DNA of 64,000 nt from Pedobacter segetis (GTDB taxonomy: Bacteria; Bacteroidota; Bacteroidia; Sphingobacteriales; Sphingobacteriaceae): positions 62,001-126,000 of the forward strand of contig NZ_JAEHFY010000004.1 in assembly GCF_016623585.1 (NCBI RefSeq), in the 5' to 3' direction. Made by a program: the position numbers and the translations under genes. This document shows, piece after piece, positions 1 through 64,000 of the stretch; within the stretch, counting starts at the first letter, position 1, and the number at the start of each line of letters is the position of its first letter. The notes beneath the pieces are model-generated. The model ran no database searches, was not told the DNA's origin, and saw only the letters and a program-made list of their open reading frames with translations.

Positions 1-265
1 CAAAACCTTCATTCTGGTTCTTTAATCGGTAAAAATCAAAATGGAATATGCTTCCGTTCTCTAGCTCATACTCGTTCACGATAGAAAAAGTTGGACTGCT
101 GGTATGGTCTTTTGTGCCTAAAAGTTCACATAATTTATTAATTAATGTTGTTTTTCCTGCGCCCATACTTCCGAAAAAGAGAAATATCTTTTCTTTGTTA
201 GCTTGGTTTAATATTGTTTTTGCCACATCTTCTAAACCAATAAGACTGGCAACTTTAATCTTCAT
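1..265 (-). CDS. tsaE: TsaE, tRNA threonylcarbamoyladenosine biosynthesis ATPase (3' end outside window)
   Basis: The start codon is at 265 on the minus strand and the reading frame runs off the left edge after 88 residues. TsaE is the small P-loop ATPase that works with TsaB and TsaD to put the t6A modification on ANN-decoding tRNAs in the cytoplasm. The Walker A loop GSMGAGKTT lies at residues 32-40. The family motif SPTFSIVNEYE follows at about 57-67, then HFDFYRL at about 75-81. The family is usually about 140-150 residues, so roughly 60% is visible. It begins 12 bases after the stop of porX and is probably cotranscribed with it. Identification rests on three family motifs in order. Confidence 0.9.
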   Translation of the reverse strand, partial: MKIKVASLIGLEDVAKTILNQANKEKIFLFFGSMGAGKTTLINKLCELLGTKDHTSSPTFSIVNEYELENGSIFHFDFYRLKNQNEGF

Positions 266-277
266 GCCATAAAAATA

Positions 278-1831
278 TTATTTGTTTTTATAGGTAACAA
301 TAGGGATGATCATTTCTTCTAAAGAAATTCCGCCATGCTGAAAAGTCTCATTAAAATAATTAACAAACTGGTTATAATTGTTTTGGTAAACAAAATATGA
401 ATCTTCTTTTGCAAAAATATAGCTAGAGCTTACGTGTAATTTGGGCAACATGGCATCTGCGGGGTTTTTAACTAAAAAAACGTCTTTACTGTTGTAATTT
501 AGGTTTTTGCCTTGTTTGTACCTTAAATTAGAATTGGTGTTTTTGTCCCCGATAACTTTACTAGGGCTTTTAACCCTTATGGTACCATGATCCGTGGTAA
601 TAATTAACCTAACTTTCTTTTGGGCCAATTTTTTGATTAAATCTAAGAGCGGAGAATGCTCAAACCAAGAGAGCGTTAAAGATCGATAGGCAGCATCATC
701 GTTTGCCAGTTCACGTATCATCTGCATATCTGTACGGGCATGGGAAAGCATATCAACAAAGTTGTAAACAATTGCATTTAACTCGTTGCCCATTAAATTA
801 GGCAAAGAATCGTTTAGGTTTCTGCCCTGATCTTGATTTAATATTTTATGATAAGAGAATTTAAGGTCTTTTTTAACCGAACGCTTGATCTGGTCTTCTA
901 AAAACTTTTCCTCAAACAGATTCTTTCCGCCCTCGTCTTCATCGTTTTGCCACATTTCTGGAAAACGTTTTTCCATATCTGAGGGCATCAGGCCAGAAAA
1001 TATCGCGTTTCTTGCATATTGGGTTGCGGTTGGTAAGATACTAAAATAGGTTTCTTCATCCTCTAGCCTAAAATATTCTGAGATAATAGGATTGATGATC
1101 TTCCATTGGTCATAACGAAGGTTATCAATCAGTATGAAGAACGTAGGTATCTGCTCGCTCAGGTTTGGAAAAATCTTTTTCTTAAACAATTGGTGCGATA
1201 GCATTGGTGCTTTATCTTGGTTTTTTACCCACTCTAAATAATTCTTCTCTATAAATTTAGAAAACTGTGCATTAGCCTCTGATTTTTGCATCGTCAAAAT
1301 CTCATGCATCCCGGCATCTTCCAACTTCTCTAGTTCTAGCTCCCAAAAGATCAGTTTTTTATAAACATCAACCCATTCTTGGTAGTTTAGGTTATCGTTT
1401 AATATCATCCCTAAATTCCTAAAGTCTTGTTGGTAGGCCATAGAGGTTTTTTCGCTCACCAACCTTTTGTTATCAATCAATTTTTTGATAGTCAACAGAA
1501 TTTGCTTCGGGTTTACGGGTTTGATCAGATAATCGTCAATTTTAAAACCAATGGCATCTTCCATCAAATACTCTTCCTCGCTTTTGGTGATCATTACAAC
1601 CGGTACATCTGGGTTAATGGTTTTGATGCTGCTCAAGGTTTCTAATCCGGTTAAACCGGGCATATTTTCATCCAAGAAAACAAGGTCGAAATCCTTTGTT
1701 TTAAAAATGTCTAAAGCATCCCTTCCGTTGGTGGCTGTATCGATCTGGTAGCCTTTTTCGTTAAGGAAAAGGATGTGTGGTTTTAAAAGGTCAATTTCAT
1801 CATCGGCCCACAATATATTTGCTAACTGCAT
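278..1831 (-). CDS. porX: PorX-type response regulator with C-terminal PglZ domain
   Basis: The 517-residue protein has a CheY-like receiver domain (residues about 4-120) with acidic pocket Asp10-Asp11, phospho-acceptor Asp54 and the KP motif at 104-105. A helical linker follows, then a PglZ/alkaline-phosphatase-superfamily domain from about residue 225. Visible candidate metal or catalytic residues are Asp236 (IDNLRYD), Thr270, Asp360 and His364 (DMLSHARTD), and Asp414-His415 (TTDHGT). This architecture is that of PorX, the Bacteroidota regulator needed for type IX secretion, usually paired with histidine kinase PorY encoded elsewhere. It lies directly upstream of tsaE. A T9SS cargo protein is encoded at 28664-32860. 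The family match is strong; the exact signalling output here is inferred. Confidence 0.92.
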   Translation of the reverse strand: MQLANILWADDEIDLLKPHILFLNEKGYQIDTATNGRDALDIFKTKDFDLVFLDENMPGLTGLETLSSIKTINPDVPVVMITKSEEEYLMEDAIGFKIDDYLIKPVNPKQILLTIKKLIDNKRLVSEKTSMAYQQDFRNLGMILNDNLNYQEWVDVYKKLIFWELELEKLEDAGMHEILTMQKSEANAQFSKFIEKNYLEWVKNQDKAPMLSHQLFKKKIFPNLSEQIPTFFILIDNLRYDQWKIINPIISEYFRLEDEETYFSILPTATQYARNAIFSGLMPSDMEKRFPEMWQNDEDEGGKNLFEEKFLEDQIKRSVKKDLKFSYHKILNQDQGRNLNDSLPNLMGNELNAIVYNFVDMLSHARTDMQMIRELANDDAAYRSLTLSWFEHSPLLDLIKKLAQKKVRLIITTDHGTIRVKSPSKVIGDKNTNSNLRYKQGKNLNYNSKDVFLVKNPADAMLPKLHVSSSYIFAKEDSYFVYQNNYNQFVNYFNETFQHGGISLEEMIIPIVTYKNK

Positions 1832-1937
1832 ATAAAAATTTCTAATTCGCTGATTTTCTTTTTAATTTCTCAATATTTGCCAAGAATTAACTCGAGAGCT
1901 AAAATTAGCAATTTTTGTGCCTTATAATTTATTTAGG

Positions 1938-3164
1938 TTGAATAAGAACAAAATAATAAACGATCCAGTTTACGGATTTATAAGTATTAAAACCCCTTTA
2001 TTGTTTGATTTGATAGAGCATCCTTATTTTCAAAGATTAAGGTATATCAAACAGCTGGGGATGACGCATTTGGTTTACCCTGGTGCATTGCACACCCGTT
2101 TTCATCATGCTTTGGGCGCAATGCACCTGATGCAACTTGCCTTAGAGCATTTACAAAGTAGGGGGCATACCATCACAAAAGAAGAAGAAGAGGCTGCTTG
2201 TATCGCAATTTTATTGCATGATATTGGGCATGGGCCATTTTCTCATGCTTTAGAACATACCATCGTTAAAGGTGTATCGCATGAAAAAATCAGCATTATG
2301 CTGATGGACAATTTGAATAGGGAATTTGGCGGAAAATTGGACCTGGCATTAAATATATTCAATAATAAATACCATAAAAAGTTTCTTTGCCAATTGATAT
2401 CGGGCCAATTAGATCTAGATCGTCTAGATTATCTTAACAGGGATAGTTTTTTTAGTGGCGTTACCGAAGGTATGGTAAGTTCTGATAGGATCATAAAGCT
2501 ATTAAACATCAAGGATAATAATTTGGTGGTAGAGGAGAAGGGAATCTACTCTATAGAAAAGTTTTTGATTGCCCGCAGATTAATGTATTGGCAAGTATAT
2601 CTACACAAAACCGTAGTTGCCGCAGAGCAATTGTTGGTTAAAATATTAGAAAGGGCAAGAGAACTTGCCAATACTGGCTATCAATTATTTGCAACTCCGG
2701 CTTTAAAACATTTCCTTTATACTAATATCAATGCAGATATTTTTTCTGAAAACCACGATAACTTAAAATATTTTGCGTTGTTAGATGATCATGATGTAAT
2801 GGCTGCCGTAAAAGTTTGGCAACATGATGATGATCTTATTTTAAGAACGTTATGTGCCAATTTGATCAATAGGAACCTTTATAAAGTAGAAATTAGCTAT
2901 GATCTGCCAGAAGAGAGCAGGTTAAACCAATTAAGAGCTCACATTGTCAAAAGTTTAAACATCTCTATGGACCAAGCAAAATATTTTGTTTTTACCGGCA
3001 GTGTAAATAATATGGCTTATAAAATTGGTAACGGAAGCATCAATATTTTGATGAAGAACGGACAATTAAGAGATATAGCAACCGTTTCTGATAATGCCAA
3101 TTTAGAAGCTTTATCTAAAATTGTTACTAAAAACATTCTTTGTTACACAAAAGTAGAAGAATGA
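1938..3164 (+). CDS. HD-domain phosphohydrolase, SAMHD1/dGTPase-like
   Basis: This is a cytoplasmic HD-superfamily metal-dependent phosphohydrolase of the dGTPase-like type found singly in most Bacteroidota. The metal ligands are visible as HTRFHH, LLHDIGHGPFSH and the later LDLDRLDY motif. I place the start at the TTG codon at 1938, giving MNKNKIINDPVYGF, because homologues typically begin with this motif. A GTG at 1917 in the same frame would add seven residues. The gene runs opposite to porX, and the roughly 100 bases between them must hold both promoters. The substrate is not deducible from sequence; nucleotide triphosphohydrolase activity is inferred from the family only. Confidence 0.82.
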   Translation: MNKNKIINDPVYGFISIKTPLLFDLIEHPYFQRLRYIKQLGMTHLVYPGALHTRFHHALGAMHLMQLALEHLQSRGHTITKEEEEAACIAILLHDIGHGPFSHALEHTIVKGVSHEKISIMLMDNLNREFGGKLDLALNIFNNKYHKKFLCQLISGQLDLDRLDYLNRDSFFSGVTEGMVSSDRIIKLLNIKDNNLVVEEKGIYSIEKFLIARRLMYWQVYLHKTVVAAEQLLVKILERARELANTGYQLFATPALKHFLYTNINADIFSENHDNLKYFALLDDHDVMAAVKVWQHDDDLILRTLCANLINRNLYKVEISYDLPEESRLNQLRAHIVKSLNISMDQAKYFVFTGSVNNMAYKIGNGSINILMKNGQLRDIATVSDNANLEALSKIVTKNILCYTKVEE

Positions 3165-3189
3165 AAAAAGCATTATAATTTAATAACAA

Positions 3190-3220
3190 TTTGTTCATTT
3201 AATAATATCAATTAATTTTG
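3190..3220 (+). promoter_or_regulatory. Canonical Bacteroidota promoter for the lpx genes
   Basis: A -33 box TTTG (3190-3193) is followed by exactly 19 bases and a -7 box TAATTTTG (3213-3220), matching the Bacteroidota sigma-ABfr consensus TTTG-N19-TAnnTTTG. Only four bases separate the -7 box from the lpxD ATG at 3225, so the transcript is predicted to be nearly or completely leaderless. Confidence 0.7.
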
Positions 3221-3224
3221 GAAC

Positions 3225-4271
3225 ATGCAATTTACCGCAAAAGAGATTAACCTTTTACTTAACGGCACTTTAGAAGGTAACCCAGATGTAAAGGTTAGTC
3301 AGTTAGCAAAAATAGAGGAAGCACAGGAAGGGGCATTGTCTTTTTTGGCCAATCCTAAATATGAGGCCTTCCTCTACACCACTAATGCTTCTGTGGTTAT
3401 TGTAAACGAGGACCTTATTATTGATAAGCCTATAAGTTCTACCTTAATTAAGGTAAAGGATGCTTACAGCAGTTTTTCTATACTCTTAGAAAGGTACAAT
3501 AGCCTAAAACTAAATAAAAAGGGAATTGAAGAACCTTCTTTTATACATCCTGATGCAACAATAGGTAAAGACGTTTACATAGGTGCCTTTGCGTATATTG
3601 CTGCCGGTGCGCAAATTGGGGATAACACAAAAATATATCCACAATGCTATATCGGCGATGATGTGAAAATCGGTAACGATTGCTCTATACAAGCGGGGGC
3701 TAAAATCTATCACGATTGTATCATTGGCAACAAAGTAACCATACATGCCAGTACCGTAATTGGGAGTGATGGTTTTGGTTTTGCACCACAACAAGACGGC
3801 TCTTATGTGAAAGTAAACCAAATTGGCAATGTGGTAATAGAAGATAATGTAGAAATTGGTGCAAATACATGTATAGATAGGGCAACAATGGGTTCTACAA
3901 TTATTAGAAAAGGGGTAAAATTAGATAATTTGATACAAATTGCCCATAATGCAGAGATCGGGAAAAATACCGTTATCGCATCTCAAACAGGGATTTCTGG
4001 GAGTGCGAAAATTGGCGAAAGTAATATTATCGGAGGGCAAGTTGGCGTTGTTGGTCATGTATCTTTGGCAAAAGGGACACAAATACAGGCCAAATCGGGC
4101 ATCAACAAATCCATAGAAGAAGAGAACAAAAAATGGGGAGGTGCGCCTGCCCAAACATATCAAAGTTATATGCGTTCACAGGTAATTATCCAAAGACTAC
4201 CAGAAATGGAGCGCAAGATTGAAGAATTGCAGAAATTGATCAAAAGAATGCAAGAAAATCTTCCCAAATAA
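3225..4271 (+). CDS. lpxD: LpxD, UDP-3-O-acylglucosamine N-acyltransferase
   Basis: LpxD adds the N-linked 3-hydroxyacyl chain to UDP-3-O-acylglucosamine, the third step of lipid A synthesis. The 348 residues match the family length. They contain an N-terminal uridine-binding domain (about 1-100), a left-handed beta-helix of hexapeptide repeats (about 105-290), and a C-terminal amphipathic helix. The catalytic histidine is expected at His241 in the motif IQIAHNAEIG. The gene heads the cluster lpxD-lpxC/fabZ-lpxA, the usual Bacteroidota order. It is preceded by a near-perfect promoter with almost no 5' leader. Confidence 0.96.
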   Translation: MQFTAKEINLLLNGTLEGNPDVKVSQLAKIEEAQEGALSFLANPKYEAFLYTTNASVVIVNEDLIIDKPISSTLIKVKDAYSSFSILLERYNSLKLNKKGIEEPSFIHPDATIGKDVYIGAFAYIAAGAQIGDNTKIYPQCYIGDDVKIGNDCSIQAGAKIYHDCIIGNKVTIHASTVIGSDGFGFAPQQDGSYVKVNQIGNVVIEDNVEIGANTCIDRATMGSTIIRKGVKLDNLIQIAHNAEIGKNTVIASQTGISGSAKIGESNIIGGQVGVVGHVSLAKGTQIQAKSGINKSIEEENKKWGGAPAQTYQSYMRSQVIIQRLPEMERKIEELQKLIKRMQENLPK

Positions 4272-4279
4272 TTTTATTT

Positions 4280-5692
4280 ATGAATCCTAGGCAAAGAACA
4301 ATAAAATCTGAAATAAGTTTATCTGGAGTTGGTTTACACACAGGGGCGAAGGTTACTTTAACTTTTAAGCCCGCACCAGAAAATCATGGGTATAAATTCA
4401 AGCGTACAGACTTGCCCGATCACCCTGTAATTGATGCAGACGTAGATAACGTTTCTGATACCTCAAGAAGTACCACTTTAACCGCAAACGGGGCCAGCGT
4501 AAGCACTACAGAACACGTTTTGGCGGCTTTGGTTGGTTGCGAGGTTGATAATGTGATGATTGAGCTAAACGGTATTGAAGTGCCTATCTTAGACGGGAGC
4601 GCCGTAGAGTTTGTAAACGCCCTCGAAAGCGTGGGCTTTAAAGAGCAAGATGCAGAAAGGGAATATTATCATGTTCAGCACAATATACATTACTCAGAAG
4701 AAGATCGTAAAGTAGAAATGGTGATCATGCCCTTAGACGATTATCGTTTTACTTGTATGGTAGATTATAACTCTCCGGTTTTAGGAAGCCAACACTCTAC
4801 CATAACCTCCATTAGCGATTTTAAAGATGAGATTGCATCATGCCGCACATTTGTGTTTTTACATGAGCTAGAGATGCTTTTGAAACATAACCTCATCAAA
4901 GGCGGAGATATAAACAATGCCATCGTAATTGTAGATCATGAGATTGGCGAACAAGAATTAAAAGACCTTGCCAAAGCATTTGGTAGGGAAGACATTAAGG
5001 TTGCCCGAGAAGGGATTTTAAATAATATAGAATTACGTTTTCAAAATGAACCTGCCCGACATAAATTGTTGGATATGATCGGTGATCTAGCCTTGATCGG
5101 CACACCAATTAAAGGACACGTAATGGCTGCCAGACCTGGCCACGCTGCAAACGTTGCTTTTGCAAAAAAAATAAAGGCAGCAATTAAAAAAGATAAAAAG
5201 AAAAAAGTGCAGCATCTTTATGATCCAACTGCAAAACCTTTTTATAACATTACGGATATTATGAATATCTTGCCCCATAGGCAACCATTTTTATATATCG
5301 ATAAAATACTAGAACTAACAAAAACTTATGTTGTAGGCGTAAAGAACGTAACCATTAACGAAGAGTTTTTTAAAGGCCATTTTCCTGGCGCACCTGTTTT
5401 GCCAGGTGTAGTACAGATAGAAGCCATGGCACAAACAGGCGGTATCTTAGTATTAAGTACCGTACCAGACCCAGAAAATTACCTAACCTACTTTCTTAAG
5501 ATAGACAATGTGCGTTTTAGGGCACAAGTTCTGCCAGGCGATACGATTATTTTCAGATGTGATCTAATGGAGCCCATTAGAAGAGGAATTGCACAAATGA
5601 AAGGCGTTGGAATGGTAGCAGATAAAGTAGTAGTAGAAGCAGAAATGATGGCCCAAATTTCTAGAGTTAAAGAAACCGAAAACCCAGAATGA
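4280..5692 (+). CDS. lpxC/fabZ: Bifunctional LpxC deacetylase / FabZ dehydratase
   Basis: Two enzymes are fused in 470 residues. Residues about 1-305 are LpxC, the zinc deacetylase that commits UDP-3-O-acyl-GlcNAc to lipid A; zinc ligands are predicted as His79 (TEHV) and His261/Asp265 (RHKLLDMIGD). After a lysine-rich linker (about 300-312), residues about 325-465 are FabZ, the 3-hydroxyacyl-ACP dehydratase, with LPHRQPFLYID and GHFPGAPVLPG motifs and catalytic His367 and Glu381. This fusion is common in Bacteroidota and places the two users of the 3-hydroxyacyl-ACP pool under one control. The stop overlaps the lpxA start by four bases (ATGA), implying translational coupling. Confidence 0.97.
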   Translation: MNPRQRTIKSEISLSGVGLHTGAKVTLTFKPAPENHGYKFKRTDLPDHPVIDADVDNVSDTSRSTTLTANGASVSTTEHVLAALVGCEVDNVMIELNGIEVPILDGSAVEFVNALESVGFKEQDAEREYYHVQHNIHYSEEDRKVEMVIMPLDDYRFTCMVDYNSPVLGSQHSTITSISDFKDEIASCRTFVFLHELEMLLKHNLIKGGDINNAIVIVDHEIGEQELKDLAKAFGREDIKVAREGILNNIELRFQNEPARHKLLDMIGDLALIGTPIKGHVMAARPGHAANVAFAKKIKAAIKKDKKKKVQHLYDPTAKPFYNITDIMNILPHRQPFLYIDKILELTKTYVVGVKNVTINEEFFKGHFPGAPVLPGVVQIEAMAQTGGILVLSTVPDPENYLTYFLKIDNVRFRAQVLPGDTIIFRCDLMEPIRRGIAQMKGVGMVADKVVVEAEMMAQISRVKETENPE

Positions 5693-6471
5693 TACAACCC
5701 TTAGCATATATACACCCACAGGCAAAAATAGCCAACAGCGTAGTTATAGATCCCTTTGCAGTTATCCATAAAGATGTAGAGATTGGGGAAGGCACTTGGA
5801 TAGGATCTAGCGTTACCATTATGGATGGCGCAAGGATCGGTAAAAATTGCAGGATTTTCCCCGGTGCGGTTATTTCTGCGATCCCGCAAGATCTAAAATA
5901 TGCCGGCGAAGAAACAACCGCTGTTATTGGTGATAATACTACCATAAGAGAATATGTAACCATTAACAGGGGCACTTCTGATAAATGGGAAACCAAAGTG
6001 GGAAAAAATTGCCTTTTGATGGCTTATTGCCACGTAGCGCATGATTGTGAAGTAGGCGATAATTGTATCTTTTCTAATAATACAACACTTGCTGGCCACA
6101 TTACCATTGGCGATAACGTTGTTTTGGCCGGGATGGTTGCCATACACCAATTCTGCAAGGTTGGTTCTTATTCTTTTGTAACCGGAGGTTCTTTGGTTAG
6201 AAAAGATATCCCGCCCTATGTTAAAGTAGCAAGAGAGCCGCTTTCTTATGCGGGCATTAATTCTGTTGGTTTAAGAAGAAGAGGCTTTACTTCAGAGAAA
6301 ATAAACGAAATCCAAGAGATCTATCGTATTCTGTTTGTAAAACATAACAATGTTACCAAAGCCTTGGATATTATTGAAGCAGAATTTAAGCCAACAGAAG
6401 AACGAGATGAGATTATCAATTTTATCAGAAACTCTAACCGTGGCGTGATGAAAAGCTTTGGCAATGGTTAA
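5689..6471 (+). CDS. lpxA: LpxA, UDP-N-acetylglucosamine O-acyltransferase
   Basis: LpxA transfers the 3-hydroxyacyl chain from ACP to the 3-OH of UDP-GlcNAc, the first step of lipid A synthesis. The 260-residue protein is a left-handed beta-helix of hexapeptide repeats (about 8-185) followed by a helical C-terminal domain. The catalytic base corresponds to His118 in the motif CHVAHDCEVGDN, equivalent to His125 of the E. coli enzyme. The start codon overlaps the stop of lpxC/fabZ. The gene completes the three-gene lipid A block; an ABC ATPase gene follows six bases later. Confidence 0.97.
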   Translation: MIQPLAYIHPQAKIANSVVIDPFAVIHKDVEIGEGTWIGSSVTIMDGARIGKNCRIFPGAVISAIPQDLKYAGEETTAVIGDNTTIREYVTINRGTSDKWETKVGKNCLLMAYCHVAHDCEVGDNCIFSNNTTLAGHITIGDNVVLAGMVAIHQFCKVGSYSFVTGGSLVRKDIPPYVKVAREPLSYAGINSVGLRRRGFTSEKINEIQEIYRILFVKHNNVTKALDIIEAEFKPTEERDEIINFIRNSNRGVMKSFGNG

Positions 6472-6477
6472 CATTTG

Positions 6478-7095
6478 ATGAAGATTGTTCTAGCTCAAAT
6501 TGGCAGAAGGTTTAATAGAGAATGGATATTTAACCATATCGATTATACATTTGAAACCGGAAAATCTTATGCCATTTTAGGGATCAACGGTTCTGGTAAA
6601 TCTACCTTGCTACAAATCATATCTGGTGCGCTAACATCTTCGGTTGGTAACATTTCTTATTTCATGGCCGGTAAAGAAATACAGGTAGAAGAAATTTTTC
6701 AACATTTTAGTCTTGCTGCGCCATATTTAGATTTAATTGAAGAGTTTACGCTTTTAGAAGTCTTGGAATTTCATTTCAACTTTAAAAAAAGGATAGATGG
6801 TTTAACAAATGAGCAATTAGTTGATTTGTTAAACATGCAAAAAAGTAAAAACAAGCAGCTTAAATATTTTTCTTCTGGGATGAAACAAAGGGTAAAACTG
6901 TTATTAGCTTTTTGTTCTGATACGCCCTTACTTCTTTTAGACGAACCAACCGCCAATTTAGATGAGCAAGGAATTATTTGGTACCTAGAGTTGGTAAAAA
7001 CCTTTGCCGATAACAGACTGATTATCGTATGCTCTAACCAAGCTCATGAATATGCTTTTTGTGACCACAAGATTCTTGTTGCTGATTATAAATAG
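6478..7095 (+). CDS. ABC transporter ATP-binding protein
   Basis: This 205-residue stand-alone ABC ATPase has Walker A GINGSGKST (residues about 35-43), the signature FSSGMKQR (about 131-138) and Walker B LLLLDEPT (151-158). I chose the ATG at 6478; a TTG directly before it could also be read. It follows lpxA by six bases and is probably cotranscribed. No permease lies beside it, so the cargo is unknown. The short length and the FSSGMKQR signature resemble CcmA- or ABC-2-type exporters. A role in envelope lipid or polysaccharide export is inferred only from the lipid A genes upstream. Confidence 0.85.
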   Translation: MKIVLAQIGRRFNREWIFNHIDYTFETGKSYAILGINGSGKSTLLQIISGALTSSVGNISYFMAGKEIQVEEIFQHFSLAAPYLDLIEEFTLLEVLEFHFNFKKRIDGLTNEQLVDLLNMQKSKNKQLKYFSSGMKQRVKLLLAFCSDTPLLLLDEPTANLDEQGIIWYLELVKTFADNRLIIVCSNQAHEYAFCDHKILVADYK

Positions 7096-7170
7096 AGATC
7101 GCTGTACCTTCTATATAAATAAATCTCCTCTGCCCATCTTCCGGCTTTTTTGTATTTAGCTCTTAAAGTA

Positions 7171-9222
7171 TCAAATCCTCAATCCCAAACCAAAAAAGTA
7201 ATTCCTTTTTGCCGATGGATTATAGAATCTGTTACCGAAAGCATTCAAATCGTTACCTAAGCTATAACTTTCGTTTAAAAGATTATCAATTCCAAAATAG
7301 AGGTTCAAACCCGCATTGCCAACTTTTCTGGTGTACCCAAATTTTGCCATGATCAAATTATAACTATCCGCAAAAACCGTAGAAGCATCATTTAACGATG
7401 TTTTTCCATTATATTGATGTTGGATAAAAACATTAAAACCATGGTTAAAATCTAAATCTAAGCTATTGCTGATATTGAATTTTGGTACGCCCGTTAATAT
7501 ATTACCGCTAAAATCATCGGCCGCAACTTTATAATCACTAAACTTAAAATCGTTAATTGTGAGTGCAGTATGGTAAGTGATCTGGTTCAAAACAGCTGTT
7601 GGTTTTTTTAGGATATTTGCGTTTAAAGCCAATTCTACTCCTTTTTGTTGGGTACCACCCGCGTTCACAAAAAAATCTTGGTCGTTAGCATTTACACGCC
7701 TAACAATGGCATTGTTTAATCGGTAATAAAAACCCGCCAGATCAATGTAAATTCTTTCAAATGGAGTTCTAAACCTTAGGCCCATTTCATAGTTCCACCC
7801 TTTTTCTGGTTGCAGATCAGTATTGATCTTTGCATCAGAAGCCCTAACTTCTGCGGTTGTGGGTGCAGAAAATCCTCTACTAATGATCCCCCTTAAAACA
7901 AAATTAGGGTTCAATAGATAAGACAAAGCCAGCTTCGGCATTAAAATAGGCTTAAGTTTTTGCCTTCCGGCGATGCTAGAACCATTAGATTCTGGTAAAA
8001 GTTTAAATTTATAATCGGTAAAGTTTAAGCTCGATGAAACCTCGGCATTCAATTTTTTATTAAACTCAAAATCAAATTTTGTGAACACAAATTGCGCTTT
8101 ATTTATAATCCTATCTGCCGCAATAATTGTGGTAGGCGTTCCTTTATCATTATTATAATTCAAGATATCTGAATTGGTTTGCCCAAATTCATAGCCTAAA
8201 TTCCATTCATATTTTTGGTTTTTATTGGTTTTGTTCTGATAGTTGAGATAGGTTCTCAGGGCAATAGAATTTTCTTGCCGTTTCTCATAATTGGTTATGA
8301 AAGGGTTCTTAAAATCTGTACTGATGCCAGAGATAGATAAGATATGTTTTAAATGGTTATTGAACCTATATTCATTACTAATGCCTGCAAATAAGGTCTT
8401 ATTAAAAACCCCGGCATTCTGTTCTTCGGCACCTGGAGTAAATGTGGTGCTTGGCCTGGCCATTGTTGGCTTTGCATCTTTTTGGGCTAAAGTTAAACCG
8501 CCCGGAGTTTGATAATCCAAATCGCTGTAAAAGCCAGAAAACCTGATGCTTCCTTTGTTATTGTAATTTAATTTTTGGGCGGCCTGAAAAAAATTACGCT
8601 TCATTTGGCTATGGTCTCTATACCCATTTGAATATTGATGAGATTGATGGATGTTGAACTCGTAATTTTGCACATTCTTATCAAAAGCTATATTTTCTTT
8701 AAACAATCCATAAGATCCAGCTAAAATGTTTGCTTTCAATCCATCGGCCTTAGCCAGTGTATTTACTAAGACTACGCCACCAGAATTTGCGCCAAATAAA
8801 CTGCCATCGGGCCCTTTTAAAACCTCTATATTTTCAATAGCAGATTGATCGATCAAATTCAAATAGGTGTTTCCGCCAGCGTCTGTTAAAGGAAAACCAT
8901 CATAATAAACCTTAACGTTTCTCACGCCAAACGGCGAACGCAATAAACTACCTCTAATTGATAAACGGTAACTCCCGGGCGATCGTTCTTCCATCTTTAC
9001 ACCGGCAACGCCATTTAATACCGGCAAAAGAGATTGTGTGCCGCTTTGTTCTATTTGCTTTTTATTGATAACAGAAACGGTAGCGGGTAAGCTGATCAAT
9101 ATTTTATCTGATAGATAGGCCTTAACTTTCACTTCGTTTAATATTTGGGTACTATCTTTTTGCTGGCCAAAGCAATAAGAATTAAAGAAAATAAATATCA
9201 GAAGAAAATAGCCTGTTCTCAT
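7171..9222 (-). CDS. TonB-dependent outer-membrane receptor
   Basis: The 683-residue protein starts with a signal peptide ending near GQQ (residue about 20). It continues with a plug domain (about 45-160, containing IRGSLLRSP, YYDGFPLTD and VLKGPDGSLFGANSGG) and a 22-strand-type barrel ending in an aromatic-rich strand, NYFFGLGLRI. There is no N-terminal carboxypeptidase-like domain and no SusD partner, so this is a siderophore- or cofactor-type receptor and not a SusC-type glycan importer. It converges on the ABC gene upstream. The 75-base gap between the two stops shows no clear terminator hairpin. The ligand cannot be read from the sequence. Confidence 0.88.
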   Translation of the reverse strand: MRTGYFLLIFIFFNSYCFGQQKDSTQILNEVKVKAYLSDKILISLPATVSVINKKQIEQSGTQSLLPVLNGVAGVKMEERSPGSYRLSIRGSLLRSPFGVRNVKVYYDGFPLTDAGGNTYLNLIDQSAIENIEVLKGPDGSLFGANSGGVVLVNTLAKADGLKANILAGSYGLFKENIAFDKNVQNYEFNIHQSHQYSNGYRDHSQMKRNFFQAAQKLNYNNKGSIRFSGFYSDLDYQTPGGLTLAQKDAKPTMARPSTTFTPGAEEQNAGVFNKTLFAGISNEYRFNNHLKHILSISGISTDFKNPFITNYEKRQENSIALRTYLNYQNKTNKNQKYEWNLGYEFGQTNSDILNYNNDKGTPTTIIAADRIINKAQFVFTKFDFEFNKKLNAEVSSSLNFTDYKFKLLPESNGSSIAGRQKLKPILMPKLALSYLLNPNFVLRGIISRGFSAPTTAEVRASDAKINTDLQPEKGWNYEMGLRFRTPFERIYIDLAGFYYRLNNAIVRRVNANDQDFFVNAGGTQQKGVELALNANILKKPTAVLNQITYHTALTINDFKFSDYKVAADDFSGNILTGVPKFNISNSLDLDFNHGFNVFIQHQYNGKTSLNDASTVFADSYNLIMAKFGYTRKVGNAGLNLYFGIDNLLNESYSLGNDLNAFGNRFYNPSAKRNYFFGLGLRI

Positions 9223-9244
9223 TGATGGTATATTGGTAAAAAAA

Positions 9245-10762
9245 TCATTCTTGAGTATCTTTTAAACGCATTTGTAATTTTTTGATGATGTATTGATCCG
9301 GATAAGAAAACAGGTAAATTACCGCTCCTTTTTCCCTAGCATATTTATTATTGATCTCTCCAATTTTAACATTGCTTTTAAAATGTGCAATCAAAGACGG
9401 ATAGGGTGTTTCGCCAATAAAAATCAGATGTTTCAGATGGTTTAAATGGGGGAAGTATTTGATATAATCTAAGCTGTAGCAAACCGCATTTTTAATGTTT
9501 TTACTGTAATAATTGATGGCGCCTGTTTGCCCATAATTTTCTGTAAGCACCAATAAATTCTTTCTTTCTGTTTTATGGATTTTTAAGAAAGCACTATCGG
9601 TTTTGTTAGCCATTTCTGTCCAACCGATCATATCGGCAAAATCTTGCTCAATTGGATGCTCTTTGCCATCTTCCCATTTATGCGTACCAAATTTACCGCC
9701 AAAATTACTTCTATTTACAATTTGTGGGGGAGAAAGTATTGGGAAAATTTTTTGGGAAAAATAAGCTATGAGGGCAATATTAAATATTACCAATGTGGGT
9801 TTGATCCAGGCGGTTTTTTTGCTTGATAAAAGTTGATCTAGGTAAATAGCCCCAAAAGCAAAAAGTATAGGATATAAACCCACGGCATAATAGGCTTTGC
9901 CATGTAGATATATAAATAATAAAATGGTGCTTAGGTAGGCAAAAGCCACAATCTTATAAGGTTTAAACGGCTTATAAAACACAATGGCCAATAAGCCCCC
10001 AAACCAAAATGGTATAGCACCAAAAAAGAACTTTACCTGTTCTAGCACAAAATCAATCCTAGAAACATTTTCTAACTGAGTTCTCGCCAGAGTTTTCATG
10101 TGCCAAACTACTGGAAAATGATTTTTTATTTGCCACCAAATATTAGGCGATACAATAAACAATGCCAGCAACATGGCCAGCCAAAAATGTTGGTTAACAA
10201 ATAGTTTTCTTTGCTTGGTAAACGGTAAGCTTACCACCAAGGCCATCAATAAAAAGATAATGTTGTATTTGTTTAAAAGCCCAAAACCAATAGTAATTCC
10301 TAAATAATAAAGGTTAATTTCTTTTTCTGTTTTGATGTATTTGATGATGAAAAAGAAGATTAGCGTATAAAAAAGTATATCGAAAGAATTTGGTTGAAAA
10401 AGAATATTGATCCTCAATAAACCAGAAAATAAAACACAACAGGCAGCAATAATTGCAGCATACAGTGTGCCTTTTAAAACTTTTACGGTTTCCCAAACAA
10501 CCCAAATAGTAAGTGCGCCGGCCAAAGCAGGAAAAAACCTTACCCACAAAAGCCCATTTCCTAACCATTTTATAATTAGTGCTTGCCAACTTGTAAAAGG
10601 CGGAACGGAGGGATAGCCCCATTGCAGGTGATTGGCTTGATCAAGATGTAAAAATTCGTCTCGGTGTAACTCATAAATAGATGAGATCACAAGATATTGA
10701 AAGAGGAATTTCAATAATATAATTGTGATCAAGATATACCAAGGGAATTTTTTATTGATCAT
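9245..10762 (-). CDS. GT39-like polytopic glycosyltransferase (dolichyl-phosphate-mannose transferase family)
   Basis: This 505-residue integral membrane protein has about 10 hydrophobic segments and the N-terminal family motif HRDEFLHLDQANHLQWGYP, whose Asp-Glu pair is the catalytic acid site in the PMT_2/ArnT superfamily. Such enzymes move a sugar from a polyprenyl-phosphate donor to an acceptor on the periplasmic side. The soluble C-terminal third (about 350-505) is typical of the family. The gene sits between the TonB receptor and the lactonase on the same strand, with gaps of about 20 bases, suggesting cotranscription. The acceptor is unknown. Confidence 0.82.
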   Translation of the reverse strand: MINKKFPWYILITIILLKFLFQYLVISSIYELHRDEFLHLDQANHLQWGYPSVPPFTSWQALIIKWLGNGLLWVRFFPALAGALTIWVVWETVKVLKGTLYAAIIAACCVLFSGLLRINILFQPNSFDILFYTLIFFFIIKYIKTEKEINLYYLGITIGFGLLNKYNIIFLLMALVVSLPFTKQRKLFVNQHFWLAMLLALFIVSPNIWWQIKNHFPVVWHMKTLARTQLENVSRIDFVLEQVKFFFGAIPFWFGGLLAIVFYKPFKPYKIVAFAYLSTILLFIYLHGKAYYAVGLYPILFAFGAIYLDQLLSSKKTAWIKPTLVIFNIALIAYFSQKIFPILSPPQIVNRSNFGGKFGTHKWEDGKEHPIEQDFADMIGWTEMANKTDSAFLKIHKTERKNLLVLTENYGQTGAINYYSKNIKNAVCYSLDYIKYFPHLNHLKHLIFIGETPYPSLIAHFKSNVKIGEINNKYAREKGAVIYLFSYPDQYIIKKLQMRLKDTQE

Positions 10763-10783
10763 TTTTGAAATAAGAGACCAAAG

Positions 10784-11908
10784 CTATTTAACGGCGGTCA
10801 TTTTTAAACATACCGGGTTGCCTATGCTCAACATCTTATTGGTATAGGTTAGCAATCCCGTTTTTTTGTTTCTCCTAAAAACATAAATATCGTCAGAATC
10901 TTGGTTGGCTACTAATAAAAACGAATCGGTTGGGTCTATCACAAAATTTCTTGGCGTTTTTCCTAAGCTGCTTTGGGAGCCAATTCTGGTCAATGATCCG
11001 TTTTTGTCATCGATCTTAAATATCACTATTTCATTAGCATCCCCTCTATTGGTAGCATATAAAAACCGTCCATCGTTAGATAAATGAATGTCTGCGCCAC
11101 CGTCTTTTCCGGTAAAACCAACTTGGTCTAGATCTACGATCTTATTTTTGCTAAGTACTTTATCTTTATAATCAAATATGGTAATGGCGGCTTTCATCTC
11201 TGATAGCAGGTATAATTTATCTCCTTTTTTATTAAAAGCAAAGTGCCTTGGGCCAAACCCCGGGTTTATATCTATAAAAGGTTGCGCTGCGCTCTGAAGC
11301 GGGTCTTTTAGTAAAGGTTCGTAATCATAAGCGAATAATTTATCAAGCCCCAGATCTGCATTAAACAAAGTTTTCCCATCATTAGAAAATATAACAGAAT
11401 GGGCATGGGGGCCTAACTGCCTGTTCTTGTTAATGCTGCTCCCTTCATGCTGTATAAGTTGGGCAAGCGGCGCAACGCTACCGTCATTATTTAAAGGCAA
11501 AGCACTTACGCTGCCAGTGCCGTAGTTGGCGGTAAAAACATATTTGTTATCATTGGCAATGCTTATGTAACAAGGCCCGCCACCTATTGTGCTTTGCGTA
11601 TTTATAAAAGAAAGCTCCCCGGTCTTAGAATCGAAGTTAAAAGCATTTACGGCCCCATTTCTATCCTTGCCTTGTTCGCTAACGCTATAAACTTTTGTGC
11701 CATTGTTGTTTATGGCCAAATACGAAGGGTTTTTAATACTGTCTGTTTTAGATTCAAAACTTAGGTTACCGCTTTGCGTATCAAATTTATAAACAAAAAT
11801 GCCGTTGTTTTGACTTTTGGTATAGGTGCCAATTAGCAGGTGCTGGTACCTTTGGGCAACGCTAAAGAATGGGATCAACAATAAAGCTAAAATTATTTTA
11901 ATTTTCAT
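10784..11908 (-). CDS. Secreted lactonase-family beta-propeller (YbhE/6-phosphogluconolactonase-like)
   Basis: The 374-residue protein has a signal peptide (residues 1-18, cleavage after SVAQ) and a seven-bladed beta-propeller of the lactonase family. Typical blade motifs are LLIGTYTKS, GGGPCYISI, GPHAHSVIFS and GFGPRHFAF. E. coli Pgl of this fold hydrolyses 6-phosphogluconolactone in the cytoplasm. The export signal here argues for a periplasmic or outer-membrane substrate, so the 6-phosphogluconolactonase label should be used with care. It probably leads an operon with the GT39-like gene and the TonB receptor, all reading left. Confidence 0.85.
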   Translation of the reverse strand: MKIKIILALLLIPFFSVAQRYQHLLIGTYTKSQNNGIFVYKFDTQSGNLSFESKTDSIKNPSYLAINNNGTKVYSVSEQGKDRNGAVNAFNFDSKTGELSFINTQSTIGGGPCYISIANDNKYVFTANYGTGSVSALPLNNDGSVAPLAQLIQHEGSSINKNRQLGPHAHSVIFSNDGKTLFNADLGLDKLFAYDYEPLLKDPLQSAAQPFIDINPGFGPRHFAFNKKGDKLYLLSEMKAAITIFDYKDKVLSKNKIVDLDQVGFTGKDGGADIHLSNDGRFLYATNRGDANEIVIFKIDDKNGSLTRIGSQSSLGKTPRNFVIDPTDSFLLVANQDSDDIYVFRRNKKTGLLTYTNKMLSIGNPVCLKMTAVK

Positions 11909-12012
11909 CTCGATAAGATTTTTTGGTTAATCCTCAAAAGTGCAAAAAAAAACTAGACTAGCGTAAAATGTAATTTCTTATGTTGGGTTTAATAGAGATG
12001 CGCCATTAACGC

Positions 12013-12045
12013 AAAAAAGGCTTCCTTTGGGAGGAAAGCCTTTTC
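12013..12045. terminator. Strong GC-containing hairpin in a divergent intergenic region
   Basis: The arms AAAAGGCTTCCT and AGGAAAGCCTTTT (one bulged A) enclose a five-base loop and have A and T runs on both sides, as a bidirectional terminator would. It is odd that it lies between two divergent genes (lactonase starts at 11908, aat at 12161), where no visible gene needs terminating. It may instead end a small untranslated RNA or attenuate aat transcription. Confidence 0.55.
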
Positions 12046-12160
12046 TAAAAAACCAAAAACTAAAACTTTATAAAACCAATCTAGATTTTATTGTGTAATC
12101 GCTTACTTTTTTAAGACTAAAGCAAAACAAAAAGGTTTAATTAGATTTATAATTTAAAGT

Positions 12161-12787
12161 ATGGTTTATAGGTTAACCAAAGAACTTGTTTTTCCAGATC
12201 CTTCATTGGCAGATGAAGATGGGTTATTGGCAGTGGGCGGAGATTTATCCCCACAGCGTTTAATGCTTGCCTATCAAAACGGGATTTTTCCATGGTTTGG
12301 CGAAGGATCGCCGATTTTCTGGTATAGCCCAAAAGAACGTTTTGTGTTGTACCCCGCCGATGTTAAAATAAGCAAAAGCATGAGGCAGGTTTTAAATTCT
12401 AACAGGTTTAAAATTACTTTGAACAAGGTATTTAAGGAGGTAATTATGGCTTGCGCCGATGCTAAGCGAGAAGGGCAAGATGGCACATGGATAACCCCAG
12501 AAATGCAAGAAGCTTATTTTAAGCTATACCAAATGGGTTATGCACATTCTGTTGAAGTTTGGGAAAACGAAGTGTTGGTTGGCGGATTGTACGGAGTGTT
12601 TGTAAATAAGGTTTTTTGTGGAGAGTCTATGTTCTCTAAAAAAAGCAATACCTCAAAATTGGCGTTGATCTGGCTTTGTAAAAACACCAATATTGATTTA
12701 ATAGATTGCCAGGTACACTCTAGCCATCTAGAAAGAATGGGGGCTAAATTAATGGATAGAAGATCGTTTTTCGAGTATTTAAAATAG
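12161..12787 (+). CDS. aat: Leucyl/phenylalanyl-tRNA-protein transferase
   Basis: Aat attaches Leu or Phe to N-terminal Arg or Lys of proteins and so creates N-degrons for ClpS/ClpAP. The 208 residues match the family. The signature region LLAVGGDLSPQRLMLAYQNGIFP and the WYSPKERFVL block are present near the N terminus. The GLYGVFVNKVFCGESMFS block is in the middle, followed by IDCQVHSSHLERMGA. The gene appears monocistronic: a hairpin lies upstream and an oppositely oriented secreted-protein gene ends eight bases downstream. Confidence 0.95.
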   Translation: MVYRLTKELVFPDPSLADEDGLLAVGGDLSPQRLMLAYQNGIFPWFGEGSPIFWYSPKERFVLYPADVKISKSMRQVLNSNRFKITLNKVFKEVIMACADAKREGQDGTWITPEMQEAYFKLYQMGYAHSVEVWENEVLVGGLYGVFVNKVFCGESMFSKKSNTSKLALIWLCKNTNIDLIDCQVHSSHLERMGAKLMDRRSFFEYLK

Positions 12788-12794
12788 CAAGCGT

Positions 12795-13454
12795 TTACTT
12801 TAAGGCGTAATAAAAATCGAACACTTTAACCAAGTCTAGGTTGTTTTTAAAATCAATGTTTTCTTTCTTCAGAAAAGTTTCAACCTGTGCGCCTTGATCT
12901 TTAAATATCTGTAAGAACTCTTTTTTAGAGGGTTTAAATTTTTCCATTTTACCGTCTTTGTACAGGTAATAAGAATTGTTTTCGTTAAATTTCTTCTCGG
13001 TAGTAGCAGAGCCATAAGCTTTGGTCTCGGTTATGTATTTACTTGCCTTAAATAAAAGCAATACATCAGAACCCTTAAACAACACTTGGTAAAAACTTTT
13101 GTTATCAAAATTATCTACCTCCGGAAAACCATTTGTAAAAATTTCCTTTCCGGTAACTTTATCCAAAACAAAAGTTTTTATAGAATCTACAAAAGCCATC
13201 GGAATGTTCTTATCGGCCATGAAATAAATTTCGTCTTTTACGATATCATATTTTAGCGCTAATTTATCATGCGTTACCCCGCCTTTTGTCACCACCGATC
13301 CATCGCTCCAATAATCATATAAATACGGATTTCCTATTACATCTGTATAGGCTTTAAAAGATAATGGTTTGCCAGAAATATCTTGAAGATATTGTGCTTT
13401 TGTGTTAAGGCTTATAATAAAAAAAAATAAAATGGTAATATTGAAGCTTTTCAT
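12795..13454 (-). CDS. Secreted protein of unknown function
   Basis: I place the start at 13454, giving MKSFNITILFFFIISLNTKAQ, a clear signal peptide; the longer frame upstream to 13571 would put this hydrophobic stretch internally and overlap the divergent gene. The mature 200 or so residues contain no motif I recognise. They look beta-rich and carry a GKPLSF...DVIGNPYLYDYW region near the start. It converges with aat and starts only 35 bases from the divergent gene at 13490, so the two share a very short promoter region. Periplasmic or outer-surface location is inferred from the signal. Confidence 0.72.
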   Translation of the reverse strand: MKSFNITILFFFIISLNTKAQYLQDISGKPLSFKAYTDVIGNPYLYDYWSDGSVVTKGGVTHDKLALKYDIVKDEIYFMADKNIPMAFVDSIKTFVLDKVTGKEIFTNGFPEVDNFDNKSFYQVLFKGSDVLLLFKASKYITETKAYGSATTEKKFNENNSYYLYKDGKMEKFKPSKKEFLQIFKDQGAQVETFLKKENIDFKNNLDLVKVFDFYYALK

Positions 13455-13489
13455 ATTCAGTAAATTTTTAATCAGATAATGTAAAAATA

Positions 13490-14332
13490 ATGAAAAAAAT
13501 ATTCTTGATAGGTGCCATGCTCTTATTTTTGTTAGGGGCAAAAGCTCAAAAAAACGATGGTACGGTTTCATCGTTGATCAAAACGGAAAACTATTTTAAT
13601 GAAGAAGTAGCCAAAGAAGGCATATCTGAGGCATTTTTGAAAATGACGGGCAAAAACGGCGTGGTTTTTAGGCCTAACCCGGTTAATATCAAACAATATT
13701 ATAATCAAAACCCCTCAAAGGCCACTAATTTATCGTGGCAGCCCGAGTTTGCCATGATCTCTAAAGATGGCGAACTAGGTTTTACAACTGGCTTATATAC
13801 ACTTAATAACGAACAGCCTTCTTTTGGGCATTACCTTTCTATCTGGAGGTCTAATCAACAAAAGAAATGGGAATTGGCTTTAGATGCCGGTATTGCCCAT
13901 GATAAGCCTATTGCAGATGCAAAGCAAGTATTCTTAGACCCCTCTGATTATAAATACCCAAAGCTAATTGGCCCCAAAAAGATGAAGATGAGGGAAGATA
14001 TTGTTTTTAGCACAGATCTGTTACTTAGTAAAGCTTTAAACCAAACTGGCAATAAGAACTTTAAAGATTTTTATGCCGATGAAGTGAGGTATTACTTTCC
14101 GGGTAAATTACCAATTATAGGGAAGGCAAATGCCGTAAATTTTATTTACGGTATGGGCAAACAGGTTACAAGTTACCCCAACTTTGTTGATAGGGCTTTT
14201 AGTGGAGATTTAGCCTACACCAACGGAAAAGCAACCATTGGACAAAAAAAGTACAACTACATAAGGATATGGCAAAAAGATGCACAAAGTAAATGGAATA
14301 TTATTTTAGACATGTATTTAGAGGCAGAATAA
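13490..14332 (+). CDS. Secreted protein, SnoaL/DUF4440-like
   Basis: The 280-residue protein starts with a signal peptide (MKKIFLIGAMLLFLLGAKAQ). Two halves, about 30-145 and 175-280, each resemble the NTF2/SnoaL-like fold: helices, then NPVNIKQYY and later GQKKYNYIRIWQKD..KWNIILDM, the usual terminal strand pattern of DUF4440 proteins. The family includes enzymes and binding proteins, so no activity is assigned. It diverges from the gene at 12795-13454 with 35 bases between start codons and is followed by a small gene 51 bases downstream. Confidence 0.72.
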   Translation: MKKIFLIGAMLLFLLGAKAQKNDGTVSSLIKTENYFNEEVAKEGISEAFLKMTGKNGVVFRPNPVNIKQYYNQNPSKATNLSWQPEFAMISKDGELGFTTGLYTLNNEQPSFGHYLSIWRSNQQKKWELALDAGIAHDKPIADAKQVFLDPSDYKYPKLIGPKKMKMREDIVFSTDLLLSKALNQTGNKNFKDFYADEVRYYFPGKLPIIGKANAVNFIYGMGKQVTSYPNFVDRAFSGDLAYTNGKATIGQKKYNYIRIWQKDAQSKWNIILDMYLEAE

Positions 14333-14383
14333 CTATTTTACTGTTTAGGTATGAATTTTGTTTTAAATCAATCAAAAATTATC

Positions 14384-14707
14384 ATGAAAATGAATGCCAG
14401 CAATAATGATTACGATACGCTTTCTGAAGCAATGAACGGTTTAAAGAAATTGGGCTACACTTATGAGTTTGATTTTAAGGAGGGCAAATTAAAAAGCAAC
14501 GATGGTGGTAAAGAGTTTGAAAAACATGAACTAAAGATAATAGAAATCCATCGTTTTGAAGGGATGAGCAACCCAGATGATAACTCTATTTTGTACGCGA
14601 TACACTGTGCCGACGATTCTAAAGGTTTATTGGTTGATGCTTACGGGATGTATGCCGATCCCCAGAAAACAAAATTTTTGGAGGGTGTAGAGATACTAAC
14701 AGAGTAA
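14384..14707 (+). CDS. Small conserved Bacteroidota protein, often labelled phosphoribosylpyrophosphate synthetase
   Basis: The protein is about 107 residues long if it starts at MKMNASNNDYDTLSEA (14384); an upstream in-frame ATG at 14351 would add eleven residues. Similar short proteins in Bacteroidota are commonly named phosphoribosylpyrophosphate synthetase, but it has no PRPP-binding loop or PRTase fold motif and is a third of the enzyme's length. The name should therefore not be trusted. Visible features are an LSEAMNGLKKLGYTYEFDF start and a conserved ILYAIHC...GLLVDAYGMYAD region. The function is unknown. Confidence 0.7.
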   Translation: MKMNASNNDYDTLSEAMNGLKKLGYTYEFDFKEGKLKSNDGGKEFEKHELKIIEIHRFEGMSNPDDNSILYAIHCADDSKGLLVDAYGMYADPQKTKFLEGVEILTE

Positions 14708-14887
14708 AGGCCTTGATAATTTTTTGAGGTTTATATAAAGGATTTTGGAAATAAAATTGCTTAAAGGTTAGCATTAATAAATTGCCGAGATTTTTGGCTA
14801 ACATTACAAACCAACCAATTCTTGCTATCTTTGTAAAACCGATAAAAAAATGTGATCAATCCCAAACCTTAACCCCCAGTCATTCCC

Positions 14888-15871
14888 GTGTCCTTTTTCC
14901 TAATCTCAATTTTTTGCTTGTTTGTACTTGAGGTTATTTATTTCAAAATAGCCGATCGTTTCAACATCATAGATAAACCAAACCTTCGTAGCTCTCATAC
15001 CCAAATAACCTTAAGGGGCGGGGGCATTATATTTCCTTTAGCGTTGATCATAGGGGTAATGGTTATCGAGCCTTCTCAATATTTTTTGGCGATTGGCGTT
15101 TTTGCGATCGCAACCATCAGCTTTTTAGATGATATAATGACGCTCAATAATAAGCTGAGGATCGGGCTCCACCTTGTTTCTGTATTATTAATCTTAACGC
15201 AGGTATTCTTTAACCAAAACATTTCTTTTTCCTTTAATCTTGCCTCTTGCCTCTTGATTATCGTTTCCCTCATCATTATCATCGGTATCATCAACGCATA
15301 TAATTTTATGGATGGGATAAACGGGATAACGGTTTTGTATTCTTACGTTACCATTGCAACCTGTTTTTATCTTCAAAAATTCTTGAACATCCATTTATTG
15401 CAGGATCCAATTTTTTATCTGTTGATTGCTTCACTCTTGGTATTCGGTTTTTTTAATCTCAGAAAAAAAGCTAAAACGTTTGCCGGCGATGTAGGTAGCA
15501 TAACCATGGCATTGATCATCAGCTTTTTTCTGTTAACGCTAATTGCGGCAACAAATAATCTAAAGTGGGTTTTGTTATTGGGAATTTATGGTTTAGATGC
15601 AGTAGCAACAATTATTTGTAGGATTATTAGAAAAGAGAATATTTTTGATGCACACCGTTCTCATTTTTATCAATACCTGGCAAACGATAGGAAATGGCCT
15701 CACGTTTTGATTGCTGTATTATACGCCTCATTGCAAATGCTGTTAAATGTAACTTTGATAAATTTAGAAAGCCCGGTGCTGATCATAGGGATATTTATGG
15801 TGTTTATAATGGCCTATGCTACCTTAAGGTTAAGTTTAGAAGGGAAAAAAAGGTTGTTTTTTAAATATTAA
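14888..15871 (+). CDS. MraY/WecA-like polyprenyl-phosphate sugar-phosphate transferase
   Basis: This 327-residue protein has about ten membrane segments. It carries the conserved loops of the MraY/WecA/TagO family: LDDIMTLNN (metal-binding Asp pair, about residues 78-86), NAYNFMDGINGI (about 136-147), AGDVGS (about 198-203) and HRSHFYQ near the C terminus. These enzymes load a sugar phosphate onto undecaprenyl phosphate at the inner face of the membrane and so start an O-antigen or capsule unit. The start codon is GTG. Together with the genes to 20784 it forms a surface-polysaccharide block. The sugar (GlcNAc, FucNAc or related) is not determinable. Confidence 0.88.
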   Translation: MSFFLISIFCLFVLEVIYFKIADRFNIIDKPNLRSSHTQITLRGGGIIFPLALIIGVMVIEPSQYFLAIGVFAIATISFLDDIMTLNNKLRIGLHLVSVLLILTQVFFNQNISFSFNLASCLLIIVSLIIIIGIINAYNFMDGINGITVLYSYVTIATCFYLQKFLNIHLLQDPIFYLLIASLLVFGFFNLRKKAKTFAGDVGSITMALIISFFLLTLIAATNNLKWVLLLGIYGLDAVATIICRIIRKENIFDAHRSHFYQYLANDRKWPHVLIAVLYASLQMLLNVTLINLESPVLIIGIFMVFIMAYATLRLSLEGKKRLFFKY

Positions 15872-16002
15872 AAAATTTTTAACCTATAAAGGGCAGCTTA
15901 AAAAGCTCGACCAAAAGATGGTTTTAAAAACTCATTTTAGCATCATGTTCAACTAAATAAAACTATTGGTATATTTGGCAACATAATTAAACAAAATTCC
16001 CT

Positions 16003-17925
16003 ATGTTTAAAAGAATAAATATTGTCCCTCGTTGGCTAATCTTCTGCATAGATTTAACTTTTTGCGCCTTAGCACTTATCTTTTCTTATTTCTTAAGGTT
16101 TAATTTTGAAGCTTCCCAAATAGATATAAATGAGCTGAGCAGGAACACGCTCATCTTTTTGGGTATAAACTGTCTGGTTTTCTTTAATGTAAAAACTTAT
16201 GCGGGTATTGTAAGATATACCAGCGCACAAGATTCTTTCCGTATTTTATTTAGTATTTCTATAAGCAACGCTTTTTTTATTCTTTGCAACCTATTTCTAC
16301 TATCTTTTAACAAACCGCAAATAATCCCAAATGTGGTAGTGGTAATTACCGGTCTATCAAGTTTTGTGATGTTGATTACCTACCGTGTTTTGGTTAAATA
16401 CTTTTTTATGTATATCAAAAACATGAGATTGGATAAAAGGAGAGTAATTATTTACGGAGCAGGGGAAACAGGGGTGGCCACAAAAAGGCAGCTAGACTCT
16501 AACCCGAGCGTAAACATGAGCGTGGTAGCTTTTGTTGATGACGACCCGCGTAAAAAAGGAAAAGTGGTAGATAGCGTTAAGATCTATCATACAGACGACC
16601 TGCAAAAGATCATTGAGTTTGAAAAGATAGATGACCTAATCTTATCCTCTCATAGGATTTCTACAGATAGAAAAAACAGAGCGGTTGATCTTTGTTTGGA
16701 TCATAACGTAAAGGTGTTAAATGTACCACCTTTAAAAAATTGGGTAAATGGCTCTTTTAAGGTAGCCCAAATCAAAAACATTAAGATAGAAGACCTTTTA
16801 GAAAGGGATACCATAAAAATTGAAGAGAACTTGATTAGGGAGCAAGTTAAAGGAAAAAGGGTGTTGGTTACAGGTGCCGCGGGATCTATCGGTAGTGAGA
16901 TCGTAAGGCAATTAATGAAATTTCAACCCCAGATCATCATTCTCAATGATATGGCAGAAACGGCACTTCACGAGCTGCAATTAGAACTTCAAGACAATAA
17001 TATCACTAATAATTTTATTGCTTTTATTGGCGATGTGAGAAATAGGAATAGGATGCAATTTATGTTTGAAACATTTAAGCCTCATTTTGTTTATCATGCG
17101 GCAGCTTATAAACATGTGCCAATGATGGAAAGCAACCCCTCTGAGGCCATTTGTACCAACGTTGGCGGAACCAAGATAATTGCAGATTTATCTGTAAAGT
17201 ACAAGGTAGATAAATTTGTGATGGTCTCAACAGATAAGGCCGTAAAGCCAACCAACGTGATGGGTGCTTCTAAAAGGATCGCAGAAATCTACGTACAGTC
17301 TTTTTCTAACCTAATAGAGACCCAAAATCTTACCGCAAAAAACGGGGCGTTTATACACACCAAGTTTATAACCACCAGGTTTGGGAATGTTTTAGGTTCT
17401 AATGGTTCGGTAATCCCTCGTTTTAAAGAGCAAATCCAAAAAGGGGGACCAATTACGGTAACGCATCCAGATATTACAAGATATTTCATGACCATACCAG
17501 AGGCCTGTCGTTTGGTTTTGGAGGCTGGCACAATGGGGCAGGGCGGAGAGATCTTTATTTTCGATATGGGGCAATCCGTAAAAATAGTAGAATTGGCCAA
17601 GAAAATGATAAAGCTTTCTGGTTTGATCCCAAATCAAGATATTAAGATCGAATTTACTGGTTTGAGACCGGGAGAGAAACTTTACGAGGAATTGTTGAAC
17701 AACCAAGAAAACAACCTCCCTACACATCATCATAAAATTATGGTTGCAAAAGTGATGGTTTACGATTTTGATAAAGTAAGCAAAGAGGTAGATAAACTAA
17801 TTGATACCGCCTGCTATTACAAAGATAAAGAAGTGGTACGGTTGATGAAAAAAATTGTCCCAGAGTACAAAAGCAATAACTCTATTTATGAAGAATTGGA
17901 TAATTTAGAAGCAATAGCCGTATAA
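16003..17925 (+). CDS. CapD/WbpM-type UDP-sugar 4,6-dehydratase (FlaA1/PglF family), membrane-anchored
   Basis: The 640-residue protein has four N-terminal membrane helices (about 10-135), a first nucleotide-binding module (VIIYGAGETG, about 148-157) and a C-terminal SDR dehydratase domain starting at VTGAAGSIGSE (about 288). The catalytic region reads STDKAVKPTNVMGASKR, so Met replaces the usual Tyr of YxxxK; this Ser-Met-Lys arrangement is characteristic of WbpM and relatives. It should convert UDP-GlcNAc to a 4-keto-6-deoxy sugar for surface glycan synthesis. The stop overlaps the next gene's start (TAATG), suggesting coupling with the outer-membrane protein that follows. Confidence 0.92.
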   Translation: MFKRINIVPRWLIFCIDLTFCALALIFSYFLRFNFEASQIDINELSRNTLIFLGINCLVFFNVKTYAGIVRYTSAQDSFRILFSISISNAFFILCNLFLLSFNKPQIIPNVVVVITGLSSFVMLITYRVLVKYFFMYIKNMRLDKRRVIIYGAGETGVATKRQLDSNPSVNMSVVAFVDDDPRKKGKVVDSVKIYHTDDLQKIIEFEKIDDLILSSHRISTDRKNRAVDLCLDHNVKVLNVPPLKNWVNGSFKVAQIKNIKIEDLLERDTIKIEENLIREQVKGKRVLVTGAAGSIGSEIVRQLMKFQPQIIILNDMAETALHELQLELQDNNITNNFIAFIGDVRNRNRMQFMFETFKPHFVYHAAAYKHVPMMESNPSEAICTNVGGTKIIADLSVKYKVDKFVMVSTDKAVKPTNVMGASKRIAEIYVQSFSNLIETQNLTAKNGAFIHTKFITTRFGNVLGSNGSVIPRFKEQIQKGGPITVTHPDITRYFMTIPEACRLVLEAGTMGQGGEIFIFDMGQSVKIVELAKKMIKLSGLIPNQDIKIEFTGLRPGEKLYEELLNNQENNLPTHHHKIMVAKVMVYDFDKVSKEVDKLIDTACYYKDKEVVRLMKKIVPEYKSNNSIYEELDNLEAIAV

Positions 17926-19526
17926 TGAACAAATATCTACTATTAGCCATCATCATCTTGGGTGGCTTTACAACTTTAAAGGCGCAAACACCAAATATTT
18001 ACCAGCCTTTTTCTTATGATTTTTATCAGAAATTTAACAAGCAGGTTTATGATAAAGATACCCGTTTCCATAGTGCCATGAAGCCCTATTTTCAAGATGA
18101 TTCCTTATTAAAATTAGCGGTAGATTCTTTTTATGATTATGGTTCTGATACTTTAAAAAGAAGTTGGGTGCATAGAAAGTTATTAAACGAACATTTAATA
18201 GCGATAAATAAAAGTGATTATACTTTTTATGGTGATTTTTTGCCCGATTTTATAGCAGGCTATGATAAAGACAGAGGTTCTATCTGGACAAATACCAGGG
18301 GTTATCAATTTGGCGGTACAATAGGTTCTAAATTTTCTTTTTACACCAGTGGATATGAAAATCAAGCTAAATTCCCTCAATACATCCAAAATTTTGTTAA
18401 CGCTAACGGTATCATCCCTAGTGAGGTTAACGATAAATTTGGCCCTAGCAGAAACATAAAAGATTGGTCTTATGCTACGGCTTTGTTGTCTTATACGCCG
18501 GTCAAATATATCAACATTACTTTAGGGCAAGATAAAAATTTCATTGGTGATGGTTATCGTTCTGTGCTTTTGTCTGATGTGGCATCAAACTATCCTTTCT
18601 TTAAGTTAACCGGCACATTAGGAAATGTAAAGTACATGAGTATGTGGGCGCAGTTTCAAGATTTAAAAGCACCAGAGCTATCTTATGATAATGGTTTTAG
18701 AAAAAAATGGGGCGTTTTCCATTATTTAGATTGGAACGTGAACAATAGGTTAAGCTTGGGTTTCTTTGATTCTGTAATTTGGCAAGATGCAGATAGTACC
18801 GGTAAAAGAGGCTTTGATTTAAGTTATGCAAACCCTTTTATCTTTTTAAGACCAATTGAAGGGCAAAACGGTTCGCCTGATAACGCATTGATCGGCTTTA
18901 ATGGAAAGTATGAATTATTGAGAAATCTAGCGGTATATGGGCAGATCGCCATTGATGAGTTTACTTCAAAGGAAGTATTTGCGGGAAATGGATATTGGGC
19001 AAACAAATTTGCCTATCAAATAGGTATAAAAGGTTTTGATGCTTTTAAATTAAAAAACCTCAACTATTTGTTAGAATACAATACAGCCAGGCCTTACACT
19101 TATTCAGAAAGAACCTCGTTGCTAAATTATGGGCATTATAACCAGCCCTTGGCAAATATATTTGGTGCAAATTACAGGGAGTTTGTAACCATCTGGAACT
19201 ATTCTTACAAAAGGTTTAATCTTATGGGTAAGCTAGATTTAGCTAAATATGGTTTAGATGGCCCAGGCGATAATTACGGAGGAGATATCTTTAAATCTTA
19301 CGATACAAGGAATTATAGTTACGGTAATTTTACCACACAAGGCATTGCAACAAATTTAACTTATCTAGAAGGTAGGGTTGCCTATCTGATTAATCCAAAT
19401 TATAATCTGAGATTAGAGTTGGGAGGCATCATCCGATCAGAAACAAATAGTTTATCGCAAAACAAAACTGGGATCATTACTTTTGGCTTACGGAGTACCT
19501 TTAGGAATTTATACAATGATTTCTAA
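17925..19526 (+). CDS. Outer-membrane protein, capsule-assembly Wzi / gliding RemB family
   Basis: This 533-residue protein has a signal peptide (MNKYLLLAIIILGGFTTLKAQ). The rest is dominated by alternating aromatic/polar strands and ends in an aromatic strand (FGLRSTFRNLYNDF), as expected for an outer-membrane barrel of the Wzi type. In Flavobacterium the related protein RemB is linked to gliding; elsewhere Wzi helps attach capsule to the cell. The polysaccharide genes on both sides favour the glycan-attachment role, but gliding cannot be excluded. It is translationally linked to the dehydratase before it and overlaps the glycosyltransferase after it by 11 bases. Confidence 0.8.
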   Translation: MNKYLLLAIIILGGFTTLKAQTPNIYQPFSYDFYQKFNKQVYDKDTRFHSAMKPYFQDDSLLKLAVDSFYDYGSDTLKRSWVHRKLLNEHLIAINKSDYTFYGDFLPDFIAGYDKDRGSIWTNTRGYQFGGTIGSKFSFYTSGYENQAKFPQYIQNFVNANGIIPSEVNDKFGPSRNIKDWSYATALLSYTPVKYINITLGQDKNFIGDGYRSVLLSDVASNYPFFKLTGTLGNVKYMSMWAQFQDLKAPELSYDNGFRKKWGVFHYLDWNVNNRLSLGFFDSVIWQDADSTGKRGFDLSYANPFIFLRPIEGQNGSPDNALIGFNGKYELLRNLAVYGQIAIDEFTSKEVFAGNGYWANKFAYQIGIKGFDAFKLKNLNYLLEYNTARPYTYSERTSLLNYGHYNQPLANIFGANYREFVTIWNYSYKRFNLMGKLDLAKYGLDGPGDNYGGDIFKSYDTRNYSYGNFTTQGIATNLTYLEGRVAYLINPNYNLRLELGGIIRSETNSLSQNKTGIITFGLRSTFRNLYNDF

Positions 19527-20784
19527 GAAAAAAGACATAATAATAATAGCCCACGATTTAATAACCAACAGAACTTTTAGTGCCAGGTACCATTTTTTCA
19601 TAAAATCCATTTGTAACTCTAAATCTTATCATATTAATGGTATAGATCTCGGTTTCCCTTATCAAACCAACCCCATAAACAGTGTTAATAAACTAGATGG
19701 GCCTATTCTTTTTAAAGAATCTATCATTACGTTAAATCTTGATTATCTAAACCCTATCCAGAAACTCCTCATCTGGATAGATAAAAATAAAATTCCTTAT
19801 TTTTTCAAGAAAATTGTCTTGGCATTACATATTATAATCTATAAATCTGATCAATGGCTTGCAAAAACAAAAGAGTTTAATAAGTTGGGTTTACAACCCC
19901 AAATTATCATTTCTGGTGGTTCGGGTGGTATAATTAAAACCTGTTTTAAAATGGCTAATAAATACAATTCTAAATTAATATTAGATTATCGTGATCCTTG
20001 GAATTACGGTTATCATTTATTAGAGACCAATAATTTGGTTTACAGGTTCAAAAAGTATTTTACTATAAAAAATGAGAACAAATACTTGGATAAAGCCGAT
20101 CAAATAATTACTGTTTCAGAGTCGTTAAAAAGTTTTTTCCCGTTAAAATACCAATCAAAGATTACGGTAATAGAAAACGGCAGTAACTACGAGGAAGCAG
20201 AAGTTTTAAATCTAATAAATAGAAGCCCAACAACCTTTAATATAGTTTATTTGGGTACTATTTATAATGATCAATTACATGATGAAACGTTTTTTGAATC
20301 GGTAAAGAATTTCATAGCCTTAAATGATCTTAAACACGATAGTTTACGATTAAATTTTTTAGGAGCCTATAAAAACCCCCTTTTGCCTAAACTGCTAAAT
20401 AAACATGGTTTATCATCTTGCTCAAAAATAACAGACCGGCTTTCAAATGAGGATCTTTTACCTTTCTTATTAAACGCCTCTATGTTTCTTCATCTTAAAT
20501 ATGGGCAAAGAACACAAATAATCACTTCTAAAAATGCAGATTATTTGATGTTTCGGAAACCGATTTTATTACCTGTATCGGATAATGGTGATATTGCAGA
20601 AAGTATGGTAAAATATAAATCTGGATATGTTTGTAATGGAGTAAAAGAAACCCTGACTGCTTTAAACAAAGAATATGATAAATTCTTGAAAAGAGAAAAT
20701 ATCATGTTTGAGGATAGAAATATGACCAGTATCTCTAGAACAGAAATTTCTAAGAAGTTGATAGAGGTATTGGAAAAATTATGA
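19516..20784 (+). CDS. Glycosyltransferase, GT4-like fold
   Basis: I start the gene at the ATG at 19516 (MISKKKDIIIIAHD), which overlaps the preceding stop by 11 bases; a longer frame from 19483 lies wholly inside the upstream gene. The 422 residues show a two-Rossmann GT-B layout. The N-terminal domain has IISGGSGG and LDYRDPWNYG motifs, the linker ITVSESLKSFFP is typical of GT4 enzymes, and the C-terminal half begins at NIVYLGTIYND. The donor and acceptor are unknown. It is the last gene of the polysaccharide block and is more AT-rich than its neighbours, which suggests more recent acquisition. Confidence 0.82.
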   Translation: MISKKKDIIIIAHDLITNRTFSARYHFFIKSICNSKSYHINGIDLGFPYQTNPINSVNKLDGPILFKESIITLNLDYLNPIQKLLIWIDKNKIPYFFKKIVLALHIIIYKSDQWLAKTKEFNKLGLQPQIIISGGSGGIIKTCFKMANKYNSKLILDYRDPWNYGYHLLETNNLVYRFKKYFTIKNENKYLDKADQIITVSESLKSFFPLKYQSKITVIENGSNYEEAEVLNLINRSPTTFNIVYLGTIYNDQLHDETFFESVKNFIALNDLKHDSLRLNFLGAYKNPLLPKLLNKHGLSSCSKITDRLSNEDLLPFLLNASMFLHLKYGQRTQIITSKNADYLMFRKPILLPVSDNGDIAESMVKYKSGYVCNGVKETLTALNKEYDKFLKRENIMFEDRNMTSISRTEISKKLIEVLEKL

Positions 20785-20888
20785 TGATTAGCCTTTCTTC
20801 GGATAAACCATTTGTGAATTTCAAAGTCATAATCTCTTAAATTAATTAAACCTTTTTCTTATTGATAATTACCTTACTATAGCCTAAA

Positions 20889-23369
20889 ATGAAATTAATA
20901 CGATTGACCTGTACTGCATTATTTTTATTGTTTTCAAGGTTCGTCTTTGCCCAAAATGCTACCATTAGTGGGAAAGTAGAAGATACATCCAATCATTCTG
21001 CATTAAGCTACGTAAGCATTGGCTTGTACAAAAGTGCAGATTCATCTTTGGTTACCGGAACTTTGAGCAAAGACGATGGCAGTTTTTCCATTGCAAAACA
21101 ATTACCGGGAACCTACTATCTCAAAATCCAGTTTATGGGATATAACACATCAATTACTCCCCAGTTTAGCATCAATAAAAACGAGAATAAACAAATGGGT
21201 TTAATAGGCGTAAAGCCAACCTCCACTTTTCTTAAAGAAATAGCTGTGACAGGCAAAAGAGCAGGTAATCTTAATAAAATAGATAAACAAACTTATCGGG
21301 CAGATCAGTTTGAAGCTGCAAAGGGCGGTTCGGCAGTAGATGTTTTAAAAAACCTGCCTTCAGTAGCTGTGAGCGGACAAGGTGAGATAAGTGTGCGTGG
21401 TGCAACGGGTTTTCAGGTAATGATTAATGGCAAGCCCGTATTATCCGATGCACAAACAATCTTAAGTCAGTTGCCTGCCAACTCATTAGAAAATGTAGAA
21501 TTAATTACGGCACCTTCTGCAAAGTATGATGCAGATGGAAAAGCGGGAATCATCAATATCATTACCAAAAAAGGAGCAAATGATGGGATAACTTTTACTG
21601 CAAATGCGCAAGGTGGTTTACCCAGCACCACAGATTACAATAATCTGAAACAACCGCAACGGTTTGGAGGAGATGCCACACTTAATTTCAGAAAAAATAA
21701 ATGGGATATTTCTGTCGGGGGAAACTATACCAGAAACGACACCGAAGGATTTAGGGAAGGTGATGTTTTTGTAAAAAACAGGACCGAAAACACCATTACA
21801 CGCTTACCATCCGAAGGAGAGAGAAGCTTTAACCGTTACAATTACGCCGGCAGGGCAAATATCGGTTATAACATAGATGGTAATAATACCCTTTCTTTGG
21901 GTTTTTTTGCCGGTAAGAAGTTCCAAGATCGTTTGGCCGCATTGGATTATCATAATACCACTTCAGACCTAACAACTAATGCCTTGTTAAAAAGCAATCC
22001 ATACTACAATAATAACTTAGAGACCAAAGAAGGTAATTTTACTTTAGGAAATTTAGACTATAGCCATTCTTTTAAGGATAAATCTACTTTATCAACCTCG
22101 TTTTTATACGAGAAAGATAACCTCTACGGAAATGATAGAAACCTGAATTTAAAAAGCGATGCGCCAAACGCAGCCCTTATCCAGTTGGTTTATAACCCTT
22201 ATACCAAACCTTTAGAAGGTTACAGATTTAAGATAGATCATGCCATTGCTTTAGGAAAAGGCAAACTAGAAAGCGGCTACCAATTTAGGTACGATACCCA
22301 AGAAGGTAATTATGGCTATGAAATTGATCCTGTACCTGCTACGCCAGACTATGACCGTTTTATCGGTTCGGCAAAATCTAAAAACATTATCAATGCTTTT
22401 TATAGCCAATACTCGGGGAAAGCTTCTAAATTGGAATATGTTGGCGGTTTACGTTACGAATATTCGAAAAGAACGGTAGATCTGGTAAAGAATACATCGG
22501 TGCAGCCATCGCATCAATTAAATCTTTCAAACCTCTTTCCTTCGGCCAATATTTTATACAGCTTTAGCGATTTTTGGAAACTGAAAGCAGGTTATAGCAA
22601 ACGGATACAACGCACCAGTAATAATGAGTTGAACCCTATTGCAGAAAGGGAGCACTCTGAAAGTTTAGAACAAGGAGACCCTGATGTATTGCCAGAGTTT
22701 GTTAATTTAACCGAGCTTGGCTTGATCAAGAACTTTAACAAAGGTTCTGTATTTGCAACAGCTTATTATCAACAGGTTAAAAACCCTATCCAAAGGGTAA
22801 ACAGTATTTATGCCGATTCTATTTTAAACCGTTTGTTTACCAATGCTGGCAAGGCCCGTTCTTTGGGTTTAGAAATAGGGACAAACTATCAGGTTAACAA
22901 ATGGTGGAATTTTTACGTTGGAGGGAACGTTTACAATTACAGGATAAAGGGAGATTTAACCATCCTTGGAACAACAACGCCCATTTATAACCAAACATGG
23001 GTATATTCTGTTAACGCCAATACTAACTTTCAATTGGCAAAAGCTTGGAGTTTACAAGCCAATGTAAATTATCTTTCAAACCGGCCAACGGCACAAGGTG
23101 AAGATTCTAGGTTTTTATCGCCAAATATGTCTTTAAAGAAAAGCTTTTTGGATGGTAGGTTTGCTGCTACATTTCAATGGCAGAATATTGATCTTGGGAT
23201 GAAAGAAAGTAACCGACAAAGGATTACAACAAGCGGCGCAGATTTTTATACCACCACCAACTACATCTATGAACCAGATGTGCTGATTATTAATCTTAGC
23301 TTTAACCTCGATAAATTGAAAACGAAGGATAAGTTACCAAAAACAGAATTTGGGGATAAAGAGTTTTAG
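20889..23369 (+). CDS. TonB-dependent receptor-like outer-membrane beta-barrel protein with carboxypeptidase-like domain
   Basis: The 826-residue protein has a signal peptide (to about 22), a carboxypeptidase-regulatory-like beta-sandwich (about 25-110, ATISGKVEDTSNHSALSYVS) and a plug-like domain (about 130-230, VDVLKNLPSVAVSGQGEISVRG). A barrel of the OMP_b-brl_3 family fills the rest. No SusD follows it. It ends in a charged tail (KDKLPKTEFGDKEF) and lacks a terminal aromatic strand. A degenerate copy of its last 80 or so codons lies 5 kb away at 28331-28554, on the other side of the sigma factor operon, so the locus has been duplicated and has decayed. Confidence 0.88.
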   Translation: MKLIRLTCTALFLLFSRFVFAQNATISGKVEDTSNHSALSYVSIGLYKSADSSLVTGTLSKDDGSFSIAKQLPGTYYLKIQFMGYNTSITPQFSINKNENKQMGLIGVKPTSTFLKEIAVTGKRAGNLNKIDKQTYRADQFEAAKGGSAVDVLKNLPSVAVSGQGEISVRGATGFQVMINGKPVLSDAQTILSQLPANSLENVELITAPSAKYDADGKAGIINIITKKGANDGITFTANAQGGLPSTTDYNNLKQPQRFGGDATLNFRKNKWDISVGGNYTRNDTEGFREGDVFVKNRTENTITRLPSEGERSFNRYNYAGRANIGYNIDGNNTLSLGFFAGKKFQDRLAALDYHNTTSDLTTNALLKSNPYYNNNLETKEGNFTLGNLDYSHSFKDKSTLSTSFLYEKDNLYGNDRNLNLKSDAPNAALIQLVYNPYTKPLEGYRFKIDHAIALGKGKLESGYQFRYDTQEGNYGYEIDPVPATPDYDRFIGSAKSKNIINAFYSQYSGKASKLEYVGGLRYEYSKRTVDLVKNTSVQPSHQLNLSNLFPSANILYSFSDFWKLKAGYSKRIQRTSNNELNPIAEREHSESLEQGDPDVLPEFVNLTELGLIKNFNKGSVFATAYYQQVKNPIQRVNSIYADSILNRLFTNAGKARSLGLEIGTNYQVNKWWNFYVGGNVYNYRIKGDLTILGTTTPIYNQTWVYSVNANTNFQLAKAWSLQANVNYLSNRPTAQGEDSRFLSPNMSLKKSFLDGRFAATFQWQNIDLGMKESNRQRITTSGADFYTTTNYIYEPDVLIINLSFNLDKLKTKDKLPKTEFGDKEF

Positions 23370-24261
23370 ACGGCTTCTTTTACTATTATCAATAATGACA
23401 GCATAGAATTAAAACGTTTTTTTACGGTAGATAACACCCTATCGAAATATTTGAGGGATTGAAATAAACAAAAGGGTTAATTCTTATCACTATAGCTAGG
23501 CATTAGATAATGGCTACGCTGATAAATTTGCAAGAAATTTAGGAGCTCATAAACCAAATGGTATTCATAAAGGCGGAAAATATAGGGTTTAAGAGGAGGG
23601 ATCCTATCTCGGCAATTATGTACTCGCTTAGCTAGATAAAACTAGACAAGCGCCTGGCTGTGTTTAGTTAGGGTGCCTTTTTTGTCTCTTTTTCAAAATT
23701 ACAGGCATTAAAATAGAAATTAAAACCGCAGCTCTAAGTAGTTTTGATATGTTAAGGGTGTTAATGGACGAAAGTAAAAAAGTGGGTAGGAAGGAATCAA
23801 AAAGAAAATATTTACGATTTGCCAGCATCAGGTAACTGGAATTATATTACTCCGCAAATAAAGCCAACCCCGGGTTGGTTGGTCAACAAAAATCTAGCTT
23901 CAGGTTTGCCAAATATACTTCCGCTTTGCGGTTTAAATAAAAATCTTAAAGAAAAAGGCACATTACAAAAAACATCTTGATAAAGTTGCTCAAATAATTA
24001 TTGAGTTAACCTTTTACCTCCTATCCCTTTCCTCTTTAAACGAGCTAAATATTGAAAATCAATACTTTATAAGAAATTTCATATTGGATTTTGTGCGATA
24101 AGCTAACCCTAAAGTAATATAAGTTTACCTTTTTTAATGTCCTAATGAGTATATAAAAAACACGGCAGAAACTGATAACCAATAATACTGAAATAAAAAA
24201 ATAAATTTAGAGCAGGCAACCTCCTATCTTTAATAAGCGTAATTGCAATAAACCTTAAACA
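23370..24261 (+). pseudogene. 892-bp gene-poor stretch holding decayed coding fragments
   Basis: No intact gene is seen. Two stretches look like old coding sequence on the plus strand. Positions about 23500-23592 can be read as a peptide with ADKFARNLGAHKPNG and then a stop. Positions about 23740-23980 read as a peptide with DMLRVLMDESKKVGRK, which after a change of frame near 23795-23804 continues through NIYDLPASGNWNYITPQ to a stop at 23980. I do not recognise the family. The change of frame and the isolated fragments point to decay. Confidence 0.4.
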
Positions 24262-24810
24262 TTGGAACAAAAAGAAACGCTGCAAATTATTGAAGGCTGT
24301 AGAAAAAAGCAGAGAAAGGCTCAAAAAGAGCTTTATAAGCTTTACTACGGTTATTCTATGAAAATCTGTTTGCGCTATTCTAATGATAAGGAAGAGGCTT
24401 TGGAGTTGGTTAACGATGGGTTTATGAAAGTGTTCACCAAGTTGCACCTTTATGATGATAAACAGCCTTTTAAAAGCTGGTTAAGTACGCTGATGATACA
24501 TACAGCGATTGATCATTACCGAAGAAAAATAAAATTACAGCGTATGGAAGATATTGAAAATGCAAGTGATTTGCATGATAAAGATCACATTCTATCAAAT
24601 TTGAACTATCAGGATTTGGTAAAACTAGTACAAAAACTATCCGCAGCTTATAGAACGGTTTTCAACCTTTTTGTAATCGATGGCTTTTCGCACCAAGAGA
24701 TAGCAGATAAGCTTTCCATATCTGAAGGGACCTCAAAGTCTAACTTATTTAAGGCCCGTCTGCAGTTGAGAGAAATGATTTTAGAAATGGAACTTTTGAA
24801 TTATCAATAA
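24262..24810 (+). CDS. ECF-type RNA polymerase sigma factor
   Basis: The 182-residue protein has sigma region 2 (about 12-80, with ALELVNDGFMKVF and PFKSWLSTLMIHTAIDHYRR) and region 4 (about 115-170, with GFSHQEIADKLSISEGTSKSNLFKAR as the helix-turn-helix). The only suitable start is TTG at 24262; the next in-frame ATG would remove part of region 2. It is followed one base later by a membrane protein that may act as its regulator. It probably controls the downstream YceI-DUF5777-Rieske genes, and possibly itself. The TTG start may keep expression low. Confidence 0.93.
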   Translation: MEQKETLQIIEGCRKKQRKAQKELYKLYYGYSMKICLRYSNDKEEALELVNDGFMKVFTKLHLYDDKQPFKSWLSTLMIHTAIDHYRRKIKLQRMEDIENASDLHDKDHILSNLNYQDLVKLVQKLSAAYRTVFNLFVIDGFSHQEIADKLSISEGTSKSNLFKARLQLREMILEMELLNYQ

Positions 24811-24811
24811 G

Positions 24812-26044
24812 ATGAGTTTGAATTTTGAAAATAATGAGCTAGACCGGCTTTTTAAAAGCAAGGCAAAAAACGAAGGTGGAGAGCCTGAGTTTGAAGAGGC
24901 TGCTTGGGCAGATATGGAGCGTAGGTTGGATAAACGCAAACGTAAAATTGCATTTTATTATCTAAGTGCTGCTGCTTTGGTTTTTGTTGTTTTAGGGGCG
25001 GGTTGGTTTTTTGCCCAAAATATGGGGGCTTCCTCATCAACAGAAAAAATCTACGCCGTTAAAAAACTGGGTCCTAATCATAACATTAAAAACGATGCTA
25101 TTGAAAACAAAAAGATACCGTCTTCTGAACAAAAAGAAAGCTTGGCAAATGAAAATTTTAATGAAACCGTTAAAGCGATAGGCACAAAGAAATCTTTTGC
25201 TAGAACTAACTTTTTAAGTAGTGATAATAAAAGAAAAGAAGATCAGAATTTGGCTTCCGCCGATGAAAAAGAAAAAATTTTCAATCCTGATTTGCTAGTT
25301 CCAGAAAATTTGGATACCGTTTTACCATCAAGAAATAGAAATGAAACCATTGCTGAAAGCATTATAAACCAGCAAGATATTATTATCAAACCTGTTCTTA
25401 AACAAGAAATAGCATTAGCTGCAAATTCAAAAGGACTTTTTAAAAAATCACAACCAATAATTTGGAGTTTGGGTTTAAGCGCAGGGCCAGAATTTAACAC
25501 CGCGGGTAATTTCCAAAACTCCGTTGGTACTTTAAACACAGGCATTAATTTTTCTGGAAGGTTAGACAAGTTAAGTTTATCCATCGGGGCTAATTATGGC
25601 ATTAAAAACTATTCGGCTTCTACTTCGCAATACCACAACATTAAGCCTCAAATTGCGCCTTTGGTTAAAAATATCAATGCTTCATGCAATATTCTAGAAG
25701 TACCCTTAACCCTATCATATCAATTATCTAAGGGTAAAAAATCTTCTTTCGATTTGAACGCAGGTATATCTAGCTATTTTATGCTGAAAGAAAAATATGT
25801 TTACCAATATACACAAGCCTCTGGCTATCCCGAACGTACCATTAATATCAATAATCAAAACCAGCATTATTTTAAAGTCTTACAACTTTCCGGGACTTAT
25901 TATCTGCCTCTTAAAAACACAATGTCTGTTATCGGGATTGAACCTTACGCCAAAATCCCTTTAGCCGGCGTAGGGGTAGGCGCCGTAGAACTCAAGTCTT
26001 ATGGTATTAATCTAAATTTTAATTATGCGTTTAAAAAAAAATAG
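24812..26044 (+). CDS. Single-pass membrane protein with outer-membrane-barrel-like C-terminal domain; candidate anti-sigma regulator
   Basis: The 410 residues split into a charged cytoplasmic N terminus (1-45, with EEAAWADMERRLDKRKRK), one membrane helix (about 46-67), a long polar low-complexity linker (about 75-200) and a C-terminal domain (about 210-410). The C-terminal domain has alternating strands like PorT-family outer-membrane barrels (LSLSIGANYGIKNYS, GINLNFNYAFKKK). The gene begins one base after the sigma factor stop, the usual place of an anti-sigma factor. I infer that the N terminus may bind the sigma factor. An inner-membrane helix joined to a barrel-like domain is topologically odd. 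Confidence 0.75.
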   Translation: MSLNFENNELDRLFKSKAKNEGGEPEFEEAAWADMERRLDKRKRKIAFYYLSAAALVFVVLGAGWFFAQNMGASSSTEKIYAVKKLGPNHNIKNDAIENKKIPSSEQKESLANENFNETVKAIGTKKSFARTNFLSSDNKRKEDQNLASADEKEKIFNPDLLVPENLDTVLPSRNRNETIAESIINQQDIIIKPVLKQEIALAANSKGLFKKSQPIIWSLGLSAGPEFNTAGNFQNSVGTLNTGINFSGRLDKLSLSIGANYGIKNYSASTSQYHNIKPQIAPLVKNINASCNILEVPLTLSYQLSKGKKSSFDLNAGISSYFMLKEKYVYQYTQASGYPERTININNQNQHYFKVLQLSGTYYLPLKNTMSVIGIEPYAKIPLAGVGVGAVELKSYGINLNFNYAFKKK

Positions 26045-26588
26045 AATAATAATGTTATTCTCAATTTTTGTATTGTTGCTTACTTTTAATAGCGGGGCAA
26101 CAGCTCAAATCCTTAAATCTTCGGGTTGCAAGATCAACTTCTTTTCAGAAACTCCCCTAGAAAATATCAGTGCCGTATCAGAGCAGGCCGTTGCACTTTT
26201 AAACTTAAAAACCAATGAGGTTGCTATTCAAATCCCGATAAAAAGCTTCCAGTTTGAGAGGTCATTGATGCAAGAGCATTTTAACGAGAACTATATGGAA
26301 AGTGATAAATATCCGCTGGCTAGCTTTAAAGGGAAAATCATCACTCCAATCAATTTAAGTAATGACGGTACTTACAATGTAGAAGTAAAAGGCATTCTAA
26401 ATGTGCACAATGTAGCCCAAGAAAGAACAATTAAAGGCAAGATCGAAATTAAGGATAACCAAGTGATTATCAACAGCAAATTTGATATTGCATGTAAAGA
26501 TCATCACATTACCATCCCCTCCATCCTTTTCAAAAAAATTGCAGAAGTAATACAGGTAAACGTTTATGCCCAATTTATTAAAAAATGA
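26025..26588 (+). CDS. YceI-family periplasmic protein
   Basis: The 187-residue protein has a signal peptide (n-region RLKKNR, then LFSIFVLLLTF, cleavage near ATAQ) and a YceI-like lipocalin fold. The features are ISAVSEQAVALLNLKTNEVAIQIPIKSF, then MQEHFNENYMESDKYPLASFKGKI, the family hallmark, and a terminal NVYAQF strand. YceI proteins bind isoprenoid-type lipids such as polyprenyl quinones. The start at 26025 overlaps the preceding gene by 20 bases; an ATG at 26052 is possible but would weaken the signal n-region. The stop overlaps the next start (ATGA). Confidence 0.88.
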   Translation: MRLKKNRIIMLFSIFVLLLTFNSGATAQILKSSGCKINFFSETPLENISAVSEQAVALLNLKTNEVAIQIPIKSFQFERSLMQEHFNENYMESDKYPLASFKGKIITPINLSNDGTYNVEVKGILNVHNVAQERTIKGKIEIKDNQVIINSKFDIACKDHHITIPSILFKKIAEVIQVNVYAQFIKK

Positions 26589-27499
26589 AAAAAACAGCGT
26601 TCATTCTATTGTTATTTAACTTTTTGGCATTGGGTTTATATGCCCAGGATATGGATTCTATCTTGAACCAGATGTCATCAAATGTTGCAAAAGAAAAGGT
26701 AGAAGCAACTTTTAAAAGCACACATTTAGTATTGTTAAACACCAATGAAACACAAAAGAAATATGATTTAGCTTTTTGGATTGCCCACAGGTTTGGGGAT
26801 ATAGGCGGAAAATTTGGCGGCTCACATACGCTCTATGGTTTAGATGCAGCGACTGATATTTTCATAGGTTTTGATTATGGGATAACCGATAAGTTGACCG
26901 TTGGATTTGGAAGGAGCAGAGCGAACGAACTATATAATTTCTTAATCAAGTACAGATTACTTGAGCAACAAAAAGAAGGTTTTCCGTTTGCCGTAACCCT
27001 TTTTTCACAAGCGGGATGGATCACAAGGGCCGAATTTAACAATAGCGAATTTTTAAAACCGGGCGATAGGCTCAGCTATAATTTACAGGCAATTATTGCT
27101 AGAAAGTTTTCTTCAAATTTTTCAGCGATGGTGTTGCCCGGCATCTTAATTCGTAAAGATAGAATTATTAACAACAACCCAGAGGCACTTTATTCTCTAG
27201 GTATAGGAGGAAGGTTGAAAATAACCAAGAGATTTTCTCTTATAGCCGATTACACTTGGGTAAACGGCCTTGGCAGAAATAAAGATTTTAATCAGGGTTA
27301 TTACAATCCTTTAGGAGTAGGGATAGAAATGGAAACTGGCGGTCACGTTTTTAGTCTCAATTTTATGAACGCTACCTCAATTATAGAGAATAATTTTATT
27401 GCAGATACCCAAAAATCGTGGAAAAATGGTGGTGTTAGGTTTGGGTTCGGTATTTCAAGAAATTTTACACTTTTTAATAAAATCAAAAAGAAAAACTAA
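26585..27499 (+). CDS. DUF5777 outer-membrane beta-barrel protein
   Basis: This 304-residue protein has a signal peptide (MKKTAFILLLFNFLALGLYAQ). It has the DUF5777 pattern: VEATFKSTHLVLLNTNETQ, AFWIAHRFGDIGG, GLDAATDIFIGFDYGITDKLTVGFGRS, and a barrel whose last strand ends near FGISRNFTLF. Genes of this family regularly sit next to YceI and Rieske proteins in Bacteroidota, as here. It overlaps yceI by four bases and is followed by the Rieske gene one base later, so the three are one transcription unit. The function is unknown; an outer-membrane partner for a periplasmic redox process is a guess from context. Confidence 0.85.
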   Translation: MKKTAFILLLFNFLALGLYAQDMDSILNQMSSNVAKEKVEATFKSTHLVLLNTNETQKKYDLAFWIAHRFGDIGGKFGGSHTLYGLDAATDIFIGFDYGITDKLTVGFGRSRANELYNFLIKYRLLEQQKEGFPFAVTLFSQAGWITRAEFNNSEFLKPGDRLSYNLQAIIARKFSSNFSAMVLPGILIRKDRIINNNPEALYSLGIGGRLKITKRFSLIADYTWVNGLGRNKDFNQGYYNPLGVGIEMETGGHVFSLNFMNATSIIENNFIADTQKSWKNGGVRFGFGISRNFTLFNKIKKKN

Positions 27500-27500
27500 T

Positions 27501-27971
27501 ATGAAACGAGAAGAATTTATTAAATCTTTAGGCCTAGGTGTCGCAATGGTTTGTACTGGAGCTTGTATGAGTGCGTGTGGAAGTAAAGGAGATACCGGGA
27601 CACCTAATCCAAACCCTAGCCCAAACCCTGGAGGCGGAGGATCAAACGGTAATACAGTAAGCGTAAGTATTTCTGGGAAATTAGCAAACGTTGGCGATCA
27701 AACCAGGGCAAATGGGGTTTTGTTTTTTAGGATTGCAACTGGGAATACACCGTCTTCATTCGTAGCTACTGAAGCTTTATGCCCTCACCAAGGTGGTAAT
27801 TTGAATTGGCTAAACAATCAAAATAAAGTTCAGTGCGATTTGCATCAATCAGAATATACATCGGCAGGAGCCGTAACGCAGGGCCCGCAAAACACCGCAG
27901 GAAGCACAAGGGCATTAAAAATTTATTCTACTGCCATAACAGGAGATACCATAACAGCAACTGTAAGTTGA
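27501..27971 (+). CDS. Rieske [2Fe-2S] lipoprotein
   Basis: The start at 27501 (MKREEFIKSLGLG) is preferred to an upstream frame inside the DUF5777 gene. The 156 residues hold a lipoprotein-type signal (cysteines at 18, 22 and 26; most likely acylation at Cys26 of SAC), a Pro/Gly-rich spacer (about 33-50) and a Rieske domain. The cluster ligands are Cys94-His96 (CPHQGG) and Cys112-His115 (CDLHQS). It likely carries electrons in the periplasm. There is no cytochrome b or oxygenase partner in the window, so the electron donor and acceptor are unknown. It closes the sigma factor operon. Confidence 0.9.
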   Translation: MKREEFIKSLGLGVAMVCTGACMSACGSKGDTGTPNPNPSPNPGGGGSNGNTVSVSISGKLANVGDQTRANGVLFFRIATGNTPSSFVATEALCPHQGGNLNWLNNQNKVQCDLHQSEYTSAGAVTQGPQNTAGSTRALKIYSTAITGDTITATVS

Positions 27972-27981
27972 TGATTCTATA

Positions 27982-28000
27982 AAGCATCTTAGAGATGCTT
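27982..28000 (+). terminator. Hairpin after the Rieske gene
   Basis: The arms AAGCATCT and AGATGCTT enclose a three-base loop, followed by a T-rich run at 28007-28012. The hairpin begins about 10 bases after the Rieske stop and fits an intrinsic terminator for the sigma factor operon. Confidence 0.6.
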
Positions 28001-28330
28001 AATAGCATTTTTATCAAAACCGTATGAAGAATATTAAAATGAGTCGAAAAGAATTTCACTTTTGTGGTTTATAGAGCAAAAATAGGCTTTCTGTCCAAAT
28101 CGATGCCGGTTGAGCAAAATTTTCATCTTCAATAGGTCAAATACAGATGTATTAACTTTTTAATTAAATAAGGTTGTATAAGAAAAGCTTATTTAAGTTT
28201 CTCAAATTTGAAGATAATTTTTTGAAAGCTAATTTGTGTTTAATTGTCTCTAAACTTTATTAAAAATCATAACTAGATTTAAGAAGCATATTTTTTAAAC
28301 CTACCAAAGGCACCACTTAAGAATTGTCGG

Positions 28331-28554
28331 TTTTTATCGCCAAATTTATTAAAGAATAGTTTTGCGGATGGTAGCTTTGCCAAGCTCTTGATCTTGGGAT
28401 AAAAGAAAGTAACCAACAGAAGGTTATCACACGCGGTACAGATTTTTTATCACCGCAAACTATAGCCATGAACCAGATGTGCCGAAGCTTAATCTCAATA
28501 AATTGAAAACCAAAGATAAATTACCTAAACTGAATTTGAGGATAAAGAGTTTTA
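28331..28554 (+). pseudogene. Degenerate copy of the 3' end of the outer-membrane receptor gene at 20889-23369
   Basis: The DNA from TTTTTATCGCCAAAT to the final GATAAAGAGTTTTAA follows positions 23119-23369 closely, including the blocks TTGATCTTGGGAT, GAACCAGATGTG and AATTGAAAAC. Several indels disrupt the frame. It represents about the last 80 codons of a paralogous receptor, on the same strand. The two copies flank the sigma factor operon, so either a second receptor gene once stood here or part of the gene was duplicated with the operon between. Nothing upstream (28005-28330) is recognisable. Confidence 0.8.
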
Positions 28555-28611
28555 ATTTGTTTCTTAAATTATCATAAATCCCCAATGATGTAAATTTTAA
28601 CGATTTACCAT

Positions 28612-28644
28612 AAAAAAAGCCTGTAAAATCAATTACAGGCTTTT
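28612..28644 (-). terminator. Intrinsic terminator of the beta-helix T9SS gene
   Basis: The arms AAAAAGCCTGTAA and TTACAGGCTTTT enclose a six-base loop. On the minus strand the stem is followed by a run of T residues, about 20 bases beyond the stop codon at 28664. Confidence 0.8.
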
Positions 28645-28663
28645 AAAGAATTAAAATTTTAAA

Positions 28664-31600
28664 CTATTGTTTGATGATTTTCTTTATTTGGATACCCTCT
28701 GGTGTTTTGATCTGTAAAATATAAGGGCCCGCTTTCTGAGTGTTTAAATCTAAATAGGTTGATTGTTGACTGCTTCCTTTAAAGTTTAATACTGTTCTTC
28801 CAAGTCCGTCTATTAATTTTCCGGTAATAAGATCAGGATTATTAGAGTTGTATTTGATAAATAATCCTTGGGTGGTTGGGTTAGGATACACACTTAACGT
28901 TAAACTTCCATTTAATCCCTTCACAAACCTTACTAAGTCGTTATATACGGTTTTTTTACCGTTTTTATCTATTTGTACTAATCTGTAATAGGCCGAATTG
29001 TAAAAAGACGCATCCGAAAATTGATAATTTAATTTATGAGATGATTGGCCTGCACCATTTACATTGGCTATTTTCAAAAATGATACACCGTCATCGCTTT
29101 TCTCAATTTCGAAATGATCGTTATCCCTTTCTGCGGCCGTAGCCCAAGTTAATAAAACACCATTGGTTTTAAGGTCTGCTTTAAAACTTATTAAATCTAC
29201 AGGTAAGGGTAATACCGGCATACCAAAAGTAAAAGGACTAAAGCTAGAATTGCCCAAATTAGCAGTAATACTTAATGAATTATTAGAAGCATTTCCTTGA
29301 TTTACCCATTGCGTACCATTAAACCAAGCAACTAAACCTTGTTGATCAGTTGTACCAGCTAGGCCGCTGGCTATTAAATCAAAAGAATATAAACTAACTT
29401 TAGCGCTTAACGCTCCAGAAGTTCTATTTAATAACCAGTATTCTTTATTAAGCACTTGATCAATAGAAGTTTCCTTGTTTGTAGTGTTAGAGTAGGCCGT
29501 TTGAAAGTATTCTGCCGTAAAATCTGATGCACCTGAAGCAACATTTGTTAAGCCGATGTAAGCTGCTTTTGTTCCTTTTCCTATGGGGATAACCATGTCG
29601 GCATTAATTCCGGTAACGTTTAACGGCCCATCTACAAAATTCCCAATTCCTGATGTAAAACTAATACCTGTTGCAGGTACGGTTAAGGTATTTGTGGCGG
29701 TACTTACTACTTTTCCGGCGGTTAAAACCAAAGCATTTGTAGTGGTTGGTTTGTCTAAAGTTAATGCTTTAGAGGCCGCATTTATTCCCAAAGAACCAAA
29801 TGTAAGCGTTGCATCTTGTGAAGATAACGTAAGGCTTTTTGTAGCTAAAATGGTTGTTGCTGATAAATCTACTCCTGCTTTAACCAACAAAGTATAATCT
29901 TCTGGTGCAACTTTTACGGCATTTAAAGTTTCTGGCGCTGTTGCCGGATAAGCGAATGAAGGCTTTAAGGTTACAAAACCTAAAACATCGGCATCAATAC
30001 CATGATTGATCTTAGTTTCTAAAGCGTATAAATCCACATCTGTCATTCCTGATATTAAATCTGCATCTATATTATTGGCAGATAGATCTACATTTGTAGA
30101 AAAAGGAAATGCAGTTGTAGTTGCTGTACCAGCATAAGCTTGTGATGTCCAAAACGGTATTTGATCAGAAGTTCTAGTTTCATTTACTAAGTTAACCAAA
30201 GTTGTTAAAGAACTAGAGAAAGTATTGGCCTCTGTATTTGCCCCACCAACAATGATATTTGATAATGGAGATAATGTAGAAGAGCCGTTAGAGTTCGCAA
30301 ATCCTAATCCAGTTCCACCGGCAACACCAGAACCATTAAATAAATTGCCTTTTATAGTTATATTTTGATAAGTTTTAGCTGCTTCTGCTTGTGTATCAGA
30401 AGTTTTGGTATCAAAAATAATATGCCCAAACCCTGTTTCGTTTGCAAGTGGGTTAAAAGTATTGTTAAGTATAGAAACATTGCTAGATGCAAGTAACGAT
30501 ACGCCTGCGTATTTAAAATCTGTAAAGGTATTGTTAGAGATTGTAAGGTTGGCATTACTGGTTTTAGAGCCCACTACCTCAAATAGTGAAGCCTGTATAT
30601 CTGCCGCCGTAGCACCAGGCCCACCCGCTAATGCTGCGGTAGCAGTACCTCCAGAACTAATCATATTATTAGATACACTATGGTTACCAGGCTTTAGCCC
30701 ACCAATTTTAATTTTACCAATCACGTCATTGTAAGAAACATTTAAGTCATTACTACCACCACTAACGGCAAGCTCCATAGAACTATAAAATGCTTTGATG
30801 GTATTTTTATCGGCCACGCTGCCCCCAATTGTTCCATTAATGAACCAAGACCTAATACCTCTACTCATCGCATTACCAGAAACGGTATGATCAACCGTAT
30901 TTCTTTTAACGGTAACTTTATCTGAAGCTGCAGTTGGGTTGGTTTGTAATCCTAAAAAGATAGCCGCCTTACCAAATTTATAAGAAGCACTAGTCCCCTC
31001 TATTTTATTATCTAAAATGCTGAGGTTGTCAAAAGTTCCGTTTGCGGTAGTGTTAATTGCAGATTCTGAATTTGTAACGCTCTCATCAAATTGCATCTCA
31101 AAGTTTTGTATGGTTACGTTTTTTGCAGAAACATTAATCAGGGATTTTCTTGTTGCATCGCCAACCCCATTTATTAAAGGTTTTGTAGCTAAAGTATTGT
31201 TATTGCCCCTTAAAGTTATTTCTTTATTGATCTGGATGGTTGAGGTTAATGTATAGGTTCCAGGATTAACATTAATTATGTCTCCATTTACGGTAGAGGC
31301 ATCATCTATGGCTTCTTGTATAGTAGCAAAGTTTAATCCTGAGGTAACATCTTGAACAGGAAAATAATATTGAACGCTACCAATATTGGTATTATCTAAT
31401 TTATCATAAATTTTACCATCTAACTCTGTTCTTTGGGTGGCATCTAAAGATGTTGCAGCCCTAAGTTGGCCATCAACATAAAAATTATTTTGATCAGCCC
31501 TGATGTTTGTTGCCCAATAAGCGGTAGTAGTGGCCGCAAATTCCCCATATTCTGGAAAACCCGCTATTCCTGTGCCAGCAGTTTGCGTCTGATTTCCGTT

Positions 31601-32860
31601 ATTATCATCTATGTAGATATAATTAGCAATATCTTGGTTAAAGGTGTTTTTCTGCGCTGCCGTACCTAAAATGAAAGTTCCGAAAGCTGCCGAATTACTA
31701 TCATGGTTATAAAAAGCAAGTGCTTTAGAGCCTACAGAACCAGAAACCCCATTGAATGTATTACCAATAAAAGTTGCGCTAATTGGTAGTTTGGTATTGC
31801 TTGAGCTTGCTAAAGTTTTTGTATTGATGGTGACTGACTTGAATGTATTATTTGCATCTACAACTGGGTTAAAAATATTGCCCTCCGCAGTAATATTTTG
31901 GAAATTCTCTAAACTCATTAACCAATAATTGTTTTCCACTAAATTACTTTTAAATAAAAATGGTTTATTGGCATTGTTGTTTTTTAACCTAACAAGCGCA
32001 TAGTTAGGCGTACCGCCTAAACCCCAATTAAAACTATTATTTTCAATATCTGCTCCTAAGAAACCAGCATTTGGTTCAGCAAATTCTATTCCCCCACCAT
32101 TAAAACTATTAGTTAGTAAACTAGTCTTATTTGGCGATGTTTGAAATCTGCTGATTACATCGTGACTAATAGTTTGTATCGTATTATTGGTCATATACAA
32201 AGCATACCCGTCAGATGATACTCCTGCTCTAAAAAAAGCGTTTCCAAAACCACCTCCTACCGTACCTTCTATAGTTGTGTCATATACATAAATAAATCCT
32301 GGGGCAGGATTTGCTAAAACAGCAACGCCATCTACTGCTCTTCCTATAGTGTTTGCGTTGATAGCATTTCTATCGGTATAAGAAGTAGCTGCATAGGCTG
32401 CCGCAGATTTAGTTGCTGTGATTCCACAATTTTCAATACGTAATCCGGAAGCATCTCCGCTGGTTATAATTGCAGACCAAAGTTTAGATAGATCGGTTTC
32501 AAAACCAAGTTTTGAAACAGTAACATTTAAAGCGGTAATTTTAAAAAGTGAAGGAGTTACTCCACCACTAACGGTTCCGGTAAATTTGATGATGGTGTTG
32601 GATTTATCAGCCCCAATTAATTTTAATTGTTTATTAACAATTACTAATCCATCGTAAGTACCCGCCTCAATGTTAATGATATCATTATCAGAGGCAACAG
32701 CTATTGCCGATTGAATGGTGGCTTTGGGAGAGCCCGTTAAACCCGAGTTTAAATCATCACCTGTTGTACTAACATAGTAGTTTGTTTGAGCAAACGTTAA
32801 TTTCGTTGTAATTAAAAAAAGAAAAATTAACGCTCTTTTGAGTAAAATATTTGAGTTCAT
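28664..32860 (-). CDS. Giant secreted right-handed beta-helix protein with T9SS C-terminal sorting domain
   Basis: The 1398-residue protein begins with a signal peptide (to about residue 25, LTFAQ) and two NosD/DUF1565-like parallel beta-helix regions. The first opens with TNYYVSTTGDDLNSGLTGSPKATIQSA and the second near residue 505 with FATIQEAIDDASTVNGDIIN. Both have many NNTF/NxF ladder turns. A beta-sandwich region follows (ISFKADLKTNGVLLTWATAAERDNDHFEIEKS). The last 80 residues are a type A T9SS sorting domain (LSVYPNPTTQG ... KAGPYILQIKTPEGIQIKKIIKQ). It should be exported by the T9SS that PorX regulates. The substrate is probably polysaccharide or it is an adhesin; no catalytic residues are assigned. 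Confidence 0.9.
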   Translation of the reverse strand: MNSNILLKRALIFLFLITTKLTFAQTNYYVSTTGDDLNSGLTGSPKATIQSAIAVASDNDIINIEAGTYDGLVIVNKQLKLIGADKSNTIIKFTGTVSGGVTPSLFKITALNVTVSKLGFETDLSKLWSAIITSGDASGLRIENCGITATKSAAAYAATSYTDRNAINANTIGRAVDGVAVLANPAPGFIYVYDTTIEGTVGGGFGNAFFRAGVSSDGYALYMTNNTIQTISHDVISRFQTSPNKTSLLTNSFNGGGIEFAEPNAGFLGADIENNSFNWGLGGTPNYALVRLKNNNANKPFLFKSNLVENNYWLMSLENFQNITAEGNIFNPVVDANNTFKSVTINTKTLASSSNTKLPISATFIGNTFNGVSGSVGSKALAFYNHDSNSAAFGTFILGTAAQKNTFNQDIANYIYIDDNNGNQTQTAGTGIAGFPEYGEFAATTTAYWATNIRADQNNFYVDGQLRAATSLDATQRTELDGKIYDKLDNTNIGSVQYYFPVQDVTSGLNFATIQEAIDDASTVNGDIINVNPGTYTLTSTIQINKEITLRGNNNTLATKPLINGVGDATRKSLINVSAKNVTIQNFEMQFDESVTNSESAINTTANGTFDNLSILDNKIEGTSASYKFGKAAIFLGLQTNPTAASDKVTVKRNTVDHTVSGNAMSRGIRSWFINGTIGGSVADKNTIKAFYSSMELAVSGGSNDLNVSYNDVIGKIKIGGLKPGNHSVSNNMISSGGTATAALAGGPGATAADIQASLFEVVGSKTSNANLTISNNTFTDFKYAGVSLLASSNVSILNNTFNPLANETGFGHIIFDTKTSDTQAEAAKTYQNITIKGNLFNGSGVAGGTGLGFANSNGSSTLSPLSNIIVGGANTEANTFSSSLTTLVNLVNETRTSDQIPFWTSQAYAGTATTTAFPFSTNVDLSANNIDADLISGMTDVDLYALETKINHGIDADVLGFVTLKPSFAYPATAPETLNAVKVAPEDYTLLVKAGVDLSATTILATKSLTLSSQDATLTFGSLGINAASKALTLDKPTTTNALVLTAGKVVSTATNTLTVPATGISFTSGIGNFVDGPLNVTGINADMVIPIGKGTKAAYIGLTNVASGASDFTAEYFQTAYSNTTNKETSIDQVLNKEYWLLNRTSGALSAKVSLYSFDLIASGLAGTTDQQGLVAWFNGTQWVNQGNASNNSLSITANLGNSSFSPFTFGMPVLPLPVDLISFKADLKTNGVLLTWATAAERDNDHFEIEKSDDGVSFLKIANVNGAGQSSHKLNYQFSDASFYNSAYYRLVQIDKNGKKTVYNDLVRFVKGLNGSLTLSVYPNPTTQGLFIKYNSNNPDLITGKLIDGLGRTVLNFKGSSQQSTYLDLNTQKAGPYILQIKTPEGIQIKKIIKQ

Positions 32861-33371
32861 TTTAGATTGAGATTATTAATTTATATTTTCAAATGTAAAT
32901 ATTTTATTATTTATTATAATATTTTGAATATAAAGATGTTTTTATATTCTAAAAATATTTAATTATGAAAATGTTATTCCAAATAGGTTAAACAAGCTTT
33001 ATAATTAATAATTAATATAATTTCATATAAAACTTTAGTTATATACATTTTTTTATAACAAATGTTTAAAAGTTTTTTATTTATCAAATTCTTCAATAAA
33101 AATTTTTGCTCTGAAATGGACTAAAATTTATTTCATCATTAAGCCTAATAATTAAAAATAAATTTAATATCAATTCTCTTTAGATCTTTAAACAGTAGAA
33201 ATTATACCATAATTATGCTGATTCAATTTTTCCCTATATTTATTTAGCTAATAAGAATATAGGGCTTGGTAAGTATCAATTGCCCTGCAGGTTGTCTATT
33301 TTGGTTAGAATACTATTGTTCGATTAAAATATTTGGCATTTCAAATATTTTCATAATCTATATCAATTTGA
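32861..33371. other. Very AT-rich 511-bp region without genes
   Basis: This stretch upstream of the beta-helix gene is almost wholly A and T, with runs such as TTTATTATTTATTATAATATTTT. I see no coding fragment. It must contain the promoter of the minus-strand beta-helix gene, but the composition makes any -7 box call unreliable. Confidence 0.5.
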
Positions 33372-33595
33372 AGCATCTATCGTAAGATTAAAGCCTTAAC
33401 CAACCAAACCACTATAGGGATAATTAGAAACGTTAGGATAAAAAGAGCTGCTCAATTATTAGAGACTAAGCACTATAACGTGAGCGAAGTTGCCTATATG
33501 GTAGGTTTTACAGATTTGGATTACTTTAGGAAATGCTTTAAAGAAAAGTTAAAAAAAAACCTAAAGATTATAGTGCGGCTAGCGGAGACGATTAA
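33372..33595 (+). pseudogene. Remnant of an AraC-type DNA-binding domain
   Basis: The frame from 33372 reads IYRKIKALTNQ, RNVRIKRAAQLLETK and then NVSEVAYMVGFTDLDYFRKCF, the two helix-turn-helix units of an AraC/XylS or hybrid two-component regulator C terminus. In the nine-A run at 33551-33559 the frame is lost; adding one base restores PKDYSAASGDD and a stop at 33595, the expected end of such a domain. No N-terminal part remains, so the gene is truncated and also frameshifted. Its original target may have been the neighbouring decayed carbohydrate genes. Confidence 0.8.
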
Positions 33596-33859
33596 TCCCC
33601 TCATCTTAAATCAGAAAGTAAACCATAAACATACCTCATTCATCCTGGCGCAAGCAGAAACCCCTTGTTTTGCCATGCGTCATTTCAACGATAGGAGAAA
33701 TCCTATGTTATTAGCAATCCATTAATTCTAAGCGGAAAACTAAACTAAATAGCCGTTGATCAAAAAATAATCCTGGTTTAAAAATCTATTGGTCTTTCAT
33801 ACCGTCTAAATTGACGGGTTTAAAGAGATTTCTAGCTAATCCTTATCGATATGAAAAGT

Positions 33860-34225
33860 TTAAGGAATTGTAAACACCATAATATTTTGATTTTTTACGG
33901 CAGTAGGGATATCTGATGAGTTTAGTACAGGCAATCCCGTAAACGCTCTTAAAGGCATTTGCATATTTGATTGCCCTGCGAAAAACCATACTTCGCCCAA
34001 TTTTACGTTATTTACATTTACCGAATGACCGTCTTCATCACTTGCGGTAATGTTATAGTTACCATTGAAAGTGGTTGCACTTGGTGTGGCAACATTAATT
34101 TTCCATCGGCCATTTATCTCTGTTGTACCTTTATATTCAATATTATTCCATGATGGTTTTACCGTGATTGTGGTTCCAATACCAACGAAGCCAAATATTG
34201 GGGTGGCCGTTTTCTGCTGTTGGGT
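33860..34225 (-). pseudogene. Remnant of a sialate O-acetylesterase (SASA family) gene
   Basis: On the minus strand, an open stretch of about 120 codons reads QQQKTATPIFGFVGIGTTI, VKPSWN, then GEVWFFAGQSNMQMPLRAF and VLNSSDIPTAVKNQNIMVF before a stop at 33860. The GQSNMQMPL block is the nucleophile motif of SGNH-type sialate O-acetylesterases. Only the N-terminal quarter of the usual 450-700 residue enzyme is left, without start codon or signal peptide. Together with the AraC remnant it suggests a deleted glycan-utilisation locus. Confidence 0.78.
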
Positions 34226-34711
34226 AAAAAAGGGGATGGCTCTGGAACAAAGCGGCTATTTGGTCAGGCTTTTTTTTCATCCCGAGCGTTCACACTCAGA
34301 ACACTTTTACTTTAAATAGAGCGGAAAGGGAAGGGCAAAGGATAAGACAAAAAAGTATAGTACTATCCACCGATTGGTGGATAAAATGCCAAAAAGCCAA
34401 TATTTATGAGAAGTAATTATCTAGCGTAGGTTAACAACTTAATTTTGATAATTAACTTTTTTAGATACCTTAATCGAGTTTTGATCTACATCGCAGAGCG
34501 GTATTCTATTGTATGAAAGAGATGCTTTTGTAAAGGTGGTATCGCAACCTTTTCTGATTTTTTTTGGTGTAGGTAAAGTGGCGAATTGGAGGGATAATGG
34601 AGATAAATATGCTTGTTAATAGGGTGTTATAAAATACAAAACCCATGAAAAAAAATAACCAGGCTTTTTGATGTTGGGTAAATTCTTGTTAATGCAAAAT
34701 ACCTGAAACAA
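34226..34711. other. Gene-poor stretch of 486 bp
   Basis: I find no sustained frame with family motifs on either strand. It lies between the esterase remnant and the terminator of the alpha-oxoamine synthase gene and is probably further decayed DNA of the same locus. Confidence 0.4.
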
Positions 34712-34744
34712 AAAATGCCTTTAAATTTTTATTAAAGGCATTTC
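34712..34744 (-). terminator. Intrinsic terminator of the alpha-oxoamine synthase gene
   Basis: The arms AAATGCCTTTAA and TTAAAGGCATTT enclose an AT-rich loop and are flanked by A and T runs. The hairpin lies about 20 bases past the stop at 34766 on the minus strand. Confidence 0.78.
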
Positions 34745-34765
34745 TAAGATTTAGATATATAAAGT

Positions 34766-36007
34766 TTATGCCATTTCTGGTTTCTTGTCTTTGTAATAAC
34801 CTTTTTCCAATTTCTCTCTCACTTGGCTAAAGGCAGAAACAGTTCTTTCCACATCCTTTAAAGTGTGCATTGCCGTTGGGATCAATCTTAGCATTATTAA
34901 TCCTTTAGGGATAACCGGATAAATTACGATAGAGCAAAAAATACCGAAATTCTCTCTCAAATCCATAGTGATGGCGGTTGCCTCGCTCAATTCTCCTTTT
35001 AAAAATACTGGTGTTACCACAGAGTTGGTGGTGCCAATATTAAATCCTTTGTTTCTTAGCCCCGTTTGTAATGCAGTTGCAATTTCCCAAAGTTTGTCCT
35101 TTAACTCGGGTTTGCTACGTAATAATTCTAAACGTTTCTTTAAACCTAAAACCATTGGCATAGGTAAAGATTTAGCAAAAGTTTGAGAGCGCATATTGTA
35201 TCTCAAATAATTGGTGATCTCTTCGGTTGAGGCAATAAAAGCCCCTATGCCTGCCATAGATTTAGCAAAGGTCCCAAAGTAAACATCTACGCCCGCCAAG
35301 CAATCTTGCGCTTCATGCGTACCTGCACCTGTTTTGCCCATTGTACCAAAACCATGTGCATCATCTATCAACAAACGGAAGCTAAAATCTTTCTTAAAAT
35401 CTATGATTTCTTTTAGTTTTCCTTGTGCGCCAGACATTCCAAAAACCCCCTCGGTAATTACCAAGATACCACCACCGTTTTCTTGCGTTAATTTTGTAGC
35501 CCTTTCTAATTGCTTTTTAAGGCTGTCCATATCGTTATGTAGGTAAACAAAACGTTTGCCCATGTGTAAACGAACACCATCAATAATGCAGGCGTGAGAC
35601 TCGGCATCGTAAACGATAACATCATTTCTATCAACCAAAGCGTCAATTGCAGAAAGTATCCCTTGGTAGCCATAATTTAAAAGAAATGCATCTTCATAGC
35701 CAGTGAACTCTGCCAAAGATTTTTCTAAAGCTTCATGATGATTAGAGTTACCAGACATCATCCTAGCACCCATAGGATAGGCCATGCCATAATCCTTTGC
35801 TGCTTGGGCATCTGCTTCCCTAACTTCGGGATGGTTGGCCAAGCCCAAATAATTGTTTAGGCTCCAAACCAAATGCTCTTTGCCCCTAAAATTCATATGA
35901 GGTGCAATTTCTCCTTCCAATTTAGGAAAAGAAAAATATCCATGAGACCATTTTTGGTGTTGCCCTAAAGGCCCCATGTTTTTCGCTATCTTCTCAAAAA
36001 TATCCAA
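34766..36007 (-). CDS. PLP-dependent alpha-oxoamine synthase family enzyme
   Basis: This 413-residue cytoplasmic enzyme belongs to the family of 2-amino-3-ketobutyrate CoA ligase, 8-amino-7-oxononanoate synthase and serine palmitoyltransferase. Visible residues are the PLP-stacking His138 (DAESHAC), the LLIDDAHGFGTMG loop with the PLP Asp and His218, and the Schiff-base Lys249 in GTFAKSMAG. Its N terminus (MDIFEKIAKNMGPLGQ) and LVWSLNNYLGLANHP block are those of a Bacteroidota-specific branch distinct from the sphingolipid serine palmitoyltransferase. The acyl-CoA and amino acid it joins are therefore uncertain. It is monocistronic, with its own terminator. Confidence 0.85.
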   Translation of the reverse strand: MDIFEKIAKNMGPLGQHQKWSHGYFSFPKLEGEIAPHMNFRGKEHLVWSLNNYLGLANHPEVREADAQAAKDYGMAYPMGARMMSGNSNHHEALEKSLAEFTGYEDAFLLNYGYQGILSAIDALVDRNDVIVYDAESHACIIDGVRLHMGKRFVYLHNDMDSLKKQLERATKLTQENGGGILVITEGVFGMSGAQGKLKEIIDFKKDFSFRLLIDDAHGFGTMGKTGAGTHEAQDCLAGVDVYFGTFAKSMAGIGAFIASTEEITNYLRYNMRSQTFAKSLPMPMVLGLKKRLELLRSKPELKDKLWEIATALQTGLRNKGFNIGTTNSVVTPVFLKGELSEATAITMDLRENFGIFCSIVIYPVIPKGLIMLRLIPTAMHTLKDVERTVSAFSQVREKLEKGYYKDKKPEMA

Positions 36008-36120
36008 AATATAATTTTTTATGTGTATTTGTTTAATAAAAAACGCTGCAAATTTACGGTTTTGATTATCATTATCAAAAACCTTGCTAAACCTTTTAAG
36101 GGCTATTTTATGGTATATTG

Positions 36121-37143
36121 TCAGTTTTTGGTCAACTCCCCTCTTATAGAAGCGCCTAATCTACGTAGCAACCTGTCTTTAGGGTAGTTTCTTCCAAGTA
36201 AATACATCAGCTTGGTTACTGCAGCTTCAAATGTCATATCGTAGCCGTTGATTACCCCCATTTTTTTTAGCTCGCTACTGGTGGCATACCTGCCCATTTC
36301 TACAGACCCTACCTTGCATTGAGAAATATCCAAAATTATTTTACCCCCATTTATGGCTTTTTTCAGTTTATCTAAAAACCATTTTGCGGTAGTGGTATTT
36401 CCTGTACCAAAGCTTTCCATTATGATAGCTTCTGCACCAGAGTTTAAAACGGCATCTACAATTTGTGGGCTAATACCGGGGTATAGTTTAAGTACCCCAA
36501 TATTGTTGCTCACGTTGGTATGTACCTTAAATATAGACTTTTCTAGCTTGCCGATAACGGCATCATTATATTTGATATGAACACCAGCTTCTACTAAAAC
36601 AGGGTAATTGGGCGATCTAAATGCCTCAAACTTTGCCGAGTTATATTTAAAAGTACGGTTTGCCCTAAAAAGTTTGTTTTCAAAATAAATACATACTTCT
36701 GGTACTCTTGCCCTGCCATCTTCTAATTTTGCCGATGCGATTTCTAAAGCGGTAATAAAATTTTCTTTCGCATCTGTACGCACCTCAGATATAGGCAATT
36801 GCGAGCCTGTGAAAATTACCGGCTTTGCCAATCCTTCTAGCATAAAGCTTAAGGCCGATGCGGTAAAAGCCATGGTATCCGATCCATGAAGTATTAAAAA
36901 ACCATCATGGTCTTCATAATTATCATTGATCAGCTTTGCCAAATATGCCCAAATTTCTGGGGTCATATCAGAGGAATCTATGATTGGATCAAAAGAGTGT
37001 ACGGTTAGCTCATAATCCATACGCCTTAGCTCGGGTACGTTTTCTATGATCTGCTCAAAAGTAAAGGGGGCCAAAGCATTGGTTTCGGGATCTGTGATCA
37101 TTCCTATCGTTCCGCCGGTATAAATCACAAATATTTTAGTCAT
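36121..37143 (-). CDS. ansA: Type I (cytoplasmic) L-asparaginase
   Basis: The 340-residue enzyme hydrolyses asparagine to aspartate and ammonia. The two active-site threonine motifs are present: YTGGTIGM near the N terminus (Thr of TGGTI) and HGSDTMAFTASAL near residue 84-96 (the Thr-Asp pair in GSDT). There is no signal peptide, which fits the cytoplasmic, lower-affinity type I enzyme. It is followed on the minus strand by the oxoamine synthase gene after a gap of about 110 bases, and preceded by tatD-like 37188-37955 with 44 bases between, so asparaginase is probably cotranscribed with the TatD gene. Confidence 0.92.
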   Translation of the reverse strand: MTKIFVIYTGGTIGMITDPETNALAPFTFEQIIENVPELRRMDYELTVHSFDPIIDSSDMTPEIWAYLAKLINDNYEDHDGFLILHGSDTMAFTASALSFMLEGLAKPVIFTGSQLPISEVRTDAKENFITALEIASAKLEDGRARVPEVCIYFENKLFRANRTFKYNSAKFEAFRSPNYPVLVEAGVHIKYNDAVIGKLEKSIFKVHTNVSNNIGVLKLYPGISPQIVDAVLNSGAEAIIMESFGTGNTTTAKWFLDKLKKAINGGKIILDISQCKVGSVEMGRYATSSELKKMGVINGYDMTFEAAVTKLMYLLGRNYPKDRLLRRLGASIRGELTKN

Positions 37144-37187
37144 GCCTTTAGTGTTTTAGAGAATCAATACAAATAAACAATTTTAAT

Positions 37188-37955
37188 CTAAACACCGAAA
37201 ATTTTAACCGAATTGGCCGTAGTGATTTTTGCCACCTCTTCTAAAGGGATTTGTTTTAAATCGGCTATTTTTTGTGCTATATGTATTAAATAAGAACTTT
37301 CGTTTGGTTTGCCCCTGTAAGGCGATGGGGCTAAATATGGTGCATCTGTTTCTAAAACTATATTTTTTAGATCTATCTGTTCTACAGTTTTATCAAGGCC
37401 TGCATTTTTGTAGGTTACCACACCGCCAATACCTAAATAGAAACCCAAATCTATGGCTCTTTTTGCTTGACTTAAATTACCTGTAAAACAATGGAATATG
37501 CCCCTCAACTTATCATCATCATGGTTTTCTAAAATTTCGAATACTTCGTCAAAAGCATCTCTGCAATGTATCACAATTGGTAGGTTTAAAGTTTTTGCCC
37601 ATTCGATCTGAATGGTAAAAGCGTCTTGTTGCTGTTTTAAAAAAGTTTTGTCCCAATATAGATCTATCCCAATTTCGCCTATGGCATAAATTTTACTTTT
37701 TTTTATATGTTGATGAATCAAATCTAACTCTTTAAGAAAATCATCATTTACATCGCATGGGTGCAAGCCCAACATTGGAAAACAATTTTTTGGATAGGCT
37801 TTAACCAAATTCATTACCAGGCCAACCGATTGGCTACTAACGTTGGGTAAAAACAGCCTTGTAATTTGGTTTTCTAAACATCTTTCCATTTGCTCAGCTC
37901 GTTCCTTCTCGTCTAGTGTATAATACAAATGGGTATGTGTATCGGTTAGCATCAT
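37188..37955 (-). CDS. TatD-family metal-dependent DNase
   Basis: The 255-residue TIM-barrel hydrolase shows all TatD metal motifs in order: DTHTHLY (about 4-10), EIGIDLYWD (about 95), HCRDAFDE (about 131), HCFTG (about 156) and ETDAPYLAPSPYRGK (about 203). Family members are 3'-5' exonucleases or quality-control deacylases acting in the cytoplasm. It lies directly before asparaginase on the same strand. Its upstream region holds a terminator hairpin interrupted by a dispersed repeat. Confidence 0.92.
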   Translation of the reverse strand: MMLTDTHTHLYYTLDEKERAEQMERCLENQITRLFLPNVSSQSVGLVMNLVKAYPKNCFPMLGLHPCDVNDDFLKELDLIHQHIKKSKIYAIGEIGIDLYWDKTFLKQQQDAFTIQIEWAKTLNLPIVIHCRDAFDEVFEILENHDDDKLRGIFHCFTGNLSQAKRAIDLGFYLGIGGVVTYKNAGLDKTVEQIDLKNIVLETDAPYLAPSPYRGKPNESSYLIHIAQKIADLKQIPLEEVAKITTANSVKIFGV

Positions 37956-37971
37956 CCTACAAAATTAAAAT

Positions 37972-38125
37972 AAAAAAGGCTGTCTCTAAGAGTTTTGTCG
38001 TTCCGTTAGCCAACTGGCCAATCGGAACCCTATCAAAATAGGTTCTCACGTTGCTGTTTAATTTGCTAGTGAGATGCTGAAACGAGTTCAGCGTGACAAA
38101 TTCTTTTTAAAGACAGCCTTTAAAA
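37972..38125 (-). repeat. Dispersed TGTCA-CTGAA repeat lying in the loop of a terminator
   Basis: The outer arms AAAAAAGGCTGTCTC (37972-37986) and AAAGACAGCCTTT (38109-38121) are complementary and would form the FKBP gene's terminator. The 107 bases between them (37994-38100) read on the minus strand TTTGTCACGCTGAACTCG ... CAGCATCTCAC ... GGTTCCGATTGG ... GGAACGACAAAAC, a member of the repeat family also seen at 54223-54309 and 61334-61430. The repeat therefore appears to have inserted into a terminator loop. Confidence 0.7.
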
Positions 38126-38137
38126 TGTTTTTATAAA

Positions 38138-39103
38138 CTACTTAGCTGGAGCCGTTGGTGCTGGTTTGGCAGGTGCCGCTGCATTTGGATTATGGAAAAC
38201 ATTTACCAGTTCTAATTCGAAGATTAATGGAGTAAATGGCCCGATCATTCCGCCTGGCATTCCTTGCTCGCCATAAGCCAAACTAGAAGGAATTAAAACA
38301 GTTGCTTTGCCGCCTTTTTTCATTTGTAAAACGCCTTGTTCAAACCCGGGGATAATCCCACCTTTTCCCAATACAACGCTTAATGGAGAATATGGTGCTC
38401 TTTGTGGGTTGTACATATTGTTTTTCTTTGCAACATCTTCTAAGCTTGTATCAAAAACCTTTCCTGATAGGATCTTACCGGTATAATTTACCAACACGCT
38501 ATCGCCTGCAACAGGTTGCTCGCCAGTACCCTCTTTTGTGGTTACAATTTGTAAACCAGAAGGCAATTTTGTTGGTTTTAATTTATTATCATTTATGTAT
38601 TTTTGAAGGTTTGTTACTTCTGCGGCTTTAGCTTTTTCGCCTTCTGCCTTAAAGTATTTTTCTACCTTAGCTTGGAAATCTTGCATATGAGCAGTATCCT
38701 TATGTATAACTTCCTCAACTTTAACGGTATAAATTAAGTATTTGCCTTTTATTCCAGCTGGTCTTGGTTGTCCTTTTGCTACCGCAGAATCAAGGTTGAT
38801 TTTTATGGTTGCACTATCTCCTTTGGTAAGCATTTTTATCGCATAAAAAATATCACCCGGGTAAACTGGTTTTGGGAAATAAGCTTCAGAAGGCCTACCC
38901 ATTTCATAAGAGTTAAAAAGAGAAGAGTCTTTTTCTGTTTTGGCCACGATGTTTAGGCTGATAAAATCGCCTTCTTTGATCGAGTCGCCTTTAACATCGG
39001 TATGGATGTTATACTCTAAACCTGCAGGGCCTTTTTTAAAACCACCACTACACGCCGCAAAGCCTAAAGCTGTTACGGTTAATATTAATAATCCTTTTTT
39101 CAT
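38138..39103 (-). CDS. FKBP-type peptidyl-prolyl isomerase lipoprotein
   Basis: The 321-residue protein has a lipoprotein signal (MKKGLLILTVTALGFAAC, lipobox Cys18) followed by a glycine-rich linker. It has a degenerate FKBP-like region (about 28-135, GDFISLNIVAKTEKD...SLFNSYEMG) and a full C-terminal FKBP domain (about 180-300: LPSGLQIVTTKEGTGEQPVAGDSVLVNYTG, GKVFDTS, PGFEQGVLQMKKGGKATVLIPSSLAYGEQG). It ends in an Ala/Pro-rich tail. It likely folds periplasmic or outer-membrane proteins. The promoter region contains a 56/57-bp tandem duplication starting at the start codon itself. Confidence 0.92.
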   Translation of the reverse strand: MKKGLLILTVTALGFAACSGGFKKGPAGLEYNIHTDVKGDSIKEGDFISLNIVAKTEKDSSLFNSYEMGRPSEAYFPKPVYPGDIFYAIKMLTKGDSATIKINLDSAVAKGQPRPAGIKGKYLIYTVKVEEVIHKDTAHMQDFQAKVEKYFKAEGEKAKAAEVTNLQKYINDNKLKPTKLPSGLQIVTTKEGTGEQPVAGDSVLVNYTGKILSGKVFDTSLEDVAKKNNMYNPQRAPYSPLSVVLGKGGIIPGFEQGVLQMKKGGKATVLIPSSLAYGEQGMPGGMIGPFTPLIFELELVNVFHNPNAAAPAKPAPTAPAK

Positions 39104-39213
39104 TCTTTATTTATTGTTTTTTATTTGCATTCAATAATCCCGAAATGGGATGTTTTCATTCTTTTATCTATTGTTTTTTATTTGCATTCAATAATCCCGA
39201 AACGGGATGTTTT
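39101..39213. repeat. Two tandem 56/57-bp direct repeats at the FKBP start codon
   Basis: Units at 39101-39156 and 39157-39213 are nearly identical and differ by a few substitutions and one base of length. Each contains the small palindrome ATCCCGAAATGGGAT or ATCCCGAAACGGGAT. A third partial unit (CATTCTTTTATTTG) starts at 39214. Because the unit includes the ATG of the FKBP gene, a second copy of the translation-start region exists 56 bases upstream. Confidence 0.85.
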
Positions 39214-39240
39214 CATTCTTTTATTTGCGGTTTTTAAAAG

Positions 39241-39373
39241 CCCATAATCCATTGTTGATAGTCCATTCTCTTGAGGCACTACTTTTAATGGTCAATAGTT
39301 TGAAAATGCTACCTATTAATGTTTACCATTTATTTACTGATAACCAATTACCGATTACAAATCCTAATCACTA
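39241..39373. repeat. Degenerate 7-bp word arrays between the FKBP and NrnA genes
   Basis: Consecutive heptads can be read as CCCATAA, TCCATTG, TTGATAG, TCCATTC (39241-39268), AATGGTC, AATAGTT, TGAAAAT (39287-39307) and GATAACC, AATTACC, GATTACA, AATCCTA, ATCACTA (39339-39373). They share the 7-base grammar of the arrays in the arginine operon but use different letters. They fill most of the spacer. Confidence 0.5.
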
Positions 39374-39377
39374 AAAA

Positions 39378-40391
39378 CTACTGCAAAAGTAATTCTTTAT
39401 ATTCAGGTAATATCGATCTAAATTTCTCTACCACGGTTTCAAGAGCATCATTAGATTGCCCTCCTGCTGCGTTTCTGTGCCCCCCGCCATCAAAATATTT
39501 CTTGCATATTTCATTTGCCGGGAAAGTGCCTATTGATCTTAGGGAAAGCTTTACCCGATCGCTGCGCTCAACAATAAACGCCGCTAACTTAATACCATTT
39601 ATTGAAAGCGCATAATTTACTATGCCTTCGGTTTCGCCTGTCTGTATATCAAACTTCTTTATATCTTCTTTGCTTACGCTGATTAAAGCGGTGTTATATT
39701 CTCTTAAAACCTCTAATTTATTGCTTAAGCAATAGCCCAAAAACTTTAATCGCCCTTCGGTTGCATTATCATAAACCTGTTGGTGTATTTTCCAATTCTG
39801 TGCGCCGGCATCTATCAAATTGGCCACAATCCTGTGAAGGTCTGAAGTTACGTTAGGAAAACGGAAAGAGCCCGAGTCTGTCATTATCCCTGTGTATAAA
39901 CAAGTGGCCACGTCTTTATTGATCAGTTCGCCGTCTTTCAAGTAGTTAACTATAAAATCATAAATGAGCTGTGCGGTTGCGCAGGCATTAATGTTCCAAT
40001 GCCTAAAATCATCAAAGCCTTCAGGTTCTAAATGATGGTCTATCATTATTTTAATTGCAGAAGATCTCCTCACTTCCTCACCCATTTCATTTATCCTGGC
40101 AAGCGCATTAAAATCTAGGCAAAAGATCAATTCTGCATCTGCAATCAATTTTTTGCTTTCTTCTGGTTTTTCTGTATAAATGATAACCTCTGGATTATTG
40201 GGCAACCATTGTAAAAAATAGGGATAATCTGTTGGGGAAACTACTTTTACAAAATGACCTTTTTGTATAAAATAATTGTACAGGCCTAAAGAAGAGCCCA
40301 TTGCATCACCATCAGGTTTATGATGGGTAGTAATCACGATTTTACAGGGCTGTGCTAATTTATCTTTAAGCGTTTCTAGATCAATCATCAA
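39378..40391 (-). CDS. nrnA: DHH-family phosphoesterase, NrnA-like (oligoribonuclease / pAp phosphatase)
   Basis: The 337-residue protein has the DHH domain motifs TTHHKPDGDAMGSSL (about 20-34), FCLDFNAL (about 92), IDHHLEP (the DHH signature, about 137-143) and DSGSFRFP (about 192). The C-terminal DHHA1 domain ends with FDGGGHRNAAGGQ. NrnA enzymes degrade short RNAs and the cyclic-dinucleotide product pApA, and dephosphorylate pAp. The gene diverges from ndk. The spacer on its 3' side is a word-repeat array. Two metal ions and Mn dependence are family knowledge. Confidence 0.9.
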   Translation of the reverse strand: MMIDLETLKDKLAQPCKIVITTHHKPDGDAMGSSLGLYNYFIQKGHFVKVVSPTDYPYFLQWLPNNPEVIIYTEKPEESKKLIADAELIFCLDFNALARINEMGEEVRRSSAIKIMIDHHLEPEGFDDFRHWNINACATAQLIYDFIVNYLKDGELINKDVATCLYTGIMTDSGSFRFPNVTSDLHRIVANLIDAGAQNWKIHQQVYDNATEGRLKFLGYCLSNKLEVLREYNTALISVSKEDIKKFDIQTGETEGIVNYALSINGIKLAAFIVERSDRVKLSLRSIGTFPANEICKKYFDGGGHRNAAGGQSNDALETVVEKFRSILPEYKELLLQ

Positions 40392-40442
40392 TTTTAATGA
40401 AATGCGAAGGTAAACAAACTATCCGAAAATACTTAAATACTT

Positions 40443-40471
40443 TTTGTTATGATTTTAAAAGCCTACTTTTG
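40443..40471 (+). promoter_or_regulatory. Bacteroidota-type promoter of ndk
   Basis: A -33 element TTTG (40443-40446) lies 17 bases before a -7 element TACTTTTG (40464-40471), close to the phylum consensus. The predicted start of transcription is about 17-20 bases before the ndk ATG. Confidence 0.6.
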
Positions 40472-40494
40472 CACCAATTTTTAAAAACTAAACA

Positions 40495-40914
40495 ATGGCA
40501 ACTAACAGAACATTTACGATGATCAAACCAGATGCAGTGGCAAACGGGCACATCGGAGCAATTTTAAATGATATTATAGCAAGTGGTTTCAGAATTGTGG
40601 CTATGAAATACACCAAGTTATCTCCAGAGAAAGCGGGAGAGTTTTATGCGGTACACAAAGAGCGTGGTTTTTATGGCGATTTAGTGAGCTTTATGTCTTC
40701 TGGGCCTATCGTTGCAGCTATTTTAGAGAAAACCAATGCGGTAGAAGATTTCAGGGCTTTAATTGGTGCAACCAATCCGGCAGATGCCGCCGAAGGAACT
40801 ATCCGTCAGAAATACGCAAAATCTATTGATGCGAATGCGGTCCACGGTTCAGATTCTGATGAGAACGCAGAAATTGAAGGTAATTTCTATTTTACCGCTT
40901 TTGATAAGTTTTAA
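40495..40914 (+). CDS. ndk: Nucleoside diphosphate kinase
   Basis: The 139-residue enzyme transfers the gamma phosphate between nucleoside triphosphates and diphosphates through a phosphohistidine. It contains [13 protein letters not shown] (about 7-19), [18 protein letters not shown] (about 54-71) and the active-site motif NAVHGSDS with catalytic His117. The length equals the family norm. It is monocistronic, with a clear promoter upstream and a hairpin downstream. Confidence 0.98.
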
Positions 40915-40937
40915 GTATAACATTTTTGGAATGGAGG

Positions 40938-40961
40938 GAGCTTTGGTTTTTGCCAAAGCTC
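40938..40961 (+). terminator. Hairpin after ndk
   Basis: The arms GAGCTTTGG and CCAAAGCTC form a nine-pair stem 24 bases after the ndk stop. The following TTCTCATTT is only moderately T-rich. It may serve both ndk and the convergent DciA-like gene. Confidence 0.65.
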
Positions 40962-41007
40962 TTCTCATTTAAAAGAGAAACCGCTTTCAAGGAAAAATCA
41001 AAATCTA

Positions 41008-41298
41008 TCACAGGTATATAATCTCTCGCACAACCTCAGCACCTGCTTTTTCGTTTAAATTACTGATGATTTGCTGCCGCATAATATTGAGTTCGTTCTT
41101 AACAACAGATGATTCTATCCTTACAAACAATTTTTTATCCCTAATAAAGATTTCTTTTGTACGGTTCGCAACCGCCTTGCCAACAACTTCTTCCCAAGAT
41201 TTTACCGCAAAAGTCTCGTCAAATTTACCTTTTAAGCGATAAACTCTGAGCATTTGCTCCATGGCCTCCTTTAAGGTCTTATCGTTAGTTCTGCTCAT
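41008..41298 (-). CDS. DUF721/DciA-like protein
   Basis: The 96-residue protein matches the small DUF721 family (LKEAMEQMLRVYRLKGKFDE, then VKSWEEVVGKAVANRTK and LFVRIESSVVKNELNIMRQQI). In other bacteria the family includes DciA, the loader of the DnaB replicative helicase. Its start overlaps the end of recF by 14 bases, a typical pairing of replication and recombination functions. The reduced KH-like core is all that is present. DNA-helicase loading is inferred from family membership. Confidence 0.85.
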   Translation of the reverse strand: MSRTNDKTLKEAMEQMLRVYRLKGKFDETFAVKSWEEVVGKAVANRTKEIFIRDKKLFVRIESSVVKNELNIMRQQIISNLNEKAGAEVVREIIYL

Positions 41299-42397
41299 GG
41301 GTTACAATACTCTTTTCAATATGGAATAAATTTAGGTTTACACCGATATCTTCAAAAATGCGCTTTATCCTTTTGGCATTGGTATCGGTAATAAATATTT
41401 GCCCAAAATCTTCATGAGAAACCATCTTCATCAACTTGGTAATTCGTAGATCATCCAATTTATCAAATATATCATCTAATAAAAGCATCGGCTTAAAGCC
41501 AACCTTTTGATAAATGAACGAATATTTTGCCAATTTTAACGCGATCAAAAAAGATTTCTGCTGCCCTTGCGAACCAAATTTTTTCAAGGGCATTTCTGCA
41601 TGCACCTGAAAAACAAGCTCGTCTTTATGTATCCCTTGTGAGGTTCTCTGCAAAATTCTGTCTTTTTCTAGATTTTTTTTTAAGATCTTAGAAAAATCAT
41701 CATCAAATAAGGGCGATTCATAGATCAGTTTCACGGTTTCTGCATCGCTACATAAATATTGGTAGTGCCGATCAAAAACAGGGGTAAAGATTTCCATAAA
41801 GGTTTTTCGCTGTTCAAAAATAGTTGTTCCATAATTGATCAACTGATCATCAAAAACCTCAAGCAGGGCGGGGTCATATCTGCCGCTATCGGCTATCTGT
41901 TTTAAGAGTGCATTGCGGTTTTGTAATGTTTTATTATAAGCTATTAAATCTTCTAAATACCTGGGGTTTGTTAAAGAAATTACCGTATCAATAAATTTCC
42001 TGCGTTCCTCGCTGCCCTCTAAGATAAGGCTTATATCGTTTGGGGAGATCATTACCAAAGGGAAAAGCCCAATATGCTCTGCCAAACGGGTATATTCTTT
42101 CTTGTTTCTCTTAAATTGTTTTTTCTGGTTTTTTTTAACCCCGCAGGCAATCATTTCTTCTTTCTGGTTTTTTTCAAAAACGCCTTGCAGCATAAATAAA
42201 TCTCGGTCTTGTTTTATCTGCTGGCTATCTATTGGGTTAAAATAGCTTTTACACATAGATAGGTAATGCACTGCATCTAAAAGATTGGTTTTGCCCGCAC
42301 CGTTATCGCCCGCAAAAGCGTTTGCACCTGCTGTAAAAGTTAGCTCAGCTTCATCATAATTTTTAAAGTTTACCAGAGAAATCTTCTTAAGAAACAT
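41285..42397 (-). CDS. recF: RecF DNA replication/repair ATPase
   Basis: The 370-residue SMC-like ABC ATPase binds at gaps in DNA and with RecO and RecR loads RecA. Walker A is GDNGAGKTNLLDAV (about 30-43). The signature is GSQGQQKSFLIALKLA (about 297-312) and Walker B is MLLLDDIFDKLD (about 325-336). The coiled-coil arms between them are short, as in RecF. It is cotranscribed with the DciA-like gene and diverges from the TPR gene. Confidence 0.96.
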   Translation of the reverse strand: MFLKKISLVNFKNYDEAELTFTAGANAFAGDNGAGKTNLLDAVHYLSMCKSYFNPIDSQQIKQDRDLFMLQGVFEKNQKEEMIACGVKKNQKKQFKRNKKEYTRLAEHIGLFPLVMISPNDISLILEGSEERRKFIDTVISLTNPRYLEDLIAYNKTLQNRNALLKQIADSGRYDPALLEVFDDQLINYGTTIFEQRKTFMEIFTPVFDRHYQYLCSDAETVKLIYESPLFDDDFSKILKKNLEKDRILQRTSQGIHKDELVFQVHAEMPLKKFGSQGQQKSFLIALKLAKYSFIYQKVGFKPMLLLDDIFDKLDDLRITKLMKMVSHEDFGQIFITDTNAKRIKRIFEDIGVNLNLFHIEKSIVTHEQN

Positions 42398-42564
42398 AGA
42401 GCTAAATTATAAAAACATGCTGTCTTTATTTGTAAAATAAATTAATGTTGCCTGTTTTAGAAAAGGAATAGACATAAATCTTCATCATAATACGCCTTAA
42501 AAGCAGTTATGGGGTTATATTACAATATTTTATATAAATGGGTTGTTGTTTTTGCCGAAAACAC

Positions 42565-42572
42565 TATTTTTG
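42565..42572 (+). promoter_or_regulatory. -7 promoter box TATTTTTG before the TPR gene
   Basis: The octamer TATTTTTG matches TAnnTTTG and stands 22 bases before the ATG at 42595. A TTG at 42543-42545 is 19 bases upstream of it and may be a degenerate -33 element. Confidence 0.5.
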
Positions 42573-42594
42573 CAATCTTTAATAGAACCTTAAA

Positions 42595-43269
42595 ATGTCA
42601 AAAACACAAATCGATCAGCCTTCACCGCTTTCTAACTCTATGAGCAGAACTAGCTTTTTTATCGAAGAAAATAAGAAAAGCCTTTTGGTTATTGGTTGTA
42701 CCATCATCGGATTAGTACTATTATATTTTGCCTACCAAAAATTTTATTTAGCACCTAGGGAAACCGAAGCCGTAAACCAAATGTTTAAAGCGCAACAGTA
42801 TTGGGAGCAAAAAGATTGGGACAAAGCCATCAAAGGTGATGGGAATTTTCCCGGTTTCGAGAAAATTATTGATGAATACGATAATACAAAGTCTGCGAAC
42901 TTAGCTTATTATTACCTAGGCATTGCTTATTTGAACAAAGGCGAGTACCAAAAAGCTGCAGAAAATTTAACCAAATATAGCGGATCTGATCCAATTATAG
43001 CCCCAGAAGCTTTGGGTGCTGCAGGAGATGCTTACGTTGAGCTTAAGAACTATGATAATGCCATCACGTTTTATAAGAAAGCGGTTTCTAAAGGAGACAA
43101 TCTATTCGCAGCACCAATTTATCTGAAAAAATTGGGTTTGGTTTATGAGGAGCAGAAGGATTTTAAATCTGCGGTAGATACCTACACAAAAATTAAAAGC
43201 GATTATCCCGAAAGTGCAACCGCTACAAATATTGATATGTATATTGCAAGGGCAGAAGGAAAATTGTAA
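42595..43269 (+). CDS. Membrane-anchored tetratricopeptide-repeat protein
   Basis: The 224-residue protein has a short polar N terminus, one membrane helix (about 28-46, SLLVIGCTIIGLVLLYFAY) and then TPR units: SANLAYYYLGIAYLNKGEYQKAAENL, APEALGAAGDAYVELKNYDNAITFYKKAV and PIYLKKLGLVYEEQKDFKSAVDTYTKI. The organisation resembles YfgM/BamD-like scaffold proteins facing the periplasm. In Bacteroidota this gene commonly precedes ribH, as here. The partner proteins are unknown. A terminator separates it from ribH. Confidence 0.88.
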   Translation: MSKTQIDQPSPLSNSMSRTSFFIEENKKSLLVIGCTIIGLVLLYFAYQKFYLAPRETEAVNQMFKAQQYWEQKDWDKAIKGDGNFPGFEKIIDEYDNTKSANLAYYYLGIAYLNKGEYQKAAENLTKYSGSDPIIAPEALGAAGDAYVELKNYDNAITFYKKAVSKGDNLFAAPIYLKKLGLVYEEQKDFKSAVDTYTKIKSDYPESATATNIDMYIARAEGKL

Positions 43270-43290
43270 GGATATAAATATTTATTGAGA

Positions 43291-43319
43291 AAGGTTAGCG
43301 TTTAAAGGCTAACCTTTTT
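43291..43319 (+). terminator. Intrinsic terminator after the TPR gene
   Basis: The perfect arms AAGGTTAGC and GCTAACCTT surround a seven-base loop and are followed by TTTTA. It lies 22 bases after the TPR stop and immediately before ribH. Confidence 0.8.
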
Positions 43320-43330
43320 ATTTTCATAAG

Positions 43331-43822
43331 ATGGCTACACATTTAAAGAATCTTTCAGATTTTTCACATACCACGGTTCCTTATGGTAAAAATTTTAGGT
43401 TTGGGATCGTTGTTGCTTCATGGAACGCCGAGGTAACGGGAGCTTTGTATAAAGGTGCATATGATGCTTTGTTGCAATATCAGGTAGCTGAGAGAGATAT
43501 CATATCAATTGAGGTAGCGGGTAGTTTTGAACTGATTGCAGGGGCAGACCAATTGATGGATAACAAAGAGTTAGATGCGGTTATATGTTTGGGGTGCGTA
43601 ATACAAGGAGAAACCCGTCATTTTGATTTTATTTGTAACGCAGTTGCAAACGGAATAGCAAATGTGGGCTTAAAGCACACCAAGCCGGTGATCTTTGGTG
43701 TTTTAACTACTGATAACCAGCAGCAAGCCTTAGATAGAGCAGGCGGTAAGCATGGTAATAAAGGTACCGAAGCGGCCATTACTGCTATAAAAATGGCAGC
43801 GTTAAAATCAGACTTTAAATAA
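43331..43822 (+). CDS. ribH: 6,7-dimethyl-8-ribityllumazine synthase
   Basis: The 163-residue enzyme condenses 5-amino-6-ribitylaminouracil with dihydroxybutanone phosphate, the penultimate step of riboflavin synthesis. Motifs are FGIVVASWNAEVTGALYKGA (about 24-43), EVAGSFELIAGA (about 61-72) and GCVIQGETRHFDFI with catalytic His97. The length and order fit the icosahedral family. No FMN riboswitch-like structure is visible; the upstream region is a terminator and 11 bases. Confidence 0.96.
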   Translation: MATHLKNLSDFSHTTVPYGKNFRFGIVVASWNAEVTGALYKGAYDALLQYQVAERDIISIEVAGSFELIAGADQLMDNKELDAVICLGCVIQGETRHFDFICNAVANGIANVGLKHTKPVIFGVLTTDNQQQALDRAGGKHGNKGTEAAITAIKMAALKSDFK

Positions 43823-43928
43823 TTTAGCATTATAATTGTTTTTATTTACCTTTATAACAGATTGTGTTTGAAACTTTAAGGTTAATTAGGCGTACAAGAA
43901 CTCACACAATAAAATTAATGCTCAACAG

Positions 43929-44048
43929 ATGAAAAAAATAATTTACTTTGTATTGGCTTTGATGATAACCGGAGCCGTCCTACAATCATGCTCTTCTAAA
44001 CTTTGTCCCGCTTATAACTCCTACCCAGAAGCCCGCGGAAGGAAATAA
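43929..44048 (+). CDS. 39-residue lipoprotein
   Basis: The frame encodes a typical lipoprotein signal (MKKIIYFVLALMITGAVLQSC, lipobox LQSC) and a mature peptide of only 19 residues after the acylated cysteine, CSSKLCPAYNSYPEARGRK. The signal is textbook, the gene has its own start region, and it is followed 42 bases later by another lipoprotein gene. I recall similar tiny CPAY-containing lipoproteins in other Bacteroidota, but cannot check this. The function is unknown. Confidence 0.7.
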   Translation: MKKIIYFVLALMITGAVLQSCSSKLCPAYNSYPEARGRK

Positions 44049-44090
44049 AACAAATTTACTTCTTCGCTGTTGCAACCAAAAAGAGTTTTT

Positions 44091-44837
44091 ATGAAAAAAA
44101 TTAATTTGCTGTACGCATTTATATTTGCCGTTGTTTTTTCGGCATGTGCCCAAAACAAACCTGATAAGGAAGCGGTCTTCGCTAACGTTTGGAAAGCAGT
44201 GGGCGGTAAATCTACTTTTGAAAAAAGCAGGTATTTTGAATTTACTTTTACACCAATAAGAGACGGTAAAGAAAGTATGGGCCGTCATCATATTTGGGAT
44301 AGATATACAGGAGATTATCGTTTTGAATCTACCTCTGCCGATGGCGCTAAGATGGTAGTGTTGTTTAATACCAAAACCAAAGTTGGTAAGGCCTATCAAG
44401 ATGGGAAGCAACTGCCCGATAGCACCGCTAACAAACAGATCACCAAAGCTTACGCAGCTTATATTAACGATAGCTATTGGTTAATGTCTCCGCTAAAACT
44501 GCAAGATGAAGGTGTAAATACGCAATTGGAAGACACTCAAGAAATAAATGGTCAAAAATGCGATGTTATACACCTCAATTTTGATAAAGTGGGTTTAACC
44601 CCGGGCGATCAATATTGGTTGTACGTAAACGATGCTACGGGAGAGGTTATACAATGGAAGTTCTTACTACAAAACCAAAAAAAACCTGCCATTTTTGAAT
44701 GGGAGCCTTACCAAGATCTAGGCAATGGTTTAAAACTATCGGTTAAAAAAACAAATACAGAAAGCAACACATCTATCTATTTCCCTATTGCAAAAGTTTT
44801 GCAAAAGGTTGATAAAGATACATTTACAAAACCATGA
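44091..44837 (+). CDS. Lipoprotein of unknown function
   Basis: The start at 44091 (MKKINLLYAFIFAVVFSAC) gives a proper lipobox, FSAC, with acylation at Cys19; an upstream ATG at 44070 would add seven residues before the signal. The mature 230 residues contain VFANVWKAVGGKSTFEKSRYFEFTFTPIRDG and a terminal EWEPYQDLGNGLKLSVKK. The pattern is similar to outer-membrane lipoprotein carrier or LolA-like half-barrels. The function is unknown. The stop overlaps the ytxJ start by four bases. Confidence 0.75.
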   Translation: MKKINLLYAFIFAVVFSACAQNKPDKEAVFANVWKAVGGKSTFEKSRYFEFTFTPIRDGKESMGRHHIWDRYTGDYRFESTSADGAKMVVLFNTKTKVGKAYQDGKQLPDSTANKQITKAYAAYINDSYWLMSPLKLQDEGVNTQLEDTQEINGQKCDVIHLNFDKVGLTPGDQYWLYVNDATGEVIQWKFLLQNQKKPAIFEWEPYQDLGNGLKLSVKKTNTESNTSIYFPIAKVLQKVDKDTFTKP

Positions 44838-45163
44838 GTTGGATTAAATTAGAAGATAGCAAGCAATTGCAAGAGATAAAATTAGCTGCCGGATATAGTT
44901 TAATCTTTAAGCATAGCACTCGTTGTTCAATCAGTATGATGGCAAAGAAAAGGGTAGATATGGATTTAGACGATTTGCCAGAAAACGTAACACCTTATTT
45001 TTTAGATTTGATCGCTCATCGTGAAATCTCGGGTCAAATTGCAGAATTATTTCAGGTACATCATGAATCTCCCCAATTGCTTTTGATCAAAGATGGCGAT
45101 TGTGTTCTAGATCAATCTCACGGAGATATTTCTATTGAAGAAACATTGGGCTTGATCAACTAA
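44834..45163 (+). CDS. ytxJ: YtxJ, bacillithiol-system redox protein
   Basis: The 109-residue thioredoxin-fold protein carries the monothiol site HSTRCSISM (Cys31) and ends with the typical thioredoxin-fold HGDISIEETL segment. YtxJ proteins are predicted bacilliredoxin-like proteins that remove bacillithiol from proteins. Bacteroidota of this group make bacillithiol. The start overlaps the preceding lipoprotein stop (ATGA), so they are coupled. The reaction is family knowledge and has little direct biochemical support. Confidence 0.85.
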   Translation: MSWIKLEDSKQLQEIKLAAGYSLIFKHSTRCSISMMAKKRVDMDLDDLPENVTPYFLDLIAHREISGQIAELFQVHHESPQLLLIKDGDCVLDQSHGDISIEETLGLIN

Positions 45164-45221
45164 TGATGTAATTGCTTGGTCATAAAAGTCTTTTATAAAA
45201 TCTAAACCCCTATTATTTCGT

Positions 45222-45229
45222 TATTTTTG
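45222..45229 (+). promoter_or_regulatory. -7 promoter box TATTTTTG before the desaturase gene
   Basis: The octamer matches TAnnTTTG and lies 34 bases before the ATG at 45264. The -33 position is not well conserved. Confidence 0.45.
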
Positions 45230-45263
45230 CATAAATGTAAATCTAACCTCCTAAAATACATTC

Positions 45264-45992
45264 ATGTATATCATTATATTCTTCATTGCTCATTGGTTTA
45301 TCTCTTTATTTGTCCAAACATTTTTTTTGCACAGGTATGCTTCACATAAAATGTTTAACCTCAATCCTTTTTGGTATCGTTTTTTTTATATTTTAACATA
45401 TATCGGCCAAGGTGCGTCTTATCTAAAACCAAAGGCCTACGCAATTATGCACCGTATGCACCATGCTTTTTCAGATACGGAGAAGGATCCACACTCACCA
45501 CACTTTTTTGAAGATGTTTTTCAGATGATGTGGAACACAAGAGGGCAATATGTTATTTATGAAAAAGATCTAGAACAACCAGAGCCACAGTTTAGGGGCG
45601 AATACCCAGAATGGAAATTTATTGATGAATTGGGTACTTCGTTGACATCAAGAATAGTATTTTCTTTTTTATACATCGCATTTTACGTGGCATTTGCCAC
45701 CCAATGGTGGATGTGGCTCTTTCTACCTTTCCATTTTGTGATGGGCCCATTACATGGTGCAGTGGTAAATTGGTGCGGCCATAAGTACGGCTATTCAAAC
45801 TTCGATAACCAAGATAAATCCAAAAATACCACTCCTTTTGATTTTTTGATGCTAGGTGAGTTGTTCCAAAATAATCATCATAAATTCCCCAATAGTCCAA
45901 ATTTTGGCAAAAAGTGGTTCGAGATTGATCCAGTTTACCCAATCATGAAAGTGATGCACTGGTTTAGGATCATCAGGTTTAGAAAAGTTTAG
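45264..45992 (+). CDS. Membrane fatty-acyl-CoA desaturase
   Basis: The 242-residue protein has about four membrane helices and the three histidine boxes of the stearoyl-CoA/acyl-lipid desaturase family: HRYASH (23-28), HRMHHAF (about 65-71) and NNHHKFPN (about 199-206). These bind the di-iron centre that introduces a cis double bond, allowing membrane fluidity control. It is shorter than typical delta-9 desaturases, as are many Bacteroidota homologues. It appears monocistronic. Confidence 0.9.
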   Translation: MYIIIFFIAHWFISLFVQTFFLHRYASHKMFNLNPFWYRFFYILTYIGQGASYLKPKAYAIMHRMHHAFSDTEKDPHSPHFFEDVFQMMWNTRGQYVIYEKDLEQPEPQFRGEYPEWKFIDELGTSLTSRIVFSFLYIAFYVAFATQWWMWLFLPFHFVMGPLHGAVVNWCGHKYGYSNFDNQDKSKNTTPFDFLMLGELFQNNHHKFPNSPNFGKKWFEIDPVYPIMKVMHWFRIIRFRKV

Positions 45993-45997
45993 TTATT

Positions 45998-46076
45998 GGG
46001 CGTTCGGGCGGGCTTTCCACTATAGTTTTTTGTCCTTAAAAAGCCAAAAAAGCTGCCGTTTCAATCCCTAACGCAA
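45998..46076 (-). repeat. Dispersed GCGTTA...GAACGCCC element, copy 1
   Basis: Read on the minus strand it runs TTGCGTTAGGGATTGAAACGGC ... AAAAAACTATAGTGGAAAGCCC ... CCGAACGCCC. It shares both ends and the internal GGAAAGCCC or GGATAGCC block with copies at 55188-55266, 57257-57376 and 61165-61240. The centre has a complementary A/T-rich stem. It directly follows the desaturase stop. Confidence 0.7.
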
Positions 46077-46384
46077 AAAAATCTCCAAAAAAACCAATAC
46101 CATTCTGGTATTTGGTTCAAAAAGCATCGTTAAGCCAATTTTAATAAATCGTTGTTAATTTAATTTTATCTTGTAATTAATAAAAATTTTTTGCTCTTTT
46201 GCCTTACAAAATAGGTCTAAAGCCTTGATAGTTAAAGAAAATGAAACAAACTCATCTACATAAAGCCAAATGCACAGTTTCCCAAAAGGAAATTTCATTT
46301 GCTATGTTTATTTGTTTACCTACTCCTAGTGCAATCTCATTACGACGAAGACCGTTATATATTCCCAGATTTTAATCAAACTGC
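46077..46384. other. Upstream region of the arginine operon, no gene
   Basis: This stretch of about 300 bases has no frame with recognisable motifs. It is AT-rich and leads to two palindromes just downstream at 46385-46421. Confidence 0.4.
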
Positions 46385-46421
46385 GAATATTAAATTCCTT
46401 TAAACCACTAATACGTGGTTT
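46385..46421. promoter_or_regulatory. Two palindromes upstream of the arginine operon: ARG-box-like and AAACCAC/GTGGTTT
   Basis: GAATATTAAATTC (46385-46397) has the GAAT-N5-ATTC symmetry of the ARG box bound by ArgR. Five bases later, AAACCAC-N6-GTGGTTT (46402-46421) is a perfect inverted repeat. Both lie 50-90 bases before the first gene of the operon. A third small hairpin, GTGGA/TCCAC, lies at 46447-46463. Binding by ArgR is inferred from the pattern only. Confidence 0.4.
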
Positions 46422-46472
46422 CCAAAAAAAAATTTTATTTAAAAATGTGGATGTCATCTCCACTCAAAATAA

Positions 46473-47132
46473 ATGCACATTAACGATTTTAATATTTTAG
46501 TTGCCAACATACAACACGTAGGATACGCAGAAACTATATGTGATGAAATGGCTGTTTCTGCAAAAGCCCGTGGTACGGGTATTGCCAAGCGCTCGCCAGA
46601 ATATATTGCAAACAAAATGTTAGAAGGTAAGGCGGTTATCGCTTTGCATAAAGACGACACTTGGGCAGGTTTCTGTTATATAGAAACCTGGAGCCATGGA
46701 GACTTTGTTGCTAATTCTGGTTTGATCGTAAACCCAATTTATAGAAAAGCTGGTTTGGCAAAGGCCATTAAAACTAAAATATTTGAGCTTTCACGTAAAA
46801 AATATCCCGAGGCAAAAATATTTGGTTTAACTACCGGTTTAGCAGTTATGAAAATAAATTCTGATTTAGGGTATGAACCGGTAACTTATTCAGAACTTAC
46901 ACAAGACGAAAATTTTTGGCAAGGTTGCAAAAGCTGTGTAAACTATGATATTTTGATGAGCAAAGGAAGGCAGAACTGTATGTGTACCGCTATGCTTTAT
47001 GATCCAGAAGAAAAAAGAGCTGAAGAAGAAGAACGCTTAAAAAACATCACACACAAAGCATCTTTGTTTGAAAGGATAGAGCAAAAATTAAAAAGCTTTA
47101 CAAAAATCGTAGCCATAAGTTTAACAAATTAA
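46473..47132 (+). CDS. GNAT acyltransferase at the head of the arginine operon, candidate glutamate N-acyltransferase
   Basis: The 219-residue protein has the GNAT acetyl-CoA region (SGLIVNPIYRKAGLAKAIKTK, about 86-107) and a cysteine-rich tail segment (GCKSCVNYDILMSKGRQNCMC). It stands first in the arginine operon, where argA would be expected, and no other ArgA or ArgJ is present in the window. I infer that it acylates glutamate, probably with succinyl-CoA given the downstream ArgF' type. The four clustered cysteines (about residues 150-170) might bind a metal. It is unrelated in length to the classical kinase-fused ArgA. Confidence 0.75.
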   Translation: MHINDFNILVANIQHVGYAETICDEMAVSAKARGTGIAKRSPEYIANKMLEGKAVIALHKDDTWAGFCYIETWSHGDFVANSGLIVNPIYRKAGLAKAIKTKIFELSRKKYPEAKIFGLTTGLAVMKINSDLGYEPVTYSELTQDENFWQGCKSCVNYDILMSKGRQNCMCTAMLYDPEEKRAEEEERLKNITHKASLFERIEQKLKSFTKIVAISLTN

Positions 47133-47134
47133 AA

Positions 47135-47197
47135 AAGTAGTGAGCATAGGGTAATGAGAATTGAGTCTCACTACCCTATACTCAAATCTCAATACTT
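47135..47197. repeat. Heptad word array, inverted, in the GNAT-argG spacer
   Basis: Left-half words are TAGTGAG, CATAGGG, TAATGAG, AATTGAG (47138-47165). The right half, CTCACTA and onward to 47197, gives similar words on the other strand (TATTGAG, ATTTGAG, TATAGGG, TAGTGAG). End to end, about 21 of 31 positions are complementary, so the spacer can fold into one long imperfect hairpin. Confidence 0.65.
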
Positions 47198-47202
47198 AAA
47201 AC

Positions 47203-48396
47203 ATGAAAAAGAAAGTTGTTTTAGCATTTAGTGGAGGTTTAGACACCTCGTTTTGTTGTATATATCTTAGCAAAGATTTGGATCTAGAAGTTCATTCTGT
47301 TATCGTAAATACAGGTGGGTTTTCTGATGAAGAACTAAAGCATATAGAAGAGCGGGCTTATAGTTTAGGCGTAAGCTCACACCATGCCGTTGATGCCGTT
47401 AAAGGATATTATGATGATTATTTGAAATATCTGGTTTTCGGGAATGTCTTAAAAAACAATACTTATCCACTTTCTGTAAGCGCAGAAAGAGTTACGCAGG
47501 CAACCGCGATTGCCAATTATGCTAAAGAAATTGATGCAGATTTTGTTGCCCACGGCAGTACCGGCGCAGGGAACGACCAAGTGCGTTTTGATATGATATT
47601 CAATATCTTGATCCCAAAAGTAGGTATCATTACGCCCATAAGGGATCTAAAATTGAGCCGTGATGCAGAAATTGAGTATTTGCACAAGCATAAAGTAGAA
47701 ATAAACGCAGAAAAAGCACAATATTCTATTAATAAAGGTATTTGGGGGACCTCTGTTGGTGGTAAAGAAACCTTATCATCTAAAGGGATGCTGCCAGAAG
47801 AAGCATGGCCAAGCCAAGTAACCAAAACTAATCCAGAAGATGTAGAGTTAGAATTTGTAAAAGGAGAATTAATTGCTGTTAACGGTAAAAAATTCGACCA
47901 TCCTTCTAAAGCGATACAAGCATTGCAAGAAATTGCGGCCCCATTTGGTATCGGAAGAGACATTCATGTTGGTGACACCATTATAGGTATCAAAGGAAGA
48001 GTTGGATTTGAAGCAGCAGCGCCGATGGTCATCATCAAAGCGCACCATGCTTTAGAGAAACACACGCTAACAAAATGGCAATTAAGTTGGAAAGATCAAT
48101 TATCCATGTTTTACGGAAACTGGATGCATGAAGGCCAGTTTCACGATCCAATTATGAGAGATATTGAAGCGTTTTTAACCAACACGCAAAAAACCGTAAA
48201 CGGTAAGGTATTTATTCAATTGCTTCCTTATCGTTTCTTGGTAATTGGCATCGAGTCTGAAAATGATCTGATGAATAGCAAATTTGGTAGCTACGGGGAA
48301 ATGAACGAAGGTTATACCGGAGAAGATGTAAAAGGATTTTCTAAAATTTTTGGAAATCAGGTTTCCATCTGGCATAAAGTGAATAAGGAGGGGTAA
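47203..48396 (+). CDS. argG: Argininosuccinate synthase
   Basis: The 397-residue cytoplasmic enzyme joins citrulline and aspartate using ATP. The N-terminal PP-loop is AFSGGLDTSFCC (about 7-18), followed by the AHGSTGAGNDQVRFD citrulline/aspartate-binding segment (about 113-127) and the conserved GRDIHVGDTIIGIKGR block in the C-terminal half. It is the second gene of the arginine operon. Word-repeat hairpins lie on both sides; the last one starts inside its stop region. Confidence 0.95.
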   Translation: MKKKVVLAFSGGLDTSFCCIYLSKDLDLEVHSVIVNTGGFSDEELKHIEERAYSLGVSSHHAVDAVKGYYDDYLKYLVFGNVLKNNTYPLSVSAERVTQATAIANYAKEIDADFVAHGSTGAGNDQVRFDMIFNILIPKVGIITPIRDLKLSRDAEIEYLHKHKVEINAEKAQYSINKGIWGTSVGGKETLSSKGMLPEEAWPSQVTKTNPEDVELEFVKGELIAVNGKKFDHPSKAIQALQEIAAPFGIGRDIHVGDTIIGIKGRVGFEAAAPMVIIKAHHALEKHTLTKWQLSWKDQLSMFYGNWMHEGQFHDPIMRDIEAFLTNTQKTVNGKVFIQLLPYRFLVIGIESENDLMNSKFGSYGEMNEGYTGEDVKGFSKIFGNQVSIWHKVNKEG

Positions 48397-48471
48397 GGTT
48401 GAAGGCCTAAGATTTAAGGTCTGTATGGCTTTTAAAACCTTACACCTTTTACCCTACATCTTAAACCCTAA
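48393..48471. repeat. Heptad word array, inverted, in the argG-argC spacer
   Basis: Left words: GTAAGGT, TGAAGGC, CTAAGAT, TTAAGGT (48393-48420). Right words: ACCTTAC, ACCTTTT, ACCCTAC, ATCTTAA, ACCCTAA (48437-48471), which are the same type on the other strand. The first word includes the TAA stop codon of argG. The whole spacer is this element. Confidence 0.75.
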
Positions 48472-48476
48472 TAAAA

Positions 48477-49541
48477 ATGAAAAAAATTAAAGTTGGAATT
48501 ATAGGAGGGGCAGGATATACTGGTGGCGAATTATTAAGGATTTTAATCAATCATCCAAATGTGGCGATTGCTTTTGTGCATAGCAACAGCAATGCTGGGA
48601 ATTTAATTTCTGATGTGCATACCGATTTATTGGGCGATACCGATTTGAAATTTACTGATCAGCTTTCACAAGATATTGATGTGCTTTTTCTTTGTGTTGG
48701 GCATGGCGATGCCCGGAAGTTTCTGGAAGCCAACCCAATTAATGATAACATAAAAATTATCGATTTATCTCAGGATTTTAGATTGAAAGCCAAAAGCCAA
48801 AAGCCTTTATCAAATGAAAAGCTGAAAGCAGAAAGCTTAAAGCAAACTAAAACACATGAAAGCCAGCCTTATGTCTTAAGCCCTGAGCCTTCCACCTTCA
48901 CCTATGGCTTGCCAGAATTAAATAGAGAGAAAATAAAATCTGCCCAAAACATTGCTAACCCGGGTTGTTTTGCAACTTGTATCCAGTTGGGTTTATTGCC
49001 AATGGCAAAAGCGGGTTTGCTAAAATCAGAAGTTCATATTTCTGCCACAACCGGATCTACGGGTGCAGGCCAAAAACCCGGGGCAACCACACATTTTAGT
49101 TGGAGAAACAATAACCTATCTGTCTATAAGGCTTTTGAACATCAGCACTTGAATGAAATCGGCGAAAGCATTACACAGCTACAGCCAAATTTTGAGGATA
49201 GCATTAACTTTATTCCCTATCGTGGTGCATTTCCCCGCGGTATTATCGCATCCGTTTATACCGATTGTGATTTAAGTTTAGCAGAAGTGGAGAAAATTTA
49301 TCAAGATTTTTATGCGGATGCACCGTTTACGCATATCAGCAAGCAAAATATCGATTTAAAACAAGTGGTAAACACCAATAAATGTCTGATCCATTTAGAG
49401 AAACACAGGAATAAACTATTGATTTTGTCCATAACGGATAATTTATTAAAAGGAGCATCGGGACAGGCAGTACAGAATATGAATTTGATGTTTGGATTAG
49501 AGGAGACGGCGGGTTTGAGGTTGAAAGCCTCTTTTTTTTAA
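48477..49541 (+). CDS. argC: N-acyl-gamma-glutamyl-phosphate reductase with an in-frame repeat insertion
   Basis: The 354-residue enzyme reduces the acyl-glutamyl phosphate to the semialdehyde. Motifs are GGAGYTGGELLR (NADPH loop, about 10-21), FLCVGHGDA, catalytic Cys164 in ANPGCFATC, and TGSTGAGQKPG. Bacteroidota ArgC proteins are usually about 320 residues. The excess is a polar insert at residues about 103-141, between the DLSQDFRL strand and the FTYGLPELNR motif, encoded exactly by a 117-bp heptad array. The insert precedes the catalytic domain loop and probably bulges from the surface. The frame is open through it, so the enzyme is likely functional. Confidence 0.93.
   Translation: MKKIKVGIIGGAGYTGGELLRILINHPNVAIAFVHSNSNAGNLISDVHTDLLGDTDLKFTDQLSQDIDVLFLCVGHGDARKFLEANPINDNIKIIDLSQDFRLKAKSQKPLSNEKLKAESLKQTKTHESQPYVLSPEPSTFTYGLPELNREKIKSAQNIANPGCFATCIQLGLLPMAKAGLLKSEVHISATTGSTGAGQKPGATTHFSWRNNNLSVYKAFEHQHLNEIGESITQLQPNFEDSINFIPYRGAFPRGIIASVYTDCDLSLAEVEKIYQDFYADAPFTHISKQNIDLKQVVNTNKCLIHLEKHRNKLLILSITDNLLKGASGQAVQNMNLMFGLEETAGLRLKASFF
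48784..48900 (+). repeat. 117-bp heptad word array inside argC
   Basis: Words TGAAAGC, CAAAAGC, CAAAAGC (48784-48804), TGAAAGC, AGAAAGC, TTAAAGC (48823-48843) and TGAAAGC (48857-48863) are followed by the inverted type GCCTTAT, GTCTTAA, GCCCTGA, GCCTTCC, ACCTTCA (48866-48900). The length of 117 bases is 39 codons, so the reading frame of argC is kept. Confidence 0.8.
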
Positions 49542-49970
49542 GCTTAAAGCCCAAGGCAAAAAGCATAAAGCAACGATACGGAATAACATGAGGGATTTTA
49601 AAAAATATGAAGTTTGGCAATTAGCACACGAGAATGTCCTTTTCGTTTATAAAACCATATTACCTAAAATACCACCTTCAGAAAAATATGATTTAACTAG
49701 CCGGATAAAAAGAGCAGCTTATTCTATTCCATTAAATATTGCAGAAGGAGCAGGTAGAAACACAGATAAAGATTTTGCAAGTTTTTTAGATAATGCTTTA
49801 GGTTCTGCTCAGGAAGTAGAATATGCATTATTACTTATTAAAGAATTAGAATTTATAGATGAAGATGTTTACACTTTATCAAATGGCAAAATCAACATTA
49901 TCAAATCAAAATTAATTAATTTAATAAAATCAATAAGAAAGCCTTAAGCCTTTTGCTTTCGGCTTTACGC
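49542..49970. mobile_element. 429-bp candidate mini-element: four-helix-bundle gene between 30-bp inverted repeats
   Basis: The left end (49542-49571) and the reverse complement of the right end (49941-49970) match at 24 of 30 positions. Both are built of 7-bp words: TTAAAGC, CCAAGGC, AAAAAGC, ATAAAGC on the left and GTAAAGC, CGAAAGC, AAAAGGC, TTAAGGC on the right (complement). The only content is one gene, whose stop codon lies inside the right repeat. It interrupts the argC-argD junction. Mobility is inferred from the terminal repeats and position. Confidence 0.55.
49588..49947 (+). CDS. Four-helix-bundle protein (23S rRNA intervening-sequence protein / bAvd-like family)
   Basis: The 119-residue protein matches the TIGR02436-type family: MRDFKKYEVWQLAHENVLFVYK, then LTSRIKRAAYSIPLNIAEGAGRNTDKDFASFLDNALGSAQEVEYALLL. 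The conserved SIPLNIAEG motif is central. Relatives are encoded in intervening sequences of 23S rRNA genes or serve as the nucleic-acid-binding accessory protein Avd of diversity-generating retroelements. Neither an rRNA gene nor a reverse transcriptase is present here. It is a foreign gene in the arginine operon, bounded by inverted word arrays. A role in RNA or DNA binding is inferred from relatives. Confidence 0.9.
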   Translation: MRDFKKYEVWQLAHENVLFVYKTILPKIPPSEKYDLTSRIKRAAYSIPLNIAEGAGRNTDKDFASFLDNALGSAQEVEYALLLIKELEFIDEDVYTLSNGKINIIKSKLINLIKSIRKP

Positions 49971-49978
49971 TAATAAAC

Positions 49979-51106
49979 ATGAAGATTTTCGACGTATATC
50001 CAATCAACAATATCAACATCGTTAAAGGCGAGGGTAGTTTGGTTTGGGATGATAAGGGACAAGAATATTTAGATCTATATGGTGGCCATGCCGTGATTTC
50101 TATCGGGCATACGCATCCTCATTATGTAAAACGTTTAGAAGATCAGTTGCATAAAATAGGGTTTTATTCTAACTCGATAGAAATTCCATTGCAGGTAGAA
50201 TTGGCCGAAAAATTGGGTAAAGTTTCTGGAAAAGAGGATTATCAACTATTTCTTTGCAACTCTGGAGCTGAAGCAAACGAAAATGCGCTAAAATTGGCTT
50301 CGTTTGCCAATGGGAGAAGGAAAATTATCGCTTTCAGTAAGTCTTTCCACGGGCGTACTTCGCTGGCCGTTTCTGTAACAGATAATCCAAAGATTATTGC
50401 TCCGGTAAACGAAAATTCTAACGTAATTTTTCTTCCATTTAACGATGTTGCATCCTTAAAAGCAACTTTTGAAGACGAAGGCGAAGAAATCTGTGCTGTA
50501 ATTATTGAAGGAATACAAGGTGTTGGCGGGATTAGAGTGGCAAGTGATGAGTTTTTACAAACCATCCGTTCTCTATGTGATGAATATGGAGCATATTTCA
50601 TTGCGGATTCCATCCAATGCGGTTACGGCAGAAGCGGTAAATTCTATTCTCATGATTTTGCTGGTGTAGAAGCAGATATTTACCCAATGGCGAAGGGTAT
50701 TGGCAATGGTTTCCCTATTGGAGCAATCAGTATCAGCCCTAAGCTAAAACCTTGGCATGGTATGTTGGGGACTACTTTTGGTGGGAATCATTTAGCCTGT
50801 GCGGCAGCGTTGGCTGTTCTAGAAGTGATGGAAGAAGGAAATTTGATGGAGAATGCTGAGAAAGTTGGTAATTACCTAATTACCGAATTGAAGAAATTTG
50901 ATAAAGTAAAAGAAGTAAGAGGCAGGGGCTTAATGATTGGTATAGATTTACCAGAAGATATGGCTCATGTAAGAAAGGACCTTCTTTTTAAAGAGCATAT
51001 TTTCACTGGGACTTCCAGTCCAAATGTAATTCGTTTGTTGCCAGCATTAAATTTAACCATGGCTCATGCTGATAGGTTTTTGGAGAGTTTCTCCAAACTA
51101 ATTTAA
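49979..51106 (+). CDS. argD: N-acylornithine aminotransferase
   Basis: The 375-residue class III PLP aminotransferase converts the acyl-glutamate semialdehyde to N-acylornithine. Key regions are LYGGHAVISIGHTHP (about 33-47), NSGAEANENALKLA (about 94-107), SFHGRTSLA (about 122-130), Asp210 in ADSIQCGYGRSGKF and the Schiff-base Lys239 in YPMAKGIGNGFPIGA. The DSIQCG form replaces the more usual DEVQTG. The succinyl or acetyl preference cannot be read directly. It is followed by accessory genes that split it from argF'. Confidence 0.94.
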   Translation: MKIFDVYPINNINIVKGEGSLVWDDKGQEYLDLYGGHAVISIGHTHPHYVKRLEDQLHKIGFYSNSIEIPLQVELAEKLGKVSGKEDYQLFLCNSGAEANENALKLASFANGRRKIIAFSKSFHGRTSLAVSVTDNPKIIAPVNENSNVIFLPFNDVASLKATFEDEGEEICAVIIEGIQGVGGIRVASDEFLQTIRSLCDEYGAYFIADSIQCGYGRSGKFYSHDFAGVEADIYPMAKGIGNGFPIGAISISPKLKPWHGMLGTTFGGNHLACAAALAVLEVMEEGNLMENAEKVGNYLITELKKFDKVKEVRGRGLMIGIDLPEDMAHVRKDLLFKEHIFTGTSSPNVIRLLPALNLTMAHADRFLESFSKLI

Positions 51107-51128
51107 AAGCATTTAATTATATTTGTGT

Positions 51129-51338
51129 ATGATAGTTAAATATTTAATCGATGAAAGTGGCAATAAAACCGCAGTTCAAATAAGCTTAGAAGACTATCAT
51201 TCACTTTTAGAAAGCGCAAATATTTTGCCTTAACACGTGGTTGATGGAATTAAAAAAGGTCAAGAAGAAGGCCGGCTTGGCTTGACAAAATCTACTGATG
51301 AAGTGATGATGAAGTATAATTCATGGAATTTTTATTAG
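51129..51338 (+). pseudogene. Antitoxin-like small gene with an internal stop
   Basis: The frame reads MIVKYLIDESGNKTAVQISL then EDYHSLLESANILP, stops at TAA (51231-51233), and continues in the same frame HVVDGIKKGQEEGRLGLTKS then TDEVMMKYNSWNFY to a stop at 51338. The start resembles short antitoxin-like proteins that begin with a strand-turn-strand and an EDYxxLLE helix. The open continuation in the same frame after the stop argues for a single nonsense mutation. No toxin gene adjoins it. Confidence 0.6.
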
Positions 51339-51379
51339 TTTTAGATTATCTTTACATTTTTAAAGTTTTGAATTAAAAA

Positions 51380-52156
51380 ATGCTTGTTCCAATATCCTCA
51401 AATCATTCTATTAGTAGAGTAATTGCTAATTTCATTTTGGCACAGAGTTTTGTTAAGCCAAAATTCATATACGATAAACTTATAACAAATGATGAATTAA
51501 CTAGTTATCAAAAAAAGGGATTAACATCTGCAAAAACTATAAACATACAGAACAATTCATTAAATATTTCGCCTGATTCTGTTAATGGGTTTCTTTTTGA
51601 GGAATTTGATGAAGTGGGAAAAAGTTTAAATGTTCTTAAAATTGAGAACACCAATAATAATAAAGCTGTTATAACTTTTGAAAATAAAAAATACCCTAAC
51701 TGGACTAATTATAGAAATAGATTTATCTCAGATATAATTGCACTATCTAAAACCTTTGATGTGTATATAGAGGCTATTGGCTTGACTTATGTTGATGAAT
51801 TTGTTTGGAAATCAACTAACAAAATTGATGTTAATTCAGTTTTTAATGAAAGTTCAGACTTAATAAATAAAAAATTTTTAAGTTCTTATAATGGAACTCT
51901 AATTTCGGTTTCTCAATCTGAAAGCGTTGATGAATTCAATTTTCTTGAGGAAAAGACAGAAATAATTTTTAATAACGAGTTAAAAAGAATTATTGTTAAT
52001 CATACTTATGCGTTGAAGCTTAGGGAAATTGCCATTCTTTCAAAAGAAAATTCAAAAGATTTTGAAGAATATTTTAACAGAGCACATAAAGCAAACAAAG
52101 ATATTTTAAGCGATATTTTCACTAATGAAGTCAAAGACCTAATAAAATTAAAGTAA
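51380..52156 (+). CDS. TIGR04255-family protein, first gene of an AT-rich three-gene cassette
   Basis: The 258-residue cytoplasmic protein resembles the TIGR04255 family. It has an N-terminal VIANFILAQSF block, a middle VITFENKKYPNWTNYRNRFISDI, the conserved IEAIGLTYVDEFVW strand pattern (family pattern R-x-G-L-R-Y-x-N) and a C-terminal helix with EEYFNRAHKANKDILSDIFTNEV. The family is sporadic and has no established function; members are found in variable genomic regions. The gene is much more AT-rich than the arginine genes and is packed tightly with the two genes that follow (6 and 2 bases). Confidence 0.65.
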   Translation: MLVPISSNHSISRVIANFILAQSFVKPKFIYDKLITNDELTSYQKKGLTSAKTINIQNNSLNISPDSVNGFLFEEFDEVGKSLNVLKIENTNNNKAVITFENKKYPNWTNYRNRFISDIIALSKTFDVYIEAIGLTYVDEFVWKSTNKIDVNSVFNESSDLINKKFLSSYNGTLISVSQSESVDEFNFLEEKTEIIFNNELKRIIVNHTYALKLREIAILSKENSKDFEEYFNRAHKANKDILSDIFTNEVKDLIKLK

Positions 52157-52162
52157 TTTTTT

Positions 52163-52690
52163 ATGTTAGAAACTATTATGGCAACTTCTATGCTAATGTC
52201 TTTATCAACAGATTATAGGAAAAACAGCTACTTAGCAAATATTATCTCAAATAAAAGCGATACAATTGAGGAAGTACACCTTGAGCCTTTAAACAATTAT
52301 TTTGCTGATTTTATCAGTATCGGTAATTTCAACAAAGTTGAAAAAAAGTTTTTTCAATTACTAAATCTAAATGAAATTAGTTCCGAAGTTTATAATAATT
52401 CATATAGTCTTTTAACAGAGTTTCCAGAGTTTATTTTAGAGGAAATAGATGTTGAAAATATATACACTTCGAAATATGGGACTTTATTATTGGATTTTGA
52501 ATACGATAACAAAAACATATTCTCTCTAGAAATTGGAAAAGATAGCATTGGTTATTTTAGTGAAATAAATTCTAAGACAGATGTATTTTGCGAAAGCTTA
52601 AAAACTATTGACAATCAAGGAAATACTATCAACGCAAAACAAATCAGTTCAGAAATTGAAAACTTTTTAAGTAAGCTAAATCTTGTTTAG
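52163..52690 (+). CDS. Unknown protein, second gene of the cassette
   Basis: The 175-residue protein has no signal or membrane segment. An N-terminal helical half (about 1-85) precedes a beta-rich part with YTSKYGTLLLDFEYDNKNIFSLEIGKDSIGYFSEIN (about 106-140) and a C-terminal helix. I do not recognise the family. The strand pattern and the position between TIGR04255 and the third gene suggest that the three are a unit. The start six bases after the preceding stop implies translational coupling. Confidence 0.7.
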   Translation: MLETIMATSMLMSLSTDYRKNSYLANIISNKSDTIEEVHLEPLNNYFADFISIGNFNKVEKKFFQLLNLNEISSEVYNNSYSLLTEFPEFILEEIDVENIYTSKYGTLLLDFEYDNKNIFSLEIGKDSIGYFSEINSKTDVFCESLKTIDNQGNTINAKQISSEIENFLSKLNLV

Positions 52691-52692
52691 AA

Positions 52693-53256
52693 TTGGATGC
52701 TTCTATTTTACACATACCAGAAAATATTGCTGATAGTGAAATACTAGTAAGATTTATCTTTGATTCAGATTTTAAAAACAAAAAAATTGAAATTACCAAA
52801 GTCATTGAAGGAGGAATATTCTTAGATACTCGTGATTTAGGAGTTTCTTTACAACGTCACTTATTTTGCAACGAGCAACAATGTAAAAAAATTGCATGTA
52901 ACATTCAAAATAAAAATTATGTCGGCTTTGTAATATTTAAAAAAGAAGATTTCCAAAAAACAAAAGAAGAACATAAAAAAGAAAGAGAAGAATTTGAAGC
53001 AGTAATATTATTTACTCCTCTAGACGAAGGAAATAATATTATAGAAGATAAAACTAATATCTATACTAACACTCCTAAAAATCCTAGTCATTCTGATTTG
53101 TTTTACATAAATCCAGCGGTTACTAACGATGAAACTCCTAAAACTGCAATTAGACAATTTTCTAGAAAATTGGTTAAGACATCAAATATTATAATTGATT
53201 ATCCCTCAGAAGACTTCTCTTATAACTTAAATAGTTTTTCAAGCTATTATGATTAA
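52693..53256 (+). CDS. Unknown protein, third gene of the cassette
   Basis: The 187-residue protein starts at a TTG codon two bases after the previous stop; there is no early in-frame ATG. It contains a compact N-terminal half with GGIFLDTRDLGVSLQRHLFCNEQQCKK, a charged coiled-coil-like KKEDFQKTKEEHKKEREEFE (about 77-96) and a C-terminal segment with NPSHSDLFYINPAVTNDETPKTAIRQFSRKLV. HSDLFY and the IRQFSRKL helix look like conserved functional blocks, but I do not know the family. It has no membrane segment. Confidence 0.68.
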   Translation: MDASILHIPENIADSEILVRFIFDSDFKNKKIEITKVIEGGIFLDTRDLGVSLQRHLFCNEQQCKKIACNIQNKNYVGFVIFKKEDFQKTKEEHKKEREEFEAVILFTPLDEGNNIIEDKTNIYTNTPKNPSHSDLFYINPAVTNDETPKTAIRQFSRKLVKTSNIIIDYPSEDFSYNLNSFSSYYD

Positions 53257-53261
53257 AACTA

Positions 53262-53282
53262 ACCTTTTACCTTTAACCTCCA
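53262..53282. repeat. Half heptad array before argF'
   Basis: Three words, ACCTTTT, ACCTTTA and ACCTCCA, follow each other directly and end five bases before the argF' ATG. They are of the same type as the right half of the argG-argC spacer. Confidence 0.5.
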
Positions 53283-53287
53283 TAAAA

Positions 53288-54235
53288 ATGAATCTATTCG
53301 CCTCCGTTCATGACGTTACTGACATCCACCAACTGGTTTCATCAGCAATTTCACTAAAGAAAAAACCTTACTTGGATGAACAATTAGGCAAGCATAAAAC
53401 CTTAGGTTTAATTTTTTTGAACCCGAGTTTACGAACTCGTTTAAGCACTCAAAAAGCTGCCTTAAATTTAGGGATGCAGGTAATGGTGATGAACTTGGAT
53501 AAAGAAGGCTGGGCTTTAGAAACACAGGATGGCGTGGTGATGAACGGCACTACCGTAGAACACATTCGTGAAGCAGCCGGCGTAATGGGCGAGTATTGTG
53601 ATATCATTGGTTTTAGATCTTTCCCAAGTTTGGTTGATAGGGAAGATGATTATGCCGAAACGATATTCAACAAATTTGTAAAATTCTGCGGTGTGCCGGT
53701 GGTGAGTTTAGAATCGGCTACACGCCATCCGTTACAAAGTTTGGCAGATTTAATCACGATAGAAGAATTAAAGAAAACAGCAAAACCCAAAGTGGTTTTA
53801 ACCTGGGCGCCCCATGTAAAACCATTGCCGCAAGCCGTGGCCAATTCCTTTGCAGAGTGGATGAACAAAACCGACTATGATTTTGTGATTACCCATCCCA
53901 AAGGTTATGATTTATCTCCCGAGTTTGCAGGAAAAGCAAAGTTTACAAATAAGCAAGACGAAGCTTTGGCTAACGCCGATTTTGTTTATGTTAAAAATTG
54001 GTCGTCTTATAACGATTATGGGAAGATTTTGACAGATGGCGAAGGTTGGATGATGACCAACGAAAAACTGAAGCTTACCAATAATGCCGGTGTAATGCAT
54101 TGCTTGCCCGTAAGAAGAGGTTTAGAACTTTCCCATGAAATTTTGGATGGGCCAAATTCATTGGTTTTAAATCAGGCTAATAATAGGGTTTGGGCAGCAC
54201 AAGCGGTACTAAAAAACATACTTTTGTCATGCTGA
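53288..54235 (+). CDS. argF': N-succinylornithine-type carbamoyltransferase ArgF'
   Basis: The start at 53288 (MNLFASVHDVTD) gives 315 residues. It carries the carbamoyl-phosphate loop FLNPSLRTRLST (about 43-54, STRT-like), the HPLQSLADL motif and the HCLPVRRGLE motif. It belongs to the N-acylornithine carbamoyltransferases, not to OTCase. The residue that sets the acyl specificity, Glu92 in Xanthomonas N-acetylornithine and Pro90 in Bacteroides N-succinylornithine enzymes, is Val90 here (VMNGTTVEH), which predicts N-succinylornithine. The last codons (LLSC, stop) are provided by a dispersed repeat that begins at 54223. Confidence 0.93.
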   Translation: MNLFASVHDVTDIHQLVSSAISLKKKPYLDEQLGKHKTLGLIFLNPSLRTRLSTQKAALNLGMQVMVMNLDKEGWALETQDGVVMNGTTVEHIREAAGVMGEYCDIIGFRSFPSLVDREDDYAETIFNKFVKFCGVPVVSLESATRHPLQSLADLITIEELKKTAKPKVVLTWAPHVKPLPQAVANSFAEWMNKTDYDFVITHPKGYDLSPEFAGKAKFTNKQDEALANADFVYVKNWSSYNDYGKILTDGEGWMMTNEKLKLTNNAGVMHCLPVRRGLELSHEILDGPNSLVLNQANNRVWAAQAVLKNILLSC

Positions 54236-54309
54236 ATTTATTTCAGCATCTTATCATAATGAATATTAAACCTTGCATATGAGATTCCGAAATGAATTGG
54301 GAATGGCAC
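54223..54309. repeat. Dispersed TGTCATGCTGAA repeat, forming the argF'-argB spacer
   Basis: The element starts TTTGTCATGCTGAATTTATT, contains CAGCATCTTATCA and GAGATTCCGAAATGAATT, and ends GGGAATGGCAC. The inverted arms (TTTGTCATGCTGAA / TTTCAGCATC and GATTCCGAA / TTGGGAATGGC) make two small hairpins. It supplies the argF' stop codon and ends 13 bases before argB. Related copies are at 37994-38100 and 61334-61430. Confidence 0.8.
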
Positions 54310-54322
54310 ATAAATTTTATAA

Positions 54323-55147
54323 ATGAAAAAACTCACAGTTATAAAAATTGGAGGTAACGTAATTGATAATTCAGAGAAACTGCATGAGTTTTTAAAGGCT
54401 TTCGCCGATTTAAAGGGAAACAAAATCTTGGTTCATGGCGGTGGTAAAATGGCGACTAAATTGGCCGCTGAGATGCACATAGAAGCCAAAATGATAGATG
54501 GACGCAGGATTACCGATATTGAAACATTACGCATTGTTACGATGGTTTATGCAGGATCGATCAGTAAAAACCTAGTGGCGCAATTACAAATGTTTGGTTG
54601 CAACGCCTTGGGTTTATGCGGTGCAGATGGTAACCTGATAAAAGCCAAAAAACGCCCCATCCAAAAAATAAAATCTAAAACTGATCATGCTTTTCGAGAA
54701 ATTGATTTTGGTTATGTTGGTGATTTGGACGGAAATTCTATCGAAACGGATAATTTAGTTAAACTGATCGATAACGGTTTTGTTCCGGTTTTTTCGGCGA
54801 TCACACACGATGGAGAAAGTCAGCTTTTAAACACCAATGCAGATACGATCGCATCGGCTTTGGCGGTTGGGATGGCGCAGCATTATGAAACTTCTTTGGT
54901 TTATTGTTTCGAGAAAAAAGGGGTTTTGATGGATGTGGACGATGAAAATTCTGTGATTAGAGAAATTAACCCGATTAAATACGAAGATTTAAAAGCCAAA
55001 GGAATTGTTGCTGACGGAATGTTGCCTAAATTGCACAATGCTTTTGAAGCGATAAATAAAGGGGTAAAGCAAGTTTATATCGGCAAAGCCGAGGATTTGA
55101 GTGAGTTAGAAAGAGCAAATGTTTTTGGAACGAGGCTGGTAATTTAA
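54323..55147 (+). CDS. argB: N-acylglutamate kinase
   Basis: The 274-residue amino-acid-kinase-fold enzyme phosphorylates the gamma carboxylate of N-acylglutamate. It has KIGGNVID (about 7-14), LVHGGGKMATKLA (about 36-48), DGRRITD, NALGLCGADGNL and the C-terminal GMLPKLHNAFEAI block. The form is typical for Bacteroidota; arginine feedback inhibition is often associated with an N-terminal extension, which is absent here. It sits 13 bases after a repeat element in the arginine operon. Confidence 0.93.
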   Translation: MKKLTVIKIGGNVIDNSEKLHEFLKAFADLKGNKILVHGGGKMATKLAAEMHIEAKMIDGRRITDIETLRIVTMVYAGSISKNLVAQLQMFGCNALGLCGADGNLIKAKKRPIQKIKSKTDHAFREIDFGYVGDLDGNSIETDNLVKLIDNGFVPVFSAITHDGESQLLNTNADTIASALAVGMAQHYETSLVYCFEKKGVLMDVDDENSVIREINPIKYEDLKAKGIVADGMLPKLHNAFEAINKGVKQVYIGKAEDLSELERANVFGTRLVI

Positions 55148-55187
55148 GTAAGGGCATATAAACTTTATTGGCAAAAGGAAGATGAGT

Positions 55188-55266
55188 TTGCGTTAAGGAT
55201 AGTAGTGGATACCGGCCTTGTGGCTAAGGCCTGTGCAGTATGAACGGATAGCCTGCCCGAACGCCC
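55188..55266 (+). repeat. Dispersed GCGTTA...GAACGCCC element, copy 2
   Basis: It starts TTGCGTTAAGGATAGTAG, has the stem GGCCTTGTGGCTAAGGCC and ends GGATAGCCTGCCCGAACGCCC across the last 21 bases. It is the plus-strand version of copy 1 and sits in the argB-proC spacer. Confidence 0.7.
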
Positions 55267-55333
55267 AAATATTAATGATTTTAAAATTTGATAGGTTTAA
55301 CCACCTAACAAACCATCATACAAACTTTAAGAA

Positions 55334-56137
55334 ATGAAAATAACCATCATAGGAAGCGGAAACATAGGTTTATCATTGGCAAATGGATTGGTAAAAAGCC
55401 AACTTTGCGCTGCCAGGGAAATCACGTTAACCAGGAGAACTTTAGCAGGATTAACCGACTTTGCCAAACAGGGTTTTAAAACTTCTGATAATAATGCAGC
55501 AGCGGTAAAAGATGCTGATATTATTGTTTTGGCGGTTTTACCGCAACAGGTTAACAAAGTTTTAGATGAAATAAGATCTTCCATTAACCCTGATAAGCAG
55601 ATATTCACTTCGGTAGTTTCTGGTGTTACTTGTAAAAACATTAAGGAAAAACTGTATGATAATTTGCAGGTGGTGAGGGTAATGCCAAACACTTCCATTG
55701 CAATCCAACAATCAATGACTTGTTTTGCTACCGATAACGCATCGGCAGAGAGCTTAAAAATAGTAAAAGAGATTTTTGATACCGTTGGGATGACCATCCA
55801 GATTAACGAGGAACTAATGACCTCGGCAACTGCGCTGTGTGCCTGCGGAATCGCTTTCTTCTTACGCTCTATCAGGGCGGCTTCGCAAGGCGGCGTGGAA
55901 GTGGGCTTTCATGCAAAGGATGCCTTAATGATGGCGGCACAAACTGCAAAAGGGGCTGCTGATCTGTTATTGCAACTGGCATCTCACCCTGAAAAGGAAA
56001 TAGACAAGGTAACCTCGCCAAAAGGATGCACCATTGCAGGGTTGAACGAAATGGAGCACAATGGTTTTAGTTCTGCCATGATCAAAGGTATTAAAACATC
56101 CGCTAAAATTGCAGGGGAACTATACACAAAGGAGTAA
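55334..56137 (+). CDS. proC: Pyrroline-5-carboxylate reductase
   Basis: The 267-residue enzyme reduces pyrroline-5-carboxylate to proline with NAD(P)H. It has the N-terminal Rossmann motif IIGSGNIGLSLANGL (about 4-18) and the conserved RVMPNTSIAIQQSMTCF (about 115-131). The C-terminal dimer region contains TSPKGCTIAGLNEMEHNGF (TSPGGTT in most homologues). Its place inside the arginine operon links proline and arginine supply, an order seen in other Bacteroidota. The start is the only reasonable ATG. Confidence 0.93.
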   Translation: MKITIIGSGNIGLSLANGLVKSQLCAAREITLTRRTLAGLTDFAKQGFKTSDNNAAAVKDADIIVLAVLPQQVNKVLDEIRSSINPDKQIFTSVVSGVTCKNIKEKLYDNLQVVRVMPNTSIAIQQSMTCFATDNASAESLKIVKEIFDTVGMTIQINEELMTSATALCACGIAFFLRSIRAASQGGVEVGFHAKDALMMAAQTAKGAADLLLQLASHPEKEIDKVTSPKGCTIAGLNEMEHNGFSSAMIKGIKTSAKIAGELYTKE

Positions 56138-56155
56138 GTGGATTTGAGTATTTAG

Positions 56156-56183
56156 GCACAAGAACCAAGATTAAAGAATAAAG
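56156..56183. repeat. Half heptad array immediately before argE
   Basis: The words GCACAAG, AACCAAG, ATTAAAG and AATAAAG follow one another without gaps and end at the base before the argE ATG. Confidence 0.55.
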
Positions 56184-57251
56184 ATGCAAGAGATTGAAAA
56201 ACTATATAAAAACGCAGTTTCGCTTTTAAAAAAACTGATTGCCACGCCTTCTTTTAGTAAGGAAGAGCAAGATACGTTTGCCATTTTATCTGATTTCTTT
56301 ACTAAAAGCGGAGTTGATTTTGATACCAAAGGTTTTAATATTTGGGCTTACAACAAGCATTTTGATGCTAAAAAACCAACTGTTCTTTTAAACTCCCATC
56401 ACGATACCGTTAAACCCAACAAAAGTTATTCTCGCGATCCCTTTTCTCCGGATGTAGAAGATGGGAAGTTATTTGGCTTGGGAAGTAATGATGCTGGGGG
56501 CTGTTTGGTTTCTCTAATTTCAACATTTTTGTATTTCTACGATAAAAAAAACTTAAAATATAACATTGCCATTGCCACCACTGCTGAGGAAGAAAACTCT
56601 GGTAAAGGAGGCTTGGAATCCATCATCCCCGATTTGGGGAAACTAGATTTTGCAATTATTGGCGAACCCACTTTAATGGACCTGGCCATTGCCGAAAAAG
56701 GTTTGTTGGTGTTGGATTGTTATGCAAAAGGAAAATCTGGCCATGCCGCAAGGGAAGAGGGGGAAAATGCGATCTACAAAGCGTTAAAAGATTTAGAGTG
56801 GTTTCAAAACTATCAATTTACCAAAGCTTCTGATACTTTGGGACCAATAAAGATGACGGTAACCATCATTAACGCAGGTAGCTTGCATAATGTGGTACCA
56901 GATCAATGCACTTTTACGGTAGATGTTAGGGTAACGGATGCTTACAGTAATGAAGATGTGCTCAAGATCATCCGGTCTTTTGTGAGTTGCGAAGTGGTTC
57001 CCCGTTCTATCCGGTTAAAACCCTCATCCATCCCGTCAGCACACCCAATTGTGCAAGCAGGCATTGCCTTGGGCAAAAAAACCTATGGTTCGCCAACCAC
57101 TTCCGATCAGTCGCTATTAGATATTCCATCTTTAAAATGTGGCCCCGGAGATTCGGCGAGATCACATACCGCCGATGAATTTGTTTACTTAAAAGAGATT
57201 GAGGAAGGCATTGAAGGCTACATAAAAATGCTGGAAAAAGTGGTTTTTTAA
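56184..57251 (+). CDS. argE: M20-family N-acylcitrulline/N-acylornithine deacylase
   Basis: The 355-residue dinuclear zinc peptidase-family enzyme has LNSHHDTVKPN (about 71-81), GLGSNDAGGCL (metal Asp, about 98-108) and ATTAEEENSGKGG with the catalytic Glu-Glu pair (about 131-143). It also has the small dimerisation domain from about 175 to 285. In this pathway, where ArgF' uses N-succinylornithine, the substrate is expected to be N-succinylcitrulline, as in Bacteroides. It is the last arginine gene in the window; argH is absent. Confidence 0.9.
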   Translation: MQEIEKLYKNAVSLLKKLIATPSFSKEEQDTFAILSDFFTKSGVDFDTKGFNIWAYNKHFDAKKPTVLLNSHHDTVKPNKSYSRDPFSPDVEDGKLFGLGSNDAGGCLVSLISTFLYFYDKKNLKYNIAIATTAEEENSGKGGLESIIPDLGKLDFAIIGEPTLMDLAIAEKGLLVLDCYAKGKSGHAAREEGENAIYKALKDLEWFQNYQFTKASDTLGPIKMTVTIINAGSLHNVVPDQCTFTVDVRVTDAYSNEDVLKIIRSFVSCEVVPRSIRLKPSSIPSAHPIVQAGIALGKKTYGSPTTSDQSLLDIPSLKCGPGDSARSHTADEFVYLKEIEEGIEGYIKMLEKVVF

Positions 57252-57256
57252 AATTT

Positions 57257-57376
57257 GGGCAATCCAATCCCCCGATGAAAAATCGGGTTCGGGCTTTCTC
57301 TTCCATCTTTTTCTGATGAAAAAACAGAAAAGGCCTGTCCAACTTTCGGTGGAGATGCCGCAACAATCCCTATTGC
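57257..57376 (-). repeat. Dispersed GCGTTA...GAACGCCC-type element, copy 3
   Basis: Read on the minus strand: GCAATAGGGATTGTTGCGGC ... GGCCTTTTCTGTTTTTTC ... AAAAAGATGGAAGAGAAAGC ... CCGATTTTTCATCGGG ... GGATTGCCC. The core GGGATTG...GCGGCATC...AAAAAGAT...GAAAGCCCGA is that of the other copies, with an extra CCCGATGAAAAATCGGG hairpin at one end. It starts six bases after the argE stop and may work as a terminator. Confidence 0.65.
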
Positions 57377-57407
57377 ACCTATCAAACCGTTCTTAAACGT
57401 TTTTTAT

Positions 57408-57508
57408 CATGTCGATTTTTATCATTATTTTCGACACGTTATTTTTTCATGTCGATTTTTATCATTATTTTCGACACGTTATTTTTTCATGTCGATTTAA
57501 TCGACATA
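57408..57508. promoter_or_regulatory. Array of TGTCGA half-sites and palindrome before fic
   Basis: Two identical 40-bp units (57408-57447, 57448-57487) each contain CATGTCGATTTTTATC and TTTTCGACACG, that is TGTCGA and TCGACA half-sites about 12 bases apart. A third site, CATGTCGATTTAATCGACATA (57488-57508), is a near-perfect palindrome ending 15 bases before the fic ATG. The spacing fits operators for an autoregulated promoter. Confidence 0.7.
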
Positions 57509-57523
57509 TAAGATTAGAGAAAA

Positions 57524-58618
57524 ATGAGAAATTTTGATAAGAATAAACCTTACAATGCTTTGCCTAATTTACCTCCAAAAGTAAATTTAGAAACCATAGA
57601 GATATTAAAGGCAAGCATTGAAGCCAACAAAATATTGGCAGAGTTAAAAGGTTATTGCCAAACTTTACCAAATCCCAATCTATTATTGAATACCCTTGTA
57701 TTGCAAGAGAGTAAAGAATCTAGTGCGATAGAAAATATCGTAACCACACAAGACGAGCTTTACCAAGAAACCTTAAGAATATCCGAAAACATAAAAAATG
57801 CTGCTGCAAAGGAAGTAATCCAGTATCGCGAAGCGATGTATTGGGGATTAGAGGAGATGCAGAAAAACGGATTGATCACAACCAATTTATTGGTTGGGGT
57901 AATGCAACGCTTAAGGGCTACTGATGAAAACATCAGAAATACACCAGGCACAAAATTGGCAAACCCAACTAACAACCTAATTGTTTATACGCCACCAGAA
58001 AGCGAACAGATAATTCGTGAAAAATTGAAAGAGTTAGAACAATTTATGAACGATGATGAATTTTCTGATTTGGATATTTTGATAAAGATGGCCTTGGTAC
58101 ACTATCAGTTCGAGGCTATCCATCCATTCTCTGATGGGAACGGTAGGACCGGAAGAATTTTGAATGTTCTATACCTGATCAACCAAAAAATGATTGGTTT
58201 GCCTGTATTATATTTAAGTTACTACATCATCAAAAATAAATCTGATTATTATCGCTTATTGAGAGAGGTTACCGAAAAAGGGAATTGGGCAGAGTGGGTG
58301 CTTTTTATAGTGAAAGGAGTTGGTGAAACCGCTTCTCTTACACTTAAAAAAATAAATGCTATTTTACAACTAAAAGCAGCATCTGAAGAAAAAATCAAAA
58401 AAGCACTAAAAGCTTCCTATTCAAGAGAACTCTGTGATTTGTTATTCAGCTATCCTTATATCAAAATAAAAATTTTAGAAGAATATCATATCGCTAAAAG
58501 GCAAACGGCATCGGATTATTTGAGAAAATTAGAAAAAGCTGGTCTGTTAGAAGCTGTTAAAATTGGTAAAGAAACCTATTATATTAACACGGGTTTAATG
58601 GAGATCCTTACCAAATAA
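57524..58618 (+). CDS. Fic-domain AMP-transferase with N-terminal inhibitory helix and C-terminal winged helix
   Basis: The 364 residues contain a Fic N-terminal region with the inhibitory motif (S/T)xxxE(G/N) as Ser66-Ala-Glu70-Asn71 (ESSAIENI). The catalytic Fic motif is HPFSDGNGRTGR (200-211, His200). From about residue 300 there is a C-terminal winged-helix DNA-binding domain (YHIAKRQTASDYLRKLEKAGLLEAVKIGKETYYI). These class II Fic proteins AMPylate protein targets when inhibition is released. The DNA-binding domain and the palindromes on both sides suggest that the protein regulates its own gene. It stands alone without an antitoxin. Confidence 0.92.
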   Translation: MRNFDKNKPYNALPNLPPKVNLETIEILKASIEANKILAELKGYCQTLPNPNLLLNTLVLQESKESSAIENIVTTQDELYQETLRISENIKNAAAKEVIQYREAMYWGLEEMQKNGLITTNLLVGVMQRLRATDENIRNTPGTKLANPTNNLIVYTPPESEQIIREKLKELEQFMNDDEFSDLDILIKMALVHYQFEAIHPFSDGNGRTGRILNVLYLINQKMIGLPVLYLSYYIIKNKSDYYRLLREVTEKGNWAEWVLFIVKGVGETASLTLKKINAILQLKAASEEKIKKALKASYSRELCDLLFSYPYIKIKILEEYHIAKRQTASDYLRKLEKAGLLEAVKIGKETYYINTGLMEILTK

Positions 58619-58629
58619 TATCAAATACT

Positions 58630-58720
58630 CATGTCGATTCAATCGACATGAGTTTAAAACGTGTCGATTTTTATCGATATTTTCGACACGTTACTTTTTC
58701 ATGTCGATTCAATCGACATA
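58630..58720. promoter_or_regulatory. Second set of TGTCGA palindromes after fic
   Basis: CATGTCGATTCAATCGACATG (58630-58650) is a palindrome around one central base. GTGTCGATTTTTATCGAT...TTTTCGACAC (58661-58689) has paired half-sites. CATGTCGATTCAATCGACATA (58700-58720) repeats the first. The set mirrors that upstream of fic, so the gene is bracketed by the same sites. Confidence 0.72.
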
Positions 58721-58832
58721 TAAAATCAGCAATTCGCTATCAAAAAAGGATTAGAAATTAACCTATTATCTTTTGACAATCAGCCATTAAAATATCGGAT
58801 AACTCAATTATCTTTGTGCTTTTAAATTTCAA

Positions 58833-60236
58833 ATGAAAAAAATCTTATTAAATATAGTTTTGGTTGCTACGATCGCAACCCTATTTTCATCTTGTAGCAG
58901 TACAAAGCAGGTAATGGCATTAAAGCCTTTACCAGATTATTCTTCAACCGAAGTGGTTTATGAAAAGCAACTTTCGTTCATCAATATGCCGGTAGAGGTA
59001 GCCGTTAAAGATTTGCAAACGCAAACCAATAAATACCTTAACGGGTTAATTTACGAGGACAATTCTTTGGATGACGATAACTTGATGATGAAAGTTTACA
59101 AGCAATCCAACATAGCTATCATAGAAAAAGATGGAAAAATTGTGATGGATTTGCCGCTAAAAATTACAGGTAAAGTGAAATATGGCGTTCAATCTTTTGG
59201 TTTAGATTTAACAGATACCAAAGACTTTTATCTAAACGGAGTTATTAGGTTAAGTTCTACGGTTGGTTTAAAAGATTGGAAGATCCTTACCAATACCAAT
59301 ATCCAAAATATTACATGGAAAGATGCGCCAAGTATCGTAGTTGCTGGTAAAACCGTTCCGATAACTTATTTGATCAATCCTGCTATTTCAATATTCAAAG
59401 GTACATTATCAAAATTGGTAGATGATGCCATTGCACAATCTTTAGATATCAAACCTTATGTTTTGGATGCTTTGCAAAGTTTTAGCGAACCAACAAAAGT
59501 TAATGAAGAGTACGATACATGGTTTACCATGCAACCGGTAGAGATTTATGCAACCAAAGCAACGGTTGCAAACCAAAAAATTACGGTAAACATGGGCTTA
59601 AAAACTTATTTAGAAACAGCCATAGGGCGTAAGCCTTCTATCACTTTTGATAGAAATGCGATAATATTGAAATCGGTTGATAAAATGCCGGATGAATTTA
59701 AGGCTAACGTGGCCGCTTTTGCGCCTTATAGTTATGCTTCTGAGGTGGTTACCAAAAATTTTGCAGGTCAAAAATTTACGTCTGGTAGTAAATCGGTAAC
59801 TGTAAATAAAGTGGATCTTTGGGGAAAGGATGGAAGGATGATCGTAGCCTTAAATCTTAGTGGATCTGTTAATGGAGATTTTTATTTAACAGGAGTGCCG
59901 GCTTATAATGCACAAACAAAAGAAATTTATTTGGATCAAGTAGATTTTGTGCTCGACTCTAAAAATAAACTATTAAAAATAGGGAATTGGTTGGCACACG
60001 GTTTGATCCTTAAAAAAATGAGCGATGCTTGTCGTTTTTCTATTGCAGACCAACTGGCTGAGGGACAAAAAACCATGTCGGGATATTTGAATAATTACCA
60101 ACCAATAAAAGGAGTGAAGGTAAACGGAACATTAACCGGCATTGCCCCAAATAAAGTGATATTAACTCCAAATGCCATTGTTGCCATGGTGGTAGCCACA
60201 GGTAAAGTTGCGGTAAGTATCGACGGGTTGGAATAA
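58833..60236 (+). CDS. DUF4403-family lipoprotein
   Basis: The 467-residue protein has a lipoprotein signal (MKKILLNIVLVATIATLFSSC, Cys21). Its long beta-rich mature part matches the DUF4403 family (LSFINMPVEVAVKDLQTQTNKYLNGLIYEDNS, then MVIPLKITGKV-like KVKYG..., FAGQKFTSGSKSVTVNKVDLWGKDGRMIVALNLSGSVNGDFYLTG). The fold is thought to be a tubular lipid-binding type, so an envelope lipid-handling role is possible but unproven. It begins 113 bases after the last TGTCGA palindrome and has no operon partner. Confidence 0.85.
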   Translation: MKKILLNIVLVATIATLFSSCSSTKQVMALKPLPDYSSTEVVYEKQLSFINMPVEVAVKDLQTQTNKYLNGLIYEDNSLDDDNLMMKVYKQSNIAIIEKDGKIVMDLPLKITGKVKYGVQSFGLDLTDTKDFYLNGVIRLSSTVGLKDWKILTNTNIQNITWKDAPSIVVAGKTVPITYLINPAISIFKGTLSKLVDDAIAQSLDIKPYVLDALQSFSEPTKVNEEYDTWFTMQPVEIYATKATVANQKITVNMGLKTYLETAIGRKPSITFDRNAIILKSVDKMPDEFKANVAAFAPYSYASEVVTKNFAGQKFTSGSKSVTVNKVDLWGKDGRMIVALNLSGSVNGDFYLTGVPAYNAQTKEIYLDQVDFVLDSKNKLLKIGNWLAHGLILKKMSDACRFSIADQLAEGQKTMSGYLNNYQPIKGVKVNGTLTGIAPNKVILTPNAIVAMVVATGKVAVSIDGLE

Positions 60237-60367
60237 ATTTGTTATGTAGAAGATAGGATACTTCTCGCTTGGTTTGATTTGACTATCTTTAATTGGAGGG
60301 TAGATAAGTTTAAGTAAACAAGATCTAAATTTGCTATTCTAATGGAAGTATGAGCTGATTTGAAAAA

Positions 60368-60925
60368 TTAAATCAATCCTCTCTCTCTAATTTTCACGGC
60401 AGGGTTTCCTTGATAAATACCGTAAGCTTCTAAATTTTTGGTTGATACAGAGCCTACTCCCAAAACAGCGTGGGATTTTGCCGTAACCCCGGGGCAAACA
60501 ATGGCATTTGCACCAATCCAAACACCATCTTCTAAAATGATTGGTTTGGTGATCAAATCAAAATAAGGCGACTTATAATCGTGATTGCCTGTCATTAAGG
60601 TTGCGTTTTGAGAAACACAGCAGTTTCTGCCAATAATTACAGGGGCTAAGTTTTCTATATAACATTCGGCAAGCCAAGAATGATCGCCAAGTTGTAGTTT
60701 CCAAGGGAATTTAATATGTATATAAGGCTTTACCCTCACGTCTTTCCCTATTTTAGCGCCGAACAATTTTAATAACCACACCAAAACAACAGAAAACGGA
60801 ACTAATCCCGACCTAAAAAACAAGCAACTCGTAAAATACCATAGTAATTGTTTTAAAACAGAAGCTCCATGATCAAAATCTTTGGTATCGAATTTCTTCT
60901 TTAGTTGGACTTTAGGTTTCTCCAT
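60368..60925 (-). CDS. WcaF-like O-acetyltransferase (left-handed beta-helix)
   Basis: The 185-residue protein has hexapeptide repeats from about residue 55 to 165, with the active-site-like motif TLMTGNHDYKSPYFDL (His at about 114) and GANAIVCPGVTAKSHAVLGVGSV near the C terminus. This is the pattern of the putative colanic-acid acetyltransferase WcaF group. It probably decorates an exopolysaccharide sugar using acetyl-CoA. It reads in the same direction as the exosortase and glycosyltransferases further right, from which it is separated by repeats and a TA pair. Confidence 0.87.
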   Translation of the reverse strand: MEKPKVQLKKKFDTKDFDHGASVLKQLLWYFTSCLFFRSGLVPFSVVLVWLLKLFGAKIGKDVRVKPYIHIKFPWKLQLGDHSWLAECYIENLAPVIIGRNCCVSQNATLMTGNHDYKSPYFDLITKPIILEDGVWIGANAIVCPGVTAKSHAVLGVGSVSTKNLEAYGIYQGNPAVKIRERGLI

Positions 60926-61333
60926 ACATTAGAATAAGGGATTTCTAAGCGATAAATAAAATGAATAGATTTGTAGACTCCCCATTTTTAGTACGATTCT
61001 AAAATAGACTTTTTTATTCATTTTCAATCTATCATTAAAACATCAGGGACCGAGTGAAGCGTAGCGAAGTTCCTGTTTAGTTTTAATTTAAACTATAGGC
61101 CAATTTTCTGGCTTTTAAATCATCTAAGATTTCTTGACAATTATATTTTATAAATCTTGTTTTTGGGCGTTTAAACACGCTTTCCGCTATATCTTTTTTC
61201 CGAAAAAGAAAAAAAGGATGCCGCTCCAATCGTTAACGCTCTACAAAATCTCCAAAAAAACCATTTTAATTACCAAACTCCGATGAATAATAATTTTTTA
61301 TTTTCTAAAGAGACTTTGTCAAAGAAAAAAAAC
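60926..61333. other. Repeat-filled intergenic region of about 400 bp
   Basis: No gene is seen. It contains the hairpin CAGGGACC...AGTTCCTG (61044-61075) around a GTGAAGCGTAGCGAAG loop, and copy 4 of the GCGTTA...GCCC element (61165-61240). It leads to a TGTCA repeat from 61334. Confidence 0.6.
61165..61240 (-). repeat. Dispersed GCGTTA...CGCCC element, copy 4
   Basis: On the minus strand it runs GAGCGTTAACGATTGGAGCG ... GGCATCCTTTTTTTC ... GAAAAAAGATATAGCGG ... AAAGCGTGTTTAAACGCCC. The stem AAAAGATAT / TCCTTTTTT and the ends match the other three copies. Confidence 0.72.
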
Positions 61334-61430
61334 TTTGTCATGCTGAATTTATTTCAGCATCCCATTTGCAAGGCTGCATGCTAAATGAGAACTTATTTTG
61401 ATAAGATTCCGAAATAAATTCGGAATGACA
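61334..61430. repeat. Dispersed TGTCATGCTGAA repeat inside a toxin gene
   Basis: It starts TTTGTCATGCTGAATTTATT, includes TCAGCATCCCATTTGC and GATTCCGAAATAAATTCG, and ends GGAATGACA. It is closely related to 54223-54309. It replaces the 3' part of the DUF3368 gene on the minus strand. Confidence 0.85.
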
Positions 61431-61661
61431 TTCATTTTGAGAAAGCCTTTCTCCTAAATCAACTGTAGAATTTAATATATGGATATAATTGGACTTGTTT
61501 AGATTTTTTATAGAAATCCAATCGGGTAGCTTCAAATTTAATTCTTCATAGATTTCTTGCGAAATGTATATTTTTCCAAATAATATTTGAAGTAAATCTA
61601 GCCTTTGGATTTTATTTAGAATAATGATGCAGCTATTGTCCGCGATAATAACCTCTTGCAT
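61338..61661 (-). pseudogene. DUF3368/PIN-like toxin gene truncated by a repeat
   Basis: Residues 1-76 match a DUF3368 PIN-domain protein (IIADNSCIIILNKIQRLDLLQILFGKIYISQEIYEELN ... VDLGERLSQ). Residues about 77-107 (ECHSEFISES and onward) are simply the translation of the dispersed repeat at 61334-61430. The family is normally about 150-165 residues and needs further acidic residues in the missing half, so the nuclease is presumably inactive. It overlaps the UPF0175 gene by 29 bases, the usual arrangement of this toxin-antitoxin type. Confidence 0.8.
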
Positions 61662-61881
61662 TTTCTAGATCATTCTTTAAATCATCTGTGGGATAATTGA
61701 AAATAGAAACTTTATATTGAGATAATAACTCGGTAAAAGTGCTTTTGGGATAACCTGCTAAATCAGCTGCCTGGCCTAATGAGAGTTTGCCTAAATCATA
61801 TAATTGTGCCGCTAAGGCAGTGGTAACTTCTTTTTGTGAAAGATCAATTGTGTTTGGCAATTCTATTGTTATTGTTCTCAT
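61633..61881 (-). CDS. UPF0175-family antitoxin
   Basis: The 82-residue protein matches UPF0175: MRTITIELPNTIDLSQKEV, then LAAQLYDLGKLSLGQAADLAGYPKSTFTELL, a helix-turn-helix-like segment, and a C-terminal NYPTDDLKNDLENARGYYRG that would bind the toxin. It is the upstream partner of the truncated DUF3368 gene, so it is now an orphan antitoxin or repressor. Confidence 0.85.
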   Translation of the reverse strand: MRTITIELPNTIDLSQKEVTTALAAQLYDLGKLSLGQAADLAGYPKSTFTELLSQYKVSIFNYPTDDLKNDLENARGYYRGQ

Positions 61882-61931
61882 GATCAGAATGATGAATCAA
61901 ATATTTGAATATCATTATAAAAATTTGGAAT

Positions 61932-62480
61932 TTAAGACAATTCATTCATTTTTGCACTTTTTTTAATCCACCAATATATCCCAATTAAAATCAACAGATA
62001 GCAAAACACATTGAATAAAGTATGATGGTCTATCTGCATTTTTCTGGCATAATGGGCATAATAGGATACTACGAAGAGCCTTAAAATATTTAGTAGCGTA
62101 AAACCGATGATGCTAAAAACCAAGAACAGCACACGATCTTTTACTTTTTGATTGGGTACGGCTAAAGATAAAGCCATTAAAATGCTGATAATCCCATAAC
62201 CTAAACAGCTATAAACTATTTTGATGCCCCCATGCCCAATAATTCTTAAAGAGGTATCATTGGTTAAATATCTCAAACCAAAAATATCACAAATTACCGT
62301 AGAACCACCGATTAAAAAATGTCGATAAGCCCTTATAAAGTCAAGATGTTCATTGGCAAATTGCCAATATAAACCCCCTTGTGCGCATAAACCTATCCAA
62401 AATCTAAAGAAGTAACTAAAAAAGAAATAACCTAAAACCAATATCAAGAAGAACCTAATTTGTACTTTATTTATTTTCAT
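61932..62480 (-). CDS. Exosortase-family transpeptidase, XrtY-like
   Basis: This 182-residue integral membrane protein has about five helices and the exosortase triad: Cys92 in VYSCLGYGI, Arg134 in LLNILRLFV and His152/His153 in DHHTLFNV. Exosortases cleave and reattach proteins that carry a PEP-CTERM-like tail, often in organisms with exopolysaccharide clusters. The small size and Bacteroidota setting resemble the XrtX/XrtY groups, which sit with dedicated glycosyltransferases, as here. It overlaps the GT2 gene by 14 bases. No protein with a recognisable sorting tail is seen in the window. Confidence 0.8.
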   Translation of the reverse strand: MKINKVQIRFFLILVLGYFFFSYFFRFWIGLCAQGGLYWQFANEHLDFIRAYRHFLIGGSTVICDIFGLRYLTNDTSLRIIGHGGIKIVYSCLGYGIISILMALSLAVPNQKVKDRVLFLVFSIIGFTLLNILRLFVVSYYAHYARKMQIDHHTLFNVFCYLLILIGIYWWIKKSAKMNELS

Positions 62481-63324
62481 TTCTGGTTTTTCTTAATTCG
62501 TAAATCTTGGCATCAATTAAAAATCGAAACCAAAAGCATTGTAAAAAATGAAATATCAATCCTCTTCTCCCATCCAAAAACCCTAAGCGTAAAAAATATC
62601 GAATGAAGAAATACAAAGCTGGCCTAACAAAGAGCGGAAAGCGCTCATAGATGTTTTTGATGTATCTACGTTTGGCGATAGGATTTTTACTTGTTAATGA
62701 ACCTTTTATGGTAGCATCGTTTATTTTTTGCTTTTCAAACTGCTCTAATGCCTCTAAGCCAGACCATTTATCGTGTCTCAAAGTAAAGGTACTCAAGGAT
62801 TCGGTTATCAAATCTATGATGTCTCCGTTGAGTTTTAATACCTCGCCATCCACTTTAAAATGTTGATCGTACAATTTATCCTCACAAAAACCTTTTCCAT
62901 TTCTAAAAATAACGGCATGATAGGTAGGATAATGCCCTCCATATTTTATCCATTTCCCCATAAACAGGGTTTTTCTGCTTGCAAGCATACCATTTATGGA
63001 TTGGCTGATGCCTTGTTTAAATTGGAAGGCAAGTTCGGTAATTATCTCGGGCGTAAGCCGATGATCGGCATCCATATTCAAAATCCATTCGGTTTGGATG
63101 GGTAAATTTTTAAAGGCCCAATTACGTTGTTTACTGTAATTTTCAAACGGATGTTGGATCACTTCAACAGGATAATTTTTTACGATATTTAAAGTATCAT
63201 CATTAGAGCCAGAATCAACCATAAAAACCTTTTCAAAGTGATGGCCGATACTATCCAAACAAGCGGTAATATTTTTTTCCTCGTTAAAGGTTAGTATAAT
63301 AACACTGATCGGGATTTTATTCAT
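62467..63324 (-). CDS. GT2-family glycosyltransferase
   Basis: The 285-residue protein has a GT-A domain: IPISVIILTFNEEKNITACLDSI at the start, FMVDSGSNDDTLNIV (about 35-49) and the donor Asp motif NMDADHRL (about 83-90). A more basic, partly hydrophobic C-terminal third (RRYIKNIYERFPLFVRPALYFFIRYFLRLGFLDGRRG) suggests membrane association. It overlaps the exosortase gene by 14 bases, so they are cotranscribed. The sugar is unknown. Confidence 0.9.
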   Translation of the reverse strand: MNKIPISVIILTFNEEKNITACLDSIGHHFEKVFMVDSGSNDDTLNIVKNYPVEVIQHPFENYSKQRNWAFKNLPIQTEWILNMDADHRLTPEIITELAFQFKQGISQSINGMLASRKTLFMGKWIKYGGHYPTYHAVIFRNGKGFCEDKLYDQHFKVDGEVLKLNGDIIDLITESLSTFTLRHDKWSGLEALEQFEKQKINDATIKGSLTSKNPIAKRRYIKNIYERFPLFVRPALYFFIRYFLRLGFLDGRRGLIFHFLQCFWFRFLIDAKIYELRKTRNENK

Positions 63325-63496
63325 GGAACAAATCTACGATTTTACCTTTACCTCGATCTGCCGGAAGGCGGAGAGAGGTCTGTTTGTTATAAACAATGAT
63401 CCTAAATGAAGCCATAGATAAAATTTATTTATCCTATTCAAAAGATATCTCCTCCTGCCCTCGTAGATATGACGTATCTGGGAGGGAAATTCCTTG
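63325..63496. repeat. Repeat-like spacer between two glycosyltransferase genes
   Basis: The 172 bases include a hairpin, CCTCGATCTGCCGGAAGGCGG up to GAGAGG (63351-63377), and an AGATATCTCCTCCTGCCCTCG...GACGTATCTGGGAGG segment. An open frame across it (63334-63525, minus) has the look of a translated intergenic repeat and not of a protein. I recall similar segments between genes in related genomes. Confidence 0.45.
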
Positions 63497-64000
63497 TTAC
63501 ACAAATTTCTTATCCAACACTTCATGATACATTTCCAAATATCTCTCCCTCAACTTATCCTCAGCGAAATCTTGTTTGATCGTATTTGTTAGTTTTTCAG
63601 GATTAAAATTTCTTGCCTTTTTTGCTTCATTAGCATTTTCTAATATTTCTATCATACCATCAAAAGAGCGTTCGCAAACCAAACCCAAATGATTTAAAGC
63701 AACATAATCACTTAAGCCCACATTCTTAGTAATCAACACGGGAGTACCAACAAAAAGACTCTCTATCACCACGTTCGCAAAATTCTCATCGTATGACGGA
63801 AGGATCAAATAATCATGTTGGGCCATCAAACCAAACTTTTCATTGCCATAAACAGCACCCATCCAATTTATTTTATCATCAATCTTTAAGCTTTTTGCCT
63901 TTTGCCTTAAGCTTTCTGCATATGAAAGTTCCCCATTCCCAACAACAGATAGTTTCCAGTTAAAGTTATGCGTGGCCAAAGCCTCAAAAAGTAATTCTAA
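63497..64000 (-). CDS. GT4-family glycosyltransferase (5' part outside window)
   Basis: The frame is open to the right edge (residues ELLFEALATHNFNWKLSVVGNG continue from beyond it), so only the C-terminal domain of about 167 residues is seen. It contains KINWMGAVYGNEKFGLMAQHDYLILPSYDENFANVVIESLFVGTPVLIT, whose E-x7-E motif (ENFANVVIE) is the GT4 donor site. It reads in the same direction as the GT2 and exosortase genes, after a 172-base spacer. Donor and acceptor are unknown. Confidence 0.88.
   Translation of the reverse strand, partial: LELLFEALATHNFNWKLSVVGNGELSYAESLRQKAKSLKIDDKINWMGAVYGNEKFGLMAQHDYLILPSYDENFANVVIESLFVGTPVLITKNVGLSDYVALNHLGLVCERSFDGMIEILENANEAKKARNFNPEKLTNTIKQDFAEDKLRERYLEMYHEVLDKKFV

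Follow-up and report, generated by a model that had tools for sequence, protein, structure and literature searches.

Heptad repeat arrays at PF05635 (IVP) genes suggest a so far unrecognised protein-and-repeat genetic element

Introduction

In the arginine gene region of Pedobacter segetis, several stretches of DNA consist of back-to-back seven-base words, often in two inverted halves, and the question raised by this locus is what kind of process produces them. The window analysed here is a stretch of 64,000 nt (assembly GCF_016623585.1, contig NZ_JAEHFY010000004.1, forward strand, positions 62,001-126,000), in which the arrays fall within 47,135-56,183 and at 39241-39373. The initial annotation had described the arrays as filling the spacers of the arginine operon and had offered repeated slippage, a reverse transcriptase or a protein that selects for 7-base spacing as possible sources. 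The features of the window are:

39241..39373, no strand: looser lag-7 set from the initial annotation (lag 7 match 0.44, 0 of 2000 shuffles)
47138..47196, + strand: two-armed array of the TGAGTAT/GAGATTT class, upstream of argG
48394..48471, + strand: two-armed AAGGT array without a gene, in the argG-argC spacer
48784..48901, + strand: two-armed AAAGC array without a gene, inside argC and in frame
49539..49571, + strand: left arm of the IVP element, NNAAAGC/NNAAGGC heptads, beginning at the argC stop codon (originally listed as 49542-49571)
49588..49947, + strand: IVP gene (PF05635 / TIGR02436) for a predicted 119-aa four-helix-bundle protein, in the argC-argD interval (Pfam, NCBIfam, AF2, Foldseek)
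49941..49970, + strand: right arm of the IVP element, GCTTTNN/GCCTTNN heptads, i.e. the inverted word, beginning within the last codons of the IVP gene
53258..53282, + strand: one-armed ACCTTTT array near the start of a carbamoyltransferase ORF
56156..56192, + strand: one-armed array of the AAGAATC/AAAGAATA class, overlapping the start of ORF 56184-57251

Seven-base arrays in the window and across the genome

Among the scorable lags from 4 to 12, lag 7 ranked first in all eight listed regions, and its observed value was matched by only 0, 1, 0, 10, 0, 1, 1 and 0 of 2000 dinucleotide shuffles. Scored singly, five of six half-arrays were equalled by at most 22 of 2000 shuffles, while the left half-array 47138-47161 alone was not significant (398 of 2000). 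The same period stands out in a 464-kb sample of this genome, made up of the window and twenty 20-kb stretches, in which a run was defined as at least four units with a 5-mer core and no more than one mismatch between neighbouring units in intergenic DNA. There were 22 such runs at lag 7 and at most five at each of lags 5-6 and 8-13; the harmonic lag 14 had 13, and lag 15 had 6. The 7-base period is therefore real, and the proposed lag-7 autocorrelation check returned a signal in the genome sample. As arrays occur throughout the sampled genome, the arginine genes are not their specific host. The term spacer is also wrong for the array at 48784-48900, which lies in frame within argC. The other parts of the original description hold up: inverted halves with a single word per array are visible by eye in the window and emerge statistically around IVP genes, and the arrays are alike in grammar and unlike in sequence.

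Comparison within the genus, along the lines of a further check suggested in the initial annotation, showed that most of the spacers examined vary in presence or sequence, the exception being the array upstream of argG, which keeps its position in most genomes compared (by eye) and whose word class is that of the IVP locus L008 of the same genome (by eye). The stretch inside argC at 48784..48901 is 36, 78, 84 or 87 bp long in same-genus relatives, being either 36 bp or made of different arrays. The AAGGT array of the argG-argC spacer is present also in G002 and G006 (by eye), and the matched gene ends lie only 8-13 bp apart in eight other genomes. Target duplications were not found: no clean target-site duplication could be defined by eye at argC-argD or argG-argC, since the elements there directly adjoin stop and start codons. 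In the carbamoyltransferase ORF the first ATG is at 53249 and a further ATG lies 3' of the ACCTTTT array.

An IVP gene enclosed by inverted arrays

The arrays 49542-49571 and 49941-49970 enclose a gene whose product matches PF05635 with 103.6 bits (curated cut-off 33.8, Pfam E 8e-30) and NCBIfam TIGR02436 with an E value of 4.6e-28. This protein family, the source of the PF05635 name, is shared with 23S rRNA intervening sequences that carry an IVP gene; unlike these, the gene of the window sits between the protein-coding genes argC and argD and not within a 23S rRNA gene. The AF2-predicted fold of the monomer (pLDDT 97) resembles 2gsc (Foldseek TM 0.94) and Avd of diversity-generating retroelements (DGRs; TM 0.79 to 4dwl). 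The related structures 2gsc and 2rld contain five chains each, the title of the Xcc0516 structure paper (cited in PMC10053308) names five four-helix bundles, and the likeness of PF05635 to Avd is stated in PMC10053308. No Rfam family matched at gathering score in 46500-56500, and a known RNA family was set aside as the identity of the arrays of this interval.

Arrays at IVP genes in the genus and in many phyla

The genus set comprised 18 same-genus genomes with 91 PF05635 rows, two pairs of which are fragments of one gene each, leaving 89 IVP loci and 178 flanks. At least four lag-7 units were found at 44 of the 89 loci and in 58 of the 178 flanks, compared with 11 of 546 intergenic control blocks. 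A broad set was formed by the best 80 relatives, from many phyla, with 160 flanks. Here lag-7 arrays occurred at 51 of the 80 loci and in 78 flanks; among the control blocks, 17 of 317 intergenic ones and 5 of 150 far ones had them. Arrays at any of lags 6-9 were present at 65 of the 80 loci, some with a period of 8 or 9, and 15 had no array at the strict threshold. All thresholds (at least 50 for array-rich genomes, four units, similarity cut-offs) were chosen by us. The comparison shows IVP genes of many phyla lying within matching inverted arrays.

The two arms of an IVP locus tend to carry a single inverted word. Inverted word similarity was 0.73 between the arms of one IVP and 0.35 across different IVPs, at the 30 of 89 loci that were testable. 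Word similarity also tracks IVP identity at sites without common neighbours (r=0.38, 0 of 1000 permutations); very similar IVPs are nearly all found at the same site.

Array abundance and IVP presence

In the Xanthomonas-family set of 99 genomes, 54 loci and L140 were used out of 57 IVP rows; a second G048 fragment and one weak row of G073 were omitted, and the row of G018 itself is represented by L140. The median number of GGGANTN arrays per genome was 289 where the IVP flanks bear GGGANTN (n=29), 16 with IVPs of other words (n=15) and 0 without an IVP (n=55). GTGA arrays numbered 31-644 in the 7 genomes read as having the GTGA word at the IVP and reached at least 20 in 5 of the other 92; GTGA at the IVP thus goes with GTGA arrays across the genome. 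At an accB-accC-like site, 26 genomes part without overlap on the genome-wide GTGA/GGGA ratio, and the tree drawn requires three events of word change there, though a single event could still suffice. As judged from these counts, gene-less arrays in this one bacterial family are abundant mainly together with an IVP of the same word and mostly absent without an IVP, and array word and IVP word change together.

Overall, an IVP was present in 31 of 34 array-rich genomes and in 13 of 65 others (p=6e-12), a comparison in which the counts are not independent since the genomes are related. There are exceptions on both sides: no IVP was detected in three array-rich genomes (G029, G065, G122), 20 or more GGGA matches occur in six genomes that lack an IVP, and of the 29 genomes whose IVP bears GGGA words at its flanks, 6 stay below 20. 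Decayed IVP genes were considered for seven array-bearing IVP-free genomes and rejected, as a lax search gave two sub-threshold matches that on reading were unlike IVP. None of the 14 control genomes, which include E. coli, had a PF05635 match. The trans effect is weak within the genus of the window: the median number of AARGC matches is 44 for the 4 genomes that have an AAAGC IVP at argC-argD and 15 for the remaining 14 (p=0.015), and such matches occur in 11 of these 14.

Cassette differences and constraint on the word

Between G005 and G008, ten argC windows before the IVP cassette are 0.87-1.00 identical and seven windows after it 0.97-1.00, whereas windows of the cassette are 0.47-0.72 identical, so that a whole cassette differs amid near-identical flanks. 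The comparison shows that the IVP cassette at one site differs or is missing among close relatives; transposition was not seen in the genomes compared.

Within the arrays, variation is concentrated in the free positions. Across four sets of array columns, 3 of 87 core columns and 21 of 30 NN columns were variable, and in the left arm of the argC-argD IVP element the core is constant while NN has changed in G008, G016 and G017. In a simple sequence repeat formed by slippage the units should be alike along their whole length; here the NN columns vary, which argues against plain slippage as the full account. The arms measure 5.3 and 4.6 units, lengths partly fixed by the minimum window used, and most heptameric Xanthomonas repeats have four units (PMC4692102), so one heptad per subunit of a pentamer is only an idea. 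A fully paired hairpin was rejected as the selected feature, since the NN bases of the two arms match no better than in shuffled order (0.567 versus 0.547, p=0.16; 55 loci after filtering of 224 considered), and is therefore not the thing conserved.

Comparison with known repeat systems

REPs flank RAYT genes, and a REP palindrome with a GTAG or CGTC tag is characteristic of REPIN-RAYT systems. There, as here, the gene is accompanied by inverted copies of its own repeat, many gene-less inverted doublets lie in extragenic DNA, and a repeat type is paired with a specific gene (PMC3116915). The heptad arrays form inverted doublets, some of them gene-less, and their abundance tracks the cognate gene in the Xanthomonas family, with exceptions, and weakly in the window's own genus. 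The systems differ in that the protein is PF05635 and not a Y1 transposase, and in that the repeats are arrays of 7-base words.

The Xanthomonas GGGANTN repeats consist of 7-base units with variable positions, are mostly intergenic and form convergent pairs, of which one genome has 70 and another 75 (PMC4692102). They appear identical in kind to the arrays described here, and Xanthomonas IVP genes are located within GGGANTN-type arrays. PMC4692102 treats the Xanthomonas and Nostoc repeats as G-quadruplex repeats without known function, with a functional role that in its words "still remains to be elucidated", and its main text contains none of the terms S23, four helix, four-helix and intervening. 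PMC4679880 describes TAACTGA direct repeats in Beggiatoaceae, cyanobacteria and Bacteroidetes as sites to which a post-transcriptional regulator might bind, in a main text from which S23, four helix and 23S are absent. In the window's genus a TAACTGA-type word flanks the IVPs L045 and L068 (by eye). The phrase "intervening sequence protein" occurs in PMC11637426. A link between PF05635 and heptamer arrays was not found in the open-access PMC literature searched, preprints excluded, and novelty in print rests on this search and nothing further.

Proposed explanation and alternatives

Arrays flank IVP genes and largely rise and fall with the IVP family, which suggests that the arrays and this small orphan protein family form a so far unrecognised protein-and-repeat genetic element. 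We consider it probable that a widespread element built on PF05635 (IVP) accounts for the heptad arrays, as its ends and as its gene-less relatives, and that IVP promotes their spread in a REPIN/RAYT-like manner. The best fit among the sources first offered is a protein selecting for 7-base spacing, the likely protein being the PF05635 member within the listed arrays; the link to something with a 7-base register has thus stood, while a reverse transcriptase of the RVT_1 kind and plain slippage alone have not. The element would begin with a few heptads and close with a few heptads of the inverted word, and between them would lie the IVP gene or just a short loop. Its word would be mostly purine-rich with about 5 fixed and 2 free bases, and would differ between IVP lineages, with a length of usually 7 but sometimes 6, 8 or 9 bases. 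IVP is related to Avd and has pentameric crystal forms; it may recognise its own word, on DNA or RNA, in a 7-nt register, and may help arrays to be copied, to spread or to grow longer, both in trans and at the ends of its own element. In that case its mode of action would be like that of RAYT on REPINs, without a tyrosine transposase. We know of no catalytic residue in IVP, and our guess is that the chemistry is borrowed from host replication or repair enzymes.

Unlikely, though deserving of weight, is a regulatory role, in which the arrays would be mRNA or DNA binding sites for IVP as a regulator, comparable to TRAP and CsrA sites, having arisen by slippage and been kept by selection, with IVP autoregulating through its flanks. 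Conserved cores with free NN positions and arginine-gene arrays that abut start or stop codons would suit such sites, as would a fold shared with Avd, a component of the DGR reverse transcriptase complex; an array in frame within argC would not, nor would array presence that differs between close relatives or whole cassettes that differ between near-identical flanks. Inverted arrays on both sides of the gene would also exceed the apparent needs of autoregulation. Most Xac repeats are transcribed and intervals between divergent ORFs are poor in repeats, but the authors of PMC4692102 could identify no role in gene regulation, and the genes neighbouring the repeats are scattered among functional classes (PMC4692102).

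A retroelement, in which IVP would partner a reverse transcriptase in trans after the manner of Avd in DGRs and the arrays would be copied via RNA, is improbable. The kinship in fold with Avd and the DGR ribonucleoprotein would fit, and the IVP of L008 weakly matches the NCBIfam Avd model (E 3e-7, below cut-off). However, RVT_1 was not enriched in the 99 Xanthomonas-family genomes (8 of 34 array-rich versus 10 of 65 others, p=0.41), in a count that reverse transcriptases too divergent for this profile would escape. Y1_Tnp was slightly commoner among array-rich genomes (27 of 34 versus 38 of 65, p=0.046) and lacking in 7 of the 34. Both were lacking in six array-rich genomes, five of which have an IVP, and on these counts an RVT_1 reverse transcriptase or a Y1 transposase was set aside as a required partner.

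Neutral slippage, in which 7-base repeats would arise from polymerase geometry (as hypothesised by Mrazek 2007, according to PMC4692102 and PMC4679880) and the IVP link would be incidental, is already disfavoured and very improbable: heptamers are overrepresented in several published genomes (PMC4679880, PMC4692102) and some arrays are long and regular, such as the TCGGT array adjoining IVP locus L010, but arrays are enriched at IVP genes in both the genus set and the best 80 relatives, their word is linked to IVP identity and presence, the core is conserved while NN is not, and some IVP loci have a period of 8 or 9.

Significance

With the IVP element as the preferred explanation, a broader and more tentative proposal, about which we are somewhat doubtful, is that IVPs could be an unrecognised class of non-transposase, pentamer-forming array propagators in bacterial and some archaeal genomes, each lineage with its own word at a fixed step and aided by host enzymes. 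Avd of DGRs and the intervening sequences of rRNA would then be derived or special cases, and IVPs would have produced the orphan heptamer repeats of Xanthomonas and perhaps also those known from Beggiatoa and cyanobacteria. The proposed element joins two orphans, heptameric intergenic repeats and the 23S-rRNA-IVP family, for which we know of no function outside Avd, into one testable system of many phyla. A clean experiment is possible with a single small protein and a single short word. If true, this would add a second repeat-protein partnership like that of REPIN and RAYT, one whose protein lacks a transposase fold.

Heptad arrays in and beyond the arginine region

The window forms part of contig C44 in a genome of 3.84 Mb, and its arginine region is arranged as follows.

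Before argG: GNAT-like ORF, first of the region (Pfam match)
47203-48396: argG (Pfam match)
48477-49541: argC (Pfam match)
49588-49947 (+): IVP gene, PF05635, 23S-rRNA-IVP family, 119 aa (Pfam match)
49979-51106: argD (identity from sequence and gene order only)
51380-53256: three ORFs that interrupt the run of arginine genes after argD and before the carbamoyltransferase gene; the two scanned (51380-52156 and 52163-52690) gave no Pfam match
53249-54235: carbamoyltransferase gene (Pfam match)
After it: argB-like gene (identity from sequence and gene order only)
Next: proC-like gene (Pfam match)
From 56184: last ORF of the region (identity from sequence and gene order only)

The arrays of back-to-back 7-base words (heptads) reported here in the initial annotation have a genuine register, as lag 7 ranked first in 8/8 listed regions and was matched by 0-10 of 2000 shuffles, with one of six half-arrays non-significant when scored singly. 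The proposed check of intergenic DNA, made on a 464-kb sample of the same genome, agreed: runs with four or more units numbered 22 at lag 7 against at most five at every other lag from 5 to 13. The arrays are thus not confined to the arginine operon, whose spacers they had been thought to fill, and one of those listed as spacers sits in frame within argC. This argC-internal site measures 36 bp in seven relatives (G001, G003, G004, G006, G012, G013 and G014), reading by eye as AAATCGG-like heptads in G001, G003, G004 and G014, and in seven other genomes (G000, G002, G005, G007, G008, G009 and G016) it is 78-117 bp long, built of heptads whose words are AAAGC or AAAGT. A further AAAGC-class array (63883-63915) lies inside a predicted minus-strand ORF (63497-63979), and ACCTNNA words span about 100 bp at another locus of this genome (L134, 15744-15847).

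IVP genes lie within inverted arrays

The arrays at 49542-49571 and 49941-49970 bracket a gene of the 23S-rRNA-IVP family. Among 89 IVP loci in 18 genomes (the window's and 17 of its genus), 7 was the best lag between 5 and 12 upstream of 53 and downstream of 62. A stricter run test placed lag-7 arrays at 44/89 loci, or 58/178 flanks of 130 bp, compared with 11/546 intergenic blocks of the own-genome sample (Fisher p = 3e-28). The supposed inverted halves sharing one word per array were borne out at the 30 loci with both arms strong: the left word resembled the inverted right word (0.73, against 0.35 between different IVPs), and the inverted match beat the direct one in 24.

Period 8 was seen at L039, L054 and L044 (e.g. 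GGTTAGAT), period 6 at L009 and L069, and period 9 at L159 and L177; array period may go with the lineage of the IVP protein. One or two stop codons interrupt 12 IVP genes (in G002, G005, G008, G012, G013, G015, G016 and G017), which suggests frequent decay. A long TCGGT-word array, about 14 units by eye, adjoins an IVP in the flank of G000:C70:71122-71436 (L010). The flanks of L045 and L068 carry a TAACTGA-type word, a heptamer reported from Beggiatoaceae and cyanobacteria (PMC4679880).

GTDB representatives were scanned with a Xanthomonas IVP as query, and the best 80 of 581 confirmed stretches were used. Going by record titles, these came from Pseudomonadota, Bacteroidota, Planctomycetota, Acidobacteriota, Nitrospirota, Clostridia, Gemmatimonadota, Chloroflexota, one cyanobacterium, candidate phyla, Methanophagales archaea and others. 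Arrays of at least four units occurred at lag 7 at 51 of these 80 loci (78/160 flanks), lag 8 at 12, lag 9 at 4 and any lag from 6 to 9 at 65; in intergenic control blocks of the same loci, lags 6, 7, 8 and 9 gave 3, 17, 3 and 1 of 317 (lag 7, Fisher p = 5e-28). With the genus and broad sets pooled, left arms were purine-rich in 57/70 and right arms pyrimidine-rich in 55/76. Two Xanthomonas IVPs (L140, L141) lie within GGGAATC/GATTCCC-like arrays, which correspond to the heptamers described in PMC4692102, where 186 and 183 arrays with 70 and 75 convergent pairs are given.

The window IVP is modelled by AF2 as a confident four-helix bundle (pLDDT 97), closest in Foldseek to 2gsc (Xcc0516; TM 0.94), then 2rld and then Avd of diversity-generating retroelements (DGRs; 4dwl and DGR complexes), the last with TM 0.75-0.80 and probability 0.99-1.00 but E-values above 0.07. 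The deposited 2gsc and 2rld each contain five chains.

Cassette exchange between argC and argD

Presence or absence in sister strains, the comparison initially proposed, differed by site: the array upstream of argG stays put, by eye, in most genomes compared in the genus set, which counts against the reading favoured below; at argC-argD the IVP cassette is present, absent or of another class. Of 13 genomes with this junction, nine carry an IVP and four (G003, G004, G006, G014) have none. The IVPs fall into two classes by identity to that of the window, 84-100% (AAAGC arrays) or 42-49% (AAGTT-type arrays). G005 and G008 hold cassettes of different class (identity 0.47-0.72) between flanks that are nearly identical (in 60-base windows, 0.87-1.00 for the ten towards argC and 0.97-1.00 for the nearest seven towards argD), and at the position of the G001 IVP cassette G004 has an unrelated repeat element, 140 bp long, in flanks that match at 0.80-1.00. 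Whole cassettes are thus gained and lost at one site, perhaps through transposition or through recombination.

The repeat element, 140-224 bp in L030, L031 and L033 (G003, G006 and G004) with ends CCTCACCC...CTCTCC and the inverse, occupies the spot where other genomes carry an IVP or nothing, and looks like a separate miniature element. The argG-argC spacers of L020 (G016) and L030 (G003), of about 100 bp and beginning ACCCCCTA, resemble each other and are unrelated to the heptads, by look another repeat family.

Array numbers follow the word at the IVP

In the 99 genomes of the family of a Xanthomonas genome (G018), 44 of which have PF05635, array matches were counted against GGGANTNGGGANTNGGGA, and IVPs flanked by a pair of GGGA words at a seven-base distance from each other were scored as GGGA-word.

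Matches to GGGANTNGGGANTNGGGA per genome by IVP word
GGGA-word IVP (n=29): median 289, range 0-652; 6/29 below 20
Other-word IVP (n=15): median 16, range 0-329
No IVP (n=55): median 0, range 0-125; at least 20 in 6/55
Mann-Whitney p: GGGA-word vs other-word 3e-4; GGGA-word vs no IVP 1e-11; other-word vs no IVP 3e-4

Seven genomes with GTGA words at the IVP were designated before the GTGA search result was seen. All seven had GTGA matches (31-644), and at least 20 occurred in five of the other 92 (G058, G065, G068, G093, G122; Fisher 5e-8 across the 99 genomes, 3e-6 within IVP-bearing ones). At a site that we take, from its translated neighbours, to be accB-accC, 26 genomes carry an IVP, with GGGA as its word in 19 and GTGA in 7. 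The two groups do not overlap in their GTGA/GGGA ratio across the whole genome (Spearman 0.69). These 26 are not independent cases, since the protein tree needs three word changes as drawn and is compatible with one.

A reverse transcriptase, initially put forward as a possible generator of the arrays, finds no support in matches to RVT_1, which occur in 18/99 genomes and show no enrichment in the 34 that are array-rich (at least 50 matches). The Y1 transposase domain occurs in 65/99, with slight enrichment in array-rich genomes (27/34, p=0.046). Both are absent from six array-rich genomes, and five of these six have an IVP. Counting against the link, three genomes (G029, G065, G122) are array-rich without an IVP, and no IVP remnant was found in the seven array-bearing, IVP-free genomes searched.

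In the window's genus, too, there are results against: AARGC matches reach a median of 44 where an AAAGC-type IVP sits between argC and argD (four genomes) versus 15 in the other 14 (p=0.015), but 11 of those 14 have such matches as well. The AAGGT word of 48394-48471 has, by eye, no counterpart among the six IVPs of the window's genome; relatives' argC-argD IVPs bear AAGTT/AGGTT words.

Conservation of word and register

In four orthologous array sets of 2-4 species each, picked where gap-free, 3/87 core columns varied compared with 21/30 of the two free positions (NN), and the NN bases of opposing arms did not match beyond chance. The word and its 7-base register are kept, and full pairing is not. 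Word similarity climbs with IVP identity, also at loci without shared neighbours (r=0.38, 0/1000 permutations), in a comparison that accepted 79 of 223 loci but in which only one pair without shared neighbours reaches 65% identity.

A possible partnership of IVP and arrays

Our data establish the association of IVP genes with arrays, the matching of their words and the cassette differences. The best reading of IVP and arrays is a partnership like that of REPIN and RAYT, a known pairing of repeat and transposase. The IVP would read its own word in 7-base steps and act in trans to help arrays spread and grow longer, and its gene would ride between two arrays of that word. In searches of open-access PMC papers we found no link between PF05635 and heptamers; the accession appeared there in one paper, on DGRs. 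The main rival holds that the arrays are regulatory sites of the IVP. Word-specific binding is predicted by this regulatory reading and by the partnership alike, and new arrays would be expected from the partnership alone.
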